This document shows, piece by piece, positions 1 to 64,000 of a stretch of DNA of 64,000 nt. The notes under the pieces are model-generated. The model was not told the DNA's origin. It was given only the letters and a program-made list of their open reading frames with translations, and did not search any database. The position numbers and the translations under genes are program-made. Numbering within the stretch: position 1 is the stretch's first letter; each line of letters begins with the position of its first letter. The stretch spans positions 1,860,001-1,924,000 of the forward strand of contig NZ_CP084712.1 in assembly GCF_023822045.1 (NCBI RefSeq), written 5' to 3'. This stretch comes from Sphingopyxis sp. USTB-05. Its GTDB lineage: Bacteria > Pseudomonadota > Alphaproteobacteria > Sphingomonadales > Sphingomonadaceae.

Positions 1-1767
1 CGGGTCGGGGCGCTGAACATCGTTGAGCGCGATTACCATCCAGCCGCGGTTGCCGGGGATTTCGAGCGTCTTCACGCTGCCCTTGGCCATCGAGAAAAGC
101 AGCGAGAGTTCGGGCGGCACGGGCTTTCCGCCCGCACCGAGTTCGGCACGGCGGCCGCCGATCGTCTGGACATTGCCGATGTTCGGGCCGGCTGCGGCGA
201 CGGCTTCGCTCAGGCCCTTGCCGCCTTCGACCGCCTTGACGATCGCGCGTGCCTTGTCGCGGGCGACTTTCTGGCCCTCGGCAAAGCGCCATTCGCTGAG
301 CAGATCGGCGCGCACCTGCGCGAACGGCGGCGGCGCGGCTGCGACGATCGACTTCACCGCATAGACGGCGAATTTTTCGTTCTCGACGAGCGTAGCGATA
401 TGGCCTTCGCCTTCACCGGCGGCCTGGAATGCCTGCGCGACGAGCGGCGCGAGTTCGGGGGCAGGGACGAATGCGGGTTGTTCGGGCGCGCGACCGCTCG
501 GCAGGATCGCAGGGGTTTCGACGAGCTGGAGCTTGCGATCGGCGGCGATTTCCTCGGCCGATGCGCCGCCGTTCACGGCGTCCTGGATCGCATTGTAATA
601 ATCGACGATCGCTTCGTTCGCCTTGTTCTTTGCGAGTTCGGTGCGGATCTCGGCGCTTGCGTCGGCAAGGCTGCGCGCGGGTTTCGCCGTCACGTCCTCA
701 ACGCGTGCGATGGTCCAGCCAAGGCCGGTCTGCGTCGGGCCGATCAGGTCACCGCGCTTGGCGGCGAAGGCGGCTTTAGCGGCCGCGGCGCTGGTCGTTG
801 CGGCATAGGCCGACTGGGTGAGGTCGCCCGTCGTCGAGGCAGAGAGGCCCGCTGCCTGCGCCGCGGCGGCGAGCGAAGTGCCGCTGCGAACTTTCGCGGC
901 GAGCGCGTTCGCGGCCGCCTGATCGGGGACGATCACCTGCGCAAAGCGGCGCGTCTCGCTCGCAGCGAACTGCGCGGCGTTATCTTTATACACCTTGGCG
1001 ATTTCGGCGTCGGTGACTGCCGGAACCGGCACTGCGCTGCGGTCGAACAGCGCGTATTGGATCACGCGGCGTTCGGGCACCGTGAACTTCGCCTTGTTCT
1101 GCGACAGGAAGGTCTTCAGCGCGGCATCGCCGGGGTCGGCGGTCGGCGCGAAGGGACTGGACGGAATGAAGGTTGCCTGGCCGCGGCGCTGCTCCATCAG
1201 GAGAGCGGCATAGGGCTGGGCCATGCCCGGCGCGATCCGGGGCATCATCGCGATCGGCGCGGCGAGCTGTTCGAGCAGAAGCTGTTGGCGCAGGTCGCGG
1301 CGGAGCTGGGTTTCGGTGATGCCGTTCTGGCGCAGGAAATTCTCGAAGACCTTTTGGTCGAACTTGCCCGACACGCCGGCAAAGGCGGGCAGGTCGGCGA
1401 TGCGGCCATCGATCAGTCGCTTGCTGACGCTGAAGCCCAGGCTCGTCGCGAACTGGTCGAACGCACTGCCCTCGACGAGCTGATTGAGCACCTGATCGAG
1501 CCCGCCTCCTTCAACGAAAGCCTCCATCGTCAGCCCCGGCTGCCGCTGGCGCGCCTGATCATAGGCCTGCCGCGCGCGGTCGCGCAATTCACCGACACCG
1601 ATCTGTTCGCTGCCGACCTTCGCGACATTGGCGCCGCTAAGCCCGCCGAAGTTCGAGTTGCCAGTTATATCGCCCATCGCGAAGGCGAGGCCGACGAGGA
1701 CGACGAAGGCAAGGGCGAGGACTTTGCCGATCGTCGAGGAAAACATGGCGCGGATGGCGGTAATCAT
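1..1767 (-). CDS. Peptidyl-prolyl cis-trans isomerase, PpiD/SurA-like (3' end outside window)
   Basis: Reading down from 1767 on the minus strand gives 589 uninterrupted codons running off the window edge. The protein opens with a short basic cytoplasmic segment and one hydrophobic helix (about residues 12-27, VLALAFVVLVGLAFAMG), then a long Ala/Gln-rich periplasmic region. This is the layout of PpiD-type membrane-anchored foldases with a SurA-like N domain and a parvulin domain. Such proteins help outer-membrane and exported proteins fold at the SecYEG exit. A start at 1746 (MFSSTIG) is an alternative; 1767 keeps a GAAAG element about 8 bases upstream. The gene is divergent from tpiA, with about 180 bases shared. 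PPIase activity is inferred from architecture; I cannot see the whole catalytic domain. The missing C-terminus is probably a few dozen residues. Confidence 0.85.
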   Translation of the reverse strand, partial: MITAIRAMFSSTIGKVLALAFVVLVGLAFAMGDITGNSNFGGLSGANVAKVGSEQIGVGELRDRARQAYDQARQRQPGLTMEAFVEGGGLDQVLNQLVEGSAFDQFATSLGFSVSKRLIDGRIADLPAFAGVSGKFDQKVFENFLRQNGITETQLRRDLRQQLLLEQLAAPIAMMPRIAPGMAQPYAALLMEQRRGQATFIPSSPFAPTADPGDAALKTFLSQNKAKFTVPERRVIQYALFDRSAVPVPAVTDAEIAKVYKDNAAQFAASETRRFAQVIVPDQAAANALAAKVRSGTSLAAAAQAAGLSASTTGDLTQSAYAATTSAAAAKAAFAAKRGDLIGPTQTGLGWTIARVEDVTAKPARSLADASAEIRTELAKNKANEAIVDYYNAIQDAVNGGASAEEIAADRKLQLVETPAILPSGRAPEQPAFVPAPELAPLVAQAFQAAGEGEGHIATLVENEKFAVYAVKSIVAAAPPPFAQVRADLLSEWRFAEGQKVARDKARAIVKAVEGGKGLSEAVAAAGPNIGNVQTIGGRRAELGAGGKPVPPELSLLFSMAKGSVKTLEIPGNRGWMVIALNDVQRPDP

Positions 1768-1945
1768 GAACGGGCATTCTTTCGGCAAGGCGCTGATGAA
1801 GCGCGATAGCGCGCTGCTTTAGGCGGGAGCCGGGGCGGCATCAAGGCCGGAAAGGGGCTTTTCATGCGTGCGCGACGCTGCTTGCCTATGGCGCCCATGC
1901 GCCGCTAGGGCGAGGGCAAGGTTCGAACGAAGGGAGAGGCGGTAC

Positions 1946-2698
1946 ATGACGCGGCGCAAATATGTGGTCGGCAACTGGAAGATGAACGGGCTTTCTGCCG
2001 CGATCGGCGAAGCGCAGGCGATATTCGCCGCGGCGGATGATCATCCCGCGGTCGATGTCGCGATCTGCCCGCCCTTCACGCTGATCGGCGCGATGGTTGC
2101 TGCGGCGCCGGGCAAGGCCGTCGGCGGGCAGGATTGCCACAGCGCCGTATCGGGCGCGTTCACCGGATCGGTCGCCGCCGGGATGCTCGCCGACATTGGG
2201 GCGAGCGTTGCGATCGTCGGGCATAGCGAACGGCGCGAGGGGTTCGGGGAAAGCGATGCCGATGTGCGCGCCAAGGCCGAAGCGGGCCTCGCCGCCGGGC
2301 TGTCGGTGATCCTATGCGTGGGCGAACCGCGTGAGGTGCGCGAATCGGGCGGCGCGATCGATCATGTGCTTGCGCAGATTGCGGGATCGGTGCCCGACGA
2401 CTTCGATCCGCACCGGCTTGCCATCGCTTATGAGCCGATCTGGGCGATCGGCACGGGGCTTGTCCCGACCGTCGCCGATGTCGCCGCGATGCACGGTGCG
2501 ATCCGCGGCGCTCTTGGTGCGCGCTTTGGCAGCCCGGCGGAGGATATGCGCATTCTTTACGGCGGTTCGGTCAATGGCGATAATGCCACCGAGCTGTTGG
2601 ATGCAGCCGATGTCGATGGTGCGCTCGTCGGCGGCGCAAGCCTAACCGCCGCGAAGTTCGTGCCGATTGTCGCAGCGGCGGCGACACTTGCGGGTTGA
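1946..2698 (+). CDS. tpiA: Triose-phosphate isomerase
   Basis: A 250-residue TIM-barrel enzyme interconverting dihydroxyacetone phosphate and glyceraldehyde 3-phosphate in the cytosol (glycolysis/gluconeogenesis). The substrate-binding Lys is in GNWKMNG (residues 7-13), the electrophilic His in VGHSERRE and the catalytic Glu in AYEPIWAIGTG, followed by the phosphate-gripping YGGSVNGDN and GALVGGAS loops. Length matches the family. An in-frame extension to 1868 exists, but the ATG at 1946 follows a strong AGGGAGAGG ribosome site and begins at the conserved N-terminus. It is the first gene of a plus-strand run tpiA-secG-pyrG-crp, though a terminator-like hairpin follows it. Confidence 0.97.
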   Translation: MTRRKYVVGNWKMNGLSAAIGEAQAIFAAADDHPAVDVAICPPFTLIGAMVAAAPGKAVGGQDCHSAVSGAFTGSVAAGMLADIGASVAIVGHSERREGFGESDADVRAKAEAGLAAGLSVILCVGEPREVRESGGAIDHVLAQIAGSVPDDFDPHRLAIAYEPIWAIGTGLVPTVADVAAMHGAIRGALGARFGSPAEDMRILYGGSVNGDNATELLDAADVDGALVGGASLTAAKFVPIVAAAATLAG

Positions 2699-2705
2699 GC
2701 ATTAC

Positions 2706-2736
2706 CCGTCGCCTTCGTGGGGGCGACGGATTGTTT
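2706..2736 (+). terminator. Hairpin after tpiA, possible intrinsic terminator
   Basis: CCGTCGCC (2706-2713) pairs with GGCGACGG (2722-2729) around an 8-base loop, followed by ATTGTTTCT. The stem is perfect and starts 8 bases after the tpiA stop codon. The T-run is short, so termination may be partial and let transcription pass into secG. Confidence 0.5.
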
Positions 2737-2827
2737 CTGAGGTGACGTATGGGTTGAAGCGAAGCCGCTTCGTCTCTATGTGCGCCGCGAGCGCGGTCCG
2801 TGTGAGGCCGCGCAAGTTCGGGAAAAT

Positions 2828-3271
2828 ATGATGTCCAGCCTTTTCACCTTTCTGCTTGTCGTTCAGGCGCTCGTTGCCGCGACGATGATCGGCGTCATCC
2901 TGATGCAGAAGTCGGAAGGTGGCGGTTTGGGCGTCGGCGGCAGCCCTGCGGGCCTGCTTTCGGCGCGCGGCGCGGCGGATTTCATGACGCGCGCAACGAC
3001 GATCCTCGCGACGGCATTCGTCGCGCTGTCGATTGTCCTTGCAGCGATGGCCTCGGTCGGCCGCAGCGGTTCGACGATCGATACCTCGCTTTCGAAAACG
3101 GCTCAGCCGGCGAGTGCTCCCGCCTCGTCGCTGACGGGTCCGGCACAGCAGGCCCCGGCCAATGCAGCGCCCGCCCCCGCGAGCGACGATCCGCTGGCGG
3201 CCGCTGCCGCAGCGGCGGCAAGCCAGGAAACCGCTCCGGCTCCCGCGCAGGCACCTCCCGCCAAGAAATAA
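2828..3271 (+). CDS. secG: Preprotein translocase subunit SecG
   Basis: A small inner-membrane protein of 147 residues, part of the SecYEG channel. Two hydrophobic helices (about residues 4-22 and 54-75) flank the family loop LMQKSEGGGLGVGG, which is diagnostic for SecG. The remaining 70 or so residues are an Ala/Pro-rich low-complexity tail (many APA and AAA runs), longer than in E. coli SecG (about 110 residues) and common in alphaproteobacteria. Two start codons in tandem (2828 and 2831) are possible. It lies between tpiA and pyrG, a frequent order in alphaproteobacteria. Confidence 0.93.
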   Translation: MMSSLFTFLLVVQALVAATMIGVILMQKSEGGGLGVGGSPAGLLSARGAADFMTRATTILATAFVALSIVLAAMASVGRSGSTIDTSLSKTAQPASAPASSLTGPAQQAPANAAPAPASDDPLAAAAAAAASQETAPAPAQAPPAKK

Positions 3272-3301
3272 CCGGCGGCTTCGGCCTCCACCGTAACCCG
3301 C

Positions 3302-3324
3302 CCGGCGGAAAATATTTCCGCCGG
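3302..3324. repeat. Perfect 10-bp inverted repeat between secG and pyrG
   Basis: CCGGCGGAAA (3302-3311) and TTTCCGCCGG (3315-3324) are exact complements separated by ATA. The hairpin lies 55 bases before the pyrG start codon. No T-run follows, so it looks more like a processing, attenuation or operator element than a classical terminator. Confidence 0.6.
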
Positions 3325-3378
3325 ATGCGATTCGACGGCTTGCGCCGTCCCCCTCCCGTTGAGTAAGTCTTTCCTCCC

Positions 3379-5010
3379 ATGGCGCGGTTCATTTTTATCA
3401 CCGGCGGCGTGGTCTCCTCGCTTGGCAAAGGTTTGATGGCGGCTAGCCTCGCAGCCTTGTTGCAGGCGCGTGGCTATCGTGTCCGTATCCGGAAGTTCGA
3501 TCCCTATCTGAATGTCGATCCGGGCACGATGTCGCCCTATCAGCACGGCGAGGTCTATGTGACCGACGACGGCGCCGAAACCGACCTCGACCTCGGCCAT
3601 TATGAACGCTTTACCGGCGTTGCCGCGCGGCAGAGCGACAATGTCACCTCGGGCCGCATCTATCAGGGCATCATCGCCAAGGAACGCCGCGGCGACTATC
3701 TGGGCGCGACGGTACAGGTCGTTCCGCACGTCACCGACGCGATCAAGGAATTCGCGCGCGCCGAGATCGACGATCTCGATTTCGTGCTGTGCGAAATCGG
3801 TGGCACCGTCGGCGATATCGAATCGCTGCCGTTTATCGAGGCGATCCGCCAGCTCAAGAATGAAGAGGGACGCGAAAACGCGATCTCGGTCCACGTCACG
3901 CTGGTGCCTTATATCGCGGCCGCCGGCGAGTTGAAGACCAAGCCGACACAGCACAGCGTGCGCGAACTGGCGTCGCTTGGCGTCCAGCCCGATATCCTGC
4001 TCTGCCGCTGCGAAAAGCCGCTGCCCGAGAGCGAGCGCGCCAAGATCGCGCTTTTCTGCAACGTCCGCAAGGAAGCGGTAATCCCCGCGCTCGATGCCGA
4101 CAGCATCTATTCGGTCCCAGTCCAATATCATGGCGAAGGGCTGGACAGCGAGGTCCTGCGCGCGTTCGGCATCCATGACGCGCCCGCGCCCGACCTGTCG
4201 CGCTGGTACGACATCATGGACCGCAAGCAGCATCCCGAGGGCGAGGTCACGATCGGCGTCGTCGGCAAATATGTTTCGCTGCCCGACGCCTATAAGTCGC
4301 TGAACGAAGCGCTGGTTCACGGCGGCATGGCGCACCGGGTCAAGGTGAATATTCGCTGGCTCGATGCCGAAATGTTCGAACGCGACGAGGATCTGGCCGC
4401 CAATCTTGAGCCGATGCACGGGATTCTTGTACCCGGTGGTTTCGGCGAGCGAGGGTCCGAAGGCAAGATTTCGAGCGTGCGCTTTGCGCGCGAGCGCAAT
4501 GTGCCTTTCTTCGGCATCTGCCTTGGCATGCAGATGGCGTGCATCGAAGGCGCGCGGAACACAAGCGGTATCGCGGACGCATCGAGCACCGAATTCGGCC
4601 CGACCGATGAGCCCGTCGTCGGCATGATCACCGAGTGGATGAGCGACGAAGGCCTGCAAAAGCGCGGCGCCGACACCGACCTTGGCGGGACGATGCGGCT
4701 TGGCGCCTATGAGGCGAAGCTGTCGCCGAACAGCCATGTCGCGAGCGTATATGGCGCGAACGACATCAGCGAACGCCACCGTCACCGCTATGAGGTGAAC
4801 AACGCCTATCGCGAGCAGCTCGAAAAGGGCGGTCTCGTCTTTTCGGGCATGTCACCCGACGGCATGTTGCCGGAAATCGTTGAGCGCCCGGACCATCCGT
4901 GGTTTATCGGGGTGCAGTTCCATCCGGAACTCAAGTCGAAGCCGTTCGACCCGCATCCCTTGTTCGCGGGTTTCATTGAAGCGGCGGTGAAGCAGAGCCG
5001 GCTGGTCTAG
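3379..5010 (+). CDS. pyrG: CTP synthase (glutamine hydrolysing)
   Basis: Cytosolic enzyme that converts UTP to CTP using ATP and glutamine; 543 residues, the usual family length. The N-terminal amidoligase domain carries the ATP loop in [13 protein letters not shown] (residues 5-17) and the [26 protein letters not shown]/Mg region near residues 55-75. The C-terminal class I glutamine amidotransferase domain has the oxyanion loop PGGFGERG, the nucleophile elbow FFGICLGMQ and the catalytic His-Pro-Glu in [10 protein letters not shown]. The start codon is fixed by the universally conserved N-terminus. It is followed 25 bases later by the Crp/Fnr gene and may be co-transcribed with it. Confidence 0.98.
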
Positions 5011-5035
5011 GCCGGGCAAAAGGGGTGTAGGGGCA

Positions 5036-5719
5036 ATGGATCACGCGAGACTCGCCGAATTGCAGGGCCCCGACAGCATTTTTTCCGGACTGACGGTCGA
5101 GGATTGGGCCGAAATTGCCAGCCGCGCGGTGCAGGTCAATTTCGTCAAGGGCAAGGAATTGCTTGTCCAGGGCGACCCGGGCGACATGATGTTGATCCTG
5201 ACCGAGGGCACCGCGCGCGTATCGATGCTGACCTCTGGCGGGCGCGAAATCGTGCTCGCTTACGCCGAGCCCGGTGCGATATTGGGCGAGATCGCATTAC
5301 TCGACGGCGGCGAACGCACGGCCTCGGTGACCGCAACGAGCGCGGGGAGCGCGCTCCAGCTTGGCCGCAACGCGCTCAAGGATTTCGCGGCGAGCCATTC
5401 CGAATTTGCCTGGTCGTTGATGCAACAGCTCGCGCGGCGGCTGCGCACCGCCGACCAGACGATCGAAAGCGACCGCGCCTATGCGTCAGGGCCGCGGCTT
5501 GCGCGTTATCTGAAGCGGCTGATCCGCAAGGATGTCGAGGCGTCGCAGCGCGTCGAGCTCAGCCAGACCGAACTTGGCAATTTCGCGGGCATGAGCCGCG
5601 AGCATATCAACCGCCAGCTCAAGAGCTGGGAAGAATCGGGCGTGATCTCGCTCGAACAGGGCCGCGTGCGCGTGCTCGACACCGATATGCTTGAGGATAT
5701 CAGCGAAAGCGAAGGGTAG
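5036..5719 (+). CDS. Crp/Fnr-family transcriptional regulator
   Basis: A 227-residue DNA-binding regulator. Residues about 15-135 form a cyclic-nucleotide-binding-type beta-roll (GAILGEIALLDGGERTASV is the phosphate-cassette region). A long dimerisation helix and a winged helix-turn-helix follow, with recognition helix GMSREHINRQLKSWEE and wing ISLEQGRVRVLD at about 180-218. There is no N-terminal cysteine cluster, so it is not an Fnr-type oxygen sensor; GEIALLDGGERTAS resembles the cNMP-binding consensus, but the ligand is not provable from sequence. It begins 25 bases after pyrG with a GGGTGTAGGGGCA ribosome region. Confidence 0.9.
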   Translation: MDHARLAELQGPDSIFSGLTVEDWAEIASRAVQVNFVKGKELLVQGDPGDMMLILTEGTARVSMLTSGGREIVLAYAEPGAILGEIALLDGGERTASVTATSAGSALQLGRNALKDFAASHSEFAWSLMQQLARRLRTADQTIESDRAYASGPRLARYLKRLIRKDVEASQRVELSQTELGNFAGMSREHINRQLKSWEESGVISLEQGRVRVLDTDMLEDISESEG

Positions 5720-5723
5720 GGGG

Positions 5724-5737
5724 CGGGTTTCGACCCG
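5724..5737 (+). terminator. Short TTCG-loop hairpin after the Crp/Fnr gene
   Basis: CGGGT (5724-5728) and ACCCG (5733-5737) enclose a TTCG tetraloop, four bases after the stop codon. The T-run is poor (CCTCTTTAT about 7 bases later), so this is only a possible terminator. Confidence 0.35.
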
Positions 5738-5755
5738 AAGCGGACCTCTTTATCC

Positions 5756-5849
5756 TCGTCATCCCGGGCTCGACCCGGGATCCCGCTTTTCGAATGTACC
5801 GGCTCGCTTCACAAAATAACGGGACCCCGGATCAAGTCCGGGGTGACGA
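5756..5849. repeat. Intergenic inverted repeat, sphingomonad GTCA(C/T)CCCGG family
   Basis: Imperfect arms at 5756-5785 and 5820-5849 face each other across about 35 bases. Each contains a CCCGG-x-CCGGG type core bounded by TCGTCA and TGACGA. A relative of the same element is at 61964-62040. It sits in the convergent gap between the Crp/Fnr and DUF899 genes, where bidirectional termination would be useful. I find no ORF in it. Confidence 0.8.
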
Positions 5850-5898
5850 AAGTGGGGTTAAGTTGCGGCAGCTCCCACCCCAAAAAGGCCGTCCACCT

Positions 5899-6600
5899 TC
5901 AATATTCCAGCGACGGATACCAGTCGGTCCCGCGGCCCGACGGCGTCAGATCCAGGATATTCCACAGGCTGGCGATATCGGGCGCGTCGCGCGGGTCCTG
6001 CCCCGGATCGGCCATTTCTGGGGTCATCTCGCTCTTCCAGAACAGGCGCACCTCGTTACCGATCTTCTTGAACACCGCGAGCGCCGGATTCTCGCTTCCG
6101 TCCGCGTTGAGCAAACGGAAGTCGCGGGCATAATCATCGCCGACGGTTTGCAGGAAATCGAGTGCCTGCCATCCGCGTTCGAGCGCGAAGGCCTTTTGCC
6201 GCTCGACCGGACTGCGGCCGAAAACCTTGAACGCGACGCGCTGTTTCAGATCGTTCGCATTGCCGTCGACCGAGCCTAGCCAGTTGGTGCACATCGGGCA
6301 GGGGCGCTCGCGGTCGGGGCCGTACATCCAGAAATAGCTGACGAGCGTGTCGTGCCCGGCGAACAGATCTGCGAGTCCGAGTTCGGCGCCATTGGCATCC
6401 TTGAACCGATAATCCTTCATCACCGGCCCCGGCGGCAGGGCACGGCGCTGTTCGGCGATCCGCGTCATCTTGCGGCGCAGGTCGATCTCTTCGGCCAGCA
6501 GCGACTTTCTTGCCTTGGTATAGGATTCATCTTCGCCGGGAAATGCACGTCTACGGGAAGCAAGTGCCGGCGCAGCCGACAGGGTTTGGCGAAGGGCCAT
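5899..6600 (-). CDS. DUF899-family thioredoxin-like protein
   Basis: A 233-residue cytosolic protein matching the DUF899 group: an N-terminal helix (EEIDLRRKMTRIAEQRRALPPG), then a thioredoxin-like fold with DLFAGHDTLVSYFWMYG and the CPMC cysteine pair in ERPCPMCTNWLGS, and the ending DLTPSGRGTDWYPSLEY typical of the group. Function is unknown; the CPMC pair suggests redox chemistry. The ATG at 6600 follows an AAAAGGAGAA ribosome site. It is the last of three minus-strand genes (carbonic anhydrase, membrane protein, this gene), but a 93-base gap separates it from the others. Confidence 0.85.
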   Translation of the reverse strand: MALRQTLSAAPALASRRRAFPGEDESYTKARKSLLAEEIDLRRKMTRIAEQRRALPPGPVMKDYRFKDANGAELGLADLFAGHDTLVSYFWMYGPDRERPCPMCTNWLGSVDGNANDLKQRVAFKVFGRSPVERQKAFALERGWQALDFLQTVGDDYARDFRLLNADGSENPALAVFKKIGNEVRLFWKSEMTPEMADPGQDPRDAPDIASLWNILDLTPSGRGTDWYPSLEY

Positions 6601-6693
6601 CCAATTCTCCTTTTCTGGGAGAACGTGTGATTCGGGCGATTGTTGCAGGGGCGGGTCACAATTGCCCGCAGCCGAGCCTCGCTTCGTCGCCGG

Positions 6694-7272
6694 TCAGGCG
6701 GGTTCGACTTCCCACAGGATCAGCTTGGTCGCCTGGACATTCTCACGTGCCTTTGCGCCTTCCAGCCGCGTGAGCTTGGCATCGCCCTTCAGCGCGCTCA
6801 TTTCGAACATTGCATCGACAACGACCACCTCGCCCGCGCCAACCTCGATCTCCAACGTGCCGGCATGCGCCATGATGCCCTTGGCCATCGCGGCGTGCAG
6901 CCGGTGCGTGCCAGGTGCCACATCGGCCATCAGCATCTGCCCCGACTTGATCTGACCCTTTGCCGTCTCGTCGAGCGTGACGTTCATGCCCTGCAGCGCG
7001 GCGACGAAGCCGCGGCGCGTCACATAGATGCGGGCCTTGCCCTCGGGCGCGCGCATAGCCCGGGCGTCGGCGAGGGTCGCGGTATCGGCTTTCTTGCCCG
7101 ACTTGTTGTTCGACAGCGACCAGACGATCAGCCCGACGATCGCGACGAGGGTGACGACCGAAAAAGTCAGCATCGCCCCGGTAGAGAGCGATTGGGCAAG
7201 AGCGGGTCCCAGAAACGCCCCGACGATTGCCGCGACGAAAATCATGGTCACCCAGAATGTATTCTTGCTCAT
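6694..7272 (-). CDS. Membrane protein of unknown function, two N-terminal helices
   Basis: A 192-residue protein I do not recognise. Residues 5-25 and 31-53 are hydrophobic helices; after a basic stretch (NNKSGKK) comes a soluble, beta-rich domain of about 130 residues (ARIYVTRRGFVAALQGMNVTLD through ATKLILWEVEPA) with no cysteines or obvious catalytic motif. The ATG at 7272 follows a clear AGGAGG site; a longer reading to 7317 would remove it. It begins 13 bases after the carbonic anhydrase stop codon, so the two are probably co-transcribed. A helper role for the neighbour is possible but unsupported. Confidence 0.8.
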   Translation of the reverse strand: MSKNTFWVTMIFVAAIVGAFLGPALAQSLSTGAMLTFSVVTLVAIVGLIVWSLSNNKSGKKADTATLADARAMRAPEGKARIYVTRRGFVAALQGMNVTLDETAKGQIKSGQMLMADVAPGTHRLHAAMAKGIMAHAGTLEIEVGAGEVVVVDAMFEMSALKGDAKLTRLEGAKARENVQATKLILWEVEPA

Positions 7273-7285
7273 GTCGCCCTCCTGT

Positions 7286-7924
7286 TCAGGCGGGAGAGAA
7301 GTCCCCCGTCGCCTCATCCATCAGATGCAAGACCCCGTCGCTGATCGCGAAAAAGGCGCCGCGCAGGGTCAGCGTACCGCGCCGCACCTTTTCCTGAATG
7401 CACGGAAAAGTCATCAGATTGTCAAGGCTTACGCGAACTGCCGCAAGTTCCATCGCGCGGCCGGCGTCGCGATTGTCGATATTGGGATGCTCGCTGCGCA
7501 CCCGTTCGCTCGCATCGTCGAGCATCGCGATCCAGTCGGCGATGAACCCGCCGCGGCCGGGCTCGGCGCCCGCCATCGAGCGGTGCAGCGCGGCATGGCA
7601 GCCGCCGCACAGACCGTGCCCCATGACGACGATTTCCTCGACCTTCAGGAATTGCACCGCGAACTCAAGCGCGGCCGAGACGCCGTGACGGCCCGGCGTC
7701 GTCTCGAACGGCGGGACCAGCGCGGCCACGTTGCGAACGACGAAGATTTCGCCCGGATTGGTATCGAAAATCTGCGACGGTTCGGACCGGCTGTCCGAAC
7801 AGGCGATCACCATCACCTTCGGCGATTGCCCTTCCGCAAGCTGTCCCCAGCGTTCGCGTTGCTGCGCCCAACCGCCGTTACGGAAACGGCGGTATCCCTC
7901 GATCATGTCTGCAAAGTGAGTCAT
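7286..7924 (-). CDS. Beta-class carbonic anhydrase
   Basis: Cytosolic zinc enzyme hydrating CO2 to bicarbonate; 212 residues, normal for the class. Zinc ligands are visible: Cys42 in ACSDSR with the Asp44-Arg46 dyad, then His103 and Cys106 in [10 protein letters not shown]. The GG-C motif and [12 protein letters not shown] are class signatures. No signal peptide. It is divergent from lipA with a 60-base gap and is followed by the two-helix membrane protein. Supplying bicarbonate for carboxylases would be the expected role. Confidence 0.95.
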
Positions 7925-7986
7925 GGAGGCGCCTTAGCATAGGTAGAGAGGTTGAGAAGAGGCGCGTGCACGACTATGTGGGCGGC

Positions 7987-8934
7987 ATGAACGCTCCCGC
8001 CCAGCCTCAATCGGCCTCCGCCACCACTCCCAGCCAGCGCAGCCGCAAGCCCGACTGGATCCGCGTCAAGGCGCCGACCAGCCCCGGTTACGCCGAAACG
8101 CGCAAGCTGATGCGCGAACTCAACCTGCATACGGTGTGCGAAGAAGCGGCGTGCCCAAACATCGGCGAATGCTGGACCAAGAAGCATGCCACGGTGATGA
8201 TCCTTGGCGACACCTGCACGCGCGCCTGCGCCTTTTGCAACGTCAAGACAGGGATGCCGCGCCCCGTCGATCCGCTGGAGCCCGAACATACGGCAATCGC
8301 GGCGGCGAAGATGGGGCTCAGCCACATCGTCATCACCTCGGTCGACCGCGACGATCTGCCCGACGGCGGCGCGAGCCAGTTCGTCAAGGTCATCAACGCG
8401 CTGCGCCGCGAGACGCCGCAGACGACGATCGAGATCCTGACCCCCGATTTTCGCAACAAGCCCGAAAGCGCGGTTGCGGCGATCGTCGATGCGCGTCCCG
8501 ACGTCTATAACCATAATCTCGAAACCGTGCCGCGGCTCTATCCGACAATCCGCCCCGGCGCGCGCTACTATGCCTCGCTGCGCCTGCTCGAAAGCGTCAA
8601 GCGCCGCGATCCGTCGATCTTTACCAAGTCGGGCATCATGCTCGGGCTCGGCGAGGAGCGGATGGAGGTCCATCAGGTGATGGACGACATGCGCAGTGCC
8701 GACATCGATTTCATGACGATGGGCCAATATCTACAGCCGACACCGAAGCATGCGAAGGTCGCCGAGTTCGTGACCCCGCAGGCGTTCGACGCCTATGCGC
8801 AGATCGCGCGCGCCAAGGGCTTCCTGCAGGTCGCCTCTTCGCCGCTGACTCGTTCCAGCTATCACGCCGGCGACGATTTCGAGCGGATGCGCGCGGCGCG
8901 CGAGGCGCAACTGGCGCGCGTCAAGGCGGGCTGA
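7987..8934 (+). CDS. lipA: Lipoyl synthase (radical SAM)
   Basis: Inserts two sulphurs into octanoyl groups on lipoyl domains such as that of the E2 protein encoded near 46-47 kb. The sequence shows the LipA-specific N-terminal cluster [12 protein letters not shown] and the radical-[11 protein letters not shown] motif in [16 protein letters not shown], then [11 protein letters not shown] and the C-terminal [10 protein letters not shown] whose Ser binds the auxiliary cluster. Translation may instead start at the GTG at 7966, seven codons upstream with GAAGAGG just before it; homologous alignment would settle this. The next gene begins 7 bases after the stop codon. Confidence 0.96.
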
Positions 8935-8941
8935 GCGCCCC

Positions 8942-9421
8942 TTGCCGAGGCATCACGAAACGCGCGAACTTCCATACAGCGACGAACAGATGTTCGCGCT
9001 TGTTACCGATATCGCGCGTTATCCCGAATTCCTGCCGTGGGTCGTCGCGCTGCGCCTGCGCAGCGACAGCGAGCATGAGGCGGTTGCCGACATGATCGTC
9101 GGCTTCAAGGGGCTGCGCGAAAGCTTTTCGTGCCGCGTCCACAAACAGCGGCCGCGCGAAGTCATCGTCAGCTATATCGACGGTCCGATGAAGCATCTCA
9201 GCAACGAATGGCACTTCCAGCCCGCCGAGGGTGGGGGCTGCCGCGTCGATTTCATGGTCGATTTCTCGTTCCGCAGCCGCGTGTTCGAGGCTCTTGCGGG
9301 TCAGATGTTCGACAAGGCGCTCAGAAAGATGATCGCCGCGTTCGAAACGCGCGCCGACGATCTTTACGGGGCGGGGAGGGCGATATCCTCCGACGGCCGC
9401 AGCCCATCCTTTTCAGGCTGA
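8942..9421 (+). CDS. Coq10/RatA-like START-domain protein
   Basis: A 159-residue SRPBCC/START-fold protein. The N-terminal RELPYSDEQMFALVTDIARYPEFLPWV and the central FKGLRESFSCRV strand are typical of the Coq10/RatA group, which binds ubiquinone or related lipids and supports respiration; RatA naming reflects a ribosome-association phenotype reported in E. coli. The likely start is TTG at 8942, because no ATG precedes the conserved PYSDEQMF block. It sits 7 bases after lipA, so the pair is probably an operon. Its last 58 bases overlap the 3' end of cinA on the other strand. Confidence 0.88.
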   Translation: MPRHHETRELPYSDEQMFALVTDIARYPEFLPWVVALRLRSDSEHEAVADMIVGFKGLRESFSCRVHKQRPREVIVSYIDGPMKHLSNEWHFQPAEGGGCRVDFMVDFSFRSRVFEALAGQMFDKALRKMIAAFETRADDLYGAGRAISSDGRSPSFSG

Positions 9422-9921
9422 AGCAGATCGAGCGCGAACAGCGTCGCCGCCTGCCGGATCGCCGCGCGATCGGTTGATTCGAATTGTACTCGCTGGGTGA
9501 AATAATCGTCGGGATCCTGCCCGCGGAGCGCGCGTGCGAACACGACCTGTCCCACCGGCTTCTTCTCCGACCCGCCACCGGGGCCAGCGATCCCGGTGAT
9601 CGCCACCGCGACATCGGCGTCGCTGTTGGCCAGCGCCCCCGCTGCCATCGCCCAGGCGGTCGCGAGCGACACTTCGCCGAAGGTTTCGATGATCTCGCTG
9701 CTGACGTCGAGTTGGCTCTGCTTGGCGTGCGCCGAATAGGTAACGAAGCCGGCGCTGAATACGTCCGAGCTTCCGGCAATATCGGTCAGCGCGACCGACA
9801 CCATGCCCCCGGTGCAGCTTTCGGCGACCGCGACCCTGCGACCCGCGGCGCGGTTGTTGGCGAGGACGCGAGTGGCGCGCTCGTCGCGCGCGGCGAGGCG
9901 CGCTTTTTCGACAGACTGCAA
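9364..9921 (-). CDS. CinA C-terminal-domain protein (nicotinamide-nucleotide amidase family)
   Basis: A 185-residue protein consisting only of the CinA C-terminal (PncC-type) domain, which deamidates NMN in pyridine-nucleotide recycling. Signatures are VAVAESCTGGM (residues about 30-40), SAGFVTYSAHAKQSQLDV and ITGIAGPGGGSEKKPVGQV. It begins 3 bases after the stop codon of ispDF, so it is translated from the same message. Its end overlaps the convergent Coq10-like gene by 58 bases. Confidence 0.93.
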   Translation of the reverse strand: MQSVEKARLAARDERATRVLANNRAAGRRVAVAESCTGGMVSVALTDIAGSSDVFSAGFVTYSAHAKQSQLDVSSEIIETFGEVSLATAWAMAAGALANSDADVAVAITGIAGPGGGSEKKPVGQVVFARALRGQDPDDYFTQRVQFESTDRAAIRQAATLFALDLLQPEKDGLRPSEDIALPAP

Positions 9922-9924
9922 GGT

Positions 9925-11103
9925 TCAATTCTCCGGAAGTTGTAAAGTGGCAACGGCCTGCGCCGCTATCCCCTCGCGGCGGCCGGTAAAGCCCAGCCGC
10001 TCTGTCGTTGTGGCCTTCACACTAATCCGTTCGCGTGGAATCGCAAGGATTTCGGCAATGCGCGTGCGGATCGCATCGCGATGCGGGCCGATTTTCGGTG
10101 CTTCGGCGATGATCGTGAGGTCGACATGATCGATTCGCCCGCCACGGGCCGACACCCGCTCGCCAGCGAAGGCGAGGAAGCGGTGCGACGCCGCGCCGCG
10201 CCATTGCGGGTCGCTCGGCGGAAAATGGTCGCCGATATCGCCATCGGCGAGCGCGCCAAGGATCGCGTCGGTCAGCGCATGAAGTGCGACGTCGGCATCG
10301 CTATGCCCCTCAAGCCCATGACTATGCGCGATTTCTATCCCACCGATCCACATCGGCTTGCCGGTAACTAGACGGTGGACGTCATAGCCCATGCCGACCG
10401 CTGTTCGTGTCATCGTGCCGATCCCCAAAAGCCCCGCAAGGATCGCCATATCCTCCGCATATGTCAGTTTGTGCAGCCGCGCGTCGCCAGGAACGGCTGT
10501 CACGGCGATACCGAGCCGGCGCACCAGTTGTGCATCGTCGCTCGCCGCCGCCTCGACCGCTTCCCCATGCGCACGGCGCAAAACCCCCAGGCGAAAGGCC
10601 TGCGGCGTCTGAACACGCGCCAGAACGCTGCGATCGACGACATCGCCAGCCTCGCCATGCGCCTGTTCGACGAGCGTATCGGGCACAGGCAGTGCAGGGA
10701 TCGCAGCATCGGAACCCTGCAGCGCCGCAAGCAACCGGTCGATAACATCCGCGCCGACACCCGGACGCGCAGCGTCGTGGACCAGCACATGCGCATCGTC
10801 AGCCCAATCCGCCAGCGCCGTGAGGGCATTGGCCACCGACTGCTGCCGCTCGGCGCCGGGTTCCGCGAAAATCCAGCCTGCGGGCAATGGCTCCACTGCG
10901 GCCATCACGTCGGCGTTCGCCACCAACACGCCGCCCGCAATCGACGGATGCGCCGTGAAGGCATCGATGCTCCAGCACAGTATCGGCTTGCCGCCAAGCG
11001 GCTCGAGCTGCTTCGGTCGTTCGAAACCCGCGCGCGCGCCAACCCCGCCGGCAAGCAGCACGACCGCAACGCGCGGAGAAGAGGATGGGGCGGACTCGGT
11101 CAT
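9925..11103 (-). CDS. ispDF: Bifunctional IspD/IspF of the MEP isoprenoid pathway
   Basis: A single 392-residue polypeptide carries two enzymes. Residues 1 to about 225 are the IspD cytidylyltransferase (VVLLAGGVGARAG nucleotide loop near residue 15, HDAARPG, VQTPQAFR). From about 232 the IspF 2-C-methyl-D-erythritol 2,4-cyclodiphosphate synthase begins (GMGYDVHRL metal site, HSHGLEGHSDADV, DIGDHFPPSDPQW, SVKATTTERLGFTGR). The fusion is common in alphaproteobacteria. It supplies isoprenoids for ubiquinone, carotenoid and undecaprenyl synthesis. Divergent from dusB with 96 bases between the start codons; cinA follows. Confidence 0.97.
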   Translation of the reverse strand: MTESAPSSSPRVAVVLLAGGVGARAGFERPKQLEPLGGKPILCWSIDAFTAHPSIAGGVLVANADVMAAVEPLPAGWIFAEPGAERQQSVANALTALADWADDAHVLVHDAARPGVGADVIDRLLAALQGSDAAIPALPVPDTLVEQAHGEAGDVVDRSVLARVQTPQAFRLGVLRRAHGEAVEAAASDDAQLVRRLGIAVTAVPGDARLHKLTYAEDMAILAGLLGIGTMTRTAVGMGYDVHRLVTGKPMWIGGIEIAHSHGLEGHSDADVALHALTDAILGALADGDIGDHFPPSDPQWRGAASHRFLAFAGERVSARGGRIDHVDLTIIAEAPKIGPHRDAIRTRIAEILAIPRERISVKATTTERLGFTGRREGIAAQAVATLQLPEN

Positions 11104-11164
11104 AGCCGCGCCGGTTAGCGCAGCCGCGCCTTGCGGGAAAGCGGCTTAGCGTGTAGGGGCTGCT

Positions 11165-11183
11165 CAAAATTTAGGCAATTTTG
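11165..11183. promoter_or_regulatory. Interrupted palindrome upstream of dusB-ntr operon
   Basis: CAAAATT (11165-11171) and AATTTTG (11177-11183) are exact complements around TAGGC, 16 bases before the dusB start codon in the ispDF/dusB divergent gap. An AT-rich palindrome in such GC-rich DNA is a plausible operator or 5'-leader hairpin. No regulator can be named. Confidence 0.4.
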
Positions 11184-11199
11184 ACGAAAGCTCCCCGCC

Positions 11200-12198
11200 A
11201 TGGCGCCGCTGCGGCCCATCCAGATCGGCAACATCACCATCGCGGATCCCGTGATCCTCGCGCCGATGACGGGCGTCACCGACCTGCCGTTCCGCAAGCT
11301 TGTCCGCTATTACGGCTCGGGGCTCAACGTCACCGAGATGATCGCAAGCCAAGCTGCGATCCGCGAAACGCGCCAGTCGATCCAGAAAGCCGCATGGGAC
11401 CCCGTCGAGGAACCGGTATCGATGCAGCTTGTCGGTTGCACTCCCTATGAAATGGGCGAGGCGGCGAAGCTCAACGAAGACCGCGGCGCGTCGATCATCG
11501 ACATCAACATGGGCTGCCCGGTGCGCAAGGTCACCAACGGCGACGCGGGCTCGGCGCTGATGCGCGACCTGAAACTGGCGGCGGCGCTGATCGACAGCTG
11601 CGTGGAGGCCGTATCGGTCCCGGTGACGGTCAAGATGCGCATGGGCTGGTGCCACGACAGCCTCAACGCGCCCGAACTTGCGCATATCGCCGAAGATCTT
11701 GGCGCAAAGCTGGTCACCGTCCACGGCCGGACGCGCAACCAGATGTATCGCGGAGAGGCCGACTGGGGTTTCGTGCGCAGCGTCAAGGACGCGGTGTCGA
11801 TCCCCGTTATCGTCAATGGCGATATCTGTTCGGCGGAAGACGCGAAAACCGCGCTCACGCAAAGCGGCGCCGACGGCGTGATGATCGGCCGCGGCGCTTA
11901 TGGCCGTCCCTGGCTGTTGGGACAGGTGATGGCGGCGCTGCGCGGCGAAGCCGAACGCCCCGACCCCGGCCTCGACGAACAATATGACGTCATCACATCG
12001 CACTACCGCGCGATGATCGATCATTATGGCGAGATGACCGGGGTCAATATGGCGCGCAAGCATCTCGGTTGGTACGTCAAGGGGCTGCACGGCTCGGCCG
12101 AGTTCCGTAACAAGGTCAATCAGATTCCCGACAGCAAGGGCGTGCTCGACGCGCTGGAAGCCTTTTATGGCCCGCACCTGACCAGGGCGGCTGCGTGA
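11200..12198 (+). CDS. dusB: tRNA-dihydrouridine synthase, DusB/NifR3 type
   Basis: FMN-dependent enzyme reducing uridine to dihydrouridine in the tRNA D-loop; 332 residues. Visible signatures are [17 protein letters not shown] near the N-terminus, [11 protein letters not shown], the catalytic-loop INMGCP Cys, [14 protein letters not shown] (His for FMN/tRNA), VIVNGDI and [14 protein letters not shown]. It heads the alphaproteobacterial dusB(nifR3)-ntrB-ntrC-ntrY-ntrX cluster. Its stop codon TGA overlaps the ntrB GTG start, so translation is coupled. Confidence 0.97.
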
Positions 12199-13277
12199 CC
12201 GCGCTCACGTCGAGCATCCCCGTTTTCGACCATGACGAGCTGATCCAGTCGCACCCCGTCCCGACACTGCTGATCGACGACGGCGGGGTCGTGCTATTCG
12301 TCAACGCTGCCGCCGAGCAGCTCTGCAATGTCAGCCGCTCGGCGATGGTCGGGCGCGTCATCTATGACGTCATCGAGATGGACCGCAACTATCGTCAACG
12401 GATGAGCGACGCCGCGACGTCGGCGCTCTTCGCGCACCGTACCGAGATTTCGGCGGGGGGCAGGCGGTCCTTCTTCGTTGACATGCAGATGGTCCCCTAT
12501 GGCCAGAGCGGCCACCGTATCCTTGCGCTCGTGCCGTCGCAGAGCGATGCCGAACTGATGGGCGGGGCGATCGGGCGCTCAGGGCGCGCGGCAGGCGCGG
12601 CCGCCTCTATGCTCGCGCATGAGATCAAGAACCCGCTCGCGGGGATCAAGGGCGCGGCGCAATTGCTCGCGCGCAAGACCGATGCTGGAGGCGAACGGTT
12701 CACGACGCTGATTTGCGCCGAGGTCGATCGCATCGCGACGTTGATCGATCAGATGGAGCATTTCTCGCGCGGGCAGCCGATCGCCTGCGGCCCGATCAAC
12801 CTCTATCAGCCGATACACCAGGCAATGGAGACGGCGCGTGCGCGCCAGTTCCCCGGCGTGCGCTTTGCCGAGGATTTCGATCCGTCGCTGCCGCTCGTCC
12901 ACGGGAATCATGACGCCATGGTGCAGATATTGCTCAACCTGCTGACCAATGGTTGCGAGGCGCTCGGCGGGCGCGACGATGGCGTGGTGCGCCTGACCAC
13001 CGCCTATCGCCACGGCCTGTCGATCGACAATGGCGATGGGCGCGGCCGCATCGCGCTGCCCATCGAGGTTAGCGTCAGCGACAATGGCCCCGGCGTTCCC
13101 GCCGACATTCGCGGCGACCTGTTCGATCCGTTCGTGACGACCAAGCGCGAGGGGCGGGGACTTGGCCTCGCTCTCGTCGCCAAGCTCGCACGCGACATGG
13201 GCGGCACGGTCCAGCATATCCGCGATGGCGAATGGACGCGCTTTCGCGTTCACCTGCCCGTCGCGCAAAAGGGATGA
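12195..13277 (+). CDS. ntrB: Nitrogen-regulation sensor histidine kinase NtrB
   Basis: Cytosolic 360-residue kinase/phosphatase partner of NtrC. Order: PAS domain (about residues 10-120, [20 protein letters not shown]), HisKA with phospho-accepting His in [19 protein letters not shown] (about 135-200), HATPase with N box [13 protein letters not shown]1 DNGPGVP and G2 GRGLGLALV. No membrane helices, as expected of NtrB, which reads nitrogen status through PII. The GTG start overlaps the dusB stop (GTGA) and its own stop overlaps the ntrC ATG (ATGA). Confidence 0.96.
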
Positions 13278-14701
13278 ACCAGGTGAGCAAGGGCAAGACG
13301 ATCCTGTTGGTCGAGGACGATCCCGCGATCGCGATGATCATCCGCGAAACGCTCGTCGGCGAGTGCGCCCATTTCGCGTCGGTCGCGAGTCTGGCCGAAC
13401 GCAATGCCTGGCTTGCGGATAACCGCCCCGATCTCGTCATTACCGACGTTGTGCTTCCCGATGGCGACGGCATCGATTCATTGTCGCGCTCCGCGATCGA
13501 TCCCACGACGCCGGTGATCGTGCTGTCGGCGCAGAATACGCTCGACACGGCGGTGCGCGCCACGGGGATCGGCAGTTACGATTATCTTCCCAAGCCCTTC
13601 GATCTCGATGAACTGACCGCCAGCGTTCGTGCCGCATTGCAGCGGCGAGCAGAGCCTGCCGCCAGGGAGGCCGCGGTCCCCGCCGACAGCCACGGACTGG
13701 TCGGCCGAGCGCCCGCGATGCAGGCCGTATACCGCACGATCGCGCGACTCGCGTCGAACGATCTCGCGGTGCTGATCCTTGGGGAATCGGGTACGGGCAA
13801 GGAGGTCGTCGCACGTGCGATTCACGCGACGGGCCTCCGCCGCAGCGGCCCCTTCGTTGCGATCAACATGGCCGCGATTCCGCGCGAGCTGATCGAGGCC
13901 GAATTGTTCGGGCATGAGAAGGGGGCCTTTACCGGCGCGCATAGTCGCAATGCCGGGCGTTTCGAGCAGGCCGCGGGCGGCACACTGTTTCTCGACGAAA
14001 TCGGCGACATGCCGCTGGAGGCGCAGACGCGGCTGCTGCGGGTGCTCCAGAGCAACGAATATTCGACCGTCGGCGGCAATCAGGCGCTGCGCGCCGACGT
14101 GCGCGTCATCGCGGCGACCCACCGCGACATGCGCACGCTCGTCGCCGATGGCCGGTTCCGCGAGGACCTTTTCTACCGGCTCAACGTCATTCCGGTGACG
14201 CTGCCGCCGCTGCGCGACCGACGCAGCGACATCGCCGCACTGGTGCGCCATTTTGTCGAGGTCGGACGCGGCTCTGGGCTACCCGATCGGCAGTTTGCGC
14301 CCGCTGCGATGCAATGGCTCGAACGCTATGACTGGCCGGGCAATGTTCGCGAACTCGGTAACGTTGTTCAGCGACTCGCGGTCCTGTCGCGCGACATCGT
14401 CGTGACCGTCCGCGATGTCGAAACCGTCCTGCAGGATAATGGCGAGGGCGGCGGAATGGTCGAACCCGCGGCGCTTATCGCCCGCGCGGTCGACGATTGG
14501 ACGCGCGAGAAGATGGCGGACGCGGCGGGCGACGGACATATCCACGAACAGCTCGAGGCAATTGTCGAAGCGGCGCTTTTCCGTCGGATATTACGCGATG
14601 TTCGCGGCAATCAGCTTGAGGCGGCGCGGCGGCTGGGCATCAACCGCAACACGTTGCGCAAGCGCCTTGGACAGCTCGATATCGACCCGGCGCATCCTTG
14701 A
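13274..14701 (+). CDS. ntrC: Nitrogen-regulation response regulator NtrC (sigma-54 activator)
   Basis: A 475-residue enhancer-binding protein. Receiver domain ([11 protein letters not shown] acidic pocket; phospho-acceptor Asp in [14 protein letters not shown]), AAA+ domain with Walker A GESGTGKE, the sigma-54-contacting GAFTGA loop in [12 protein letters not shown], Walker [10 protein letters not shown], and a Fis-type helix-turn-helix at the end ([18 protein letters not shown]). It activates nitrogen-scavenging genes when phosphorylated by NtrB. The ATG at 13274 overlaps the ntrB stop, which is preferred over an in-frame upstream start at 13232. Confidence 0.97.
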
Positions 14702-14794
14702 TCTGGAACGGCAATCGAAAAATCGGCGCGATCGGGCGATGGCCGCGCAGTTTGTGTGTTTTCTATGCAACAGGATTGTCGTAACGTAGCAACA

Positions 14795-17086
14795 ATGACG
14801 CTATCCCCCCCTCTGGCTGTCGATACGGATTCGGACGACCAGGTGGCGCGCTCGGGCTTCTGGCGTTTTGCCGCCCCAGAATATTACACGCTCGCACTCA
14901 TCATCAGTTTTGCGATCGCTACCTACATCTTCGTGACGGGCGATGCGCAGAGCGAACGGCTGCTGACCCCTGCGCTCGTCGCTGCGATCATGGTCGTCAA
15001 TTTGGTGCCGGCGATGGCGCTGATCGTGCTTATCGGCAGCCGCGTCGCACGCGCCCGCGCGGTGCGGTCGATGGCGGGCGGTAACGGCCGTCTGCACGTC
15101 AGGCTTGTTGCCCTCTTTTCGCTGATTGCCGCGGCACCTACCTTGCTCGTCGTGATCTTTGCGTCGCTGCTGTTCCAGTTCGGCGTCGATTTCTGGTTCT
15201 CGGATCGCTCGCGCGGCATGTTCGAAAACGCCGCCAATCTGGCCGAGGGTTATTATCAGGAAAACCAGCGTCAGGTCGGCGCGAACACCTTTGCCATGGC
15301 CAACGACCTTGGCAAGCAATTGAGCCTCGCCCCGATAGATAGCCCGGTCTTTAGCAACTATTATCTGCAACAAGTTGTCGTGCGTAGCCTGAATGAATCG
15401 GCCATTATCGAGATCGGCAGAGATGGCGTTTCGCGGACGGCAACGGCGATCAATCCCGATAACAGGGCGGCCGAGAACCGCCTTAGCTCGGCGATGGTCG
15501 GTCGCCTCGACGCAGGCGAGGACGTCGTTGTCGTCCGCCAGCCGAACCGGATCGAAGCTGCGGCGCGGCTTCCCGGCACGGGCCGCGCCTACGTCTATGC
15601 CTCACGCGACACCAACGTTCCGGGCTTTCAGCAATCGGCTCGCGCGAGTGCGGTGCTCGCTGACTATAATGGCTTGTTCGAACGCTCACAGCAGCTCCAG
15701 CTGCAATTCAACGGCGCCCTCTACCTCGGGTCGCTTTTGCTTCTTGCGCTCGCCGTTATTGCGGCAATCGTCGTGGCCGACCGAATCGTCCGCCCGCTCG
15801 GCACGCTGATCGGCGCGACGCGAACCGCTGCGGAGGGCGACCTTTCGGTGCGGGTCACGCCGCCGGCGCGCGACGACGAAATCTCGGTGCTGACCCGAGC
15901 ATTCAACCGGATGACCGAGCAATTGCAGGGGCAAACCGGCGCGCTGGTCAGCGTGAACGAACAGCTCGAAGCGCGGCGCAGCTTCATCGAGGCAGTGCTC
16001 AGCGGTGTGTCGTCGGCGGTGGTGTCGGTAGACGCCGACCGCCGCATCCTGCTCGCCAACGCAGCAGCGGAACGGCTGATCTGCCAATCGGCCGAATGCC
16101 TGACTGGCCAGCCGCTCGACGACGTCGCTCCAGAACTGGCACGCCTGTTGATCAGCGACGAGCGCGAGGCGATCGTTCAACTGTCGCGCAAGGATGCTGA
16201 ACCCGCGACGCTTGCGGCGAAAGCCGTGGCGCAGGGCGATGGCTTCGTCCTGAGCTTCGAGGATATCACGCAGCAATTGCTCGATCAGCGCCGGGCGGCC
16301 TGGTCCGACGTCGCACGGCGCATCGCGCACGAAATCAAGAACCCGTTGACCCCGATCCAGCTGGCGGCCGAAAGGCTCCAGCGGCGGTTCGGTGACAAGG
16401 TGGAGGGCGACGAAGCCACGTTCCGCAAGCTGACCGATACGGTGATCCGGCAGGTTCACGATATGCGGCGCATGGTCGATGAATTTTCGAGCTTTGCACG
16501 GATGCCGAAACCGACTTTCGGGGTCGAGGATGTCCGTGACATCGTGCGTCAGGCGGTCTTCCTCTTCGAAGTGGCAAAGCCCGACATCGCCTTTGCCGTC
16601 AAAACGCCCGCCGAGATCGAGCCGCTCGTTTGCGACCGCCGCCTGCTGTCACAGGCGATCACCAATATCGTGAAAAACGCGGTCGAGGCGATTGAAGAGA
16701 AATATAGAAATTCCGATTCCGTCGCCACGGGACATATCGCGGCGGAACTCGTTGTCGGCGCAGGGGGCGAGTTCATCATTCGCGTATCCGACGACGGTAT
16801 CGGACTGCCGGAAGCGCGCGACGCGATCGCCGAACCCTATATGACGACGCGCCAGGGCGGGACCGGGCTCGGGCTCGCGATCGTCAAGAAGATCGTCGAG
16901 CAACATTATGGCGAGCTAGAATTTTCCGACAATCCGACGGGGCAGGGGACATGCGTGACCCTGACGCTCCATCCCGAACGGCTCAGGCCATTGGCCGGAA
17001 AGGGCGGCGAACAGGGAATGGGGCAAATTGAATCGGTTCCCGGACGCATCCGGAACCGACAGGACAGAGAAGATCATGGCGCTTGA
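14795..17086 (+). CDS. ntrY: Membrane sensor histidine kinase NtrY
   Basis: About 763 residues. Hydrophobic helices at roughly 35-55, 67-88 and 110-135, a periplasmic segment of about 150 residues, then another helix (LLLLALAVIAAIVVADRIV) leading into HAMP, PAS (VLSGVSSAVVSVDADRRILLANAAAERL), HisKA with [21 protein letters not shown] and HATPase (N box NIVKNAVEAIEE, G2 GGTGLGLAIVKKI). This is the NtrY architecture; with NtrX it is linked to nitrogen and redox/envelope responses in alphaproteobacteria. The start is uncertain: 14795 is chosen near the family N-terminus, 14756 is also open. It overlaps ntrX by 11 bases. Confidence 0.94.
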   Translation: MTLSPPLAVDTDSDDQVARSGFWRFAAPEYYTLALIISFAIATYIFVTGDAQSERLLTPALVAAIMVVNLVPAMALIVLIGSRVARARAVRSMAGGNGRLHVRLVALFSLIAAAPTLLVVIFASLLFQFGVDFWFSDRSRGMFENAANLAEGYYQENQRQVGANTFAMANDLGKQLSLAPIDSPVFSNYYLQQVVVRSLNESAIIEIGRDGVSRTATAINPDNRAAENRLSSAMVGRLDAGEDVVVVRQPNRIEAAARLPGTGRAYVYASRDTNVPGFQQSARASAVLADYNGLFERSQQLQLQFNGALYLGSLLLLALAVIAAIVVADRIVRPLGTLIGATRTAAEGDLSVRVTPPARDDEISVLTRAFNRMTEQLQGQTGALVSVNEQLEARRSFIEAVLSGVSSAVVSVDADRRILLANAAAERLICQSAECLTGQPLDDVAPELARLLISDEREAIVQLSRKDAEPATLAAKAVAQGDGFVLSFEDITQQLLDQRRAAWSDVARRIAHEIKNPLTPIQLAAERLQRRFGDKVEGDEATFRKLTDTVIRQVHDMRRMVDEFSSFARMPKPTFGVEDVRDIVRQAVFLFEVAKPDIAFAVKTPAEIEPLVCDRRLLSQAITNIVKNAVEAIEEKYRNSDSVATGHIAAELVVGAGGEFIIRVSDDGIGLPEARDAIAEPYMTTRQGGTGLGLAIVKKIVEQHYGELEFSDNPTGQGTCVTLTLHPERLRPLAGKGGEQGMGQIESVPGRIRNRQDREDHGA

Positions 17087-18455
17087 TATTTTGATCGTCG
17101 ACGACGAACGTGACATCTGCGAACTCGTCGCCGGCGTCATGGAGGACGAAGGTTATGAGGCGCGCACCGCCTCCGACAGCGATTCCGCGCTCGAAGCGAT
17201 CCGGCAGCGACGCCCGTCGCTCGCGCTGATCGACGTCTGGCTTCAGGGCTCGCGGCTCGACGGTCTCGGGCTGGTCGAGGCGATCAAGGCCTTTGACCCG
17301 ACGCTGCCGATCATTGTCATTTCGGGGCATGGCGGGCTGGATACCGCGGTTGCAGCAATCCGCCGCGGCGCGTTCGATTTCATCGAAAAGCCGTTCGAGG
17401 CATCGCGTCTGCTCCACCTCGTCGCGCGCGCGACCGAGAATGAGCGGCTGAAGTTCGAATATGAGCAATTGCGTGAAAAGGCAGGCCCCTCTGACGAACT
17501 GACCGGGACCAGTGCGGCAATCAACAATGTCCGTGCGACGCTGAAGCGCGTCGCAGGAACCGGGAGCCGCGTGCTGATCACAGGCGCGCCGGGCGTCGGC
17601 AAGGAAGTTGCGGCGCGCGTGCTGCACGGATGGAGCGGCCGGCAGAATGCGCCCTTCCGCGTCATTTCCTCCGCGCGGATGGATCCCGAAACGGTCGAGA
17701 CCGAATTATTCGGTTCCGAGGCCGAGGACGGCTCGATCCGCGTCGGACTGCTCGAACAGGCGCATGGCGGGACCTTGTTCCTCGACGAAGTCGCCGATAT
17801 GCCGCTGACCACGCAGGGCAAGATCCTGCGCGTCCTGACCGATCAGAGCTTCGCCCGGGTGGGCGGCCGGACAATGATCCGCGTCGATGTCCGCATCATT
17901 TCAGGTTCGGCGCGCGACCTGATGACCGAAATCGCCGAAAACCGGTTTCGCGAAGATCTCTATTACAGGCTCAATGTCGTACCCGTGCATATCCCGCCGC
18001 TGCGCGAACGCCGCGACGATATCGCCAGCCTTTGCGATCACTATATCCGCCGCTATGCCGCCGATCGTCGCGTCCCACCGCCCGAAATCAGTTCGGAAGC
18101 GATGGCGGCGCTCCAGGCGCACGAATGGCCGGGCAATGTCCGCGAACTGCGCAACGTGATCGAGCGTGTCATGATCCTTGCACCCAGCGACCGGCTGAAT
18201 CGTATCGACGCCGATATGCTGCCAGCCGAACTGGTCCGCGGCGGCGCCGATATCCTGCCCAACTCGGAATCGATCACGGCAATCCCGCTGAAGGAAGCGC
18301 GCGAGAATTTCGAACGCGAATATCTGCGCATCCAGATCAACCGCTTTTCGGGCAATATCTCACGCACCGCGACCTTCATCGGAATGGAACGTTCCGCACT
18401 GCACCGCAAACTGAAACTTTTAGGCCTTACCGAGAGTTCGGACGGCGAGGGATAG
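17076..18455 (+). CDS. ntrX: Response regulator NtrX, AAA+ type without GAFTGA loop
   Basis: A 459-residue regulator: receiver (DILIVDDERDIC; phospho-Asp in ALIDVWLQGSRLDG), AAA+ domain (Walker A TGAPGVGKE, Walker B FLDEVADMP, arginine finger region FREDLYYRLNVVPV) and Fis-like helix-turn-helix (GNISRTATFIGMERSALHRKL). Where NtrC has GAFTGA, this protein reads EAEDGSIRVGLLEQAHGG, so it is not expected to contact sigma-54. That is usual for NtrX proteins, which act on sigma-70-type promoters. The start at 17076 gives the canonical N-terminus and an 11-base overlap with ntrY. Confidence 0.95.
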   Translation: MALDILIVDDERDICELVAGVMEDEGYEARTASDSDSALEAIRQRRPSLALIDVWLQGSRLDGLGLVEAIKAFDPTLPIIVISGHGGLDTAVAAIRRGAFDFIEKPFEASRLLHLVARATENERLKFEYEQLREKAGPSDELTGTSAAINNVRATLKRVAGTGSRVLITGAPGVGKEVAARVLHGWSGRQNAPFRVISSARMDPETVETELFGSEAEDGSIRVGLLEQAHGGTLFLDEVADMPLTTQGKILRVLTDQSFARVGGRTMIRVDVRIISGSARDLMTEIAENRFREDLYYRLNVVPVHIPPLRERRDDIASLCDHYIRRYAADRRVPPPEISSEAMAALQAHEWPGNVRELRNVIERVMILAPSDRLNRIDADMLPAELVRGGADILPNSESITAIPLKEARENFEREYLRIQINRFSGNISRTATFIGMERSALHRKLKLLGLTESSDGEG

Positions 18456-18572
18456 CGGCTTTGCGCTAGACCTCGCGTGTCCTTTGCCGCATATTGCGGG
18501 CGCGAAGAAGGTCTTAAAACCGGAAAACCGGCACCATACCCGCGGTTACACCGCCAAAAACAGGAGGCAAAT

Positions 18573-19073
18573 GTGTCCGATAAAAATCAGAATCTCCAGG
18601 ATATTTTCCTAAACGCCCTTCGCAAGAGCAAGACGCCGGTGACGATGTTCCTGGTCAAGGGTGTCAAGCTGCAGGGCATCATCACCTGGTTCGACAACTT
18701 CTCGTTGCTTCTTCGCCGTGATGGGCAATCACAGCTAGTTTACAAGCATGCGATCTCGACGGTGATGCCGTCGCACGACTTCGACCTCTCGCTGCTTGGT
18801 GACAGTCTGCGCGACGCACCAGCAAGCAAGGGCAAGGCGCTGCAGGACGTGTTCCTGAACGCGGTCCGTCGTTCCGACGAGTCGGTGACGATGTTCCTTG
18901 TCAACGGCGTCATGTTGCAGGGCGATATCGTCGCTTTCGACCTGTTCTGTATGTTGCTCGAGCGCGAGCGGCAGGTCCAGCTTGTCTACAAGCACGCGAT
19001 TTCGACTGTCCAGCCGAACGGGCCGATCAACCTGACCGACAGCGAGCCGGACGCAGAAGCGGATAACGCCTGA
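18573..19073 (+). CDS. hfq: Hfq with two tandem Sm-like domains
   Basis: RNA chaperone for sRNA-mRNA pairing, here 166 residues instead of the usual 75-100. Two full Hfq domains are present. Repeat 1 spans about 8-66 ([35 protein letters not shown] at 57-62). Repeat 2 spans about 89-148 ([35 protein letters not shown] at 139-144). The linker is about 22 residues and the tail is acidic. The start is GTG at 18573, set by AGGAGG at 18562-18567; the ATG two bases earlier is out of frame. Three copies would make a pseudo-hexameric ring. Located between ntrX and hflX as in other alphaproteobacteria. Confidence 0.96.
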
Positions 19074-19132
19074 TCGACCCGATAATCGACAATGAAGACG
19101 AGGTAACGCGCGGCGCCGCCGCGCTTATCGTC

Positions 19133-20422
19133 GTGCCCGAATGGCATAGCCAGCGCCTCGCGCGGGACTTAGACGCGCGCGCCGAGGAGGCGAGGGGGCT
19201 TGCGCTTGCGATCGGGCTAGACGTCGTTGCGGTCCACACGCTCCGGTTACGGCAGACGCGCGCTGCGACGTTGTTGGGTGTCGGGCAAATCGAAGCGATC
19301 GCGCCCGACATCGCGGCAAAGGGTGTTCAACTGGTCGTCGTCGATGCGGCGCTCAGCCCGATCCAGCAGCGCAACCTTGAAACCGCATTCGGCACCAAGG
19401 TAATCGACCGGACGGGCCTGATCCTCGAAATTTTCGGCGAACGAGCCGCGACAGCCGAAGGGCGGTTACAGGTCGAACTCGCACATCTCGACTATCAGGC
19501 GGGGCGGCTGGTGCGCAGTTGGACCCACCTTGAGCGCCAGCGCGGTGGCTTTGGCTTCCTCGGCGGCCCCGGCGAAACACAGATTGAGGCTGACCGGCGG
19601 ATGATCCGCAACCGGATGGCCCGCATCCGCCGCAGCCTCGAAGACGCGCGGCGCACGCGGCAGTTGCAGCGGTCGAAACGCCAGCGCGCGCCATGGCCCG
19701 TGGTTGCGCTCGTAGGCTACACCAATGCCGGGAAGTCCACCTTTTTCAATCGGTTGACGGGAAGTGACGTCATGGCGGAAGATATGCTTTTCGCCACGCT
19801 CGACCCAACGATGCGCGAAATCCGGCTCCCCGGAATCGACAAGGCGATCCTGTCGGACACCGTGGGTTTTGTCTCCGACCTGCCTACCGAACTGGTCGCG
19901 GCGTTCCGCGCGACGCTGGAGGAAGTCACAACCGCCGATCTGATCGTACACGTCCGCGACATTGTCCATCCCGACAGCGACGCCCAATATGACGATGTGC
20001 GCGCCATATTGGAATCGCTGGGTGTCAATGGACCACAGGACGACGGGGAGGGCGATGCGCCACCGGCGATCCAACAAATCGAAATCTGGAACAAGATCGA
20101 CACGGCCGATGACGAAAGCCGCGCGGCTATCGAGGATATGGCAGCGCGTCGCCCCGATGTCGCCGTGATCTCCGCGGCAACGGGCGAGGGCGTCGAAGCT
20201 GCGCGGACACTGATGGCGTCACAATTGACTGCACTGCACAAGGTTCAGCGCATTTACCTGAGCTATAGCCAGGGTGAAGCGGCGGCGTGGCTTCATGCGC
20301 GAGGCGAAGTGCTGGCCGATGAGCCTGAGGCTGAAGGCCATATTCTCACCGTACGCCTCGATCCCGCCGACAGCGCACGCTTCGAACGGCTTTGGCCGAC
20401 TACGGACGCTCCGACGCCTTAA
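19133..20422 (+). CDS. hflX: GTPase HflX (true N-terminus probably further upstream)
   Basis: Ribosome-associated GTPase that splits stalled 70S ribosomes; 429 residues from the GTG at 19133. Signatures are the HflX N-domain (TLRLRQTRAATLLGVGQIE), GGPGETQIEADRR, the G1 loop GYTNAGKSTFFN, DTVGFVSDLP (G3), NKID (G4) and the C-terminal YSQGEAAAWLHARGE. The reading frame stays open back to 19067, and the segment just upstream (TRGAAALIVVPEW) looks like normal HflX N-terminus, but contains no ATG, GTG or TTG. A CTG at 19070 overlapping the hfq stop (CTGA) is a candidate start. The 3' end overlaps mazG on the other strand by 23 bases. Confidence 0.93.
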   Translation: MPEWHSQRLARDLDARAEEARGLALAIGLDVVAVHTLRLRQTRAATLLGVGQIEAIAPDIAAKGVQLVVVDAALSPIQQRNLETAFGTKVIDRTGLILEIFGERAATAEGRLQVELAHLDYQAGRLVRSWTHLERQRGGFGFLGGPGETQIEADRRMIRNRMARIRRSLEDARRTRQLQRSKRQRAPWPVVALVGYTNAGKSTFFNRLTGSDVMAEDMLFATLDPTMREIRLPGIDKAILSDTVGFVSDLPTELVAAFRATLEEVTTADLIVHVRDIVHPDSDAQYDDVRAILESLGVNGPQDDGEGDAPPAIQQIEIWNKIDTADDESRAAIEDMAARRPDVAVISAATGEGVEAARTLMASQLTALHKVQRIYLSYSQGEAAAWLHARGEVLADEPEAEGHILTVRLDPADSARFERLWPTTDAPTP

Positions 20423-21173
20423 CGGCCAACCAATGGCTTTCCTGTACGTCGAGCGACAGGCCCGACAGGCTGCCGCCGGCGCGATCTTCCATGGCGGCAA
20501 AGCGCCGCGCGAACTTGCCATTGGCGTCGCGCAGAGCTCCTTCTGCGTCGACGCCAAGGTGTCGGGCATAGTTGACCACCGCTAACAACAGGTCGCCGAT
20601 CTCCTCATGCTGCTCGGCCTCGCTGGTCGCAGCCGCGACCTCGGCGAGTTCCTCGACAATCTTGGCGCGCGGGCCTTCGATGTCGGGCCAATCGAACCCG
20701 ACACGCGCCGCACGGTCTTGCAGCTTTTGTGCGCGAAGTAATGCGGGCAACGACTGCGCAACGCCGGCAAGCGCGCTTGCCGGACCGTCGGTGGCGCGTT
20801 CGGCCGCCTTGATCTGCTCCCACTGCTGGCGGACGTCGTCAGTCTTTCTGTCACCGAAGATATGAGGATGGCGGCGCTCCATCTTGTCGCTGATCGCGTT
20901 GGCGACATCGTCGAAACCGAACAAGCCGTTGTCGGTGGCAATCTGGCTGTGAAAAACCACCTGGAGCAACAGGTCGCCAAGCTCATCGCAGATGGCTACG
21001 GGATCGCCGCCGGCAATGGCGTCGGCGACCTCATAAGCTTCTTCGATCGTGTACGGTGCGATGGTCGAAAAATTCTGCGCCAGATCCCATTCACAGCCGC
21101 CGTCGGGATTGCGGAGCTGGCGCATGATCGCAAGCAGGCGATTGATGGGGGACTGGGCTACGGTTTCGGCCAT
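20400..21173 (-). CDS. mazG: Nucleoside triphosphate pyrophosphohydrolase MazG
   Basis: A 257-residue all-alpha NTP pyrophosphatase that hydrolyses NTPs to NMP and PPi as a housecleaning and stringent-response factor. The family opening RLLAIMRQLRNPDGGCEWD and the metal motif TIEEAYEVADAI followed by DELGDLLLQVVFHSQIA are intact; a second, more diverged MazG-like half follows (IVEELAEVAAAT, EIGDLLLAVVNYARHLGVD). Full two-domain length. It is the last gene of the minus-strand run, with its own AT-rich upstream region. Confidence 0.95.
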   Translation of the reverse strand: MAETVAQSPINRLLAIMRQLRNPDGGCEWDLAQNFSTIAPYTIEEAYEVADAIAGGDPVAICDELGDLLLQVVFHSQIATDNGLFGFDDVANAISDKMERRHPHIFGDRKTDDVRQQWEQIKAAERATDGPASALAGVAQSLPALLRAQKLQDRAARVGFDWPDIEGPRAKIVEELAEVAAATSEAEQHEEIGDLLLAVVNYARHLGVDAEGALRDANGKFARRFAAMEDRAGGSLSGLSLDVQESHWLAVKASERP

Positions 21174-21184
21174 GAAATTATCCG

Positions 21185-21198
21185 ATAATATATATTAT
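21185..21198. promoter_or_regulatory. 14-bp perfect AT-only palindrome upstream of mazG
   Basis: ATAATATATATTAT reads the same on both strands and contains no G or C, in DNA that is mostly about two-thirds GC. It lies 12-25 bases before the mazG start codon (21173, minus strand), where it would overlap a -10 element or act as an operator. No matching regulator is visible nearby. Confidence 0.45.
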
Positions 21199-21238
21199 GT
21201 TAAATATAAGAATGTACGGGGAGAAAGTGCCCCTCTCG

Positions 21239-21415
21239 CTATGTTACAGCCTGCCATGTCCGGATAACCAGAAACACCAGTCCGAAAATCGCCACCCACG
21301 CCAGCGCCATCTTGATCCAGTCGGCCATCGGCAGCCGCCGCGCCAGCAGCGAACTGAGCACCAGCGTGAATGCGCCGGCAAACCACAGGATTTGAACAGT
21401 CGTGTCGCCGTTCAT
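21239..21415 (-). CDS. 58-residue membrane protein of unknown function
   Basis: A short ORF: residues 7-24 (VQILWFAGAFTLVLSSLL) and 36-52 (ALAWVAIFGLVFLVIRT) form two hydrophobic helices joined by ARRLPMADWIKM. The ATG overlaps the stop codon of the metallo-hydrolase gene (ATGA), so it is translationally coupled to it, and GGAGG lies about 7 bases upstream of the start. Both features argue for a real gene. I recognise no family; small two-helix proteins like this are often accessory subunits. Confidence 0.75.
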   Translation of the reverse strand: MNGDTTVQILWFAGAFTLVLSSLLARRLPMADWIKMALAWVAIFGLVFLVIRTWQAVT

Positions 21416-22176
21416 AGCTGCACCTCCAACCCGTCATATCCAGGCTCGACGCCTGGCGGCAATTCCGCCGCAAGGTCGTCATAATCCATCGTATTGTCCA
21501 TATGCGTAATGATCGCGCGCGGATTGCCGACTTTGCCCAGACCCTCAAGCGTCATTGCCAAATGTGGGTGCGTTGGATGCGGATAACGGCGCAGCGCGTC
21601 GATGACGAAGAGGTCGACGCCTTGGAAAAATTCGACCATCTCATCAGTAAACTTAGAAAAATCAGTGGCATAGGCGATCTTGTGGGCGCCATCGCTAAAG
21701 ATCAGGCCCGTAGCCTTGATCGGGCCGTGCGGCATTTCGATCGCGGATACTTCGATGGGGCCGATCGACTGATGATCGTGAAGATCGATTGGATCGACCG
21801 ATGCCGGATAGCCGGCGTTGCCCGCAAAGGCATAGGTAAAACGCCATTTCAGGATGTCGAGTACATGATCGCGCGCATAGACCGGTACTGCGGAGCGCCG
21901 GAGATGCATGACTTGTCGAAGATCGTCGAGACCGTGCGTATGGTCGGCGTGCTCATGCGTCCAGATCACGGCATCGATCTCGCCGACGCCCGCGTCTAGC
22001 AGTTGCAACCGCATATCAGGACTGGTGTCGACGAGGATACGAAAACCGCCCAGCGAGACCATGATTGAGGCGCGGCTACGCAGGTTTCGGGGATTGTCGG
22101 GGTCACACGCACCCCAGTCGTTACCGATCCGCGGAACGCCCGAGGAGGTACCGCTGCCAAGGATCCTTAGCTTCAT
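21412..22176 (-). CDS. MBL-fold metallo-hydrolase, PhnP-like
   Basis: A 254-residue metallo-beta-lactamase-fold enzyme. It opens with LRILGSGTSSGVPRIG and has the binuclear metal motif WTHEHADHTHGLDDLR, a later metal Asp in YATDFSKF and a final His in IITHMDNTMDYDD. GSGTSSGVP and the spacing fit the phosphoribosyl 1,2-cyclic phosphodiesterase (PhnP)/tRNase Z-like branch. There are no phosphonate genes here, so the substrate is open. It lies 13 bases after tatD and overlaps the 58-residue gene by 4 bases. Confidence 0.9.
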   Translation of the reverse strand: MKLRILGSGTSSGVPRIGNDWGACDPDNPRNLRSRASIMVSLGGFRILVDTSPDMRLQLLDAGVGEIDAVIWTHEHADHTHGLDDLRQVMHLRRSAVPVYARDHVLDILKWRFTYAFAGNAGYPASVDPIDLHDHQSIGPIEVSAIEMPHGPIKATGLIFSDGAHKIAYATDFSKFTDEMVEFFQGVDLFVIDALRRYPHPTHPHLAMTLEGLGKVGNPRAIITHMDNTMDYDDLAAELPPGVEPGYDGLEVQL

Positions 22177-22189
22177 GAAGCGCGCGACG

Positions 22190-22966
22190 TCATGCTACCG
22201 CCTTATTGAAAAGCGAATAGAAATTGGCGCTCGTCGCCGATGCAAGCGCGTCGGGATCTTCGTCGCGAAGCGTTGACAGAAACGCGAGAGTATCGGCGAC
22301 AAAAGCCGGCTCACCGGCCTTGCCGCGATGCGGGACGGGGGCAAGGAAGGGGGAATCGGTTTCGATCAGCAGCCGGTCCTGCGGCAGCCATTTGGCTGTC
22401 GACTGGAGATCGGCGGCGTTCTTGAACGTCACTATGCCCGAGATCGAGATAAAGAACCCAAGGTCGAGCGCCTGCCGCGCGAAATCATCACTGGCGGTGA
22501 AGCAGTGGATCACGCCTGGGAAGGTAGCCCTGTCCATCTCTTCGCCGAGCAAGGCCAGAGTATCAGCTTCGGCATCGCGCGTGTGAACGATGATCGGCAG
22601 GCCGGTTTGTTGCGACGCGTGAATATGACGGCGGAAGCTATCCTGCTGCCGCATGCGGTCGCTCTTGTCGTAATAGTAATCGAGCCCGGTTTCGCCGATC
22701 CCGATCACTCGCTGATGCCTCGCGCGTTCGACAAGCTTGGCGGTATCGACGTCGGGGTGGTGGTCCGCATCATGCGGATGGATGCCGACACTGGCCCAGA
22801 CGTCGGCGTTCGCTTCGGCGACGGCAAGAACATCGTCCCATTCGCTTTCGCGCGTCGCGATGTTGAGCATGGCGGTGACGCCGCGCGCACGGGCGCGTTC
22901 GAGCACTTCATCCTGCTGTTCGGCGAGGCCCTTATAGTTGAGGTGGCAGTGCGAATCGACGAGCAT
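22190..22966 (-). CDS. tatD: TatD-family metal-dependent hydrolase (DNase)
   Basis: A 258-residue TIM-barrel hydrolase of the TatD/YcfH type. Metal ligands appear in VDSHCHLNY (residues 3-11), IGETGLDYYYDKS, PIIVHTRDA, VIHCFTAS and LIETDSPFLAP. Members are 3'-5' DNA/RNA exonucleases or D-aminoacyl-tRNA deacylases. YcfH-like genes are often next to metG, holB and tmk, as here. Its ATG follows the metG stop codon with no gap, so it is translationally coupled to metG. Confidence 0.93.
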   Translation of the reverse strand: MLVDSHCHLNYKGLAEQQDEVLERARARGVTAMLNIATRESEWDDVLAVAEANADVWASVGIHPHDADHHPDVDTAKLVERARHQRVIGIGETGLDYYYDKSDRMRQQDSFRRHIHASQQTGLPIIVHTRDAEADTLALLGEEMDRATFPGVIHCFTASDDFARQALDLGFFISISGIVTFKNAADLQSTAKWLPQDRLLIETDSPFLAPVPHRGKAGEPAFVADTLAFLSTLRDEDPDALASATSANFYSLFNKAVA

Positions 22967-24556
22967 TCAGGCCTCCCCTTCCCCCCCATTGTCCTCGGCT
23001 GGCAGTTCCAGGCGTGGGAAGATCGGTACGGGCTGACCGACCACAAAGCCGCTGGCAACGAGCTTCGCGAACCAGTCGTTGTCTGCCAGCGCGTCAAAAT
23101 CGCGCGCGTCGTCGGCAATGCCCATCTGGTCGAGTAATGCGTCGGCGGCCGCCGGTACGACGGGCCGGATGGCGATCGCGAGCGTCCGCACCGCTTGAAA
23201 CAAGGTCATCAGCACGGCGCGCATGCGTTCGGGGTCGGTTTTACGCAGCGCCCAGGGGGCCTGCGTATCGACATATTGGTTGCAGGCGAACACCGCGCGG
23301 ATCCAGTCCTCGATACCTACCGAGAAAGCGAGTTGCTCGAATTCGCGCGGCAAGCGGATCGCCGCCATTTCGGCGAGATCTGTGAGCAGGTCGACGTCAT
23401 CCTGCGCCGGTGAATAGTCGGCCGAAATCTTGCCGTCCAAATTCTTGAAAATCATCGACAAGCTGCGCTGTGCAAGATTTCCGAAGCTGTTCGCGAGGTC
23501 GGCGTTCGCGGTGCGCACGATCGCCTCGGCCGAATAAGTACCATCCTGTCCGAAGCTGACTTCGCGGAGCAGGTAATAGCGCAGCGCGTCGACGCCGAAC
23601 TGATCGGCAAGCACCATAGGATCGACCACATTGCCGAGCGATTTCGACATTTTCTCGCCGCGGTTGAGCAGAAAGCCGTGGCCGAACACCTGTTTCGGCA
23701 GCGGCAGGTTCGCGCTCATCAGGAAGGCCGGCCAGTAAACCGTATGAAAACGAACGATATCTTTGCCGATCATATGGATATTCGCCGGCCAGAACTTGCT
23801 GAAATCACTGGCGGGGTTCGGGTAGCCCAATCCTGACAAATAGGTGGTCAGCGCGTCGACCCACACATACATCACGTGCCCCGGTGAACCCGGCACCGGC
23901 ACGCCCCAGTCGAAGCTGGTGCGCGAGACGCTGAGGTCCTTGAGACCGCCTTCGACGAAGCGCATGACCTCGTTGCGACGGCTTTCGGGGCGGATGAAAT
24001 CGGGTTGCTCGTTGTAGAGCGCGAGTAGTTTGTCCTGATATTTGGACAGACGGAAGAACCAGCTTTCCTCGACGGTCCATTCGACCGGCGTACCTTGCGG
24101 CGATAGGCGAACGCCCCCTTCCCCGTCGACCAGTTCGCTTTCGTCGTAAAAAGCCTCATCGCGGACCGAGTACCAGCCCTCATAACGGTCGAGATAGAGG
24201 TCGCCGTTCGCCTCCATCGCGCGCCAGATCGCCTGCGACGCTTCATGGTGAGCGGCATCCGACGTACGCATGAAATTGTCATAGCTGATATTCAGCCTGG
24301 CATACATCTCACGGAAATATCCCGACATTTCGTCGGCGAGATCGATCGTAGCGCGGCCTTGGTCACGCGCGGTCTGGAACATCTTAAGCCCATGTTCGTC
24401 GGTCCCGGTGATTAGCCGCACGTCGCGGCCGCGCGCGCGCTGGAAGCGGGCCATGACGTCGGTCGCGATTGCTTCATAAGCGTGACCGATATGCGGGCGG
24501 CCATTGGGGTAGCTGATCGCAGTGGTGATATAGAAGGGGTCTTTGTTTTCGGACAT
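22967..24556 (-). CDS. metG: Methionyl-tRNA synthetase
   Basis: Class I synthetase charging tRNA-Met; 529 residues. The HIGH motif is in YPNGRPHIGHAYEA (about residues 14-27) and the KMSKS loop in LNRGEKMSKSLGN (about 297-309). The form is short: no CsaA/Trbp111-like C-terminal appendage, typical of alphaproteobacteria. A separate CsaA-like protein is encoded at 62563-62934. It is 38 bases after holB and directly abuts tatD. Confidence 0.97.
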   Translation of the reverse strand: MSENKDPFYITTAISYPNGRPHIGHAYEAIATDVMARFQRARGRDVRLITGTDEHGLKMFQTARDQGRATIDLADEMSGYFREMYARLNISYDNFMRTSDAAHHEASQAIWRAMEANGDLYLDRYEGWYSVRDEAFYDESELVDGEGGVRLSPQGTPVEWTVEESWFFRLSKYQDKLLALYNEQPDFIRPESRRNEVMRFVEGGLKDLSVSRTSFDWGVPVPGSPGHVMYVWVDALTTYLSGLGYPNPASDFSKFWPANIHMIGKDIVRFHTVYWPAFLMSANLPLPKQVFGHGFLLNRGEKMSKSLGNVVDPMVLADQFGVDALRYYLLREVSFGQDGTYSAEAIVRTANADLANSFGNLAQRSLSMIFKNLDGKISADYSPAQDDVDLLTDLAEMAAIRLPREFEQLAFSVGIEDWIRAVFACNQYVDTQAPWALRKTDPERMRAVLMTLFQAVRTLAIAIRPVVPAAADALLDQMGIADDARDFDALADNDWFAKLVASGFVVGQPVPIFPRLELPAEDNGGEGEA

Positions 24557-24594
24557 GCGCGCGCCTTAGCCGCTGGGGCGCGCGAGGGAAAGCG

Positions 24595-25584
24595 TCAGCG
24601 TGTCGTCTGCCCTGTCCTTGGCGCCAATTCGGCGAGGCAGTTACCTATTTCGAACCCCACCATCGCACCGTCGTAGGAACCTCGGATCGCATCACGGACC
24701 GTGCGCTGGACGCGGTCCCATTGGGCGAGAACGGGCGCGATCTCCGCAACCGGACGGTCGCGTGCGAGGCGCGCCAGCAGCCCCGGAACAATGTCGATCA
24801 CCAGTTCGAGCCGGGCGCGATTGCTTGTCCCGCCAACTTCGCGAGCGAGCGCCTCACGCAACCGGTTCTCGGGATCGCCGCTCGCCGCAATCGCAAGCAG
24901 CTTTTTTTCCATCGCCGCGACATCGCTGTCGATCAGCGCGAGCGCCTTGCCCGGCACACCGCCCGAAGCGGCAACGATCGCGCGTACTTCGGCGATTTCG
25001 AGCATCGGGCGCAACTCGCCCAGCCACGCTGTCATGACGTCACGATCAACCGGCTGAAAACGTAGCATTCTGCAGCGCGACCTTATGGTCGGCAACAAGC
25101 GTCCAGGTGAATGGCTGACGAGCAGGAACAGCGTCTTTGCCGGCGGTTCCTCGAGCGTCTTTAGCAATGCGTTGGCGCCGTCGGTTTCCAGATCGTCGAC
25201 CGCATCGACGATGATCACGCGCCACTCGCCGAGCGACAGAGACAGATGAAGGCGGCGGATCATCTGCCGCACCTGCTCGATCGTGATGTTGCGAGCGAGC
25301 TCCTTCGCCTTGTCCTTGGGCTGGCGTGCGAGACGGAGGATTTCGGGGTGGTTTCCGGCGTCGACAAGCCGGGCCGCGGCATCGTCGCCGTGGTCGTCGA
25401 GGGTCACCGATTGTCCGTCGCCGCCGCGTCCGTGGGTGACGAGAAAGCGTGCTACACGTTCGGCAAAGGCGCCCTTCCCCATCCCCTGCGGCCCGGCCAG
25501 AAGCCAGGCGTGGTGAAGACGTCCGCCTTGCCAGGCCTCGACAAAGGCCTTTTCGGCGTCCTGATGGCCGATCATGGCAGCCAT
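24595..25584 (-). CDS. holB: DNA polymerase III delta-prime subunit
   Basis: A 329-residue clamp-loader subunit. The AAA+ core is visible: HHAWLLAGPQGMGKGAFAERVARFL (P-loop region, last position Gly where active ATPases have Thr/Ser), VDDLETDGANALLKTLEEPPAKTLFLLVSHSP and the SRC motif TIRSRCRMLRF. Alphaproteobacterial delta-prime proteins do not need ATPase activity. The N-terminus overlaps the tmk stop by 13 bases, and holB-tmk pairing is a common arrangement. Confidence 0.94.
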   Translation of the reverse strand: MAAMIGHQDAEKAFVEAWQGGRLHHAWLLAGPQGMGKGAFAERVARFLVTHGRGGDGQSVTLDDHGDDAAARLVDAGNHPEILRLARQPKDKAKELARNITIEQVRQMIRRLHLSLSLGEWRVIIVDAVDDLETDGANALLKTLEEPPAKTLFLLVSHSPGRLLPTIRSRCRMLRFQPVDRDVMTAWLGELRPMLEIAEVRAIVAASGGVPGKALALIDSDVAAMEKKLLAIAASGDPENRLREALAREVGGTSNRARLELVIDIVPGLLARLARDRPVAEIAPVLAQWDRVQRTVRDAIRGSYDGAMVGFEIGNCLAELAPRTGQTTR

Positions 25585-26195
25585 TCCGCAAGCTCAGCGA
25601 GGATCGCCGCAGTCACCCGTTCAGCGGGAGCGTCGGCACCGACGATCCGCCAGCGAGCAGGCTCCGCCTCCGCCATTTCGACAAAACGTGCCGCGAGCCG
25701 CGCCTGATAGTCCGCAGGCTTATTGCCCATGCGGTCGCTGCCGCCACGTTCGGTCAGCCGCCGCGCCGCCTCGTCGGCACTGACGGTGAGCAGAAAGGTC
25801 CGGTCGGGCAACAAGCCCATCGAACCGAAGCCGTGAAGCGTCAGGAGGTCGGCGTCGGTGATGCCGCCGCCGCCGCCCTGATAGGCGCGGCTCGAATCGA
25901 CGAAGCGGTCGCAGAGCACCCACGCGCCGCGATCAAGCGCCGGGCGGATCGTGCGTGCGACATGGTCGGCGCGCGCCGCGGCAAAAAGCAATGCCTCGCT
26001 CCGAGCGTCCCAGCGATCGTCGCTTCCCTCCATGAGCAGCGTGCGGATCGCTTCGGCGCCCATGCTACCGCCAGGTTCGCGCGTCGCGACTGTCTCGATA
26101 CCAAGCGCCTCGAGCGCGGCAGCAAGTGCGCGAATTTGCGTCGATTTACCGACCCCTTCGCCGCCCTCAAGCGTTATAAAACGACCGCGCGTCAT
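25572..26195 (-). CDS. tmk: Thymidylate kinase
   Basis: A 207-residue P-loop kinase phosphorylating dTMP to dTDP. The P-loop is FITLEGGEGVGKSTQ (residues 6-20), the nucleoside-binding TREPGGS and the DR(F/Y) motif in VLCDRFVDSSRAYQGGGGG are intact, and the LID region EAARRLTERGGSDRM follows. It overlaps holB by 13 bases. Upstream, 75 bases separate it from the D,D-carboxypeptidase gene. Confidence 0.96.
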   Translation of the reverse strand: MTRGRFITLEGGEGVGKSTQIRALAAALEALGIETVATREPGGSMGAEAIRTLLMEGSDDRWDARSEALLFAAARADHVARTIRPALDRGAWVLCDRFVDSSRAYQGGGGGITDADLLTLHGFGSMGLLPDRTFLLTVSADEAARRLTERGGSDRMGNKPADYQARLAARFVEMAEAEPARWRIVGADAPAERVTAAILAELAEWLP

Positions 26196-26270
26196 GTCGC
26201 TAACCCAAAGAGCTGGTGGATGGGATGCTGCCCGTGCATCGGTCGGCGGTAGCCCGCCTTGGGACCTTTG

Positions 26271-27242
26271 TCATCTGCGCGTAGCGGCTGCCCGGTCTTT
26301 CGACGCAGCGGAGCGCCGGTCCTGTACAGTTGTCCCGGCGCCGCCATCGGCAAAACCCCAGCTCATCAGCCGCTCGGCCTCGTCGCGGCGCGCTTTTTCG
26401 GTTGGCATGCCGGCAACAATCATGATCAGCCGACGCCCATCGCGCTTTGCCGAGCCGAGGAAACAATAGCCCGCCTCCGACGTATGTCCTGTCTTCAGGC
26501 CATCGGCCCCCGCGAAGCGGCCGAGGATCGGATTGCGGTTCGCCTGGATGATCGGTTTTCCTTCCGGCGAGGTGCCATGCCGGAACTTCGGAATCGAAAA
26601 ATAGCGCGCATAGTCGCCCGGATGGTCGCGGATCAGCCGCTCGGCGAGCAGGACCATATCGCCTGCGCTGACTTTGGTCACTCCGCCGTCAGGCCAACCG
26701 CTCGGCGTTCCGAAATTACTCGACGACATACCAATTCGCGTCGCTATCCCATTCATTCTTTTGACGAAAGCGGCCTCGCTGCCGTCGATGCCGACCGCGA
26801 GAACCGCTGCGGCGTCGTTCCCCGAAACGGTGATCAATCCTTTGAGCAAATCGTCAACCGAGACCTTTTCGCCCGCGCTCAGAAACATGCTCGAACTGCG
26901 GCTCCGCGCGCTCCATGTCTTCCATGTCGCCTCTTCGACAGTCAGAAGCTTGTCGCGCGACAATTGGCCTCGTTTGACGAGGTCGAGGACGACATAGGCC
27001 GTCATCACCTTCGCCATAGACGCCGGAGCAAAGCGCTTGTCGGCGCCGCGGGAAAACAGCACTTTTCCCGTATCGAGATCCTTGAGCATCACGATCGGGG
27101 CCTGCGTAACATAGGCCGCAGGTGCCGCCGGCGCGCTCTTTGGGCGAACGTCTTCGGCTGCTGCCGCCGGAAGGTTCAAGATTAGCGCAAGCAGGCCCAG
27201 CGAGGCTGCGATGCCTCTCAAAACGGTGGTCGGCCTGCCCAT
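26271..27242 (-). CDS. D-alanyl-D-alanine carboxypeptidase (DacA/DacC type, PBP5-like)
   Basis: A periplasmic penicillin-binding peptidase trimming the terminal D-Ala of peptidoglycan stem peptides. Signal peptide: hydrophobic 13-24 with NLPAAAA cleavage region. Catalytic motifs are SMAK (residues 75-78, nucleophile Ser75), SGND in TVSGNDAAAVLA and KTG in GLKTGHTSEAG. The 323-residue length lacks the large PBP5 C-terminal beta domain, so only the peptidase core is present. It is 9 bases after rlpA; the two and mltB form a cell-wall group. Confidence 0.94.
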   Translation of the reverse strand: MGRPTTVLRGIAASLGLLALILNLPAAAAEDVRPKSAPAAPAAYVTQAPIVMLKDLDTGKVLFSRGADKRFAPASMAKVMTAYVVLDLVKRGQLSRDKLLTVEEATWKTWSARSRSSSMFLSAGEKVSVDDLLKGLITVSGNDAAAVLAVGIDGSEAAFVKRMNGIATRIGMSSSNFGTPSGWPDGGVTKVSAGDMVLLAERLIRDHPGDYARYFSIPKFRHGTSPEGKPIIQANRNPILGRFAGADGLKTGHTSEAGYCFLGSAKRDGRRLIMIVAGMPTEKARRDEAERLMSWGFADGGAGTTVQDRRSAASKDRAAATRR

Positions 27243-27251
27243 ACCTGCCCG

Positions 27252-28226
27252 TCAGCGATCGCGCTGGACGACCGCATCGCGGAAGCCCTTCGCCTTCACT
27301 TTGCCGAGCGCGCCGCGCGCTTCGGCGTCGCTCGCGAAAGGACCGACGCGCACACGCCACAGATTGCCTGCTTTCGTCACGTGGCCGCCGACCGATTTCG
27401 CCGCTGCGTCGGCGCGGCTTTCCACGCTGAAGGCGCCGACCTGCACCACAAACTTCCCGGCGACAGCGGGGGCTGGTTTAGTGGTAGGCTTGGGCGCCGC
27501 CTTGGTCGTTCCCGGACCTTCGACAACAAAGCGGTCGTCGCCGGGTTTGGCCTTGCCCGATGCGATCGGCGCAGCGGGCTGCGCGGTAACGGGTGCGGCA
27601 ACAACCGCCGCTTTCGGAACGGGTAGCGCCTTTGCCTTGTTACGCAGAATTGCCAGCAGCGATTCGGGCGTCGCGATGCGTTCGGGAACGGGTTTGCCCG
27701 AGCGAAGCTGCGCGCGTTCGGCGACGGGCGGGTTAGTCCGACGCACCCGCACGGCGGAGAGGCCGTCGGTGAGCCCGAGTTGTTCGGCGGCGCCGCGTGA
27801 GAGGTCGATCAGCCGGTCGCCGACCATCGGCCCGCGATCGTTGACGCGCACCAGAATCGTCCGTCCGGTATCGAGCGCGGTGACCTCGACATAGCTCGGC
27901 AACGGCAGCGTCTTATGCGCCGCGCTGATTGCCGCAGGATCGAACGCCTCGCCATTGGCGGTCGGCTTTCCGGCCAATTCCTCGCCATACCAGCTTGCAT
28001 AGCCGACATCATCATAGTCAGGGATGTCGGCGGGCGTATAGGTCACGCCGCCGATCGTGTATGGATCGCCGAGCTTTACCGGAACATCGACAACACCGTT
28101 TGCGGCCGTCGCCGGCGTCGGACTTGCCGTCGGGCCGCCTTCGCGCTTGCCATCCGTAATGCCACAGCCGGCGAGCATCAGCATCGCCCCGGCCATCAGG
28201 CCCCCGCCCTTAACGATCGATTTCAT
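27252..28226 (-). CDS. rlpA: RlpA-like septal lipoprotein with DPBB and SPOR domains
   Basis: A 324-residue lipoprotein: the lipobox LAGC puts the lipidated Cys at residue 21. A double-psi beta-barrel follows (VGYASWYGEELAGKPTANGE, VRVNDRGPM containing the catalytic-type Asp, IDLSRGAAEQLGL). After a Pro/Ala-rich linker, a C-terminal SPOR domain (about 250-324, FVVQVGAFSVESRA, WRVRVGPFASDAEA) binds denuded septal glycan. RlpA proteins cleave or bind such glycan at division sites. Its start overlaps the mltB stop by 17 bases. Confidence 0.94.
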   Translation of the reverse strand: MKSIVKGGGLMAGAMLMLAGCGITDGKREGGPTASPTPATAANGVVDVPVKLGDPYTIGGVTYTPADIPDYDDVGYASWYGEELAGKPTANGEAFDPAAISAAHKTLPLPSYVEVTALDTGRTILVRVNDRGPMVGDRLIDLSRGAAEQLGLTDGLSAVRVRRTNPPVAERAQLRSGKPVPERIATPESLLAILRNKAKALPVPKAAVVAAPVTAQPAAPIASGKAKPGDDRFVVEGPGTTKAAPKPTTKPAPAVAGKFVVQVGAFSVESRADAAAKSVGGHVTKAGNLWRVRVGPFASDAEARGALGKVKAKGFRDAVVQRDR

Positions 28227-29274
28227 CCGCCAGCAACCCCACAGACAGTGCGTAAAAATTGGAACAATTATAGTCCAATATCGCGCGATAGTTACCGGTC
28301 AGCAAATAAGCGGTGCGACCGGGGCCGTCGGGTTCGAGCAGCGTCGCCTGTACATTGCCGTCGGGCCAGCGGCCGCCGACCGGTTGGATACCGTCGGCGC
28401 GCCATTCCGCCATCGAACGCCAGCGGCTGTGCCGGTCGAAAACGCGCGGACAGCGCGTGGGGGTCAGGCGATTGGCGACCGCGCTGCGGTTGAAACCCGC
28501 AGGTACGGTCACTGCGACGCCCCATGGCTGGCCTGCGCGCCAGCCAGCGCGGCGAAGGTAGGAACCGATCGATTCGATGGCGTCGGCCTCACTTGACCAG
28601 ATACGCGCGACGCCGTCGCCGTCGCCGTCCTCTGCGACCTGTAGATAGACCGAGGGCAGGAACTGCGGATAGCCGAACGCGCCGGCCCAACTGCCCTTCA
28701 GCGCGCTGCGCGGCACGCCGCGCTCGACCATTACCATCGTCGCGATAAGCTCGGGTTCGAAGAGGCTGCGACGGCGGCCTTCATAGGCGAGCGTCGCAAG
28801 CGCTTCGGGCAAGTCGAAATTGCCCGTCACCTGTCCATAGGCGGTTTCATGGCCATAGATTGCGATCATAATGCTCGTCGGGACGCCCGTGCGCGCCTCG
28901 ATGCGCGACAGCAGCGGCAGCAGCCGGTCGTGGACGCGGCGCCCGCCGCCAATGCGCGCGGCATCGACATGCTTCGCCTTATAGGGGGCGAATGACGGGA
29001 TCGGGGTGTTCGGGCTCGGTGGGCTGCCGAGATTGTCGCGGTCGAGCGCAACGACGCGCGCGTTGTACGCGAGCCCTGCCGTCACGCGGTCGAAGGTGGT
29101 GCGCGAGACGCCGCGCGCCTGCGCCTTTGGCCACAGCGACTGAACATAGGCGTCGAAGCTGCCGTCGACGCCCTGCGCGTGAAGCGGGGCCGAGGCGGTG
29201 AGCATCCATGCCGACAGGAACGCCGTAGCAAATTTGAAAAGGCGTCCGATTCTGAAACGTATAGCGTGCATCAT
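28210..29274 (-). CDS. Lytic murein transglycosylase, MltB family
   Basis: About 354 residues, secreted: a basic N-terminus, hydrophobic FATAFLSAWMLTASAPLHA and a signal-peptidase I-type AHA/AQG cleavage. It has the MltB/SLT2 core, with the catalytic Glu in IYGHETAYGQVTG, ALATLAYEGRR, WAGAFGYPQFLPSVYL and the closing NYRAILDYNCSNFYALSVGLLAD. It cleaves the glycan backbone to 1,6-anhydro-MurNAc ends. The start at 29274 (MMHAIRF) is preferred over 29286 because GGTGGGG precedes it. It heads a ten-gene minus-strand run down to mazG and is divergent from tRNA-Ser. Confidence 0.93.
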   Translation of the reverse strand: MMHAIRFRIGRLFKFATAFLSAWMLTASAPLHAQGVDGSFDAYVQSLWPKAQARGVSRTTFDRVTAGLAYNARVVALDRDNLGSPPSPNTPIPSFAPYKAKHVDAARIGGGRRVHDRLLPLLSRIEARTGVPTSIMIAIYGHETAYGQVTGNFDLPEALATLAYEGRRRSLFEPELIATMVMVERGVPRSALKGSWAGAFGYPQFLPSVYLQVAEDGDGDGVARIWSSEADAIESIGSYLRRAGWRAGQPWGVAVTVPAGFNRSAVANRLTPTRCPRVFDRHSRWRSMAEWRADGIQPVGGRWPDGNVQATLLEPDGPGRTAYLLTGNYRAILDYNCSNFYALSVGLLADEIDR

Positions 29275-29418
29275 GTCCCCACCCATAGGACGGGTGTCGC
29301 ACAGATGCGAGCGGCTTGGCTAGGTCGCGGCGGGATGAGCCGATTCATTCGCGCGATGGATCGAGCCCGCAAGGTTTCGCTTGCCGCTGGGCGCCCGCGC
29401 GCTATGGGGGCGGCGCAA

Positions 29419-29508
29419 GGACAGGTGGCCGAGTGGTTTAAGGCAGCGGTCTTGAAAACCGCCGTGGGTGCAAGCTCACCGTGGGTTCGAATCCCACCCT
29501 GTCCGCCA
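29419..29508 (+). tRNA. tRNA-Ser, anticodon TGA
   Basis: A 90-base class II tRNA with CCA encoded. The acceptor stem GGACAGG (29419-29425) pairs exactly with CCTGTCC (29498-29504), with discriminator G and CCA at 29506-29508. The anticodon stem GCGGT/ACCGC encloses loop CTTGAAA, so the anticodon is TGA (reads UCN). A long variable arm (GTGGGTGCAAGCTCAC) and the T-loop GGTTCGAATCC are present. The CCA is immediately followed by the stop codon of the convergent gene at 29509. Confidence 0.98.
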
Positions 29509-30594
29509 TCAGCCGAAATGCAGGCGACGGTATTTTCCGCGAAAATAGAGCAAGGGGTCGCGATGCGGCTCGAACTGCGCGCGCACTACCCGACCGACGA
29601 GGATGAAATGGTCGCCCGCTTCGTGCAGCGATTCGTGCTGGCACTCGAACGAGACGAGCGAGCTGCCTAGCAGCGGCACGCCCGTCTGACCCGGGGCCCA
29701 CGGCTGGCCTGCGAACCGGTCTTCGCCCTTTGCCGCAAAACGGTTCGATGTCGGCTGTTGGCCGATCTGCAGCACATTCACCCCAAAATGCGCGGCTTGG
29801 CGTAGCGCGGGCGCGGTTCCGGCGGTGTTGGCGATGCACACGAGCAGCAGCGGAGGATCGAGCGAGACCGACGTGAAACTGTTCGCGGTGAGTCCGACGG
29901 GGGCTCCTTCGGCATCGAGGGCGGTCACGATCGTGATGCCCGTGGCAAAGCAGCCCATTGCATCGCGCAGCGTGCGCGGATCGGATCCCGCCTTGAATTC
30001 CATCGCCTCGCGCGGCTGCCGACGTTCGAGGAACTCGAGAAGCTGTCCAAGCAGCGCTTCCCGGCGATCTGACGCCAGTTCAAGGTCGCAATCATTGATG
30101 TCGGCGCTCTGTCCGAGCGGCAACGCCGCGATGAAGGCATCGCTGTGAGCGCTGGCCTGCGCGGGAGAAAAGCCGCCGCGAACGACGAGGGTCGGCAGCG
30201 CGAGGCGCGCTGCGACGCCGCTTGCTCCGTCGCCGTCATCAGGGGGCATGTCGACGAGCACAAGGCCGGCGGCGAGATGCGCCCCATCATCAAGGCCGAG
30301 CGCGCGCGTTGCGATCCAACTGCCGCGTCCCGCCGCGACCACGACCGGCCGCGATCCCATCTGCGCAAGAACAGCGCGCAAATCCTCAATATGCGGCGCG
30401 AGATCGGCGCCATCCCGAAGGTCGAGATTGACGACGCGGCGCCCGGAAAGCACAAGAGCCTCGGCGACATCCCGCCAGCTTGCGCGGTCCTGCCCGATTT
30501 CGGGGACGAGGAGCACCGCTGGGTCATTTTCGTCGCCCAGCATGTCGGCCGCCAGAACAACGCCGCCGAAACCCTTGTATTCGATAAGGCTCAA
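29509..30594 (-). CDS. Fusion: degenerate alpha/beta-hydrolase-like domain + flavin reductase domain
   Basis: A 361-residue two-domain protein. Residues 1 to about 195 look like an alpha/beta-hydrolase fold (VVLAADMLGDENDPAVLLVPEIGQDRASW, RVVNLDLRDGAD, PTLVVRG). The nucleophile elbow reads GRGSW (89-93) instead of GxSxG, and no catalytic His is visible near the end, so this half is probably not hydrolytic. Residues from about 205 are a flavin reductase-like FMN-binding domain (TLRDAMGCFATGITIVTA, GLTANSFTSVSLDPPLLLVC, HFGVNVL, DHFILVGRV). The second half would supply reduced flavin to a monooxygenase or act on FMN itself. The stop codon abuts tRNA-Ser. Confidence 0.88.
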   Translation of the reverse strand: MSLIEYKGFGGVVLAADMLGDENDPAVLLVPEIGQDRASWRDVAEALVLSGRRVVNLDLRDGADLAPHIEDLRAVLAQMGSRPVVVAAGRGSWIATRALGLDDGAHLAAGLVLVDMPPDDGDGASGVAARLALPTLVVRGGFSPAQASAHSDAFIAALPLGQSADINDCDLELASDRREALLGQLLEFLERRQPREAMEFKAGSDPRTLRDAMGCFATGITIVTALDAEGAPVGLTANSFTSVSLDPPLLLVCIANTAGTAPALRQAAHFGVNVLQIGQQPTSNRFAAKGEDRFAGQPWAPGQTGVPLLGSSLVSFECQHESLHEAGDHFILVGRVVRAQFEPHRDPLLYFRGKYRRLHFG

Positions 30595-30708
30595 AAATCC
30601 CCCTTGCCGCGCCGGCGGGCGGTTGCGCCGGCGGCATTCGATATGATCAGATCGTGATGAATCGGACCATATCGAAAGCGCGTGCGCTGCGCCAGCACGG
30701 CGGACGTG

Positions 30709-31689
30709 TCAGGCGCGCATCGACGCGAGCCGCCCGTCGACGATCGCGTCGGCATCGGCGATGATCCGGTCGATCAGTTCCTTACAGGTGGGGATGTCGT
30801 GGATAAGCCCCTGCACCATTCCGGCCCAGAAAACGCCTTTCGAAAGGTCGCCGGTCTCCAGCAACTCGCGGCCCGCCTTGCCGTTCACCAGTTCGGCGAC
30901 GTCGGCAAAGGTCGCATCGGGGACAGCAAGGCGGCGCACAACCTCCTCGCTCACTTCGCTCTTTCCGACGCGCGCAGTGTTCTTAAGGCTGCGGAAGATC
31001 AGGAAGCTGCCGCGCTCGTCGTTGTCGATATAGGCCTGTTTCACATTCGCGTGGATCGGCGCCTCGACCGTCGCGCAGAAGCGCGTGCCCATGTTGATCC
31101 CTTCCGCACCCAAGGTAAGCGCAGCAACGAGACCACGCCCGTCGCCGAAGCCGCCCGAGGCAAGCATAGGAATCTTCACCTTGTCGGCAGCGGCGGGGAT
31201 CAGGATCAGGCCGGGGATATCATCCTCGCCCGGGTGGCCCGCGCATTCGAAACCATCGATCGAAATGATGTCGCAGCCCGCGCGTTCGGCCGACAGCGCA
31301 TGGCGGACCGCCGTGCATTTGTGGAGGATCGTGACGCCATGGGGCTTCAGCATTTCCCAAATCTCGCGCACGGCCTGTGTACCCGCGGTCTCGACAATCT
31401 TGACTCCGCCGTCAATGATAGCCTGAGCATAGGCCTTGTAATCGGGGGCATTGATCGTCGGAAAAACGGTCATATTCACGCCGAAAGGCTTGTCAGTCAT
31501 CGCGCGGCAGCGCTCGATTTCGGCGCTGAGTGCGGCGGGGGTCGGCTGGGTCAGCGCGGTGATAATGCCCAGTCCGCCAGCATTCGACACGGCGCTGGCA
31601 AGTTCGGCATAGCCGACGCTCTGCATGCCGCCCTGGACGATCGGATGCTCGATACCCAGCATTTCGGTGATGCGTGTCTTGAAAGCCAT
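30709..31689 (-). CDS. Nitronate monooxygenase-family flavoprotein
   Basis: A 326-residue FMN TIM-barrel of the NMO/2-nitropropane dioxygenase family: TRITEMLGIEHPIVQGGMQ at the start, SNAGGLGIITAL, ISIDGFECAGHPGEDD, then the phosphate-binding MLASGGFGDGRGLVAAL and GINMGTRFCATVEAP. Family members include nitronate oxidases and, in actinobacterial steroid degradation, the IpdC reductase, so the name does not fix the substrate. The ATG at 31689 gives the conserved N-terminus; the longer frame to 31857 is rejected. It is divergent from an acyl-CoA dehydrogenase gene, with a palindromic operator-like site between them. Confidence 0.9.
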   Translation of the reverse strand: MAFKTRITEMLGIEHPIVQGGMQSVGYAELASAVSNAGGLGIITALTQPTPAALSAEIERCRAMTDKPFGVNMTVFPTINAPDYKAYAQAIIDGGVKIVETAGTQAVREIWEMLKPHGVTILHKCTAVRHALSAERAGCDIISIDGFECAGHPGEDDIPGLILIPAAADKVKIPMLASGGFGDGRGLVAALTLGAEGINMGTRFCATVEAPIHANVKQAYIDNDERGSFLIFRSLKNTARVGKSEVSEEVVRRLAVPDATFADVAELVNGKAGRELLETGDLSKGVFWAGMVQGLIHDIPTCKELIDRIIADADAIVDGRLASMRA

Positions 31690-31750
31690 CCTCTGTCCCT
31701 TCTCGGTTGTCCTGCCCCTACGGCATCTTCGCTTCGACCCATGAAATAAC

Positions 31751-31770
31751 TTGACGCTTACGTCAACGTC
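31751..31770. promoter_or_regulatory. Palindromic operator-like site, copy 1
   Basis: TTGACGCTTACGTCAACGTC in the NMO/acyl-CoA dehydrogenase divergent gap, 40 bases before the dehydrogenase ATG. It differs by one base from the site at 33033-33052. The CGTTTACG/ACGTCAACG shape resembles sites of MerR-family LiuR regulators of branched-chain catabolism; that resemblance is from memory and the regulator is not encoded in the window. Confidence 0.65.
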
Positions 31771-31810
31771 GGGTTGAGCGATTATATAGATAGCGAAGGG
31801 AATCGGGATT

Positions 31811-32989
31811 ATGACAAGCGAAGGTATATCGGATCGGGCACTGGCCATTGCCGCCAAGGTCGAAACCTTCGTTCGCGAAATTGTCGTTCCTTATGAAAAA
31901 GACCCGCGCCGCGACCACCACGGCGCGCCGACTGACGAACTTGTGATGGAAATGCGTGAGCATGCGCGTGCAGCAGGGGTGCTAACCCCGCACATCCTGG
32001 GCAACGGCGATCATCTGAACCAGCGCGAGACGGCGGTCGTTCTCATCAAGAGTGGCCTCTCCCCGCTCGGCCCGCTCGCTTGCAACACCATGGCACCCGA
32101 TGAGGGCAATATGTACCTCCTTGGCAAGGAAGGCAGCCCCGAGCTCAAGGAACGGTTCCTGAAGCCGATGGTGGCCGGTGAAGTGCGCTCGGCCTTCTTC
32201 ATGACCGAGCCTGCTGACGAAGGTGGCGCGGGGTCCGACCCGTCGATGATGAAGACGACCTGTCATCTTGATGGCAATCATTGGGTGGTGAACGGTCGAA
32301 AGACCTTCATCACCGGTGCAATGGGTGCGCGCGTCGGTATCGTGATGGCAAAGTCCGAGCAGGGCGCATGCATGTTCCTCGTCGACCTGCCCGATCCCGC
32401 AATTCGCATAGACGACGTGCCGAATACGATCGACAGTTCGATGCCCGGCGGCCATGCGACGCTGACCATCGACAATCTCCGCATCCCCGCCGACCAGATG
32501 CTTGGCGAGGCAGGCGAAGGCTTTCGTTATGCGCAGGTGCGCCTGTCCCCTGCCCGCCTGTCGCACTGCATGCGCTGGCTGGGCGCTTGCATCCGTGCGC
32601 ACGAGATCGCGACCGACTACGCCAACCGCCGCGAGGCGTTCGGCAAGCCGTTGATCGACCATGAGGGCGTCGGCTTCATGCTCGCCGAAAATATGATCGA
32701 CCTTAAACAGGCCGAGTTGATGATCGACTGGTGCGCGGGGGTGCTCGACACCGGATCGCTTGGCACGGTTGAAAGCTCGATGGCGAAGGTCGCGGTGTCG
32801 GAAGCTTTGATGCGCATCGCCGACCGCTGCGTCCAGGTAATGGGCGGGACCGGCGTGACCGACAAGACGATCGTCGAGCAAGTGTTTCGCGAGGTCCGCG
32901 CCTTTCGCATCTACGACGGCCCCACCGAAGTCCACAAATGGAGCCTCGCGAAGAAGATCCGCCGCGACTGGAAGTCTGGGCTCGCCTGA
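31811..32989 (+). CDS. Acyl-CoA dehydrogenase (ACAD10/11-like)
   Basis: A 392-residue FAD enzyme catalysing alpha,beta-desaturation of an acyl-CoA. The middle domain has FFMTEPADEGGAGSDPSMM and WVVNGRKTFITGAMGA. The C-terminal helical domain has RREAFGKPLIDHEGVGFMLAEN and VMGGTGVTDKTIVEQVFREVRAFRIYDGPTEVHKW. IYDGP(T/D)EVH ending is characteristic of the ACAD10/11 branch, which takes long or branched substrates. It has its own promoter with a palindromic site and stands apart from the next pair by about 110 bases that hold a second copy of the site. Confidence 0.93.
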   Translation: MTSEGISDRALAIAAKVETFVREIVVPYEKDPRRDHHGAPTDELVMEMREHARAAGVLTPHILGNGDHLNQRETAVVLIKSGLSPLGPLACNTMAPDEGNMYLLGKEGSPELKERFLKPMVAGEVRSAFFMTEPADEGGAGSDPSMMKTTCHLDGNHWVVNGRKTFITGAMGARVGIVMAKSEQGACMFLVDLPDPAIRIDDVPNTIDSSMPGGHATLTIDNLRIPADQMLGEAGEGFRYAQVRLSPARLSHCMRWLGACIRAHEIATDYANRREAFGKPLIDHEGVGFMLAENMIDLKQAELMIDWCAGVLDTGSLGTVESSMAKVAVSEALMRIADRCVQVMGGTGVTDKTIVEQVFREVRAFRIYDGPTEVHKWSLAKKIRRDWKSGLA

Positions 32990-33032
32990 CACGCTCGTCA
33001 GTTGCGGCGTGAAAAGCGTAGCGTCAAAGTGC

Positions 33033-33052
33033 TTGACGTTTACGTCAACGTC
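33033..33052. promoter_or_regulatory. Palindromic operator-like site, copy 2
   Basis: TTGACGTTTACGTCAACGTC, 46 bases before the ATG at 33098. TTGACGT and ACGTCAA are exact complements around TT. It is 19/20 identical to the copy at 31751-31770, and each lies just ahead of an acyl-CoA dehydrogenase gene, so common regulation is likely. Confidence 0.7.
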
Positions 33053-33097
33053 CGGTTCATTGGCCGCAACGAGATAATGGGAAGGACGGGTGCAGGC

Positions 33098-34192
33098 ATG
33101 ACCATCCTCTACGACGAAGGCCAGCAGGCGATCGCGACCGAGTCGCGGCGCGTATTGGAGGCGCGGATCAACAAAGACGCACTGTTGCCACTCCTCGAAA
33201 CCGTCGGCGAATATCATCGCCCCTTCTGGGACACTGCAAAGGAACAGGGCTGGACCGCGCTTGCACTTCCTGAAGCCGAGGGCGGCCTGGGCCTCGGGCT
33301 GATCGAATTGGGCCTGATCGCGCACCAGGCCGGGCGCAGCATCAGCGGCGCGCCGTTTCTGACTGCAGGTTTCGGCGTAGCCAAGGCGATCGAGCTTTTC
33401 GGGTCCGATGCGCAAAAGGCGCGCTGGCTACCCGGATTGGCGAGCGGCGAAACCATCGGCGCTATCGCCTTTGCGGCGGGTCCCGACGCCCTTCCCGCCC
33501 GTCCCGATGTGACCTTTACCGGCGACCGGCTCGACGGCACCGTACGCAGTGTTTCTGCGGGACTCGTCGCGGATATCGCCATCGTTTTTGCGAACGGGCC
33601 GGGTATGCCGGTGCTCGCGCTGGTCGAACTCGCCGGAGCAAAGCGCTCCGCCGTCCCCAGCTTCGACAATAGCCGCCTGATTGCCGATATCGGCTTTTCG
33701 GGCGTGCCAGCAGAAACGCTCGCCGTCGGCAGCGCCGCGCGCGACGCAGCGCTTCATATCCTGGCTTTACAAGCCGTCGTCACCGCGCACGAGCAGACCG
33801 GCGGCGCCGAGGCGCTCATGGAGATTGCACGCGATTATGCGCTGACACGCAAGGCATTCGGCCAGCCGATCGGCGCTTTCCAGTCGGTGAAGCATCGCAT
33901 CGCCGAACTCTACGGCCTTGTCGAACTGGCCCGCGCGAACTGCATTCATGCCGCAGCCCGCGAAGGAGCCGCCGATTTCATCACCGCTGCCGCGGCCGCG
34001 CGCCTGTCGGCGACCGAGGCCTATGACACCGCAGCGCGCGATTGCATCCAGATCCATGGCGGCATCGGCGTTACGTGGGAAATCGGGCTGCATCTCCATA
34101 TGCGCCGGGCGCGCAGCCTCGCCATCGAACAGGGTAGCAGCCTGTTCTGGGAGGACGTCCTCGTCGACCAGCTAGCGGGAGAAGGTGCATGA
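33098..34192 (+). CDS. Acyl-CoA dehydrogenase, small partner subunit
   Basis: A 364-residue ACAD-family protein with N helical domain (ALPEAEGGLGLGLIELGLIA), a diverged middle beta domain (IGAIAFAAGPDAL, where active enzymes have the FAD-contacting TEP..GSD, is degenerate) and a C domain with DYALTRKAFGQPIGAFQSVKHRIAEL and IQIHGGIGVTWEIGLHLHMRRA. This matches the cofactor-poor subunit of heteromeric (alpha2beta2) ACADs known from actinobacterial steroid catabolism. The stop overlaps the start of the large subunit gene (ATGA). The ATG at 33098 follows GAAGGACGGG; an alternative is 33077. Confidence 0.9.
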   Translation: MTILYDEGQQAIATESRRVLEARINKDALLPLLETVGEYHRPFWDTAKEQGWTALALPEAEGGLGLGLIELGLIAHQAGRSISGAPFLTAGFGVAKAIELFGSDAQKARWLPGLASGETIGAIAFAAGPDALPARPDVTFTGDRLDGTVRSVSAGLVADIAIVFANGPGMPVLALVELAGAKRSAVPSFDNSRLIADIGFSGVPAETLAVGSAARDAALHILALQAVVTAHEQTGGAEALMEIARDYALTRKAFGQPIGAFQSVKHRIAELYGLVELARANCIHAAAREGAADFITAAAAARLSATEAYDTAARDCIQIHGGIGVTWEIGLHLHMRRARSLAIEQGSSLFWEDVLVDQLAGEGA

Positions 34193-35394
34193 GCGATCTT
34201 GAAGCCTATCGCGCCAAGGCCGCGGCCTGGCTCCAGTCGATGGCGCCGACATTTGGCCGCGAGGCGCGCAAGGGCCTGTCCGAGGCCGACGATCTGGCCC
34301 TCGGCCGCCAGTATCAGAAAGCGAAGTTCGACGCGGGTTATGCCGGGATCAACTGGCCAACCGAATATGGCGGCCAAGGGCTCAGCCATCTTGAAAAGGT
34401 GACTTTCGACGCCGAGGAAATGAAGCACGGCTTCCCGAGTTTCTATTTCGGCATCTCGCTCGGCATGCCCGTACCCGTGCTGATGCAGTTCGGCAGCGAC
34501 AAGGAGTTCGTGAAGGAGCGCGTCCTCAAGGCGTTGCAGGGCGAAGAAATCTGGTGCCAGCTTTTTTCCGAGCCGTCCGGCGGATCGGACCTCGCGGGCC
34601 TGCGCACCAAAGCCGAGCCTGACGGCAACGGGTGGAAGATTAACGGCCAGAAGGTGTGGACGAGCTGGGCGCATTATAGCGACTACGGCGTCATTGTTGT
34701 GCGTACCGACCCGACCGTCGCGAAGCACAAGGGCCTCACCTATTTCTGGGTCGACATGAAGGCGCCGGGCGTGACGGTTCGCCCGATCAAGCTTGCGGGC
34801 GGCGATAGCCATGTCAACGAAGTCTTCTTCGACGATGTGAAGATCACCGACGACCATCGTATGTCGCCGGTCGGTGGCGGCTTCGCGGTCGCCATCGCGA
34901 CGCTGATGATCGAACGCTATGTCGCGACCGACAGCGCGGGATTCGGTCCGCATCTCGACCTGTTCGTCGAACTGGCTAAGGATGTTCAGTTCAATGGCCG
35001 CCCGGCGATCGAGGATGGCCGGATCCGGCAACAGATCGCGCGCAACTATGCGATGCGCTCGGGGCTCGATTCGATCAATGTGCGCGCGCGGCTGATGATG
35101 CAGGCGGGGATGATGCCGGGTCCCGAGGGCTCGCTCAACAAGCTGGTCGCGGTCCGCTCGCGCCAGAAACTGTCCGAACTCGCGCTCGATCTGCAAGGCA
35201 GCAACGCCTTCTTTTTCGACGAACATGCCTCGCAAAAGGAAGATTGGGCGGCGAGCTGGATCAACGCCCCGACGGGCCGCATCGCGGGTGGGTCGGACGA
35301 AACATTGCTCAATACGATCGCCGAGAAGGTGCTCGGCCTGCCGCAGGATCATCGCCCGGACAAGGGCATCCCCTTCAACCAGATTCCCGCCTGA
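34189..35394 (+). CDS. Acyl-CoA dehydrogenase, large partner subunit
   Basis: A 401-residue ACAD. Its FAD/substrate region is canonical (CQLFSEPSGGSDLAGLRTKA, WKINGQKVWTSWAHYSDYG) and its C-terminal GRIAGGSDETLLNTIAEKVLGLP is the usual adenine-FAD contacting end. Long inserts are absent. The 4-base overlap with the preceding small-subunit gene and the complementary degeneracy suggest an obligate heteromer. The SDR gene follows 11 bases later with GAGGAG between, so these are one operon. Confidence 0.92.
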   Translation: MSDLEAYRAKAAAWLQSMAPTFGREARKGLSEADDLALGRQYQKAKFDAGYAGINWPTEYGGQGLSHLEKVTFDAEEMKHGFPSFYFGISLGMPVPVLMQFGSDKEFVKERVLKALQGEEIWCQLFSEPSGGSDLAGLRTKAEPDGNGWKINGQKVWTSWAHYSDYGVIVVRTDPTVAKHKGLTYFWVDMKAPGVTVRPIKLAGGDSHVNEVFFDDVKITDDHRMSPVGGGFAVAIATLMIERYVATDSAGFGPHLDLFVELAKDVQFNGRPAIEDGRIRQQIARNYAMRSGLDSINVRARLMMQAGMMPGPEGSLNKLVAVRSRQKLSELALDLQGSNAFFFDEHASQKEDWAASWINAPTGRIAGGSDETLLNTIAEKVLGLPQDHRPDKGIPFNQIPA

Positions 35395-35405
35395 GGAGCC
35401 TCGCC

Positions 35406-36188
35406 ATGAAGATTGATTCCACCATCGCAGCGGTTGTCACCGGCGGCGCCTCGGGACTTGGCCGGGCCACCGCCGAAGCGCTGGCCGCGTCGGGCGTGAA
35501 GGTCGCGATCTTTGACATCAACGATGCGCTTGGCGAAGAGGTCGCGGCATCGATCGGCGGACTGTTCGTCCATGTCGATATCACCGACGAGCAATCGGTG
35601 CTCGATGGTTATGCCAAGGCACGCGCGGCGCATGGACAGGAGCGCGTCTGTGTCCATTGCGCGATGACCTCGCGCCGCGGCAAGACGCTTGCCTATGACA
35701 AGGAAACGGGCGGCTATCGCCGTACACCGACCGCCGACTACGCCTTTGGCGTCGAAGGCATATTGACCGCGAGTTATCGTGTCGCGTCGATCGCAGCTGA
35801 GGGCATGGCGGCGCTTCCCGAAATGGAAGATGGCGAACGCGGCGCAATTGTACTGACCGCCTCGGTCGCGGCGCAGGATGGCCAGATCGGTCAGGTCATC
35901 TATGGCTCGGCGAAAGCCGGCGTGAACGGCCTTGTCCTGCCGATGGCGCGCGACCTGATGGACCTTGGCATCCGCGTCAATTCGATCATGCCGGGCGTGT
36001 TCGGTACGCCGCTTCTCAATAATATGAACCCGAAGGTGAAGGAGAGCCTTGAGGCCTCGGTCCCCTTCCCCAAGCGTCTCGGCAAGGCCGAGGAATATGC
36101 GAGCCTGGCGATGGAGATGGTTCGCAACACCTATTTCAACGGGCAGGCAGTGCGCCTCGATGGCGCGATAAGGATGGCCCCCCGCTAA
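35406..36188 (+). CDS. SDR-family 3-hydroxyacyl-CoA dehydrogenase-like enzyme
   Basis: A 260-residue short-chain dehydrogenase. The NAD-binding TGGASGLGRATAEAL (residues 12-26) and an acidic Asp after strand 2 (AIFDIND) indicate NAD rather than NADP. The active-site Ser is in LTASVAAQDGQ and Tyr-x3-Lys in VIYGSAKAG. The NNAG loop is replaced by HCAMTSRRG, similar to the HSD10 (type II 3-hydroxyacyl-CoA dehydrogenase) branch with its C at this place. The probable step is oxidation of 3-hydroxyacyl-CoA between a hydratase and the thiolase downstream. ATG at 35406 follows GAGGAGCC. Confidence 0.9.
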   Translation: MKIDSTIAAVVTGGASGLGRATAEALAASGVKVAIFDINDALGEEVAASIGGLFVHVDITDEQSVLDGYAKARAAHGQERVCVHCAMTSRRGKTLAYDKETGGYRRTPTADYAFGVEGILTASYRVASIAAEGMAALPEMEDGERGAIVLTASVAAQDGQIGQVIYGSAKAGVNGLVLPMARDLMDLGIRVNSIMPGVFGTPLLNNMNPKVKESLEASVPFPKRLGKAEEYASLAMEMVRNTYFNGQAVRLDGAIRMAPR

Positions 36189-36254
36189 CCCCCCGCCAAA
36201 TCTCTTTTCAATCGACCGACGACCCTCAAAGCTCTCCACGAAAGGATATCCACC

Positions 36255-37505
36255 ATGGCCGAGGCCTATATCATCGACGCCGTTCGCACCCCTCGTGGGG
36301 TGGGCAAGCCCGGCAAGGGTGCGTTGTCGCACCTTCACCCGCAGCATCTCGCCGCAACGGTTCTCGCCGCGATCCGCGACCGGAACAATCTCGACACCGC
36401 TACCGTCGACGACATCGTCTGGTCGACGTCGAGCCAGAACGGCAAGCAGGGCGGCGACCTTGGCCGCATGGCAGCGCTGTCGGCAGGCTATGACACCAAG
36501 GCCAGCGGCACGACGCTCGACCGTTTCTGTGGTGGCGGGATCAGTTCGGTGAACTTTGCCGCCGCAAGCGTGATGAGCGGCATGGAAGATTGCGTGATCG
36601 CCGGTGGAACCGAGATGATGAGTTATACGACTGCCCACGCGGCCGAACAGGCGAACGCGGGCCTGCCGCCGCGCCTGATGGGATCGGGCCACGAGGCGCT
36701 CGACGAACTTCACCCGCAGTCGCATCAGGGCGTATGCGGCGATGCGATCGCGACGATCGAAGGCATCAGCCGGGAAGACCTCGATGCGCTCGCCCTCGTC
36801 AGCCAGCAGCGCGCCGACCGCGCAATCAAGGAAGGCCGCTTTGCTAAGTCGGTTGTGCCGGTACTCAATCCGGACGGCAGCGTGGCACTCGACCATGAAG
36901 AATTCCCGCGGCCCGAAACGACGGCGGAGGGGCTTGCCTCGCTGAAGCCCGCGTTCACCGGCCTTGCCGATTTCGACCTTGGCGGCGGCTTTACTTTCCG
37001 CAAGCAGATCAATCGCCGTTATCCCGATGTCGAAATCCAGCATTTCCATCACGCCGGCAATTCGTCGGGCGTTGTCGACGGCGCCGCAGCGCTGCTGCTG
37101 ACGTCGAAGGATTATGCCGACAAGCATGGCCTGAAACCGCGCGCCCGCGTCGTCGCCTATGCCAATATCGGCGACGACCCGACGCTGATGCTCAACGCAC
37201 CGGTTCCGGCGGCGAAGAAGGTGCTCGAAAAAGCCGGGCTGAAGAAGGAAGACATCGACGTCTGGGAGATCAACGAAGCGTTTTCGGTTGTCGCCGAGAA
37301 GTTCATCCGCGACCTCGACCTTGACCGCGAAAAGGTGAATATCAACGGCGGCGCGATGGCGCTGGGGCATCCGATCGGTGCGACCGGCTCGATCCTGATC
37401 GGCACCGCACTCGACGAACTCGAAAGGTCGGGCGGCCGCTATGGCCTCGTCACCATGTGCGCCGCCGGCGGCATGGCGCCCGCGATCATCATCGAACGTA
37501 TCTGA
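36255..37505 (+). CDS. Thiolase (acetyl-CoA C-acyltransferase)
   Basis: A 416-residue degradative thiolase. The acyl-carrying Cys92 is in DRFCGGGISSV; the catalytic His is in GGAMALGHPIGATGS and the second Cys in TMCAAGGMAP. EINEAFSVVAEKF is the expected NEAF motif. It cleaves a 3-ketoacyl-CoA with CoA. It follows the SDR gene by 66 bases that contain AAAGGA before the start and precedes the racemase by 16 bases. In gene order SDR-thiolase-racemase the last steps of a beta-oxidation turn are together. Confidence 0.94.
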   Translation: MAEAYIIDAVRTPRGVGKPGKGALSHLHPQHLAATVLAAIRDRNNLDTATVDDIVWSTSSQNGKQGGDLGRMAALSAGYDTKASGTTLDRFCGGGISSVNFAAASVMSGMEDCVIAGGTEMMSYTTAHAAEQANAGLPPRLMGSGHEALDELHPQSHQGVCGDAIATIEGISREDLDALALVSQQRADRAIKEGRFAKSVVPVLNPDGSVALDHEEFPRPETTAEGLASLKPAFTGLADFDLGGGFTFRKQINRRYPDVEIQHFHHAGNSSGVVDGAAALLLTSKDYADKHGLKPRARVVAYANIGDDPTLMLNAPVPAAKKVLEKAGLKKEDIDVWEINEAFSVVAEKFIRDLDLDREKVNINGGAMALGHPIGATGSILIGTALDELERSGGRYGLVTMCAAGGMAPAIIIERI

Positions 37506-37521
37506 GGAACAGGAGAGCATC

Positions 37522-38652
37522 ATGACCGGTCCGCTGAAGGGCATCAGGATTATCGAATTTGCCGGCATCGGTCCCGGCCCCTTCTGCGGCATGATGCTCG
37601 CCGACCATGGCGCCGAGGTGATCCGTATCGATCGCCCCGGCGGCTTCATGGACCCGCGCGATCCGCTGAGCCGCAACCGCACCTCGATCGTGCTCGACAT
37701 GAAGAACCCAGAAGCGGTTGAGGTTGCGCGCGATCTTTGCAAAAGCGCCGACGGGATCATCGAAGGCTATCGGCCGGGCGTGATGGAGCGGCTGGGCCTT
37801 GGCCCCGAGGTATTGCTCGCGGACAATCCGAAGCTCGTTTACGGCCGCATGACCGGTTGGGGGCAGTTCGGTCCCTATGCGCAGGCGGCGGGCCACGACA
37901 TCAATTATATCTCTCTGTCGGGCGTGCTCCACGGCATCGGGCGTGCGGGTGAAAAGCCCGTTCCGCCCGCCAATTATGTCGGTGATTTCGGCGGCGGGGG
38001 GATGATGTTGGCGTTCGGCATGTCGAGCGCGCTCGTCCACGCAGCGCGCACCGGCGAAGGACAGGTAATCGATTGCGCGATGACCGATGGCTCGGCGCTG
38101 CTCGCTGGCATGAGCTGGTGGTTCCATGCCGCCGGGCGGCTGCAAGACCAGGCGGGCGTCAACATGCTCGACGGCGGCGCGCATTTCTATGACAGCTATG
38201 CCTGCGCCGACGGCAAGTTCATCTCGATCGGATCGATCGAACCGCAATTTTATGCGCTTCTGCGTGAGAAGACCGGCCTCACCGATGACCCCGATTTCGA
38301 TGCACAGATGGATCCCGCGCAATGGGGTCCGCTGAAGCACAAGTTGACCGCGCTGTTCGCCACGAAGACGCGCGATGAATGGTGTGCGATCATGGAAATG
38401 ACCGACGTCTGCTTTGCCCCGATCCTGTCGCTTGGCGAAGCACCTCAGCATCCGCACAATGTCGAGCGCGAGACGTTCCTAACGGTCGGGGGTGCAGTCC
38501 AGCCTGCGCCCGCGCCGCGCTATTCGGCCACGGTCAACGATACCCCGCGTCCTGCACCGACGGTAGGTGCCGATGGCGAAGCGGTGTTGGCAGGTCTTGG
38601 CTATGAAGCCGCAACGATAGCGGCGCTGCGCGAGGGCGGCGCGGTTCGCTGA
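37522..38652 (+). CDS. Alpha-methylacyl-CoA racemase (class III CoA-transferase fold)
   Basis: A 376-residue CaiB/BaiF-fold protein. Unlike true CoA-transferases it has the racemase catalytic set: His125 in AGHDINYIS, Asp155 in NYVGDFGGGG and Glu240 in GSIEPQFYALL, each one residue from the positions reported for mycobacterial MCR (His126, Asp156, Glu241). It epimerises 2-methylacyl-CoA so that stereospecific ACADs can act, which points to a branched substrate (isoprenoid or sterol side chain). The ATG at 37522 follows AGGAGAG; the longer frame to 37441 lies in the thiolase gene. Confidence 0.94.
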   Translation: MTGPLKGIRIIEFAGIGPGPFCGMMLADHGAEVIRIDRPGGFMDPRDPLSRNRTSIVLDMKNPEAVEVARDLCKSADGIIEGYRPGVMERLGLGPEVLLADNPKLVYGRMTGWGQFGPYAQAAGHDINYISLSGVLHGIGRAGEKPVPPANYVGDFGGGGMMLAFGMSSALVHAARTGEGQVIDCAMTDGSALLAGMSWWFHAAGRLQDQAGVNMLDGGAHFYDSYACADGKFISIGSIEPQFYALLREKTGLTDDPDFDAQMDPAQWGPLKHKLTALFATKTRDEWCAIMEMTDVCFAPILSLGEAPQHPHNVERETFLTVGGAVQPAPAPRYSATVNDTPRPAPTVGADGEAVLAGLGYEAATIAALREGGAVR

Positions 38653-38655
38653 CGC

Positions 38656-39357
38656 TCAGGCGCCGCGCGCAGTCATCGCTTCCCAGAGGCCGCGCCCGCC
38701 GAGGCCGCTAACCTGGCGGCCGAGGCGCTGCGCCCAATAGGCGTCGTTGCCGTGGGCGCTACGCCAGCGCATGAGCGGGATCGTCACGCGGTGGAGGTCA
38801 TATTCCTCTGTAAAGCCGATCGCGCCATGAACTTGATGTGCGACGGCCGTGACGACGCCGACTGCGCGATTGGCGCGTAGTTTGGCTGCCGCAATCTCAA
38901 GGTCGGCGGCGGCGACGTCGAGTTGTACCGCGTCCAGCCGCGCAGCGAGCGCCGCCACCGCGGCCTCGACCGCGCGCACCTCGCACGCCATCACGGCGAG
39001 CGACTGTTGCACCGCCTGGAATTTGCCGAGCGCGCGGCCGAATTGCTGACGGGTGTTCACATGCTCGATCGAGAGCGCGAGAGCCTGCCCCATCGCGCCG
39101 GCCATCAAGCTAACCGTCGCCGCGGGTTGGAGCGCTTCACCCGCAACCAGCTCGGCGACCGGAAGATCGGGCGCCAGCACGCCGGCGATCTGCAGCACTG
39201 CATTTGCATCGCCCCAATCGCCGCCAAAACCGCCCTGCTCTTCCGGTATCAGCAACAGCCCGAAACCCGCTTCCTCGATCGGCGCGATGCCTGCGGTCAC
39301 CGCTTCGCCAAATACCGCACGCGCGGTATCGCAGAGCATGTCGCGCCCTGCGCTCAT
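38656..39357 (-). CDS. Acyl-CoA dehydrogenase-family protein lacking the middle domain
   Basis: Only 233 residues. The first 76 or so resemble the end of the ACAD N-terminal helical domain (AGFGLLLIPEEQGGFGGDWGDA). From about 80 the C-terminal helical domain starts directly (SLMAGAMGQALALSIEHV, NTRQQFGRALGKFQAVQQSLAVM, VHGAIGFTEEYDLHRVTI). The beta-barrel middle domain, about 100 residues that bind FAD and acyl-CoA, is absent without any frameshift or stop. Its ATG overlaps the stop of the full-length ACAD gene upstream (ATGA), so it is likely that enzyme's non-catalytic partner. It ends 3 bases from the convergent racemase gene. Confidence 0.85.
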   Translation of the reverse strand: MSAGRDMLCDTARAVFGEAVTAGIAPIEEAGFGLLLIPEEQGGFGGDWGDANAVLQIAGVLAPDLPVAELVAGEALQPAATVSLMAGAMGQALALSIEHVNTRQQFGRALGKFQAVQQSLAVMACEVRAVEAAVAALAARLDAVQLDVAAADLEIAAAKLRANRAVGVVTAVAHQVHGAIGFTEEYDLHRVTIPLMRWRSAHGNDAYWAQRLGRQVSGLGGRGLWEAMTARGA

Positions 39358-40493
39358 CTGAGGCCCAATCCGCGTGCGATGATTCCGCGGATCACCTCAC
39401 GCGTTCCGCCGCGCAGCGAGAAGCTGGGCGAGGCAATGAGCAACGCACGAAGCAGTTTGGCGAGATCATCTTCATCATCCCATCCGCAGTCGACGATCGC
39501 CTGGACACGGCGCGGCATATCCTGTTCGAAGGCATTGCCCAGTTCCTTGACCACCGACGCCTCGACCATCGGATCCTCGCCCGCCGCAAGCTTGGCCGCG
39601 GTCGACATGGAGAGTTGACGCAGCGTCCACATCTCGGCGGTCAATTCGCCGATCAACCCGGCAATCGCTGGCGCTGGGGCGGGGCCAGCTGAATCGATCA
39701 ATGCAACAAACAGCGCGTGGCTCGACAGATAGCGTTCGGGGCCCGAACGTTCGAGCCCGAGTTCGGCGGTGACTTGTTTCCATCCCTGTCCGGGCTCACC
39801 GACAAGGGCGCCGTGCGGGACGAGCACATCGTCGAAGAAGACTTCATTGAAGTCGTGATGGCCGGCCATGTCGATGATCGGGCGGATCGTGATTCCCGGC
39901 GTGTCGAGGTCGATCAGCAGTTGGCTCAACCCCGCGTTACGCTCGCTGCCTTCTTCTGTGCGAACGAGCGCAAGCATGATGTGCGAGAAATGCGCGCCGG
40001 TGGTCCATATCTTCTGACCGTTGATGCGCCAGCCTTCCGCCGTTTCGCGTGCCGATGTGCGCACGGCCGCAAGGTCGGACCCGGCCCCCGGCTCGGACAG
40101 TCCGATACAGGCGTAAAGCTCACCCTTGGCGATGCCTGGCAGGTGACGCTGGCGCTGCTCCTCGCTGCCGTAACGCAGGATAAGCGGTCCGGTCTGCCGG
40201 TCCGCGATCCAGTGCGCGCCGACGGGCGCCCCCGCCGCGAGCAATTCCTCGATCACCACATAGCGTTCGAGCGGATGACGGTCGCCGCCGCCATAGCGCC
40301 CCGGCAATGTCATCCCGATATAGCCAGCGGCGCCGAGCAGGCGGCTGAAGTCAGGGTCGAAACTCGCCCAGCAATTCGCCCGCGCGACCACGTCGTCCTG
40401 CGGCTGATTTGCCGCAAGCCATCTCCGTAAATCGGCGCGCAGTGCGACAATGTCGCCGGGCGGATCAAAAGGATAGAGCGCAAAGCCTTGCAT
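39354..40493 (-). CDS. Acyl-CoA dehydrogenase, full-length partner
   Basis: About 379 residues with standard ACAD features: MTLPGRYGGGDRHPLERYVVIEELLA in the N domain, CIGLSEPGAGSDLAAVRT (FAD/substrate) and WRINGQKIWTTGAHFSHI in the middle domain, and the C-terminal FSLRGGTREVIRGIIARGLGL. It is followed with a 4-base overlap by the truncated partner at 38656. Start choice is uncertain: 40493 (MQGFALYPF) or 40511, neither with a strong ribosome site. It is divergent from the crotonase gene, with about 50 bases between. Confidence 0.9.
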   Translation of the reverse strand: MQGFALYPFDPPGDIVALRADLRRWLAANQPQDDVVARANCWASFDPDFSRLLGAAGYIGMTLPGRYGGGDRHPLERYVVIEELLAAGAPVGAHWIADRQTGPLILRYGSEEQRQRHLPGIAKGELYACIGLSEPGAGSDLAAVRTSARETAEGWRINGQKIWTTGAHFSHIMLALVRTEEGSERNAGLSQLLIDLDTPGITIRPIIDMAGHHDFNEVFFDDVLVPHGALVGEPGQGWKQVTAELGLERSGPERYLSSHALFVALIDSAGPAPAPAIAGLIGELTAEMWTLRQLSMSTAAKLAAGEDPMVEASVVKELGNAFEQDMPRRVQAIVDCGWDDEDDLAKLLRALLIASPSFSLRGGTREVIRGIIARGLGLR

Positions 40494-40544
40494 GTCGCAC
40501 CAGCCATGCAATAGCTTTGGTTAGGCAGCAAAGGATAATTGAAG

Positions 40545-41348
40545 ATGGGCGAATTTTTGAGTGTCGAGCGGCGGGGCAAGATCGCGATCCTGACGATGAT
40601 CAAACCCGAAAGCATGAACGCGATCGGCACGCATGAGGATTGCCAGGACATCATCGACACGCTCCGCACCCTTGGCGATGACCGGGGCGTCAGTGCGATC
40701 ATCCTGACCGGCAGCGGTAAGGCATTCAGCGCCGGCGGGAACCTGAAAGGCATGCAGGACCGGACCGGCATCGGCGTACTGGACCAGCCCGATTCCACCC
40801 GCGCCAATTACCGCAAGGGTGTGCAGGCGGTTATCCGCGCGCTGATGGATTGCGAGGTGCCGATGATCGCCGCGGTCAACGGCCATGCGATCGGGCTCGG
40901 CGCCGATCTCGCCTGCACCTGCGACATTCGCATCGCCGCCGAAAGCGCGAAATTCGCGTGCAGTTTTATCAAGGTCGGGATCGTCCCCGGCGACGGCGGG
41001 GCATGGCTCCTGCAAAAGATACTCGGATATCCGCGTGCCGCCGAACTGTTCCTGACCGGCGACCGCTTTGACGCGCAGCAGGCAAAGGAATATGGTCTGG
41101 TCACGGACGTCGTGCCCGATGCGGAACTGCTCGACCGTGCAATCGCCATTGCCGAGCGGATCGTCTGCAACCCGCCCCGCGCGCTGCGCCTGACGAAACG
41201 TCTGCTCCGCGAGGCGCAGCACAGCCGGATGAGCGATATTTTGGAACTGAGCGCAGCCTATCAGGCGATCGTCCACGAAACCGCGGATAACCGCGAGGCG
41301 ATCAATGCCTTCGTCGAAAAGCGTCCCCCGGTGTTTACAGGAGAATGA
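40545..41348 (+). CDS. Enoyl-CoA hydratase/isomerase (crotonase) family protein
   Basis: A 267-residue crotonase-fold enzyme: oxyanion loops SGKAFSAGGNLKGM and AAVNGHAIGLGADLACTCDI, then VGIVPGDGGAWLLQKILG. The first hydratase Glu position is Asp here (GADLA for GCELA), and the second Glu is replaced by Phe, while the GDGG loop offers an Asp as in PaaG-like isomerases. So hydration versus isomerisation is open. The ATG at 40545 follows AAGGATAATTG; it overlaps the phosphatase gene by 4 bases. Confidence 0.9.
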   Translation: MGEFLSVERRGKIAILTMIKPESMNAIGTHEDCQDIIDTLRTLGDDRGVSAIILTGSGKAFSAGGNLKGMQDRTGIGVLDQPDSTRANYRKGVQAVIRALMDCEVPMIAAVNGHAIGLGADLACTCDIRIAAESAKFACSFIKVGIVPGDGGAWLLQKILGYPRAAELFLTGDRFDAQQAKEYGLVTDVVPDAELLDRAIAIAERIVCNPPRALRLTKRLLREAQHSRMSDILELSAAYQAIVHETADNREAINAFVEKRPPVFTGE

Positions 41349-42130
41349 TGATGATTGCCGAACGCGTCCTGCCGCTGTCCGGCGTCCATAATTTCCGCGA
41401 CTATGGCGGCTATTCCGTCGAAGGTGGCGGACGGCTGCGCGACGGGACGCTGTGGCGTTCGGCGCACCATGAGGCGGCGACCGACGACGATCTTGATGCG
41501 CTCGACGCGTTGGGGCTGGAGACGGTGATCGACCTGCGCGGCGACGATGAGCGCGAATTGCATCCGTGCCGGCGGTCGGAGACTTTTTCGGCGCGTGTGC
41601 TATTCGCGGGCGGGATCACGGCGGGCCTCGCGCCGCATCTGCAGGCGGCGGGCGGGACGATCGATGTCGAGACGGCGCGCGAACGTATGATCGATACATA
41701 TGCCGGCATGCCCTATCGTCCCGCGCTTGTCGCGACGCTGCGGCTCTATCTGTCCGCACTCGCCGAATATGATGCGCCCAGCCTTGTTCACTGCGTCGCG
41801 GGCAAGGACCGCACCGGATTTGCCGTCGCGATCGTTCACCGACTGCTCGGGGTCCATGACGACGATCTGATGCAGGATTATCTTCTCACCAACACGGCAG
41901 GCAAGATCGAGGAACGCATTGCACAGGGCGCGGCGCATATCCGTTCGCGCTACGGCGCCGAAATCCATGACGACGCGATCCGCGCGTTGATGTCGGTCAA
42001 CCCCGCCTATCTTGAAGCCGCACTCGCGACAGTCCGGCGCGATCATGGCGATATCCCGACCTATGCCGAGGCCGTTCTGAATTTCACCCCTAACATGCGC
42101 GACGCATTGGTCGACCGGTTGGTGGTCTGA
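41345..42130 (+). CDS. Tyrosine-protein phosphatase (CX5R type)
   Basis: A 261-residue cytosolic phosphatase of the bacterial tyrosine/serine (MptpB- or LipA-like) group. The P-loop is HCVAGKDRTG with Cys150 and Arg156; N-terminal LSGVHNFRDYGGY and LWRSAHH..DLDALDALGLETVIDLR are family signatures. HCxxGKDR with Lys-Asp after the Cys is often linked to phosphoinositide activity. It overlaps the crotonase gene (ATGA), so co-translation is expected; a role in acyl-CoA metabolism is not evident. Three tandem ATGs make the exact start uncertain by two codons. Confidence 0.92.
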   Translation: MMMIAERVLPLSGVHNFRDYGGYSVEGGGRLRDGTLWRSAHHEAATDDDLDALDALGLETVIDLRGDDERELHPCRRSETFSARVLFAGGITAGLAPHLQAAGGTIDVETARERMIDTYAGMPYRPALVATLRLYLSALAEYDAPSLVHCVAGKDRTGFAVAIVHRLLGVHDDDLMQDYLLTNTAGKIEERIAQGAAHIRSRYGAEIHDDAIRALMSVNPAYLEAALATVRRDHGDIPTYAEAVLNFTPNMRDALVDRLVV

Positions 42131-42140
42131 ACAATCCGTC

Positions 42141-42210
42141 GTCCCTGCGAAGGCGGGGTCCGTTGTCGGCATCGCGCTAGGTTGCCAGCGGTTCCCGCCT
42201 TCGCGGGGGG
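42141..42210. repeat. Intergenic inverted repeat, CCTGCGAAGGCGGG family
   Basis: Arms 42141-42157 and 42194-42210 are near-perfect complements (one mismatch). They lie between two convergent genes and hold no ORF, consistent with a REP-like mobile hairpin acting as a bidirectional terminator. Confidence 0.75.
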
Positions 42211-42222
42211 CGGGGCCGATAC

Positions 42223-43557
42223 TTATTCCCCCCTGACGAGTACCCCGCCTTTCACTACCGCGTCGACGCTTTCGAGCTGACGCACATCGGTGAGCGGATC
42301 GCCGTCGACCGCGACGATATCGGCATAACGACCGACTGCGATTGCGCCGACATCCTTTTCGCGGCCGAGTGCCTCGGCGGCATTCTTGGTCGCGGCCTGG
42401 ATCGCCTGCAGCGGAGTCATTCCATATTCCACCATGACGCGGAACTGTTTGCCGACGTCGCCGTGCGGCATCACGCCCGCGTCCGAACCGAAGACCATGC
42501 GCACGCCAGCCTTTACGGCCTTGCGGAAATTGTCGCGCTGGATCTGGGCAACTTCGCGGTCCTTGCGAAGATTATCCTCCAGCACGCCGTTCTTTGCGCC
42601 TTCGGCCTGCGTATATTCGGTGTTGTAGATGTCCATCGAGAACCACACCGGCTGCTTGCGTGCAACAGCCATGCGAATGCCCTCGTCATCGACGAGGCTG
42701 ACATGCTCGATCGTATCGATCCCGGCAGCAATAGCAGCCCGGATGCCCGATGCGCCGTGCGCATGCGCGGCAACGCGGAGACCCCATTGATGCGCTTCGT
42801 CGGCGATCGCGGCGAGTTCCCTTTCGGATACCTGGAGCTGCCCCGGTTCGGTGTTCCGCGAAAAGACGCCGCCGGTCGCGCAGACCTTGATCACTTCCGC
42901 ACCATATTTGCGCTGGCGGCGCACCTGATAGCGCAGTTCCTCGGGCGTATCGCCGATCCCCTCTTCCTTGCCGTCCTTCTTTTCGAGGCTGGGCGGAAGG
43001 AAAGTGCTGTCGCAATGGCCTCCGGTGGCGCCGAGCGCATAGCCCGCAGGCACGATACGCGGACCCGTCGCATAGCCGGCATCGATCGCCTGCTTTAGGC
43101 CGATGTCGTTGCGGTCGCTCGAACCGACGTTACGCACCGTTGTGAACCCTGCGCCGAGCATGTCATTGGCGTTCTTGACCGCGGTCATGCCCCAGAAGCT
43201 GTCGGTAAATTCGAGCCCGCGATAACCGCCGATGTCGGCGGGACCGTCGAGGTGAACGTGCATGTCGATCAGGCCAGGCAGCAATGTCTTGTCGCCTAGG
43301 TCGACATGTTTGACATTCGCACCCCAACGAACCGTGCGCGCATCGGCGATGTTCGTGATGCGGCCATCGGCGCCGACGAAGATCGCGGGATATTCAACCG
43401 TCTTGCCGCTCAGCACATCGATGTAGCGAGCGGCGGTGATGACGGTTTGTCCGGCGCCGTCCTGTGCCTTTGCGGGGGTGATCGAGGCGATGAAAAGCGC
43501 CGTCGACCCCAAAGCGATTCCCCGCAGAAAACTGCCGAACTTCATTCGCGATTGCAT
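42223..43557 (-). CDS. Secreted amidohydrolase (metal-dependent, Xaa-Pro dipeptidase/imidazolonepropionase-like)
   Basis: A 444-residue hydrolase. Signal peptide MQSRMKFGSFLRGIALGS..ASITPAKAQ with an AKA-Q cleavage site. The TIM-barrel metal centre is complete: HVH in LIDMHVHLDG, carboxylated-Lys candidate in EVIKVCATGG, His in RVAAHAHG and TIEHVSLV, and Asp in MVFGSDAGVMPHGD. The set matches the group of periplasmic peptidases/amidohydrolases that includes bacterial Xaa-Pro and Xaa-Arg dipeptidases. Substrate unknown. The start at 43557 follows GGCAGGT; 43545 is possible, and the longer frame to 43707 lacks a ribosome site. Confidence 0.9.
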   Translation of the reverse strand: MQSRMKFGSFLRGIALGSTALFIASITPAKAQDGAGQTVITAARYIDVLSGKTVEYPAIFVGADGRITNIADARTVRWGANVKHVDLGDKTLLPGLIDMHVHLDGPADIGGYRGLEFTDSFWGMTAVKNANDMLGAGFTTVRNVGSSDRNDIGLKQAIDAGYATGPRIVPAGYALGATGGHCDSTFLPPSLEKKDGKEEGIGDTPEELRYQVRRQRKYGAEVIKVCATGGVFSRNTEPGQLQVSERELAAIADEAHQWGLRVAAHAHGASGIRAAIAAGIDTIEHVSLVDDEGIRMAVARKQPVWFSMDIYNTEYTQAEGAKNGVLEDNLRKDREVAQIQRDNFRKAVKAGVRMVFGSDAGVMPHGDVGKQFRVMVEYGMTPLQAIQAATKNAAEALGREKDVGAIAVGRYADIVAVDGDPLTDVRQLESVDAVVKGGVLVRGE

Positions 43558-43630
43558 GTTGTACCTGCCTGTTGTTGGTGCCCACGAACTGGATGGCAAA
43601 ACAGGACTTAATAGGACAGCAGAAAATGCG

Positions 43631-44251
43631 TCAGGCTGAATTCTGCTGCCTTGCCACCCACCACGCACCGAGCAGCGCGAAGGCGGTGCCGAGCATCGTG
43701 CCGCCAACGATGTCGCTCGCCCAATGGACGCCGAGCATGATCCGCGAGAAGCCGTTGAGGATGATCATCGCCGCGGCGAGCGTCCACGCATAGGGGCGCC
43801 AGCGCGGCGGTGCGAGCCAGGCGAGGAGGAGGTAGACGACAGCGGCGCTTGTCGCATGGCCGCTGGGGTAGGAGTAGCTCGTCTGATGGTCGAGGTGATC
43901 GATCAGATCCGGGCGAGCGCGGCCGAAGCCGAGTTTGAGCAGGCTCGACGCAAGGTTCGACAGCAGCGAGGCTCCACCGAGTGCGACAGCGCAGCGTGGG
44001 CCGCACCAGTGCCAGACAAGCCCGCAGAGCAGGATCACGATGACCCAGCGCGGTGTGCCGCCGCCGATCCAACTCGCGCCTTGCATGAAGGCGATGAAGG
44101 CAGGGCTGCTTTCGTCAACGCGGATCGCGAGGCTATGCGAGATTTGCCAATCGGCGGCCTCGGTCCAGCCCGCTCCGACCGCGAAGCCGAGAAGGACGAG
44201 GGCGAGGAGGAGCGCCGCCGCTATGGCTGGAAAGCTTGAACGTCGAAGCAA
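43631..44251 (-). CDS. PAP2-family membrane phosphatase
   Basis: A 206-residue inner-membrane protein with about five to six helices. The three PAP2 motifs are intact: KLGFGRARPD, YPSGHA in SYSYPSGHATSA, and SRIMLGVHWASDIVGG. It dephosphorylates lipid pyrophosphates or phosphatidic acid on the periplasmic face; undecaprenyl-pyrophosphate recycling is the commonest role. The start codon is preceded by GGAGGATTTTCTTGC on the coding strand. It is downstream of the E3 gene, but separated by a repeat. Confidence 0.92.
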   Translation of the reverse strand: MLRRSSFPAIAAALLLALVLLGFAVGAGWTEAADWQISHSLAIRVDESSPAFIAFMQGASWIGGGTPRWVIVILLCGLVWHWCGPRCAVALGGASLLSNLASSLLKLGFGRARPDLIDHLDHQTSYSYPSGHATSAAVVYLLLAWLAPPRWRPYAWTLAAAMIILNGFSRIMLGVHWASDIVGGTMLGTAFALLGAWWVARQQNSA

Positions 44252-44255
44252 GAAA

Positions 44256-44375
44256 ATCCTCCCTGTGGCACAATCATGGGGAGGTGGCGGTCCCGCAGGG
44301 GCCGACGGAGGGGCCCCTCCACCACTCGCCAGCGGCGAGCGGTCCCCCTCCCCATCGCTTCGCGACGGGGAGGAT
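44256..44375. repeat. GC-rich intergenic repeat between PAP2 and lpdA
   Basis: Contains several facing copies of (C/G)CCTCCCC-type sequence: ATCCTCCC at 44256 and GGGGAGGAT at 44367-44375 bound the block, with GGGGAGGTGG and GGGGCCCCTCC inside. Both flanking genes are on minus, so it lies between an E3 stop codon and the PAP2 promoter. No ORF. Confidence 0.7.
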
Positions 44376-44382
44376 CAGATCG

Positions 44383-45780
44383 TCAAATATGCAGCGGCCG
44401 TCCGAACGCCGCCAGCACGCCCTCATGCATGGTTTCGCTGAGCGTCGGATGGGGGAAAACGGTGCCGATGAAATCATCCTCGACCAGTTCGGCGGTCTTG
44501 CCGATCGTATAGCCCTGAATGAGTTCGGTGACTTCGGCGCCGATCATGTGCGCTCCCAGCAGTTCACCGGTCTTCGCATCGAACACGGTCTTGGTGAAAC
44601 CTTCGGCCTCGCCCAGAGCAATTGCCTTGCCGTTGCCGATGAAGGGGAAGGTGCCGGACTTGACCTCGTAACCGAGTTCCTTGGCCTTTGCTTCGGTCAG
44701 TCCGACGCTGGCGATCTGCGGGCGGCAATAGGTGCAGCCGGGGATGTTGCGCGGGTCCATCGCGTGCGGGTGGTTGCCCGCGATCGCTTCGACCGAAATC
44801 ACCGATTCATGCATCGCCTTATGCGCGAGCCATGGCGGCGCGGTGACGTCGCCGATCGCCCAGATGCCGGGGATGTTGGTGCGGCACATCGCGTCGGTGT
44901 CGATATGGCCCTTGGTCGTCTTCACGCCGAGCGTTTCAAGGCCGATATTCTCGGTGTTCGGGACGATGCCGATCGCGACGATTGCGTGGCTGAATTCGGC
45001 GCTTTCGGTCTTGCCGTCCTTCGTCTTGATCTTCGCGGTGACGCCGGTTGCGGTGGCCTTCAGTTCCTCGACGCCCGCGCCGGTGAAGATCGTCATGCCC
45101 TGTTTCTTGAGCGCCTTTTCGAGGAAGGCCGACACATCGGCATCCTCGACGGGGACGAGGCGGTCGAGCATTTCGACGACGGTCACATCGACGCCCATGT
45201 CGCTGTAGAAGCTCGCAAATTCGATGCCGATCGCACCCGATCCGATGACGAGCAGTTTCTTCGGCATTTCGGGCGGGACGAGCGCGTGACGGTAGGTCCA
45301 GATGCGCTTGCCGTCTGCGGGAGCGAACGGCAGGTCGCGCGCGCGGGCGCCCGTCGCGACGATGATATTCTTGGCGGAGAGGGTCTCTGTCCCCTTCTCG
45401 CCCTTCACCTCCAGCTTGCCCGGCGCGGTCAACTTGCCTTCGCCCATATGGACGGTGATCTTGTGCTTCTTCATCAGGAAGGCGACGCCTTGGCTGAGCT
45501 GCTTCGCAACGCCGCGGCTGCGCTTCACGACGGCATCGATATCGGCGCTGATCTGCGCCGCGACGAGGCCATAGTCGCCCGCATGCTGCATATAATGATA
45601 GATTTCGGCCGAGCGGAGCAAAGCCTTGGTCGGGATGCAGCCCCAGTTGAGGCAAATGCCGCCAAGATTTTCGCGCTCTACGATTGCGGTTTTCAGCCCA
45701 AGCTGCGCCGCGCGGATCGCCGCGACATAGCCGCCGGGGCCTGAGCCGAGGACGATGAGGTCGTAGTTGGTATCGGCCAC
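44383..45780 (-). CDS. lpdA: Dihydrolipoyl dehydrogenase (E3)
   Basis: A 465-residue FAD/NAD-dependent disulphide oxidoreductase of the 2-oxoacid dehydrogenase complexes. FAD loop VLGSGPGGYVAAI (residues 10-22), redox disulphide Cys43/Cys48 in GGICLNWGCIPTKAL, NAD-binding VIGSGAIGIEFA, and the dimer-interface His-Glu in FPHPTLSETMHEG. It follows the 62-residue membrane protein by 10 bases, in an operon with the PDH E2 gene. Confidence 0.97.
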   Translation of the reverse strand: MADTNYDLIVLGSGPGGYVAAIRAAQLGLKTAIVERENLGGICLNWGCIPTKALLRSAEIYHYMQHAGDYGLVAAQISADIDAVVKRSRGVAKQLSQGVAFLMKKHKITVHMGEGKLTAPGKLEVKGEKGTETLSAKNIIVATGARARDLPFAPADGKRIWTYRHALVPPEMPKKLLVIGSGAIGIEFASFYSDMGVDVTVVEMLDRLVPVEDADVSAFLEKALKKQGMTIFTGAGVEELKATATGVTAKIKTKDGKTESAEFSHAIVAIGIVPNTENIGLETLGVKTTKGHIDTDAMCRTNIPGIWAIGDVTAPPWLAHKAMHESVISVEAIAGNHPHAMDPRNIPGCTYCRPQIASVGLTEAKAKELGYEVKSGTFPFIGNGKAIALGEAEGFTKTVFDAKTGELLGAHMIGAEVTELIQGYTIGKTAELVEDDFIGTVFPHPTLSETMHEGVLAAFGRPLHI

Positions 45781-45790
45781 AATATTCTCC

Positions 45791-45979
45791 TTATCCGCCG
45801 GGCTTTGTACGTTGCCTCATGATCAGCTCGCGTAACGCGAGAACGACCATGACCACATAGGCGGCGATCCAAATCCAATGCGAAGCGGTGGGCCAGACTA
45901 AGCTGGCCGCAGCCGCGACGAACGCCGTGGCGAGCAGCCCGATCAACAAATGAACAATTTGCCGAACGAAGCGCATCAC
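45791..45979 (-). CDS. 62-residue membrane protein in the E2-E3 operon
   Basis: A short protein with two hydrophobic helices (about residues 5-28 and 32-50: LLIGLLATAFVAAAASLVW, IWIAAYVVMVVLALREL) and a basic C-terminus (MRQRTKPGG). It lies 10 bases after the PDH E2 gene and 10 before the E3 gene on the same strand, so it is probably co-transcribed. I do not recognise the family. Its coding status rests on position and helix pattern. Confidence 0.7.
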   Translation of the reverse strand: MMRFVRQIVHLLIGLLATAFVAAAASLVWPTASHWIWIAAYVVMVVLALRELIMRQRTKPGG

Positions 45980-45989
45980 CCTGGTCCGA

Positions 45990-47315
45990 TCAGGCGACCA
46001 GCCCCAGCGGGTTCTCCACCAGTTCCTTGAAGGTCTTCATCAGCAGCGCGCCGTCGGCGCCGTCGATCGCGCGGTGGTCGAAGCTGCCGGTGGCCGACAT
46101 GACGGTGGCCATCGCAAGCGCGTCATCGACGATGTAGGGGCGTTTCTCGCCCGCGCCGATCGCCATGATCATCGCTTGCGGCGGGTTGATCACTGCGGTG
46201 AACTGCTTGATCCCCATCATGCCCATGTTCGAAATCGAGGCAGTTCCGCCCTGATATTCATTGGGCTGAAGCTTGCCTTCCTTCGCCTTTGCCGCGAGCT
46301 CGGACATTTCGGTCGAGATTTTCGACATCGACTTGCCACCCGCGTCGACGATGATCGGGGTGATCAGGCCGCCCGGGATGCTCACCGCGACCGAGATGTC
46401 GGCACGGCTGTACTTGCGCATCACGTCGCCGCCGAACGAGACATTGCACGCCGGCACGCGTTCGAGCGCGACCGCGAGCGCCTTGATCAGCATGTCGTTG
46501 ACGCTGAGCTTGACGCCGCGGCTTTCGAGGCTGGCGTTGAGTTCGCCGCGCAGCTTGAGCAGCGCGTCGAGGCGGATGTCGACGGTCAGGTAGATGTGCG
46601 GCGATTGCTGCATCGATTCCGTCAGGCGACGCGCGATCGTCTTGCGCATGCCCGACAGCTTTTCGTCCTCGTGCGGGATGCCGAAATCAGGGATCGTGCC
46701 GGCGGTAGCCGGTGCCGGGGCTGCTGCAGGAGCGGCGGCGGCCGGAGTAGCCGCACTCGGCGCCGCTGCGGGCGCCGCGGGCGCGCCGGTTGATGCGCCG
46801 TCAAGGTCATCCTTGACGATGCGGCCACCGGGGCCCGTGCCCGTGACGGTCGAAAGGTCGATTCCGCGCTCGGCGGCCAGACGCTTGGCTAGCGGGCTGG
46901 CCTTGATGCGATCACCCGATGCGGCGGGAGCGGCGGCGGCCACTGCGGGCGCCGGGGTGGGTGCAGGTGCAGGTGCAGGAGCGGCGGGTGCTGCGGCGGG
47001 CGCTTCAGCTTTGGGTTCTGCGGCAGGGGCCGGAGCCGCCGCCGGAGCAGCCTTGACGCTGCCCGCATCTTCGTCTTCGCCCGCGATCACGGCGATGACG
47101 GTGCCGACCTTCACATTGTCGGTGCCTTCGGCGACCAGGATTTGCGCAATCGTGCCTTCGTCGACCGCCTCGAACTCCATTGTTGCCTTGTCGGTCTCGA
47201 TCTCGGCGAGCAGGTCGCCCGATTTGACCGTGTCGCCTTCCTTGACCAGCCATTTGGCAAGGGTGCCCTCCTCCATCGTCGGCGAGAGAGCGGGCATTTT
47301 GAGTTCGATTGGCAT
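45990..47315 (-). CDS. pdhC: Pyruvate dehydrogenase E2 (dihydrolipoamide acetyltransferase)
   Basis: A 441-residue core subunit. One lipoyl domain ([17 protein letters not shown] start; lipoyl Lys in [10 protein letters not shown]), a long Ala/Pro linker, the peripheral subunit-binding domain ([33 protein letters not shown]) and the catalytic domain ending in [18 protein letters not shown] with the His-x3-Asp-Gly motif. The N-terminus [11 protein letters not shown] is typical of PDH rather than oxoglutarate E2. E1 alpha/beta genes are not adjacent here. The start at 47315 gives the family N-terminus; the frame extends to 47348. Lipoylation would need LipA, encoded at 7987. Confidence 0.95.
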
Positions 47316-47475
47316 ATTCAGGCTTGTCCCTGTCAGTCTTGCAGGCACAGGCCTGCCGCTACGGATTCTTCTTCGCCATAAGCCTTGCTTCGATCAAGGT
47401 CCAGCGGGCCAGCTTGCGTTTCATACGAATGTGACGCACTCTTTACCCCAAGCAAAAACACGAGGGGTCGGGGTG

Positions 47476-47928
47476 ATGCGGACTTATTTGGTGGTGATCG
47501 ACGACAGTCCGGAAGCGTCGCTGGCGCTGCGCTTTGCTGCGCGGCGCGCGGCGCGGACGGGCGGCGGCGTCATCGTGCTGGCGATCATTCCGCCGCAGGA
47601 TTTCGTCGCATTCGGCGGGGTCCAGGCGACGATCGAGGCCGAGGCGCGGGAGCATGCCGAGGAGCTTGTCGCGGCGGCTTCCGACGCGGTGGTTCAGGAA
47701 GGCGTGACGCCGCAGGCCATGGTCAAATTGGGCAAACCCGCCGAGGTCGTGTGCGAGGTGATCCGTGCCAATGACGAGATTGCCGCGCTGGTGCTCGCAA
47801 CCGCGGCGAGCGGAGCACCGGGGCCGCTCGTGACCTTCTTCACCGGACAGGATGCAGGATCGCTGCCCTGTCCGGTGATGCTGGTGCCGGGCGGGATCGA
47901 TATCGCCCGGCTCGATGCGCTGAGTTAG
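47476..47928 (+). CDS. Universal stress protein, UspA family
   Basis: A 150-residue single-domain Usp-fold protein (YLVVIDDSPEASLALRFAARRAARTG start, GKPAEVVCEVIRANDEIAALVLATA with the nucleotide-site region degenerate, ending PCPVMLVPGG). The ATP-binding GxxGxxxxGS motif is weak (SGAPGPLVTFFTG), so nucleotide binding is uncertain. Divergent from the PDH E2 gene with a 160-base gap; GAGGGGTCGGG precedes the start (GTG at 47473 is an alternative). Its stop overlaps the next gene, on the opposite strand, by 4 bases. Confidence 0.88.
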   Translation: MRTYLVVIDDSPEASLALRFAARRAARTGGGVIVLAIIPPQDFVAFGGVQATIEAEAREHAEELVAAASDAVVQEGVTPQAMVKLGKPAEVVCEVIRANDEIAALVLATAASGAPGPLVTFFTGQDAGSLPCPVMLVPGGIDIARLDALS

Positions 47929-48314
47929 ACGACGAGCGAACGCGGCACGCCCGCGTCTTTCCATTCGAGGATCGCAAAGCCGAGCACGCCCAGGGCCTGC
48001 GCGGCGACAACAGCAATGCCGAGGCCGGACATCTGCGCCGCGAAGGTCGCGAGAACTGCGAAGCTTGCCGCTACCCAGCCAAGATTGCCGAGCGCGATGA
48101 GCTTGACCAGCGCCGCGTTCGGCACCGACTGCCGCGCCGCGACGATCATCAGCAGCGCTGCGGCAAGGCAGATCCAGCCGCCGATCGCGACGACATTCGA
48201 GGGCAAGCCGAGCAGCGCGCCCACCGGCCCAGCGGCGAAGAGGACAATGGCAAAAACGCCTCCGCAGGTGATGGCGTCGGCGATGAGGATATTCTTGAGG
48301 TTGAGGATCGACAT
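47925..48314 (-). CDS. 129-residue four-helix membrane protein
   Basis: A small inner-membrane protein with about four hydrophobic segments (residues 9-33, 38-58, 66-88, 93-114), starting MSILNLKNILIADAITCGGVF. There are few charged residues; I do not assign a family. The ATG at 48314 follows GAAAGGAGAA, and the longer frame is rejected. It is divergent from the XRE regulator gene with a 117-base gap holding two palindromes, so the regulator may control it. Confidence 0.8.
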   Translation of the reverse strand: MSILNLKNILIADAITCGGVFAIVLFAAGPVGALLGLPSNVVAIGGWICLAAALLMIVAARQSVPNAALVKLIALGNLGWVAASFAVLATFAAQMSGLGIAVVAAQALGVLGFAILEWKDAGVPRSLVV

Positions 48315-48335
48315 TCGGGTTCTCCTTTCGACCCC

Positions 48336-48347
48336 GTCCAATTGGAC
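48336..48347. promoter_or_regulatory. 12-bp perfect palindrome GTCCAATTGGAC
   Basis: GTCCAATTGGAC lies 22 bases upstream of the membrane-protein start and 85 bases before the XRE gene start. A perfect dyad in the divergent gap beside a helix-turn-helix gene is a natural candidate operator. Confidence 0.5.
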
Positions 48348-48366
48348 GCCTGATTGAATGACGTCG

Positions 48367-48383
48367 ATTACTCCGGAGGTAAT
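48367..48383. promoter_or_regulatory. Near-palindrome ATTACTCCGGAGGTAAT
   Basis: ATTACTCCGGAGGTAAT is palindromic around TCCGGA apart from a one-base offset, in the same divergent gap and 49 bases before the XRE start codon. It may be a second operator or half of the promoter. Confidence 0.45.
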
Positions 48384-48431
48384 GGAAAAGAGGAAGGCGA
48401 AGGTATAGCTCTCTGGACGAAGGAGACGAGC

Positions 48432-49214
48432 ATGCAAGTCGCAACGCTCGGCGAACAATTGCGCGAATGGCGCACGCGCCGCCGGATGAGCCAGATGGAC
48501 CTCGCGCTCGATACCGAGATTTCGACGAGGCACCTGAGCTTCATCGAGACAGGTCGGTCGAAACCGAGCGCGCAAATGTTGCAACGGATCGCCGACTGTC
48601 TCGAAGTGCCGCATCGGGCGCGCAATGCGCTGCTGCTTGCGGCGGGCTATGCGCCGGATTACCAGGAACGCGCGCTCGACAGCGACGAAATGGCGGGGAT
48701 GCGCGCGATCGTCGAGCATGTACTGAAAGGGCACGAACCCTATCCCGCGCTCGCGGTCGACCGGCACTGGAATATGATCGCGGCGAACAGCGCCGTCGAG
48801 ATCCTCGCTGGCCTAGCGGCGCCGCATCTGTTCGAACCGCCCGTCAACGTGCTCCGCATCGCGCTGCATCCCGAGGGGCTGGCGCCGCATATCGTCAATC
48901 GCGGCGAGTGGCGCGCGCATCTGCTCGAACGGCTCGATCATCAGGTCGATGCGAGCGGCGATGCCGGGCTGATCGCGCTGCGTATGGAACTGGCGGCCTA
49001 CCCCATCGCGGAAGACTCGCACCATCGCAGCGCAGCGAACGGCATTGCGGTACCGCTAATCCTGAACACGCCAATGGGGCAGATCCGCTTCGTCTCGACG
49101 ATGACGATTTTCGGTACGCCGGTCGATATCACGCTATCGGAGCTCGCGATCGAGGCGTTTTTCCCGGCGGATGCGGAGAGTGCGGCGCTGTTGCAGACGC
49201 TGTCCGAGCGATAA
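48432..49214 (+). CDS. XRE-family transcriptional regulator with C-terminal ligand-binding domain
   Basis: A 260-residue regulator. The N-terminal Cro/C1 helix-turn-helix (residues 5-60, LREWRTRRRMSQMDLALDTEIS, IETGRSKPSAQMLQRIADCL) is followed by a MmyB-like domain (VDRHWNMIAANSAVEIL, ending FGTPVDITLSELAIEAFFPADA). This pairing is common in regulators that bind a small ligand. ATG at 48432 follows AAGGAGACG. Divergent from the four-helix membrane protein, which is its likely target. Confidence 0.9.
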   Translation: MQVATLGEQLREWRTRRRMSQMDLALDTEISTRHLSFIETGRSKPSAQMLQRIADCLEVPHRARNALLLAAGYAPDYQERALDSDEMAGMRAIVEHVLKGHEPYPALAVDRHWNMIAANSAVEILAGLAAPHLFEPPVNVLRIALHPEGLAPHIVNRGEWRAHLLERLDHQVDASGDAGLIALRMELAAYPIAEDSHHRSAANGIAVPLILNTPMGQIRFVSTMTIFGTPVDITLSELAIEAFFPADAESAALLQTLSER

Positions 49215-49225
49215 CGCCAAATGGG

Positions 49226-51556
49226 TTAGCGCCGCTTGCCCTTATGCTTGATGTTCGCGGGGCGGCCGCGCTTGCCGACCATATGCTTGCCCGCCTTGTC
49301 TTTCCCAGGCCCCTTCCCTGGGCCCTTCGCCTTTATCCCGTCGCGCCGTGGCGGACGGTTCCGGAAACCGCCTTCGGGCGCATCGGGCAGTTCGAAGCGC
49401 AGTGCGCCGCTGACCGGATTGGCGTCCATCAGGCGCAGTTCGATACGCTGCCCCGTCGTGTAACTGACGCGGCCATGTTCGCTGTCGAGGCTCCGCGCCG
49501 CTTCGTCATAGAAAAAACGTTCGCTGCCGAGCGTGGAAACCGGAACCAGACCGTCACCACCGAGCCCGTCGACGGTCGCGAAGAAGCCGAAGGGTTGTAC
49601 GCCGGTGATCCGCGCGACGACGATCTCGCCCGTCTTGGTCGCAAGATAGGCGGCGACATAGCGGTCAACAGTCTCGCGCTCGGCCTCCATCGCACGGCGC
49701 TCGAGCGCGCTGATCGCTTCGCCGATACGTGACAGCCCCTTGGCGTCGGCTTCGCCAAGCCCGGTGCGTGCGGGCAGGTCCTTGGGCTTGCCCGGCACTT
49801 CGAGTTTATAGCTGTCGACCAGCGCGCGGTGGACGATGAGGTCGGCGTAGCGGCGGATCGGCGAGGTGAAATGCGCGTATGAGCCAAGCGCGAGACCGAA
49901 ATGGCCCGCGTTGGCGGGGCCGTAATAGGCCTGCGTCTGGCTGCGCAGTATCGCCTGCATGATCTCTGGCAACCGGTCGTCTTCGGAAAAGCCGTCGATG
50001 AGGCGGTTGAACACTGCCGGGGTGATCACCTGCCCAAGCGAGAAGCTTCGCTCAAAGGTTTCGAGATAGTCCTTGAGCCCAACAAGCTTCTCGCGGCTTG
50101 GTGGTTCGTGAATGCGATACATCACGGGCGATTTCTTGGCCTCGAGCGCCTTTGCGGCGGCGACGTTCGCCGCGATCATATAATCCTCGATCAGCCGCAT
50201 CGAATCGAGCCGGTCGCGGACGCGGATTTCGGCAATGCTTCCCTGTTCGTCGAGGATCACCTGACGTTCGGGCAGGTCGAGATCGAGTGGATCGCGCGCG
50301 GCGCGCGCCTTGGCGAGGAGCGCCCAGCAGGCCCACAGATTCTTTAGCGTCGGGAGCACGTCCGCATCCCAGTCTTCGCGCGGCGTATCGGCGTCATAAG
50401 CCGCCTGCGCATGTTCATAGGCGATGTTCCCGCGCAACCGCACCAGAGCGCGGGCGAAGCGCCATGACGTCACTTTCCCATGCTTGTCGATGATGAGATG
50501 GCACGCCATCGCCGCACGATCCTCGCCGGCCTTGAGCGAGCATACGCCCGCCGACAAAGTCTCCGGAAGCATCGGGACGACCCTGTCGGGGAAATAGACG
50601 CTGTTGCCGCGGCGCCGCGCCTCGCGGTCGAGATCGCCGTCGGGGCGAACATAATAGCTGACGTCGGCGATCGCGACGATCGCGCGGAAACCGTCCTTGT
50701 TGCCCGGTTGGTCGTCGGGGATCGCCCAGACCGCATCGTCATGATCGCGCGCGTCGATCGGGTCGATCGCGACGATCGGCAAGTCGCGCAAATCCTCGCG
50801 TCCGTCGGGCGTGAGCGGCAGCTTTGCCGCCTTTTCAGCCTCCGCGATGGTTTCGGATCCGAAAACATGCGGAATTTCATGCCGCGCGATTGCGATCATG
50901 CTCAAAGATCTGGGCGCAAAGGGATCGCCGATGCGGTCGATGACCTTCGCCTTGATCGCGGCGCCGCGCCCAGTGAGTTCGGCTCGGACAAGGTCGCCTA
51001 TATCGGCATCGCCCTTGTCGGCGACCGCAAAGTCATAGCGCGCGCGCTTGTCGGCGGGTCGCAGCCAGACCATCGGCTTACCGCCGGGGCCGACGTCCTC
51101 GACGAGCACGCCGATCACCATTTCGGCGCTGGCCTGAAGACGCTTCATCGGGTGCGCGACATGCCCGCTGCCGCGTTCCTCGGTGCGCGCGAGGATACGG
51201 TCGCCGACGCCAAGCGCGCCCTTGCGGCCTTGCTCCATTACGCGCAGGCGCGGCGCGGGGCCGGTGCCTTCCCAGCGATCGGGCACCGCCCATAGATTGC
51301 TGCCCTCAATCGCAACGATACGAAGGACGGTCACGCGCGGCAGGCCGCCATGCTTGTGAAAGGCGCGTCCGGGAGCCAGGTCGACCAGCCCCTCATCGGT
51401 CATGTCCTTGAGCAGCGCCTTCAGCGCGATCTTGTCATTGCCCTGGAGCGCGAAATGTTTCGCGATCTCGCGCTTCCCCACCGCGTCCTTGCTCTCTTCG
51501 ATAAAGCGGAGGATTTGCTCGGGCGTCGGCAGACCATGTTGTTTTTTTCGGACCAT
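49226..51556 (-). CDS. rnr: Ribonuclease R
   Basis: A 776-residue 3'-5' hydrolytic exoribonuclease that degrades structured RNA. N-terminal winged-helix/cold-shock domains, the RNB catalytic centre with the clustered Asp in AIDPIDARDHDDAVWAIPDD (about residue 260-280), FTSPIRRYADLIVHR later in RNB, a C-terminal S1 domain (GEIVVARITGVQPFGFFATVDG) and a Lys/Gly/Arg-rich basic tail (KGPGKDKAGKHMVGKRGRP). Length and domain order are normal. It does not overlap any neighbour. Confidence 0.96.
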   Translation of the reverse strand: MVRKKQHGLPTPEQILRFIEESKDAVGKREIAKHFALQGNDKIALKALLKDMTDEGLVDLAPGRAFHKHGGLPRVTVLRIVAIEGSNLWAVPDRWEGTGPAPRLRVMEQGRKGALGVGDRILARTEERGSGHVAHPMKRLQASAEMVIGVLVEDVGPGGKPMVWLRPADKRARYDFAVADKGDADIGDLVRAELTGRGAAIKAKVIDRIGDPFAPRSLSMIAIARHEIPHVFGSETIAEAEKAAKLPLTPDGREDLRDLPIVAIDPIDARDHDDAVWAIPDDQPGNKDGFRAIVAIADVSYYVRPDGDLDREARRRGNSVYFPDRVVPMLPETLSAGVCSLKAGEDRAAMACHLIIDKHGKVTSWRFARALVRLRGNIAYEHAQAAYDADTPREDWDADVLPTLKNLWACWALLAKARAARDPLDLDLPERQVILDEQGSIAEIRVRDRLDSMRLIEDYMIAANVAAAKALEAKKSPVMYRIHEPPSREKLVGLKDYLETFERSFSLGQVITPAVFNRLIDGFSEDDRLPEIMQAILRSQTQAYYGPANAGHFGLALGSYAHFTSPIRRYADLIVHRALVDSYKLEVPGKPKDLPARTGLGEADAKGLSRIGEAISALERRAMEAERETVDRYVAAYLATKTGEIVVARITGVQPFGFFATVDGLGGDGLVPVSTLGSERFFYDEAARSLDSEHGRVSYTTGQRIELRLMDANPVSGALRFELPDAPEGGFRNRPPRRDGIKAKGPGKGPGKDKAGKHMVGKRGRPANIKHKGKRR

Positions 51557-51609
51557 CGCCCGCTGATAGGGGGTGGCGAGCGACCCGTCACCCCCTCACG
51601 ATACGTCGA

Positions 51610-52347
51610 TCAATAGGGCGAAATGTTGATCACCTGCCCAGATGCCGTCGCGGTGCAGGTCGACCGATAATGTCCTGTCGCGATGGTGAAGACATAATTG
51701 CCCGATCCATCGCCACGCTGGCTGACCGCGACGCTGCTGCCTCCGGGGGCATTTTGATACTGGTCGCCGCGTGCCTCGCACGCCGCCTTTGCCGCATCGG
51801 GCCCGCCGCGCGCATAGGGGCGATTGGCCGCGCGACGGTTCGATGCCTCGGTCTCGCCCGCCATGAATCCGTCGTGATAGGCCTCGCTGTCGTTGCGGTC
51901 ATATTGACCGCCATAGAGGCCGTCGTTGTATCCGCGGCCATATTCGCTGTCGTGATCGCCGCCGGGGTCGTTGCCGTGCTTCTTCTTGTGGCTGGCGAGC
52001 GCGGCGATCAGACCGATGGCTGCGACGCCCGCGATCGCGGCGCCGGCACCCGAACCGCCGCCATCGCTATGTCCGCAATCGCTCGCGTCGGTCTTGTCGA
52101 CGCTGGCATAGCGGCCATTTGAAACGACGATGCGCGCGCAGGTCCTTGTTCCGCTGTTCCACCAATATTGCCCGCCGCCCTTGGTGCTTTGCATCGAATA
52201 GCCGCGGCTCTGCATCTGTGTTTCTGCGCCGGCTGCGCGGGCGCCGACGAGGTCGGAGACGTCCGAGGGCGGCTTGGCAAATGCGGGCGCGGCGGGGCCG
52301 AGCAGCAACGCACAAATTGCGGCCGAGCCAATAATTTTCCGTTTCAT
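51610..52347 (-). CDS. Secreted protein of unknown function (245 residues)
   Basis: An exported protein: MKRKIIGSAAICALLLGPAAPAFAKPP is a signal peptide cleaved at AFA. The mature part opens with DVSDLVGARAAGAETQMQSRGY, followed by WWNSGTRTCARI, a Gly-rich helix-forming stretch (GGSGAGAAIAGVAAIGLIAALASHKKKHG), a Tyr/Asp/Gly-rich repeat (YGRGYNDGLYGGQYDRNDSEAYHDGF) and a C-terminal beta-rich segment with Cys residues. I do not recognise it. Start at 52347 is favoured by AGGGGAGTG; GTG at 52356 is possible. Confidence 0.75.
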   Translation of the reverse strand: MKRKIIGSAAICALLLGPAAPAFAKPPSDVSDLVGARAAGAETQMQSRGYSMQSTKGGGQYWWNSGTRTCARIVVSNGRYASVDKTDASDCGHSDGGGSGAGAAIAGVAAIGLIAALASHKKKHGNDPGGDHDSEYGRGYNDGLYGGQYDRNDSEAYHDGFMAGETEASNRRAANRPYARGGPDAAKAACEARGDQYQNAPGGSSVAVSQRGDGSGNYVFTIATGHYRSTCTATASGQVINISPY

Positions 52348-52434
52348 CACGATCACTCCCCTGCTGAATCGAAGGCGATATGCGACCTGCCGCGGCGAGA
52401 CAGCCGGCGAGCGAGCCCGATGAACGAGCTTCTG

Positions 52435-52468
52435 CGCCGCCAGCGTATCAGAAATACGACTGGCGGCG
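52435..52468. terminator. Hairpin downstream of proS, possible terminator
   Basis: CGCCGCCAG (52435-52443) and CTGGCGGCG (52460-52468) are exact 9-bp complements with a 16-base loop. It lies 48 bases past the proS stop codon on the minus strand, before the secreted-protein gene. No T-run follows, so intrinsic termination would be weak. Confidence 0.4.
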
Positions 52469-52516
52469 AATGACTTTCAGGGTTGATGCAGCGCTAACCG
52501 GACCGGAAGCGTTGTC

Positions 52517-54043
52517 TCAATAGGTCCGCCCGATGAGCACGCGTTCGACCGCGGGCTCGCCGGTGAAGAAACAGGCGCCATCGGCGGGGGCGGCATCGAG
52601 CGGCGTGTTGCGCATAGTGAGCTTGAGCGATTTCAGCTTCTCGACAATCCCATCGAGGACGGCGCCGGTCGGGCGCGACCATTGCACCTCGACCCAACCG
52701 GTGAACTTGTCCTCACCTGCATAATGCGCAGCAAGGTCGGTGACGTCGCGGCGGATATTAGCGTGAAGACGCTCCCTCGCCTCGGCATAGAGATTGTCCT
52801 GAATCTCGCCGAGCGTCGCGACGGCGGCAGCGACGAAATCGCCGCGCGGCACGAAGGCGCTGTTGAGCTTGCCGTCGTGCTTGTACAGCCGATCCCGGCG
52901 GATCACCGCGACATTGCCGCCGGCAACGTCGCGCGGACCGATTTCGAGGATGATCGGCGCGCCCTTCTTGACCCAGCCCCAGCGCTTGGTCTGCGCCTTG
53001 TTGGCATTGGTGTCGAGCAGCACGCGCACGGGTTCGCGGAAGGCGTCGAGCGCCTTCAATTCCTTTTCGAGCGACGCGCAATAGTCCAGGATCGCCTGAT
53101 CCTCGTCATTGTCGCGCAGCATCGGGACGATGACGATCTGGTGCGGCGCGATGCGCGGCGGGCAGCGGAGACCATCGTCGTCACCATGCGTCATAATGAC
53201 GGCGCCGATCGTGCGGGTCGAGAACCCCCAACTGACCGTATGACAGAGGCTGTGGCCGCCTTCCTTGTCCTGAAAGCGGATATTCGCAGCCTCGGCGAAA
53301 CCGGTGCCGAGATAGTGCGACGTGCCGGCCTGCAGCGCCTTGCCATCCTGCATCATCGCCTCGATCGAATAGGTCGCGGCGGCGCCCGGGAAACGCTCAT
53401 TCTCGGGCTTCTCACCCGCGATCACGGGCAGCGCGAGCGCCTCTTCGGCGACGCGGCGATAGAGTTCGAGGGCGCGCATCGTTTCGGCGACCGCGTCTTC
53501 CTTGCTGTCGTGTGCGCTATGGCCTTCCTGCCACAGGAATTCGGCGGTGCGCAGGAACATGCGCGTACGCATTTCCCAGCGCACGACATTGGCCCACTGG
53601 TTGACGCGCAGCGGCAGGTCACGCCACGACTGGACCCAGCGGCTCATCGCGGCGCCGATCACGGTTTCCGACGTGGGACGGACGATCAACGGCTCTTCCA
53701 GCTTCGCCTCGGGATCGGGGATCAGCTTGCCCTTGCCGTCCTGGATCAGCCGGTGGTGCGTTACGACCGCCATTTCCTTTGCGAAACCATCGACATGGTC
53801 GGCTTCCTTCTCAAAGAAGCTCAAGGGAATGAAGAGCGGGAAATAGCAGTTCTGGACGCCCATGTCCTTGATGCCAGCGTCCATGATGGTCTGGATGCGT
53901 TCCCAGATGCCATAACCCCACGGCTTGATCACCATGCAACCGCGAACGCCCGATTCCTCGGCGAGGTCGGCTTCGGCAATGACATCCTGATACCAGGCCG
54001 CGAAGTCGGCCTGCCGGGTTACGCTGAGCGCATGCTTGATCAT
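52517..54043 (-). CDS. proS: Prolyl-tRNA synthetase, archaeal/eukaryal-like (ProS type 3)
   Basis: A 508-residue class II synthetase for tRNA-Pro. The family type is clear: FLRTAEFLWQEGHSAH, QAGTSHYLG and SWGFSTRTIGAVIMTHGDDDGL closely follow eukaryotic EPRS and archaeal ProRS motifs, the anticodon-binding domain is followed by a C-terminal zinc-like domain, and the protein ends in GRTY, a terminal Tyr typical of that type. The bacterial-type editing insertion is absent. Many other alphaproteobacteria use a shorter bacterial ProRS, so this was probably acquired by ancient transfer. Confidence 0.94.
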   Translation of the reverse strand: MIKHALSVTRQADFAAWYQDVIAEADLAEESGVRGCMVIKPWGYGIWERIQTIMDAGIKDMGVQNCYFPLFIPLSFFEKEADHVDGFAKEMAVVTHHRLIQDGKGKLIPDPEAKLEEPLIVRPTSETVIGAAMSRWVQSWRDLPLRVNQWANVVRWEMRTRMFLRTAEFLWQEGHSAHDSKEDAVAETMRALELYRRVAEEALALPVIAGEKPENERFPGAAATYSIEAMMQDGKALQAGTSHYLGTGFAEAANIRFQDKEGGHSLCHTVSWGFSTRTIGAVIMTHGDDDGLRCPPRIAPHQIVIVPMLRDNDEDQAILDYCASLEKELKALDAFREPVRVLLDTNANKAQTKRWGWVKKGAPIILEIGPRDVAGGNVAVIRRDRLYKHDGKLNSAFVPRGDFVAAAVATLGEIQDNLYAEARERLHANIRRDVTDLAAHYAGEDKFTGWVEVQWSRPTGAVLDGIVEKLKSLKLTMRNTPLDAAPADGACFFTGEPAVERVLIGRTY

Positions 54044-54085
54044 GATAATCCGATTTCTGTCGTTGAGGCTGGGCGAGCGCCCGGC

Positions 54086-54628
54086 CTAGTTCTTCTTTGC
54101 GAGCTCGGCCTTGAGTTCGGCCACTTCGGCCCGGAGGGCGGCGATCTCCGCATCCTTGGCCTTTCCACCGCTTGCGCCTGGGATGAAGGCCCCCGCCGCC
54201 TGCTGGAACATTTCCATATTGCGACGCGTGAGTTCGGCAAGCGGGTTCGACCCCAGCGCCCCTTCGAATGCGGAGCGGACATCTTGCTGGTTCTTGCGGA
54301 ATGCGGTCATCGAAGCTTCGAGATATTGCGGCACCATCGACTGCATCTTGTCGCCGTACATGCCGATCAGATGGCGGAGGAAATTGACCGGCAACAGGGT
54401 TTCGCCGCGCGTTTCCTCGTCCATGATGATCTGCGTCAGGACATTATGGGTAATGTCGTCGCCGCTCTTGGCATCGACGACGCGGAATTCGCGACCATCC
54501 CGAACCATGGTCCCAAGATCCTCGAGCGTGATGTAGCAGCTACGCTCGGTATCGTAGAGGCGCCGGTTGGCGTATTTCTTGATCGTGACGACGCCATCTT
54601 CCGTCGCCCCCGCCTTGGACTTCGCCAT
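54086..54628 (-). CDS. phaR: Polyhydroxyalkanoate synthesis repressor PhaR
   Basis: A 180-residue regulator. N-terminal DNA-binding domain TIKKYANRRLYDTERSCYITLEDL, then the PHB-accumulation regulatory domain GETLLPVNFLRHLIGMYGDKMQSMVP, and a C-terminal coiled-coil (EIAALRAEVAELKAELAKKN). PhaR represses phasin and its own gene and is released by PHA granules. The ATG at 54628 follows AAGGAGCGCAGG. It is 42 bases before proS on the same strand. Phasin and phaC are not in the window. Confidence 0.93.
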   Translation of the reverse strand: MAKSKAGATEDGVVTIKKYANRRLYDTERSCYITLEDLGTMVRDGREFRVVDAKSGDDITHNVLTQIIMDEETRGETLLPVNFLRHLIGMYGDKMQSMVPQYLEASMTAFRKNQQDVRSAFEGALGSNPLAELTRRNMEMFQQAAGAFIPGASGGKAKDAEIAALRAEVAELKAELAKKN

Positions 54629-55128
54629 CTTGACCTGCGCTCCTTGTGTTCCCAGGCGGTGCGATCGCGCCGCCGGGTATCAAACCCTGCATTAGCATCA
54701 AATAATGATGCGTCGCAACATGCGCGGATTCGCGGCTCCACAGGGCGGGACCGACGCGATTCGCAAGCCCTGCGCGGCAGGCAGGGCAAGGAAGAACGTT
54801 CACATAAGCTGGTTCGACAGGCCACGGGCTTTGCGACCTCCCAAGAGGCGTGAACGCAATATAGTTGCAGAGGAAATCAAAACTATAGCATATTTTACGG
54901 CTTAGAGGGCCGCCTAAGGTCGTTCGTTTCACGGGTCAGCACTTTGATTTCAAGTCGACATCGCCTCTTCGGGGCCAATCTGTTGCGAAAAAGCCACAGC
55001 GACACATCTGAGTCTGCCGAGTGTCAGAAAAACTTCATCAAAAGCTTGTGCCCCCGAAAATTTCGGTCTTGATTGGTGTCAATCCGTTCAAGTCTCATTT
55101 TTTGAACGGACAACCGGGGAATTAAATC
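54629..55128. promoter_or_regulatory. 500-bp non-coding divergent region phaR / TonB-dependent receptor
   Basis: No convincing ORF on either strand. The GC-rich left half belongs to the phaR promoter region. The right half (about 54880-55128) is markedly AT-richer and holds two dyads, CCGAAA-A-TTTCGG (55054-55066) and CCGTTCAA/TTGAACGG (55084-55091/55102-55109), ending 20 bases before the receptor start. This is where the receptor promoter and leader should lie; I cannot assign -35/-10 elements. Confidence 0.6.
55084..55109 (+). promoter_or_regulatory. Hairpin or operator in the receptor leader
   Basis: CCGTTCAA (55084-55091) pairs with TTGAACGG (55102-55109) around a 10-base loop GTCTCATTTT. 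It ends 19 bases before the ATG at 55129, in front of the ribosome-binding region ACCGGGGAATTAAATC. It could be a repressor operator or a structure controlling translation. Confidence 0.5.
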
Positions 55129-58110
55129 ATGAAGAAGACTAGCCTGCTAGTGCGGGGCTCTGCCCTGACTCTTGCCTTGTTTATTGCCGCGCCTGCCATG
55201 GCGCAAAGCGAAACGGCCCAAACCGAAAAGACTGCCGAAAATGCCAATGACGGCGCGATCGTTGTCACCGGCTCGCGCATCCGTCGTGACGAATTCTCGG
55301 TCGCTGAGCCGATCACGGTCGTCACTGCCGAGGAAATCACGCAGGCGGGTTTCAACAGTGCGGCCGATGCGCTGCAGAGCAATGCGGTCACGCAGGGTTC
55401 GGGCCAGATCAACAACTTCTACGGCGGTTTCGTGACCGACGGTGGTACCGGCGCCAACACGCTGGGCCTGCGCAACCTCGGCCCGAGCCGTACGCTGGTC
55501 CTGCTTAACGGCCGCCGCCTGGCACCGGGCGGCACGCGCGGTTCGGTTCTCGCAGCCGACCTTAACGTCCTTCCGACCGCAATCGTCAGCAGCATCGAAG
55601 TGCTGAAGGCGGGTGCTTCGTCGATTTACGGTTCGGACGCCGTCGCCGGCGTTGTGAACATCATTACCGACAACAAGCTGCGCGGCCTGGTCCTCGACGC
55701 GCAGGTGAACGTGCCCGAAGTCGGCGCGGGCGTTGACAAGCGCGTCGCCGCCTCGTTCGGTTTCGAAACCGACCGCCTCAACATCATCGGCTCGGTCGAA
55801 TATCGCAAGCGCGACCAGCTCTCGCTGAATGACGTGCCGTGGCTCAAGTGCCCGATCGGCGGCTTCCTGGACGGCGAAGGGTCGGAGTTCGGATCGGGCG
55901 ACGCTTTCCCGGTCGGCGATCCGCGGAACTGCTTCACGCTCGACAATGGCGGCGTGACGATCAACACGCTCGGCGTTTCCGCACGCCAGGCAATTGGCCG
56001 TACGAGCGGTACCGTCGGCACCTTCAACCGCTTCGTCCCCTCGCCGGGCACGGGCGGCCCGCTCCCGGGCTATCTCGGTGTCGGCACCTATGATCGCGAC
56101 ACGTTCGACCCTGCATCGCAGGAAGAGCCGCTGATCACGAGCGCCGAAATCTACACCGGCTATCTTTCGGGTACCTATAACACCGACATCCTTGGCAATG
56201 CCGAAGTCTATGGCGAAGTGCTCGTTACCCGCCGCAAGTCGTCGTCGCCGCTGTATCGCCAGTTGTCGCTGGACTATGTCCGCGGAAGCGAACTGCTGCC
56301 CGTCGAGTTCCGTCAGGGAACGCGTCTCCTGGCACCGAACGAAACCTCGGGCGGCCGCGACGTCATGGCCCGTGCCTTCATCGGCTTTGGCCTGACCGAC
56401 TCGCGTCAGCAAGTCGACTATGCTCGCGTGTCGGGCGGCATTCGCGGCGACTTCTTCCTGCCCAGTTGGCGCTATGACGCCTATGTCGGCAAGTCGTGGA
56501 ACGATGGCCGTTACGAAATCGAATCCTTCCTGATCGATCGTCTGGCCCAGTCGCTCGACGCCGTCAGCAACGGCAACGGCACCTTCCGCTGCGCCAGCTC
56601 GGCAACGAACCCGAACTGTATCGCTGCTCCGGCTCTCTCGGCGGATGTCATCGGCGGCCGCCTGCCGCAGAACTTCAAGGACTGGATCCTTGTCAACACG
56701 ATCGGCAACACCAAGTTCCGCGAAACGACCTTCGCGTTCAACGTCGACGGTCCGCTGTTCGCGATGCCCGGCGGCGATGTCCAGCTCGCGCTGGGCGCCG
56801 AATATCGCAAGCAGAGCATCAACGACCAGCCCGATCCGAACTCGATCAACGGCAACCTGCTTGGCCTGACCGCCGGCACGCCGACGGTCGGCAAGGACAG
56901 CGTCAAGGAAATCTACGGCGAAGTCTTCGTGCCGATCCTTGCCGACACGCCCGGTTTCTATCGCCTCAACCTGACCGCTTCGGGGCGGTATACCGACTAT
57001 AAGTCCTATGGTTCGGACACGACCTTCAAGGTCGCGGCCGAGTGGGAACCGATCCGCGGGTTCGGTCTCCGCGCCAGCTATGGCACGTCGTATCGCGCCC
57101 CGGCTCTCGCCGAACAGTTCCTCGGCGCGACGAGCGGCTTCCTTGGCAGCACGCTCGATCCCTGCGATGATCTGCCGCCCCCGGCCAGCCAGTCGCCGAA
57201 CGAGCAGATCATCTCGGCGAACTGCCTTGCCATCGGCCTGCCCGCCGGGTTCCAGCAGACCAGCGGTATCACCACCTTCCGTGTCGGCGGTGCCGATGCC
57301 GGTCTCGAGGCAGAAACCTCGAAGAACTGGTCGGTCGGCGTTGTTATCCGTCCGGTCCTGCCTGAATCGGTTGGTCAGCTTTCCTTGTCGCTGGATTATT
57401 TCAACATCAAGGTCAGCAACGGCGTCGCGGACCTCGATGCCACGACGATCCTGAATCGCTGCTATGGCGACCCCAACTTCAATGCGAGCGAGGGTTTCTG
57501 CCGCTTTGTCGAACGCGATGCGAACAACGCGCTGACCGTTACGAGCAGCTTCGTCAACCTTTCGGAAGACATCCGCAAGGGCTTCGAGTTCAACGGTCGT
57601 TACTCGCGTGACCTGTTCGGCGGCCGCTTCACGCTGAATGCCAACATCACGAAATATACCGAACAGTCGAGCCGCCTCTTCCCCGAAGAGTTCCTGACCG
57701 ACATGAATGGTACGGTCGTGAACCCCGACTGGGTTGGCACCTTTGACGCAACGTACCGTTTCAACAACGTGACGCTGCGCTACGGTCTCGACTGGATCGA
57801 TGGCGATCGTGATCGGACGTACAAGTTCTTCGCTTATGACGAACTGACGGGCGTTTCGGATCCTGACCTGGTTCAGGCCTATCGCGATAGCTACTATCTC
57901 GAAGCCCCGAACTACTTCCTGCACTCGGCTTCGGTCCAGTTCAACATTGCCGAGAAGTATGAAATCACGGCTGGTGTTCAGAACCTGTTCGACAAGAAGC
58001 CGCCGCGTATTTCGGCGATCGGTTACACGACCATCGGTAACGCGCCGCTCTATTCGGGCTACGACTATCGTGGCCGTACGTTCTTCGTGAACGCCTCGGC
58101 CAAGTTCTAA
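55129..58110 (+). CDS. TonB-dependent outer-membrane receptor
   Basis: A 993-residue receptor. Signal peptide: MKKTSLLVRG then ALTLALFIAAPAMA, cleaved at AMA-Q. The plug domain begins with IVVTGSRIRRDEFSVAEPITVV and includes TLGLRNLGPSRTLVLLNGRRLAPGG and GASSIYGSDAVAGVVNII; the 22-strand barrel follows, with YRTP-type strands (SYGTSYRAPALAEQFLG) and a C-terminal Phe (NASAKF) used by the Bam machinery. It imports a large or scarce substrate; which one is not evident. The TGSRI plug start is common in sphingomonads. A strong terminator follows. Confidence 0.96.
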   Translation: MKKTSLLVRGSALTLALFIAAPAMAQSETAQTEKTAENANDGAIVVTGSRIRRDEFSVAEPITVVTAEEITQAGFNSAADALQSNAVTQGSGQINNFYGGFVTDGGTGANTLGLRNLGPSRTLVLLNGRRLAPGGTRGSVLAADLNVLPTAIVSSIEVLKAGASSIYGSDAVAGVVNIITDNKLRGLVLDAQVNVPEVGAGVDKRVAASFGFETDRLNIIGSVEYRKRDQLSLNDVPWLKCPIGGFLDGEGSEFGSGDAFPVGDPRNCFTLDNGGVTINTLGVSARQAIGRTSGTVGTFNRFVPSPGTGGPLPGYLGVGTYDRDTFDPASQEEPLITSAEIYTGYLSGTYNTDILGNAEVYGEVLVTRRKSSSPLYRQLSLDYVRGSELLPVEFRQGTRLLAPNETSGGRDVMARAFIGFGLTDSRQQVDYARVSGGIRGDFFLPSWRYDAYVGKSWNDGRYEIESFLIDRLAQSLDAVSNGNGTFRCASSATNPNCIAAPALSADVIGGRLPQNFKDWILVNTIGNTKFRETTFAFNVDGPLFAMPGGDVQLALGAEYRKQSINDQPDPNSINGNLLGLTAGTPTVGKDSVKEIYGEVFVPILADTPGFYRLNLTASGRYTDYKSYGSDTTFKVAAEWEPIRGFGLRASYGTSYRAPALAEQFLGATSGFLGSTLDPCDDLPPPASQSPNEQIISANCLAIGLPAGFQQTSGITTFRVGGADAGLEAETSKNWSVGVVIRPVLPESVGQLSLSLDYFNIKVSNGVADLDATTILNRCYGDPNFNASEGFCRFVERDANNALTVTSSFVNLSEDIRKGFEFNGRYSRDLFGGRFTLNANITKYTEQSSRLFPEEFLTDMNGTVVNPDWVGTFDATYRFNNVTLRYGLDWIDGDRDRTYKFFAYDELTGVSDPDLVQAYRDSYYLEAPNYFLHSASVQFNIAEKYEITAGVQNLFDKKPPRISAIGYTTIGNAPLYSGYDYRGRTFFVNASAKF

Positions 58111-58133
58111 TCCTTCGGATTGGACAAGAATTT

Positions 58134-58167
58134 GGGCCCCGAACGCAAGTTCGGGGCCCTTTCTTTT
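58134..58167 (+). terminator. Strong intrinsic terminator after the TonB-dependent receptor
   Basis: GGGCCCCGAAC (58134-58144) pairs exactly with GTTCGGGGCCC (58149-58159) around a GCAA tetraloop, followed at once by TTTCTTTT. It is 23 bases after the stop codon and is the clearest terminator in the window. Confidence 0.95.
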
Positions 58168-58220
58168 GCTATTCGGAGAGATATGCCGGGCGGAGCGGGG
58201 CGCCTTTTCCCGAGCGCCTC

Positions 58221-59267
58221 CTAAGCCCAGCGGCGCTCAAAGCGCGCGCCGAGGCCCGTCAGCAATTCATATTGCGACAGACCGCTAGCCACCGACACTT
58301 CGGGAAGATCATATTCGAGCGCAAGCCAGTCGCCTTCAGCCACCGGTTCCGCGTCGCTGGCGTCGAAGGCGATGAGGTCCATCGACACCCGGCCGATCAA
58401 CGGTAGGTCGTGCGCTTGCCACATCGCGTGCCCCGCTCCGGCGTGGCAGCGCAGATAACCGTCGGCATAGCCCATATTGGCCACCGCGATCCGGCTTTCT
58501 CGCTTCGCAGTCCAGGTCGCATTGTATCCGACCGTTTCACCCTGGTGCAGGTTGCGGACCTGCAGCACGCGCGTTTCGGGATAGACGACTTGCCGGATAT
58601 ATCCCCGCGCCTCCCCACGCGGCGTACCGCCGTAAAGTGCGATGCCCGGGCGCGTCAGGTCGAACGCATAGTTGGTGCCGAGGCAGATGCCGGCGCTGTT
58701 TGCAAGGCTGTATCGCCGCGCCGGAATCGACTGGCGAATGGTCCGGAAGGCCGTCAGTTGGTTCGCATTCTGCTCGCTGTCCTCGTCGGCCGAAGCAAGA
58801 TGGCTGAGCAGGGTTTCGATCGAAAGCCCATCGAGCGCGCCGCCCATGGCTTCATCGACACGCAGACCGAGGCGGTTCATCCCGGTATCGACCATCACGT
58901 CGCATGGCCGCCCTTCGCCGGCCGCACGCCAGCGCTGAACCTGCTCGACGCTGTTGAGCACCGGGCGGGCCGGCAGCGTTCGCGCGGCGATCATGTCGCT
59001 CACGCCGACGCCGTGCAGGACCGATAACGACACGCCCTCGGGCAAAGGCATCAGTGCCGCCGCCTCGCGCCATGTCGCGACAAAGAAATCGCGGCAACCG
59101 GCAGCGACAAGATGCCGCATCACCTCACGCGCGCCGAGGCTGTAACCGTCGGCCTTGATCGCGGCGCCGCACGCCGCCGAGCCACTTTGCGCGGCCAGCC
59201 AGCGCCAATTGGCGACAAGCGCATCGCTGTCGAGACGAAGACGGAGCGGCGACGGGACTTCTATCAT
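58221..59267 (-). CDS. alr: Alanine racemase
   Basis: A 348-residue PLP enzyme making D-Ala for peptidoglycan. The PLP Lys is in AAIKADGYSLG; VDTGMNRLG (part of the barrel core) and the second catalytic Tyr in TVGYNATWT are visible, along with the ending VSMDLIAFD. It is shorter at the N-terminus than some homologues. ATG at 59267 follows AGGGGCAGCGGG; the upstream frame to 59303 has no conserved sequence. It is convergent with the receptor gene. Confidence 0.95.
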   Translation of the reverse strand: MIEVPSPLRLRLDSDALVANWRWLAAQSGSAACGAAIKADGYSLGAREVMRHLVAAGCRDFFVATWREAAALMPLPEGVSLSVLHGVGVSDMIAARTLPARPVLNSVEQVQRWRAAGEGRPCDVMVDTGMNRLGLRVDEAMGGALDGLSIETLLSHLASADEDSEQNANQLTAFRTIRQSIPARRYSLANSAGICLGTNYAFDLTRPGIALYGGTPRGEARGYIRQVVYPETRVLQVRNLHQGETVGYNATWTAKRESRIAVANMGYADGYLRCHAGAGHAMWQAHDLPLIGRVSMDLIAFDASDAEPVAEGDWLALEYDLPEVSVASGLSQYELLTGLGARFERRWA

Positions 59268-59310
59268 CCCGCTGCCCCTATACCGGTTCAATCGCCGCGC
59301 CAATGGGGGT

Positions 59311-60951
59311 TCAGGCCGTCGGCGCAGTGCCCCGGGCCGGCTTGTCCCACTGCCCCTCGACCGGATCCTTGAGCATGAAGGCCGTCACGAGGAAGGCGAC
59401 GAGCACCACGCCCCACGTATACCACAGCCCGGCATAGGCATTCCCCGTCTTTGCGATGATGAAACTCGCGATCAGGGGCAGGAAGCCACCGAAATATCCG
59501 GTTCCAAGATGATAGGGAATCGACAGCGACGAGTAGCGCACGTGCGGCGGGAACATCTCAGACAACAGCGCCGCGACCGGGCCATAGGTGAAGCCCGAGA
59601 GCGCGCTGAGGCCGAGCAGTGCGATGATGATTACCGCGATGCCGAGTATGTCCGGAATCTGCTTTTCGAAATTATAGCCCATCGCCTCGAGCGCAGGTTT
59701 CAGGACCGCGGGATCTTCGCCGGCGACTTCGCGGCCACCTATCGTCACGCGCACGCTGTCGAAACGGCTGCCGCGATCGACGACCTTGTACGGCACGCCC
59801 AGCTTGGTAAGTTCGCCGAGCGTCTTTCCGCAGGCGGTTTCCTGTTTCTGCGCAAAGGGATCGAAGCTGCACTGCGACCCGGTGACAACCACCGGCGCCT
59901 TTTCGGCTGCCCCCGTCAGCGCGGGATTGCCGACGCTACCCATCAGCCAGAAGAGCGGGAAGAGAAGCACGAGCGTTGCGGCATATCCCCAAACGATCGG
60001 CTTTTTCCGCCCGACCCGATCGGAGATGCGGCCCGCCCAGATGAAGAAGCCCATGCCAAGCGCGGCTGCCACGCCGACGATGATTTCGGCCGCCGTATCC
60101 TCAACCTTCATCGGCCCTTTGAGGAAGGCGAGGCCTGAAAACATCGCAGTATACCAGATCACGGTCAGACCCGCGGCGATGCCGAACAGCGCGATGAAGA
60201 TGCGCCTCAGATTGCCTGGGTAGGTGAAGCTCTCCTTCACCGGGTTCTTCGCAATCTCGCCCTCGGCCTTCATCGCCTGAAATACCGGACTTTCCGACAG
60301 TTTGAGGCGCATCCACAAAGAGATGGCGAGCAGGATCAGCGACAGCAGGAACGGCACGCGCCACCCCCAGCTTTCCCAGACCGCATCGGGCATCAACGCC
60401 TTGCAGCCGAGTACGACGATCAGGCTCAGCACAAAGCCGCCAACCACGCTTGCCTGGATGAAGCTGGTATAGAAACCACGTTTACCCGGCGGCGAATGTT
60501 CGGCGACATAGACGGCGGCGCCGCCATACTCGCCGCCGAGCGCGAGCCCCTGCAGCACACGGAGCAGGATGATGATGATCGGCGCCGCGATGCCGATGGT
60601 TGCAGCCGAGGGGATCATGCCGACCCCCGCGGTCGCAATGCCCATCAGGGTGACGGTAACGAGAAAGGTATATTTGCGGCCGAGCCGGTCGCCGAGAAAG
60701 CCAAAGAGAACGGCGCCGAGCGGGCGGAAGCCGAAACCGACCGCAAAGCCCGCCCAGACGAGCAGGATTTCGAGCGTCGCATTGTCGCTGGGGAAAAAGG
60801 CCTTGCCAATGATCGCCGCGAGCGTGCCGTAGATGAAGAAATCATACCATTCGAACACGGTACCCGCCGACGACGCGGCGATGACCATTCGAATATCTTT
60901 CGCGGTCGGTTCATAAACGGCGCCGGGTCCGGCGACGGCACTTTCTGTCAT
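59311..60951 (-). CDS. MHS-family MFS transporter with extracytoplasmic insertion
   Basis: A 546-residue inner-membrane symporter of the metabolite:H+ symporter family (ProP/KgtP-like). Signatures: SSAGTVFEWYDFFIYG (helix 1), FGFLGDRLGRKYTF (loop 2-3), RVLQGLALGGEYGGAAVYVAEH (helix 4-5) and GRISDRVGRKKPI (loop 8-9). An insert of about 90 residues (roughly 342-434) with two Cys (GSQCSFDPFAQKQETACGK) interrupts the second half; typical members are about 430-450 residues. Substrate unknown. It ends 43 bases from the alr start on the same strand and has AAGGGAGAG before its ATG. Confidence 0.92.
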   Translation of the reverse strand: MTESAVAGPGAVYEPTAKDIRMVIAASSAGTVFEWYDFFIYGTLAAIIGKAFFPSDNATLEILLVWAGFAVGFGFRPLGAVLFGFLGDRLGRKYTFLVTVTLMGIATAGVGMIPSAATIGIAAPIIIILLRVLQGLALGGEYGGAAVYVAEHSPPGKRGFYTSFIQASVVGGFVLSLIVVLGCKALMPDAVWESWGWRVPFLLSLILLAISLWMRLKLSESPVFQAMKAEGEIAKNPVKESFTYPGNLRRIFIALFGIAAGLTVIWYTAMFSGLAFLKGPMKVEDTAAEIIVGVAAALGMGFFIWAGRISDRVGRKKPIVWGYAATLVLLFPLFWLMGSVGNPALTGAAEKAPVVVTGSQCSFDPFAQKQETACGKTLGELTKLGVPYKVVDRGSRFDSVRVTIGGREVAGEDPAVLKPALEAMGYNFEKQIPDILGIAVIIIALLGLSALSGFTYGPVAALLSEMFPPHVRYSSLSIPYHLGTGYFGGFLPLIASFIIAKTGNAYAGLWYTWGVVLVAFLVTAFMLKDPVEGQWDKPARGTAPTA

Positions 60952-61193
60952 ACACTCTCCCTTGCCCCTTTTGCTTGGGGCTTATTCAATCCCGGTCGGG
61001 CATGAAAGATCGCCCAAGGTCGCGGGCGTCAGTAAAGAAGACGCACGCAATCCGACTTCATTCAAGGCGCCCCAATATTTCTTTCGTATCGGCGTGTCGT
61101 TGAAAATCGCAAAGCTTTGCTGCATCTCTACCGGGCAAGCGCCGCCGCGCAAGCCTTCTTGGCGTAGCGTCAATCCGGTGGCAGGATGCCTGA

Positions 61194-61958
61194 ATGCAGT
61201 TCATCGACCTTTCGATCCCGATCACCAACGACGTCGTATCCGACCCGCCGGTGATGCGTCCGAACATCACCTATATGACCCACGAGAATACGTGGGAGCA
61301 GATCGCGATGTTCTTCCCCGGCCTGACGCGGGAGGATCTGCCCGACGGCGAAGGCTGGGCGGTCGAGATGCTGTCGCTCAGCACGCACAATGGTACGCAT
61401 ATGGATGCGCCCTGGCATTATCACTCGACGACCGACAGCGGCGTTTCCCCTGCCCCATCGATCGACGAGGCACCGCTGGACCTGTTCTTCCGTCCGGGGG
61501 TGAAGCTCGACTTTTCGGACCGCCCGCACGGCCATGTCGTGAGCGGCGCCGAGGTCGAGGCCGAACTCGCACGCATTGGGCACGATCTCCAGCCGCTCGA
61601 CATCGTGCTCGTCCAGTCGGGTGCGATCTACGGCACTGACAATTTCACCGATCAGGGTTGCGGCATGGGCGCAGAGGCGACGCTTTATCTGACGGCGCGC
61701 GGCGTGCAGGTCGTCGGGACCGACGCGTGGAGCTGGGACGCGCCGTTCAGCCACACCGCGAAGCGCTGGGCCGAAACACGCGATCCGTCGATTATCTGGG
61801 AAGGTCATAAGGCGGGGCGAATCCGGCCCTATTATCAGATCGAGAAGCTGACCAATCTGACAGCCATTCCGGCGACCGGGTTTACCTTTAGTTGCTTCCC
61901 GGTGAAGATCGAGCGGGCGAGCGCGGGTTGGATCCGCGCGGTGGCACTCGTCGACTAA
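61194..61958 (+). CDS. Cyclase-family (kynurenine formamidase-like) metal hydrolase
   Basis: A 254-residue protein of the cyclase (Cyclase/KynB-like) fold. The metal motif HNGTHMDAPWHYH is intact and the fold's opening MQFIDLSIPITNDVVSDPP and QSGAIYGTDNFTDQGCGMG are present. Family members hydrolyse N-formylkynurenine, isatin and similar substrates. The start is the ATG following AGGATGCCTGA. It is divergent from the transporter gene with a 242-base gap, so importer and hydrolase could be functionally linked, but this is only inference. Confidence 0.88.
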   Translation: MQFIDLSIPITNDVVSDPPVMRPNITYMTHENTWEQIAMFFPGLTREDLPDGEGWAVEMLSLSTHNGTHMDAPWHYHSTTDSGVSPAPSIDEAPLDLFFRPGVKLDFSDRPHGHVVSGAEVEAELARIGHDLQPLDIVLVQSGAIYGTDNFTDQGCGMGAEATLYLTARGVQVVGTDAWSWDAPFSHTAKRWAETRDPSIIWEGHKAGRIRPYYQIEKLTNLTAIPATGFTFSCFPVKIERASAGWIRAVALVD

Positions 61959-61963
61959 CCTTC

Positions 61964-62040
61964 TTCGTCACCCCGGACTTGATCCGTGGTCCATAGCCCC
62001 GCGGCAGAAATGGATGCCGGATCAAGTCCGGCGTAACGAA
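61964..62040. repeat. Intergenic inverted repeat, second member of the GTCACCCCGG family
   Basis: Arms 61964-61986 and 62018-62040 are near-complementary and share the ACCCCGGACTTGATCC core with 5756-5849. It lies between convergent cyclase and MAPEG genes. Confidence 0.8.
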
Positions 62041-62043
62041 GGT

Positions 62044-62451
62044 TCAAAGATTTCTGGTGAGTAGGATCCACAGCGTCCAACCGGCGAGCACCAGCAACGC
62101 CCCGAAGGTCGCGAGCACACCGACCTGGCGCCCCAGCGGCGCTTTCCCCGGTTCCGACGGCGTGTAGAGCCCGATGACGTGCGCGACGCGGCCGATGAGG
62201 AAGATCGCACCGACGATCATCAGCCCCATATGATTGGCGCGCGCGGTTTCGAGCAGCCCGAGCAGGATGATCGTGATCGGCGCATATTCGGCGAGATTGC
62301 CGTGTGCGCGGCTGGCGCTGATCAGCTTGGCATCGCCATGGTCGCCGAACGCGGCCTTTACGCGCAACCGCTGGCGTACGGTGTCAATCGCTGTGATGAG
62401 CAGCAGCAAGGCGCAAATGGCTGCAACGAACGCGGTTACGGGTAATGTCAT
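62044..62451 (-). CDS. MAPEG-family membrane protein
   Basis: A 135-residue four-helix membrane protein: VTAFVAAICALLLLITAIDTVRQRLRVKAAFGDHGDAKLISASRAHGNLAEYAPI then helices at about 65-130. RVKAAFGDHGD..RAHGNLAEYAP is the MAPEG signature (membrane-associated eicosanoid/glutathione metabolism proteins), and the Arg-rich loop binds glutathione in active members. ATG at 62451 follows GGGAGAGAGGG; the long frame to 62505 begins inside a repeat and is rejected. Function in this organism is unknown. Confidence 0.9.
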   Translation of the reverse strand: MTLPVTAFVAAICALLLLITAIDTVRQRLRVKAAFGDHGDAKLISASRAHGNLAEYAPITIILLGLLETARANHMGLMIVGAIFLIGRVAHVIGLYTPSEPGKAPLGRQVGVLATFGALLVLAGWTLWILLTRNL

Positions 62452-62482
62452 GCCCTCTCTCCCCCAGCTTCCCCGTCCGCCG

Positions 62483-62554
62483 TCATTGCGAGCGTAGCGA
62501 AGCAATCCAGAGCGGTTTACGCTACTCTGGATTGCTTCGCTACGCTCGCAATGA
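62483..62554. repeat. Perfect 30-bp inverted repeat with 12-base loop
   Basis: 62483-62512 and 62525-62554 are exact complements over 30 positions, with core AGCGTAGCGAAGCAATCC and a 12-base loop. This is a well-known type of mobile REP/MITE hairpin in proteobacterial genomes, here between the csaA-like gene and the MAPEG gene, 31 bases before the latter's start codon. Confidence 0.95.
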
Positions 62555-62562
62555 TGTGGGGC

Positions 62563-62934
62563 TCAGAAGAGGCGCGAGCCGTTGGGAACCTTGCGATCGG
62601 GTGCAAATAGGATGACCGCGCCTTCTTCGTCGGCGAAACCAAGCGTCAATACTTCGGACATGAACTTGCCGATCTGACGCGGCGGGAAGTTGACGACGGC
62701 AGCCACCTGCCGCCCAGGCAGTTCTTCCAGCGCATAGCGGTCGACGATCTGCGCGCTACTTTTCTTCTCCCCGATCGCGGGACCGAAGTCGATCTTCAGC
62801 TTGAATGCGGGTTTGCGCGCCTCGGGAAAGGGTTCGGCCTCAACGATCGTGCCGATGCGAATGTCTACGCGGAGAAAATCGTCGAAGCTGATCGTCTCTG
62901 CCGCTGCTGCATCTTGATCGTGGTTGACGTGCAT
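62563..62934 (-). CDS. CsaA-like tRNA-binding (OB-fold) protein
   Basis: A 123-residue dimeric OB-fold protein. The family run DFLRVDIRIGTIVEAEPFPEARKPAFKL and the closing GFADEEGAVILFAPDRKVPNGSRLF match CsaA, which binds tRNA and in Bacillus acts as an export-related chaperone. The same fold occurs as the C-terminal domain of longer MetRS proteins, and MetRS here lacks it. It lies between a repeat and the carboxylase gene. Confidence 0.93.
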   Translation of the reverse strand: MHVNHDQDAAAAETISFDDFLRVDIRIGTIVEAEPFPEARKPAFKLKIDFGPAIGEKKSSAQIVDRYALEELPGRQVAAVVNFPPRQIGKFMSEVLTLGFADEEGAVILFAPDRKVPNGSRLF

Positions 62935-62944
62935 ATTCCAAACT

Positions 62945-63032
62945 CCGTTCGCCTTGGGCTTGTCGAAGGGCTGCCCTTCTCGCCAACGCCGTAAAAGGAA
63001 GGCGGGTGCTTCGACAAGCTCAGCACGAACGG
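62945..63032. repeat. Imperfect inverted repeat, GCTTGTCGAAG family
   Basis: Arms 62945-62979 and 63001-63032 each contain GCTTGTCGAAG or its complement (CTTCGACAAGC). It fills the gap between the stop codon of the carboxylase gene (63043) and the start of csaA (62934). Elements of this sequence are common in alphaproteobacterial genomes. Confidence 0.8.
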
Positions 63033-63042
63033 ATTTCGAATA

Positions 63043-64000
63043 TCACTCCATTTCGAGGATAACCGCATCGACCGCCAAGCTGTCGCCTTGCGCGGCGTTC
63101 ACGGTTTTCACGACACCCGATTTTTCGGCGCGGAGGATATTCTCCATCTTCATCGCCTCGACAGTCGCGAGCGGCTGGCCGGCTTCCACCTTGTCGCCTT
63201 CGCCCACGTGCAGCGTGACGAGCAGTCCCGGCATCGGGCAGATGAGGAATTTCGAAAGATCGGGCGGAATCTTCTCGATCATATGCGTCGCCAGCGGTGC
63301 GACGTGCCAGGGCAGCACGCGGACATCGTGGATGTGTCCGCGCGTTGTCATCTTCCAGCCGGTACGCGTCTTCGCGACCTTTACCGCCAGTTCGCTATCG
63401 TCGATATCGGCAACGACGAGCCGGTCGCCCGGCGTATACTCCAGCGCGATGTCGATCCGGTCGCCTTCGACCTTGATATGCTTGTCGCCGATCTTGACCT
63501 TGTGCGGCGCGCCGTCGATCGACACTTGCCATTTTGAAGGCGGTTCGAGCCGGTCGCCGAGCTGGCCGTCGGTTCGGCGCGCGCGGTCGGCCTCGGCGCT
63601 AGCCATAAAGCCCGCGATAGCCGCGAGCGCACGTGTCACATCGCCATTCGTCGGTGCGCCGTGGAATCCCTCGGGATATTCCTCGGCGATGAAACCCGTC
63701 GTCAGTTCGCCCGAGCGGAAACGCGGGTGCTGCATGATGGCGGAGACGAAATCGATATTGTGCCCGAGCCCTTCGAGCTCGAAGCGGTCGAGCGCCGCGA
63801 TCTGCAGGTCGGCGGCTTCGTCCCGCGTCTTGCCCCAGGTCACCAGCTTGGCGATCATCGGATCGTAAAAGATCGACACTTCGCCGCCTTCCTCTACCCC
63901 CGCATCGACGCGCACGCCATCGACGCCGCGCTCTTCGCCTTCCCAGGCGGGAACGGGCGTTCGGTAACGGACAAGCCGCCCGGTCGAGGGCAGGAAGCCG
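63043..64000 (-). CDS. pccA: Propionyl-CoA carboxylase alpha subunit (5' part outside window)
   Basis: The last 319 or so codons of a biotin-dependent carboxylase alpha subunit; the frame runs past 64000 (GFLPSTGRLVRYR). The end of the biotin-carboxylase domain is visible (FYDPMIAKLVTWGKTRDEA), followed by a BT-type linker (VSIDGAPHKVKIGDKHIKV, ALATHMIEKIP) and a biotinyl domain with the biotin Lys in EAMKMEN. That BT domain fits propionyl-CoA carboxylase. Propionyl-CoA arises from odd-chain, branched and sterol side-chain oxidation, which fits the island at 30-42 kb, but this gene is 20 kb away. Confidence 0.93.
   Translation of the reverse strand, partial: GFLPSTGRLVRYRTPVPAWEGEERGVDGVRVDAGVEEGGEVSIFYDPMIAKLVTWGKTRDEAADLQIAALDRFELEGLGHNIDFVSAIMQHPRFRSGELTTGFIAEEYPEGFHGAPTNGDVTRALAAIAGFMASAEADRARRTDGQLGDRLEPPSKWQVSIDGAPHKVKIGDKHIKVEGDRIDIALEYTPGDRLVVADIDDSELAVKVAKTRTGWKMTTRGHIHDVRVLPWHVAPLATHMIEKIPPDLSKFLICPMPGLLVTLHVGEGDKVEAGQPLATVEAMKMENILRAEKSGVVKTVNAAQGDSLAVDAVILEME

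Follow-up and report, generated by a model that had tools for sequence, protein, structure and literature searches.

Heteromeric acyl-CoA dehydrogenases (ACADs) such as Tcur3481/Tcur3483 and FadE28/FadE29 (6wy8, 6wy9, 4x28) are built of paired small and large subunits, the large one carrying a helix-G Glu whose role we take as given. Among single enzymes, the Mycobacterium tuberculosis alpha-methylacyl-CoA racemase MCR (1x74) and the 3-hydroxyacyl-CoA dehydrogenase type II HSD10 (1u7t) are the nearest relatives of proteins discussed below, as is the Pseudomonas aeruginosa NADH:quinone oxidoreductase (NQO) PA1024 (2gjl, 6e2a), a class that genome context links to fatty-acid catabolism (PMC10033279). 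The LiuR regulon and its ILV box are described as a MerR-family system that acts in acyl-CoA catabolism and in which a box lies upstream of the gene for the regulator itself (PMC7238569, PMC3223726, PMC5343134). For the HIP-type degradation of steroid rings C and D, one account describes IpdAB as folded like a type I CoA-transferase but lacking the catalytic Glu, places IpdF at 39% to levodione reductase and clusters EchA20 with MenB (PMC5380842); bile-salt clusters of Caenibius are the subject of another (PMC12882949).

Sphingopyxis sp. USTB-05 holds counterparts of several of these systems in one island (Table 1), which lies in a window of 64,000 nucleotides, the whole stretch of DNA analysed. 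Open reading frames, translations and domain searches bear out the genes and their placement as set out in an earlier sequence-only reading, namely five ACAD-family proteins, four of them in two ATGA-overlapping pairs (pair 2 in reversed order, with a 4-base overlap), together with a short-chain dehydrogenase/reductase (SDR), a thiolase, an AMACR-type racemase, a crotonase and an NMO-family protein. Start codons were picked by eye, and an 803-aa minus-strand ORF (35349-37760) picked by script was discarded as antisense to the SDR and thiolase genes. No CoA ligase was found in the island. The clustering is not due to chance, since 5 of the 34 PF00441 matches in the 4.68 Mb genome fall inside about 8.7 kb of the island and its gene order is kept in dozens of loci.

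Table 1. Features of the Sphingopyxis sp. USTB-05 island, in window coordinates.
Feature	Position	Strand	Evidence or context
NMO-fold FMN protein, PA1024-type NQO class	30709..31689	-	PF03060 177 bits; PA1024 2gjl is top PDB chain
Operator copy 1, TTGACGCTTACGTCAA	31751..31766	.	Between divergent NMO and ACAD1 genes
ACAD1, stand-alone ACAD10/11-like acyl-CoA dehydrogenase	31811..32989	+	Pfam N, M and C domains; PDB matches
Operator copy 2, TTGACGTTTACGTCAA	33033..33048	.	About 50 bp 5' of pair 1 small ACAD subunit
Pair 1 ACAD small subunit	33098..34192	+	PF02771 and PF00441, no PF02770
Pair 1 ACAD large subunit, helix-G Glu (MIERY)	34189..35394	+	ATGA overlap with small subunit; domains, PDB matches
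HSD10-type SDR, predicted 3-hydroxy(-2-methyl)acyl-CoA dehydrogenase	35406..36188	+	Top PDB 1u7t
FadA-type 3-ketoacyl-CoA thiolase	36255..37505	+	NCBIfam PRK06025; top PDB Rv0859 FadA
Alpha-methylacyl-CoA racemase (Mcr/AMACR type)	37522..38652	+	PF02515; MCR 1x74
Pair 2 ACAD small subunit, 233 aa, without middle beta-domain	38656..39357	-	PF00441 only
Pair 2 ACAD large subunit, helix-G Glu (GLERS)	39354..40493	-	Domain searches; top PDB 8hk0
Crotonase, PRK09245 subfamily	40545..41348	+	369 bits vs cut-off 354
Tyrosine-phosphatase-family protein, final ORF of stretch	41345-42130		PF13350

The paired ACADs resemble the known heteromers in their small/large organization and in the Glu that both large subunits align at the helix-G position; no such Glu was seen in the pair 1 small subunit in an alignment read by eye. 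The closest solved chains are Tcur3483 (115 bits), followed by 4x28 (105 bits), for the pair 1 large subunit, and 8hk0 (148 bits), followed by Tcur3483 (131 bits), for that of pair 2. However, scores against the Tcur and FadE28/FadE29 chains reach just 65-131 bits, the pair 1 small subunit scores higher with mitochondrial LCAD (82 bits) than with Tcur3481 (78 bits), and the small subunit of pair 2, unlike theirs, has no middle domain. Its homologues are equally short, at 226-238 aa among the 120 listed of 1653, and at one locus (L100) the match splits into two pieces about 100 residues apart. ACAD1 is closest to 4hr3 (174 bits) and then to ACAD11 chains (160-172 bits).

The racemase aligns with MCR at 399 bits and is of the AMACR/Mcr type, having both the CoA-transferase III fold and the His/Asp/Glu set. 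His126, Asp156 and Glu241 of MCR, which we take to be its catalytic residues, are all conserved in the alignment, and the earlier description of the enzyme as catalytically complete appears sound on this basis. It differs from MCR in sitting inside a beta-oxidation island. Two further Mcr-like genes (56% and 48%) lie elsewhere in the genome, and a literature search pairing Sphingopyxis with alpha-methylacyl-CoA racemase returned no match. The SDR matches HSD10 nearly end to end (184 bits), although it is bacterial; its relatives occur in 89 of 99 family genomes, reaching at least 65% in about 20 of them and no more than 60% in the others, which means that an SDR by itself is no marker of the island. 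The thiolase scores 812 bits with PRK06025 (cut-off 568) and is closer to Rv0859 FadA (354 bits) than to FadA5 (219 bits), whereas the steroid thiolase model PRK07850 gives 311 bits against a cut-off of 515. For the crotonase the nearest PDB chain is 7mcm (228 bits), while MenB-type chains come late among the best 60 of 223, at 105-109 bits; its acid residues looked non-standard in a by-eye comparison with what we assume to be the rat sequence. Finally, the NMO-fold protein matches PA1024 over its full length at 403 bits, against 172 for the best FabK chain, and by sequence it is of the PA1024-type (NADH:quinone reductase) class, differing from PA1024 in that it adjoins paired ACADs and a racemase.

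Across the genus, the island's large ACAD is found in 73 of 80 genomes and a racemase relative of at least 75% in all 40 genomes examined; some islands lack ACAD1 and pair 2. By these comparisons the island is a chromosomal, genus-core module of Sphingopyxis, kept by most members.

The finding of a putative operator on the island is new here. The palindrome TTGACG-N4-CGTCAA, which presumably resembles the published LiuR/ILV box, stands 5' of ACAD1 in all 24 loci in which both flanking genes could be placed. The copy upstream of the small ACAD of pair 1 (up to one mismatch) is present in 45 of 80 loci, comprising all 43 of L039-L081 plus L085 and L090, and absent in 35, including five labelled Sphingopyxis (L082, L087, L088, L091 and L095); the genomes of L087, L088, L091 and L095 carry another locus that has it. 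None was found in the 51-bp gap between the divergent pair 2 and crotonase genes. The window has a third match at 31400, within the NMO gene and one mismatch away from the palindrome (shuffled windows average 0.23 matches, and 1 in 100 reached at least three). Genome-wide there are 12 exact copies, against 0 for the backward control and about 0.18 expected from the base composition of the window, and of 59 family genomes only 9 contain the strict form TTGACGTWWACGTCAA.

Within its own genome the palindrome also precedes a MerR-family gene with a FadE-type ACAD, etfBA, ETF-QO and other acyl-CoA genes. The 19 distinct sites comprise 12 beside genes of acyl-CoA metabolism or ETF, 3 that are ambiguous (1827399, at a second NMO-fold gene and a gene resembling nadC by eye; 3094306, at an SDR; and 3480753, at a PQQ alcohol dehydrogenase) and 4 that lie elsewhere. 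Several sites fall between divergent genes, where the assigned gene is a choice; that of ETF-QO, for instance, is also 5' of a uracil-DNA-glycosylase gene. Left out of the regulon were the sites at 72125 and 614344 (inside ORFs), 1499364 (5' of an AAA ATPase gene) and 2782307 (GTP cyclohydrolase/TonB receptor).

Of 99 family genomes, 80 contain a match to the MerR protein, with E <1e-30 in 73; these are counts of matches and not of orthologues. As in the LiuR regulon, a site (up to two mismatches) stands upstream of the regulator's own gene in 29 of the 30 best-matching loci, against 1 of 30 in a control of one shuffle per locus, and the FadE-type gene adjoins it in 29 of 30. A site 5' of etfB is present in 12 of the 30 best etfB loci and absent in 18 (shuffles 6/600; inside-gene control 0/30). 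The membership differs from that of LiuR, consisting here of ETF, ETF-QO, FadE-type and paired ACADs, and titles and abstract openings of the matching literature report no MerR/ETF/acyl-CoA dehydrogenase regulon in Alphaproteobacteria. Given the palindrome before the ACAD1, pair 1, MerR/FadE, etfBA and ETF-QO genes, the island therefore seems to belong to an acyl-CoA regulon of the LiuR-like kind, apparently under one genetic switch with the general fat-burning electron chain. That the MerR protein binds the palindrome is predicted from gene position.

We consider it probable, at roughly 0.6, that the island is a Sphingopyxis module for the beta-oxidation of bulky or 2-methyl-branched acyl-CoAs under this predicted regulator. 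The racemase would interconvert 2R- and 2S-methylacyl-CoA; pair 1, pair 2 and ACAD1 would introduce the 2,3-double bond, handing the electrons on to ETF and ETF-QO. Hydration would then fall to the crotonase, NAD+-dependent oxidation of the 3-hydroxyl to the HSD10-type SDR, and release of acetyl- or propionyl-CoA to the FadA-type thiolase. Electrons from NADH may be returned to quinone by the PA1024-type flavoprotein. From a gene about 0.2 Mb away, beside the FadE-type ACAD, the LiuR-like MerR protein would bind the operators before ACAD1 and pair 1 and govern the island along with further acyl-CoA genes, etfBA and ETF-QO among them. Since a full beta-oxidation turn is accompanied by a 2-methylacyl-CoA racemase, we infer a 2-methyl-branched or bulky acyl-CoA as the likeliest substrate. 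The methyl-branched option of the sequence-only reading survives, carried by the Mcr-type racemase with its catalytic residues, the HSD10-type SDR, the FadA-type thiolase and the heteromeric ACADs.

A special case of this explanation, a route for acyclic isoprenoids (citronellol, phytol, pristanate), strikes us as unlikely. The racemase, SDR and thiolase would fit an alternating release of acetyl and propionyl units from 2-methyl chains, and a carboxyltransferase gene elsewhere has a like site 20 bp upstream, but that gene is typed as PF01039 only, and a biotin-dependent acyl-CoA carboxylase (AtuC/AtuF), the mark of Atu/Liu clusters, is absent among the island proteins searched. General catabolism of fatty acids or branched-chain amino acids, with no dedicated substrate, is likewise improbable in our estimate. 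It accords with the FadA-type thiolase and with an operator common to etfBA, ETF-QO, FadE-type and other ACAD genes, and because of this sharing the earlier term "dedicated" needs qualifying. Straight-chain beta-oxidation, however, needs neither heteromeric ACADs nor a racemase, and with 34 ACAD matches in the genome a general requirement does not by itself account for the large ACAD being kept in 73 of 80 genomes.

Side-chain beta-oxidation of sterols or bile acids taken up partly degraded, without ring cleavage, appears more doubtful still. Among solved chains, steroid-type heteromer subunits are indeed the best match of the pair 1 large ACAD and the second best of the pair 2 one, the racemase is of Mcr type, and the EchA19 model gives the crotonase 213 bits; yet the cut-off of that model is 400, the pair 1 small ACAD is closest to LCAD and not to a steroid-type subunit, ETF and FadE-type genes have the operator too, and the island is found in the genus regardless of KshA status, here in a genome without KshA.

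The HIP-type assignment offered by the sequence-only reading, with the NMO protein as IpdC, a pair as IpdE1/E2, the SDR as IpdF and the thiolase as FadA6, agrees in broad family names but fails most tests, is largely refuted for this genome and seems to us very improbable. The searches for kshA and ipdAB that it had proposed gave no PF19298 (KshA_C) match, against matches in 21 of 80 genus genomes (19 at E <1e-20), and a sole PF01144 pair that passes the scoA and scoB family cut-offs, subunit B having the SENG motif. The IpdE2 model (NF050027) does hit the small ACADs, at 115.5 and 50 bits, but its cut-off is 450, and no IpdE1 model is among the profile hits of the island proteins. HSD10-type chains lead the SDR matches, with levodione reductase absent from the best 60 of 502, and by subfamily models and PDB chains the crotonase and thiolase are PRK09245 and PRK06025 rather than EchA20 and FadA6. 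Nor does the large ACAD follow KshA: it occurs in 17 of 19 genomes with a strong KshA match and in 56 of 61 others. A cluster on plasmid pSA2 (L123), with ACAD pairs, an NMO protein (62% to the island's) and two crotonases, spoke for the HIP assignment; it was dropped as HIP-like when its CoA-transferase subunit A also scored as scoA family. Matches to related ACADs and NMO proteins came from 52 and 206 records; the 10 plasmid neighbourhoods taken from these are varied catabolic clusters that fix no substrate.

For the organism, these results remove an unsupported steroid label and put a testable one in its place. The 233-aa subunit, as a clean natural deletion of the beta-domain, is a probe of what the small partner contributes in heteromeric ACADs. 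More tentatively, and with less than even confidence, we suggest that the LiuR-like MerR protein is a general regulator of acyl-CoA oxidation in Sphingomonadaceae (FadE-type ACAD, ETF, ETF-QO), to which Sphingopyxis would have joined an island oxidising 2-methyl-branched or terpenoid acyl-CoAs through a heteromer with a beta-domain-less small partner. The palindrome's link to ETF and FadE-type genes makes MerR control of sphingomonad beta-oxidation testable.

The strongest new result of this analysis is the link provided by a shared operator, the palindrome TTGACG-N4-CGTCAA, which lies both in the gap between the NMO-fold gene and the first acyl-CoA dehydrogenase gene (ACAD1) and in the gap between ACAD1 and the small ACAD of pair 1. 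It is present in the former gap at all 24 loci where both neighbours could be placed and, with at most one mismatch, before pair 1 at 45 of the 80 loci retrieved with the large ACAD, namely the 43 loci L039-L081 together with L085 and L090. It was not found before pair 1 at this tolerance in the other 35; five of these are labelled Sphingopyxis, and four of these five genomes have another locus with the operator. Genome-wide, exact copies number 12, against none for the backward control and 0.18 expected from the base composition of the window, and TTGACGTWWACGTCAA with at most two mismatches occurs at 18 positions (17 distinct) vs. 1 for the control. The strict form is restricted to 9 of 59 family genomes.

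Nineteen distinct sites were recognized, with 12 at the island or at listed acyl-CoA or ETF-type genes, 3 ambiguous and 4 not of that kind. Besides the two in the island, sites lie at a gene for a MerR-family regulator of 143 aa with a FadE-type ACAD of 600 aa after it, an SDR-crotonase, etfBA, a crotonase with a thiolase-like gene, an ACAD pair, a saccharopine-dehydrogenase-like gene with an acyl-CoA thioesterase, a carboxyltransferase, two further single ACADs and ETF-QO; several sit between divergent genes, including the ETF-QO site, which also has a uracil-DNA-glycosylase gene downstream. Two further genes near operator copies are listed in the table; of these, the second NMO-fold gene is divergent from a gene resembling nadC by eye.

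The MerR-family protein is the predicted regulator, and 80 of 99 genomes of the family contain a match to it (E < 1e-30 in 73). Of the 30 best matches, 29 have a site, with no more than two mismatches, within 200 bp upstream of the MerR gene (1 of 30 after one shuffle), and in 29 a FadE-type ACAD adjoins that gene. A site also precedes etfB in 12 of the 30 best etfB loci (6/600 in shuffles and 0/30 in inside-gene windows). LiuR is described as likewise of the MerR family with a box ahead of its own gene, an arrangement that the protein here shares (PMC7238569; PMC3223726).

The window comes from a genome assembled as one contig of 4.68 Mb, in which it spans positions 1860001-1924000, and open reading frames, translations and domain searches place the island genes where the sequence-only reading had put them, with slightly corrected starts. 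The NMO-fold protein aligns end to end with PA1024 at 403 bits (best FabK, 172 bits). PA1024 is an NADH:quinone oxidoreductase whose link to fatty-acid catabolism derives from genome context (PMC10033279). By comparison with solved chains, ACAD1 is ACAD10/11-like, pairs 1 and 2 each combine a small and a large ACAD, and the SDR is of the HSD10 type. Among these chains, steroid-type Tcur3483 ranks first for the large subunit of pair 1 and second for that of pair 2, and mitochondrial LCAD (82 bits) scores best for the small subunit of pair 1, just above Tcur3481 (78 bits). In an alignment read by eye, both large subunits carry a Glu where helix G is placed by reference to IVD/LCAD, a residue that the small subunits lack. 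The thiolase has FadA Rv0859, not FadA5, as its nearest solved chain and passes the PRK06025 cut-off, the crotonase passes that of PRK09245, and the racemase alignment with Mtb MCR includes His126, Asp156 and Glu241. Judged by family, these enzymes together would provide one complete beta-oxidation turn and 2-methyl stereoinversion. The second Mcr-like racemase match has a similar counterpart in genome G157.

The small subunit of pair 2, which lacks the middle beta-domain, has 233 aa, and PF00441 is its sole domain in a Pfam search. Homologues measure 226-238 aa in all of the best 120 of 1653, and 231-239 aa at 24 loci of the large-ACAD search if a start matching the query is assumed, several having longer upstream start options. 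At L100, an uncultured Sphingomonadales contig, the homologue matches as two pieces (query 1-76 and 96-231), separated by DNA for ~100 residues at the middle beta-domain position of full-length ACADs.

Coordinates of flanking, rejected and additional features (L151 and L155 are regions of the same genome, G000; L114 is the locus that holds the relative)
Feature	Position	Strand	Observation
803-aa ORF	35349-37760	opposite	rejected as antisense
Tyrosine-phosphatase-family gene	41345-42130	+	4-base overlap with crotonase
Flavin-reductase-domain protein	29509-30594	-	domain at C-terminus
Relative of the preceding protein	L114, 1871-3121		both domains above Pfam cut-offs
Second NMO-fold gene (PF03060)	L151:2712-3845, ~1826.2-1827.3 kb		operator 55 bp from start
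PQQ-dependent alcohol dehydrogenase gene	L155:4226-6484, ~3480.7 kb		exact operator near start
Second Mcr-like racemase gene (56%)	G000:C1:3919610-3920683		match has one in-frame TAG

The island is widely retained. SDR and thiolase follow the pair as in the window at 43 of the 80 loci (L039-L081), and the remaining genes follow there as far as contigs extend; part of these loci lack ACAD1 and pair 2, and some the NMO gene. Novosphingobium loci hold the pair with some partners only. Relatives of the large ACAD at 93-96% come chiefly from Sphingopyxis-named records, and of the 80 genomes of the genus, 73 have it at E < 1e-150, while four of the seven others are 68-88% complete; a racemase relative of at least 75% occurs in all 40 genus genomes examined. 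The tyrosine-phosphatase-family gene adjoins the crotonase in conserved loci with long enough contigs. On the other flank, the N-terminal part of the flavin-reductase-domain protein resembles a degenerate alpha/beta hydrolase by eye.

The sequence-only reading had seen here a candidate beta-oxidation system, possibly of the HIP type that degrades steroid rings C and D, with kshAB and ipdAB to be sought elsewhere in the genome. A profile search for KshA_C found no match anywhere in this genome, and its sole PF01144 pair is of the scoAB type and keeps the SENG motif, unlike IpdAB, which lacks the catalytic Glu (PMC5380842). The KshA_C model is effective in the genus, matching 21 of 80 genomes (19 at E < 1e-20), and the large ACAD occurs in 17 of the 19 with a strong match vs. 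56 of the 61 others; it therefore shows no association with KshA. In the same paper, IpdF resembles levodione reductase and EchA20 groups with MenB; judged by their best solved chains and, for the crotonase, by family models, the island SDR and crotonase appear unlike these. On the KshA_C, PF01144 and large-ACAD results, the HIP part of the proposal is not supported, and beta-oxidation, probably of branched or bulky acyl-CoA, stands.

The island is thus real, coherent, retained by most of the genus and not a steroid HIP system, and is best read as branched or bulky acyl-CoA beta-oxidation within a predicted MerR-controlled acyl-CoA regulon. Six variant loci (L070, L058, L063, L065, L067 and L076) retain the operator before pair 1 and have an additional ACAD pair and crotonases beside it; the L070 variant also carries a MaoC-type protein, a thioesterase and a CoA ligase, which offer a lead to the substrate.
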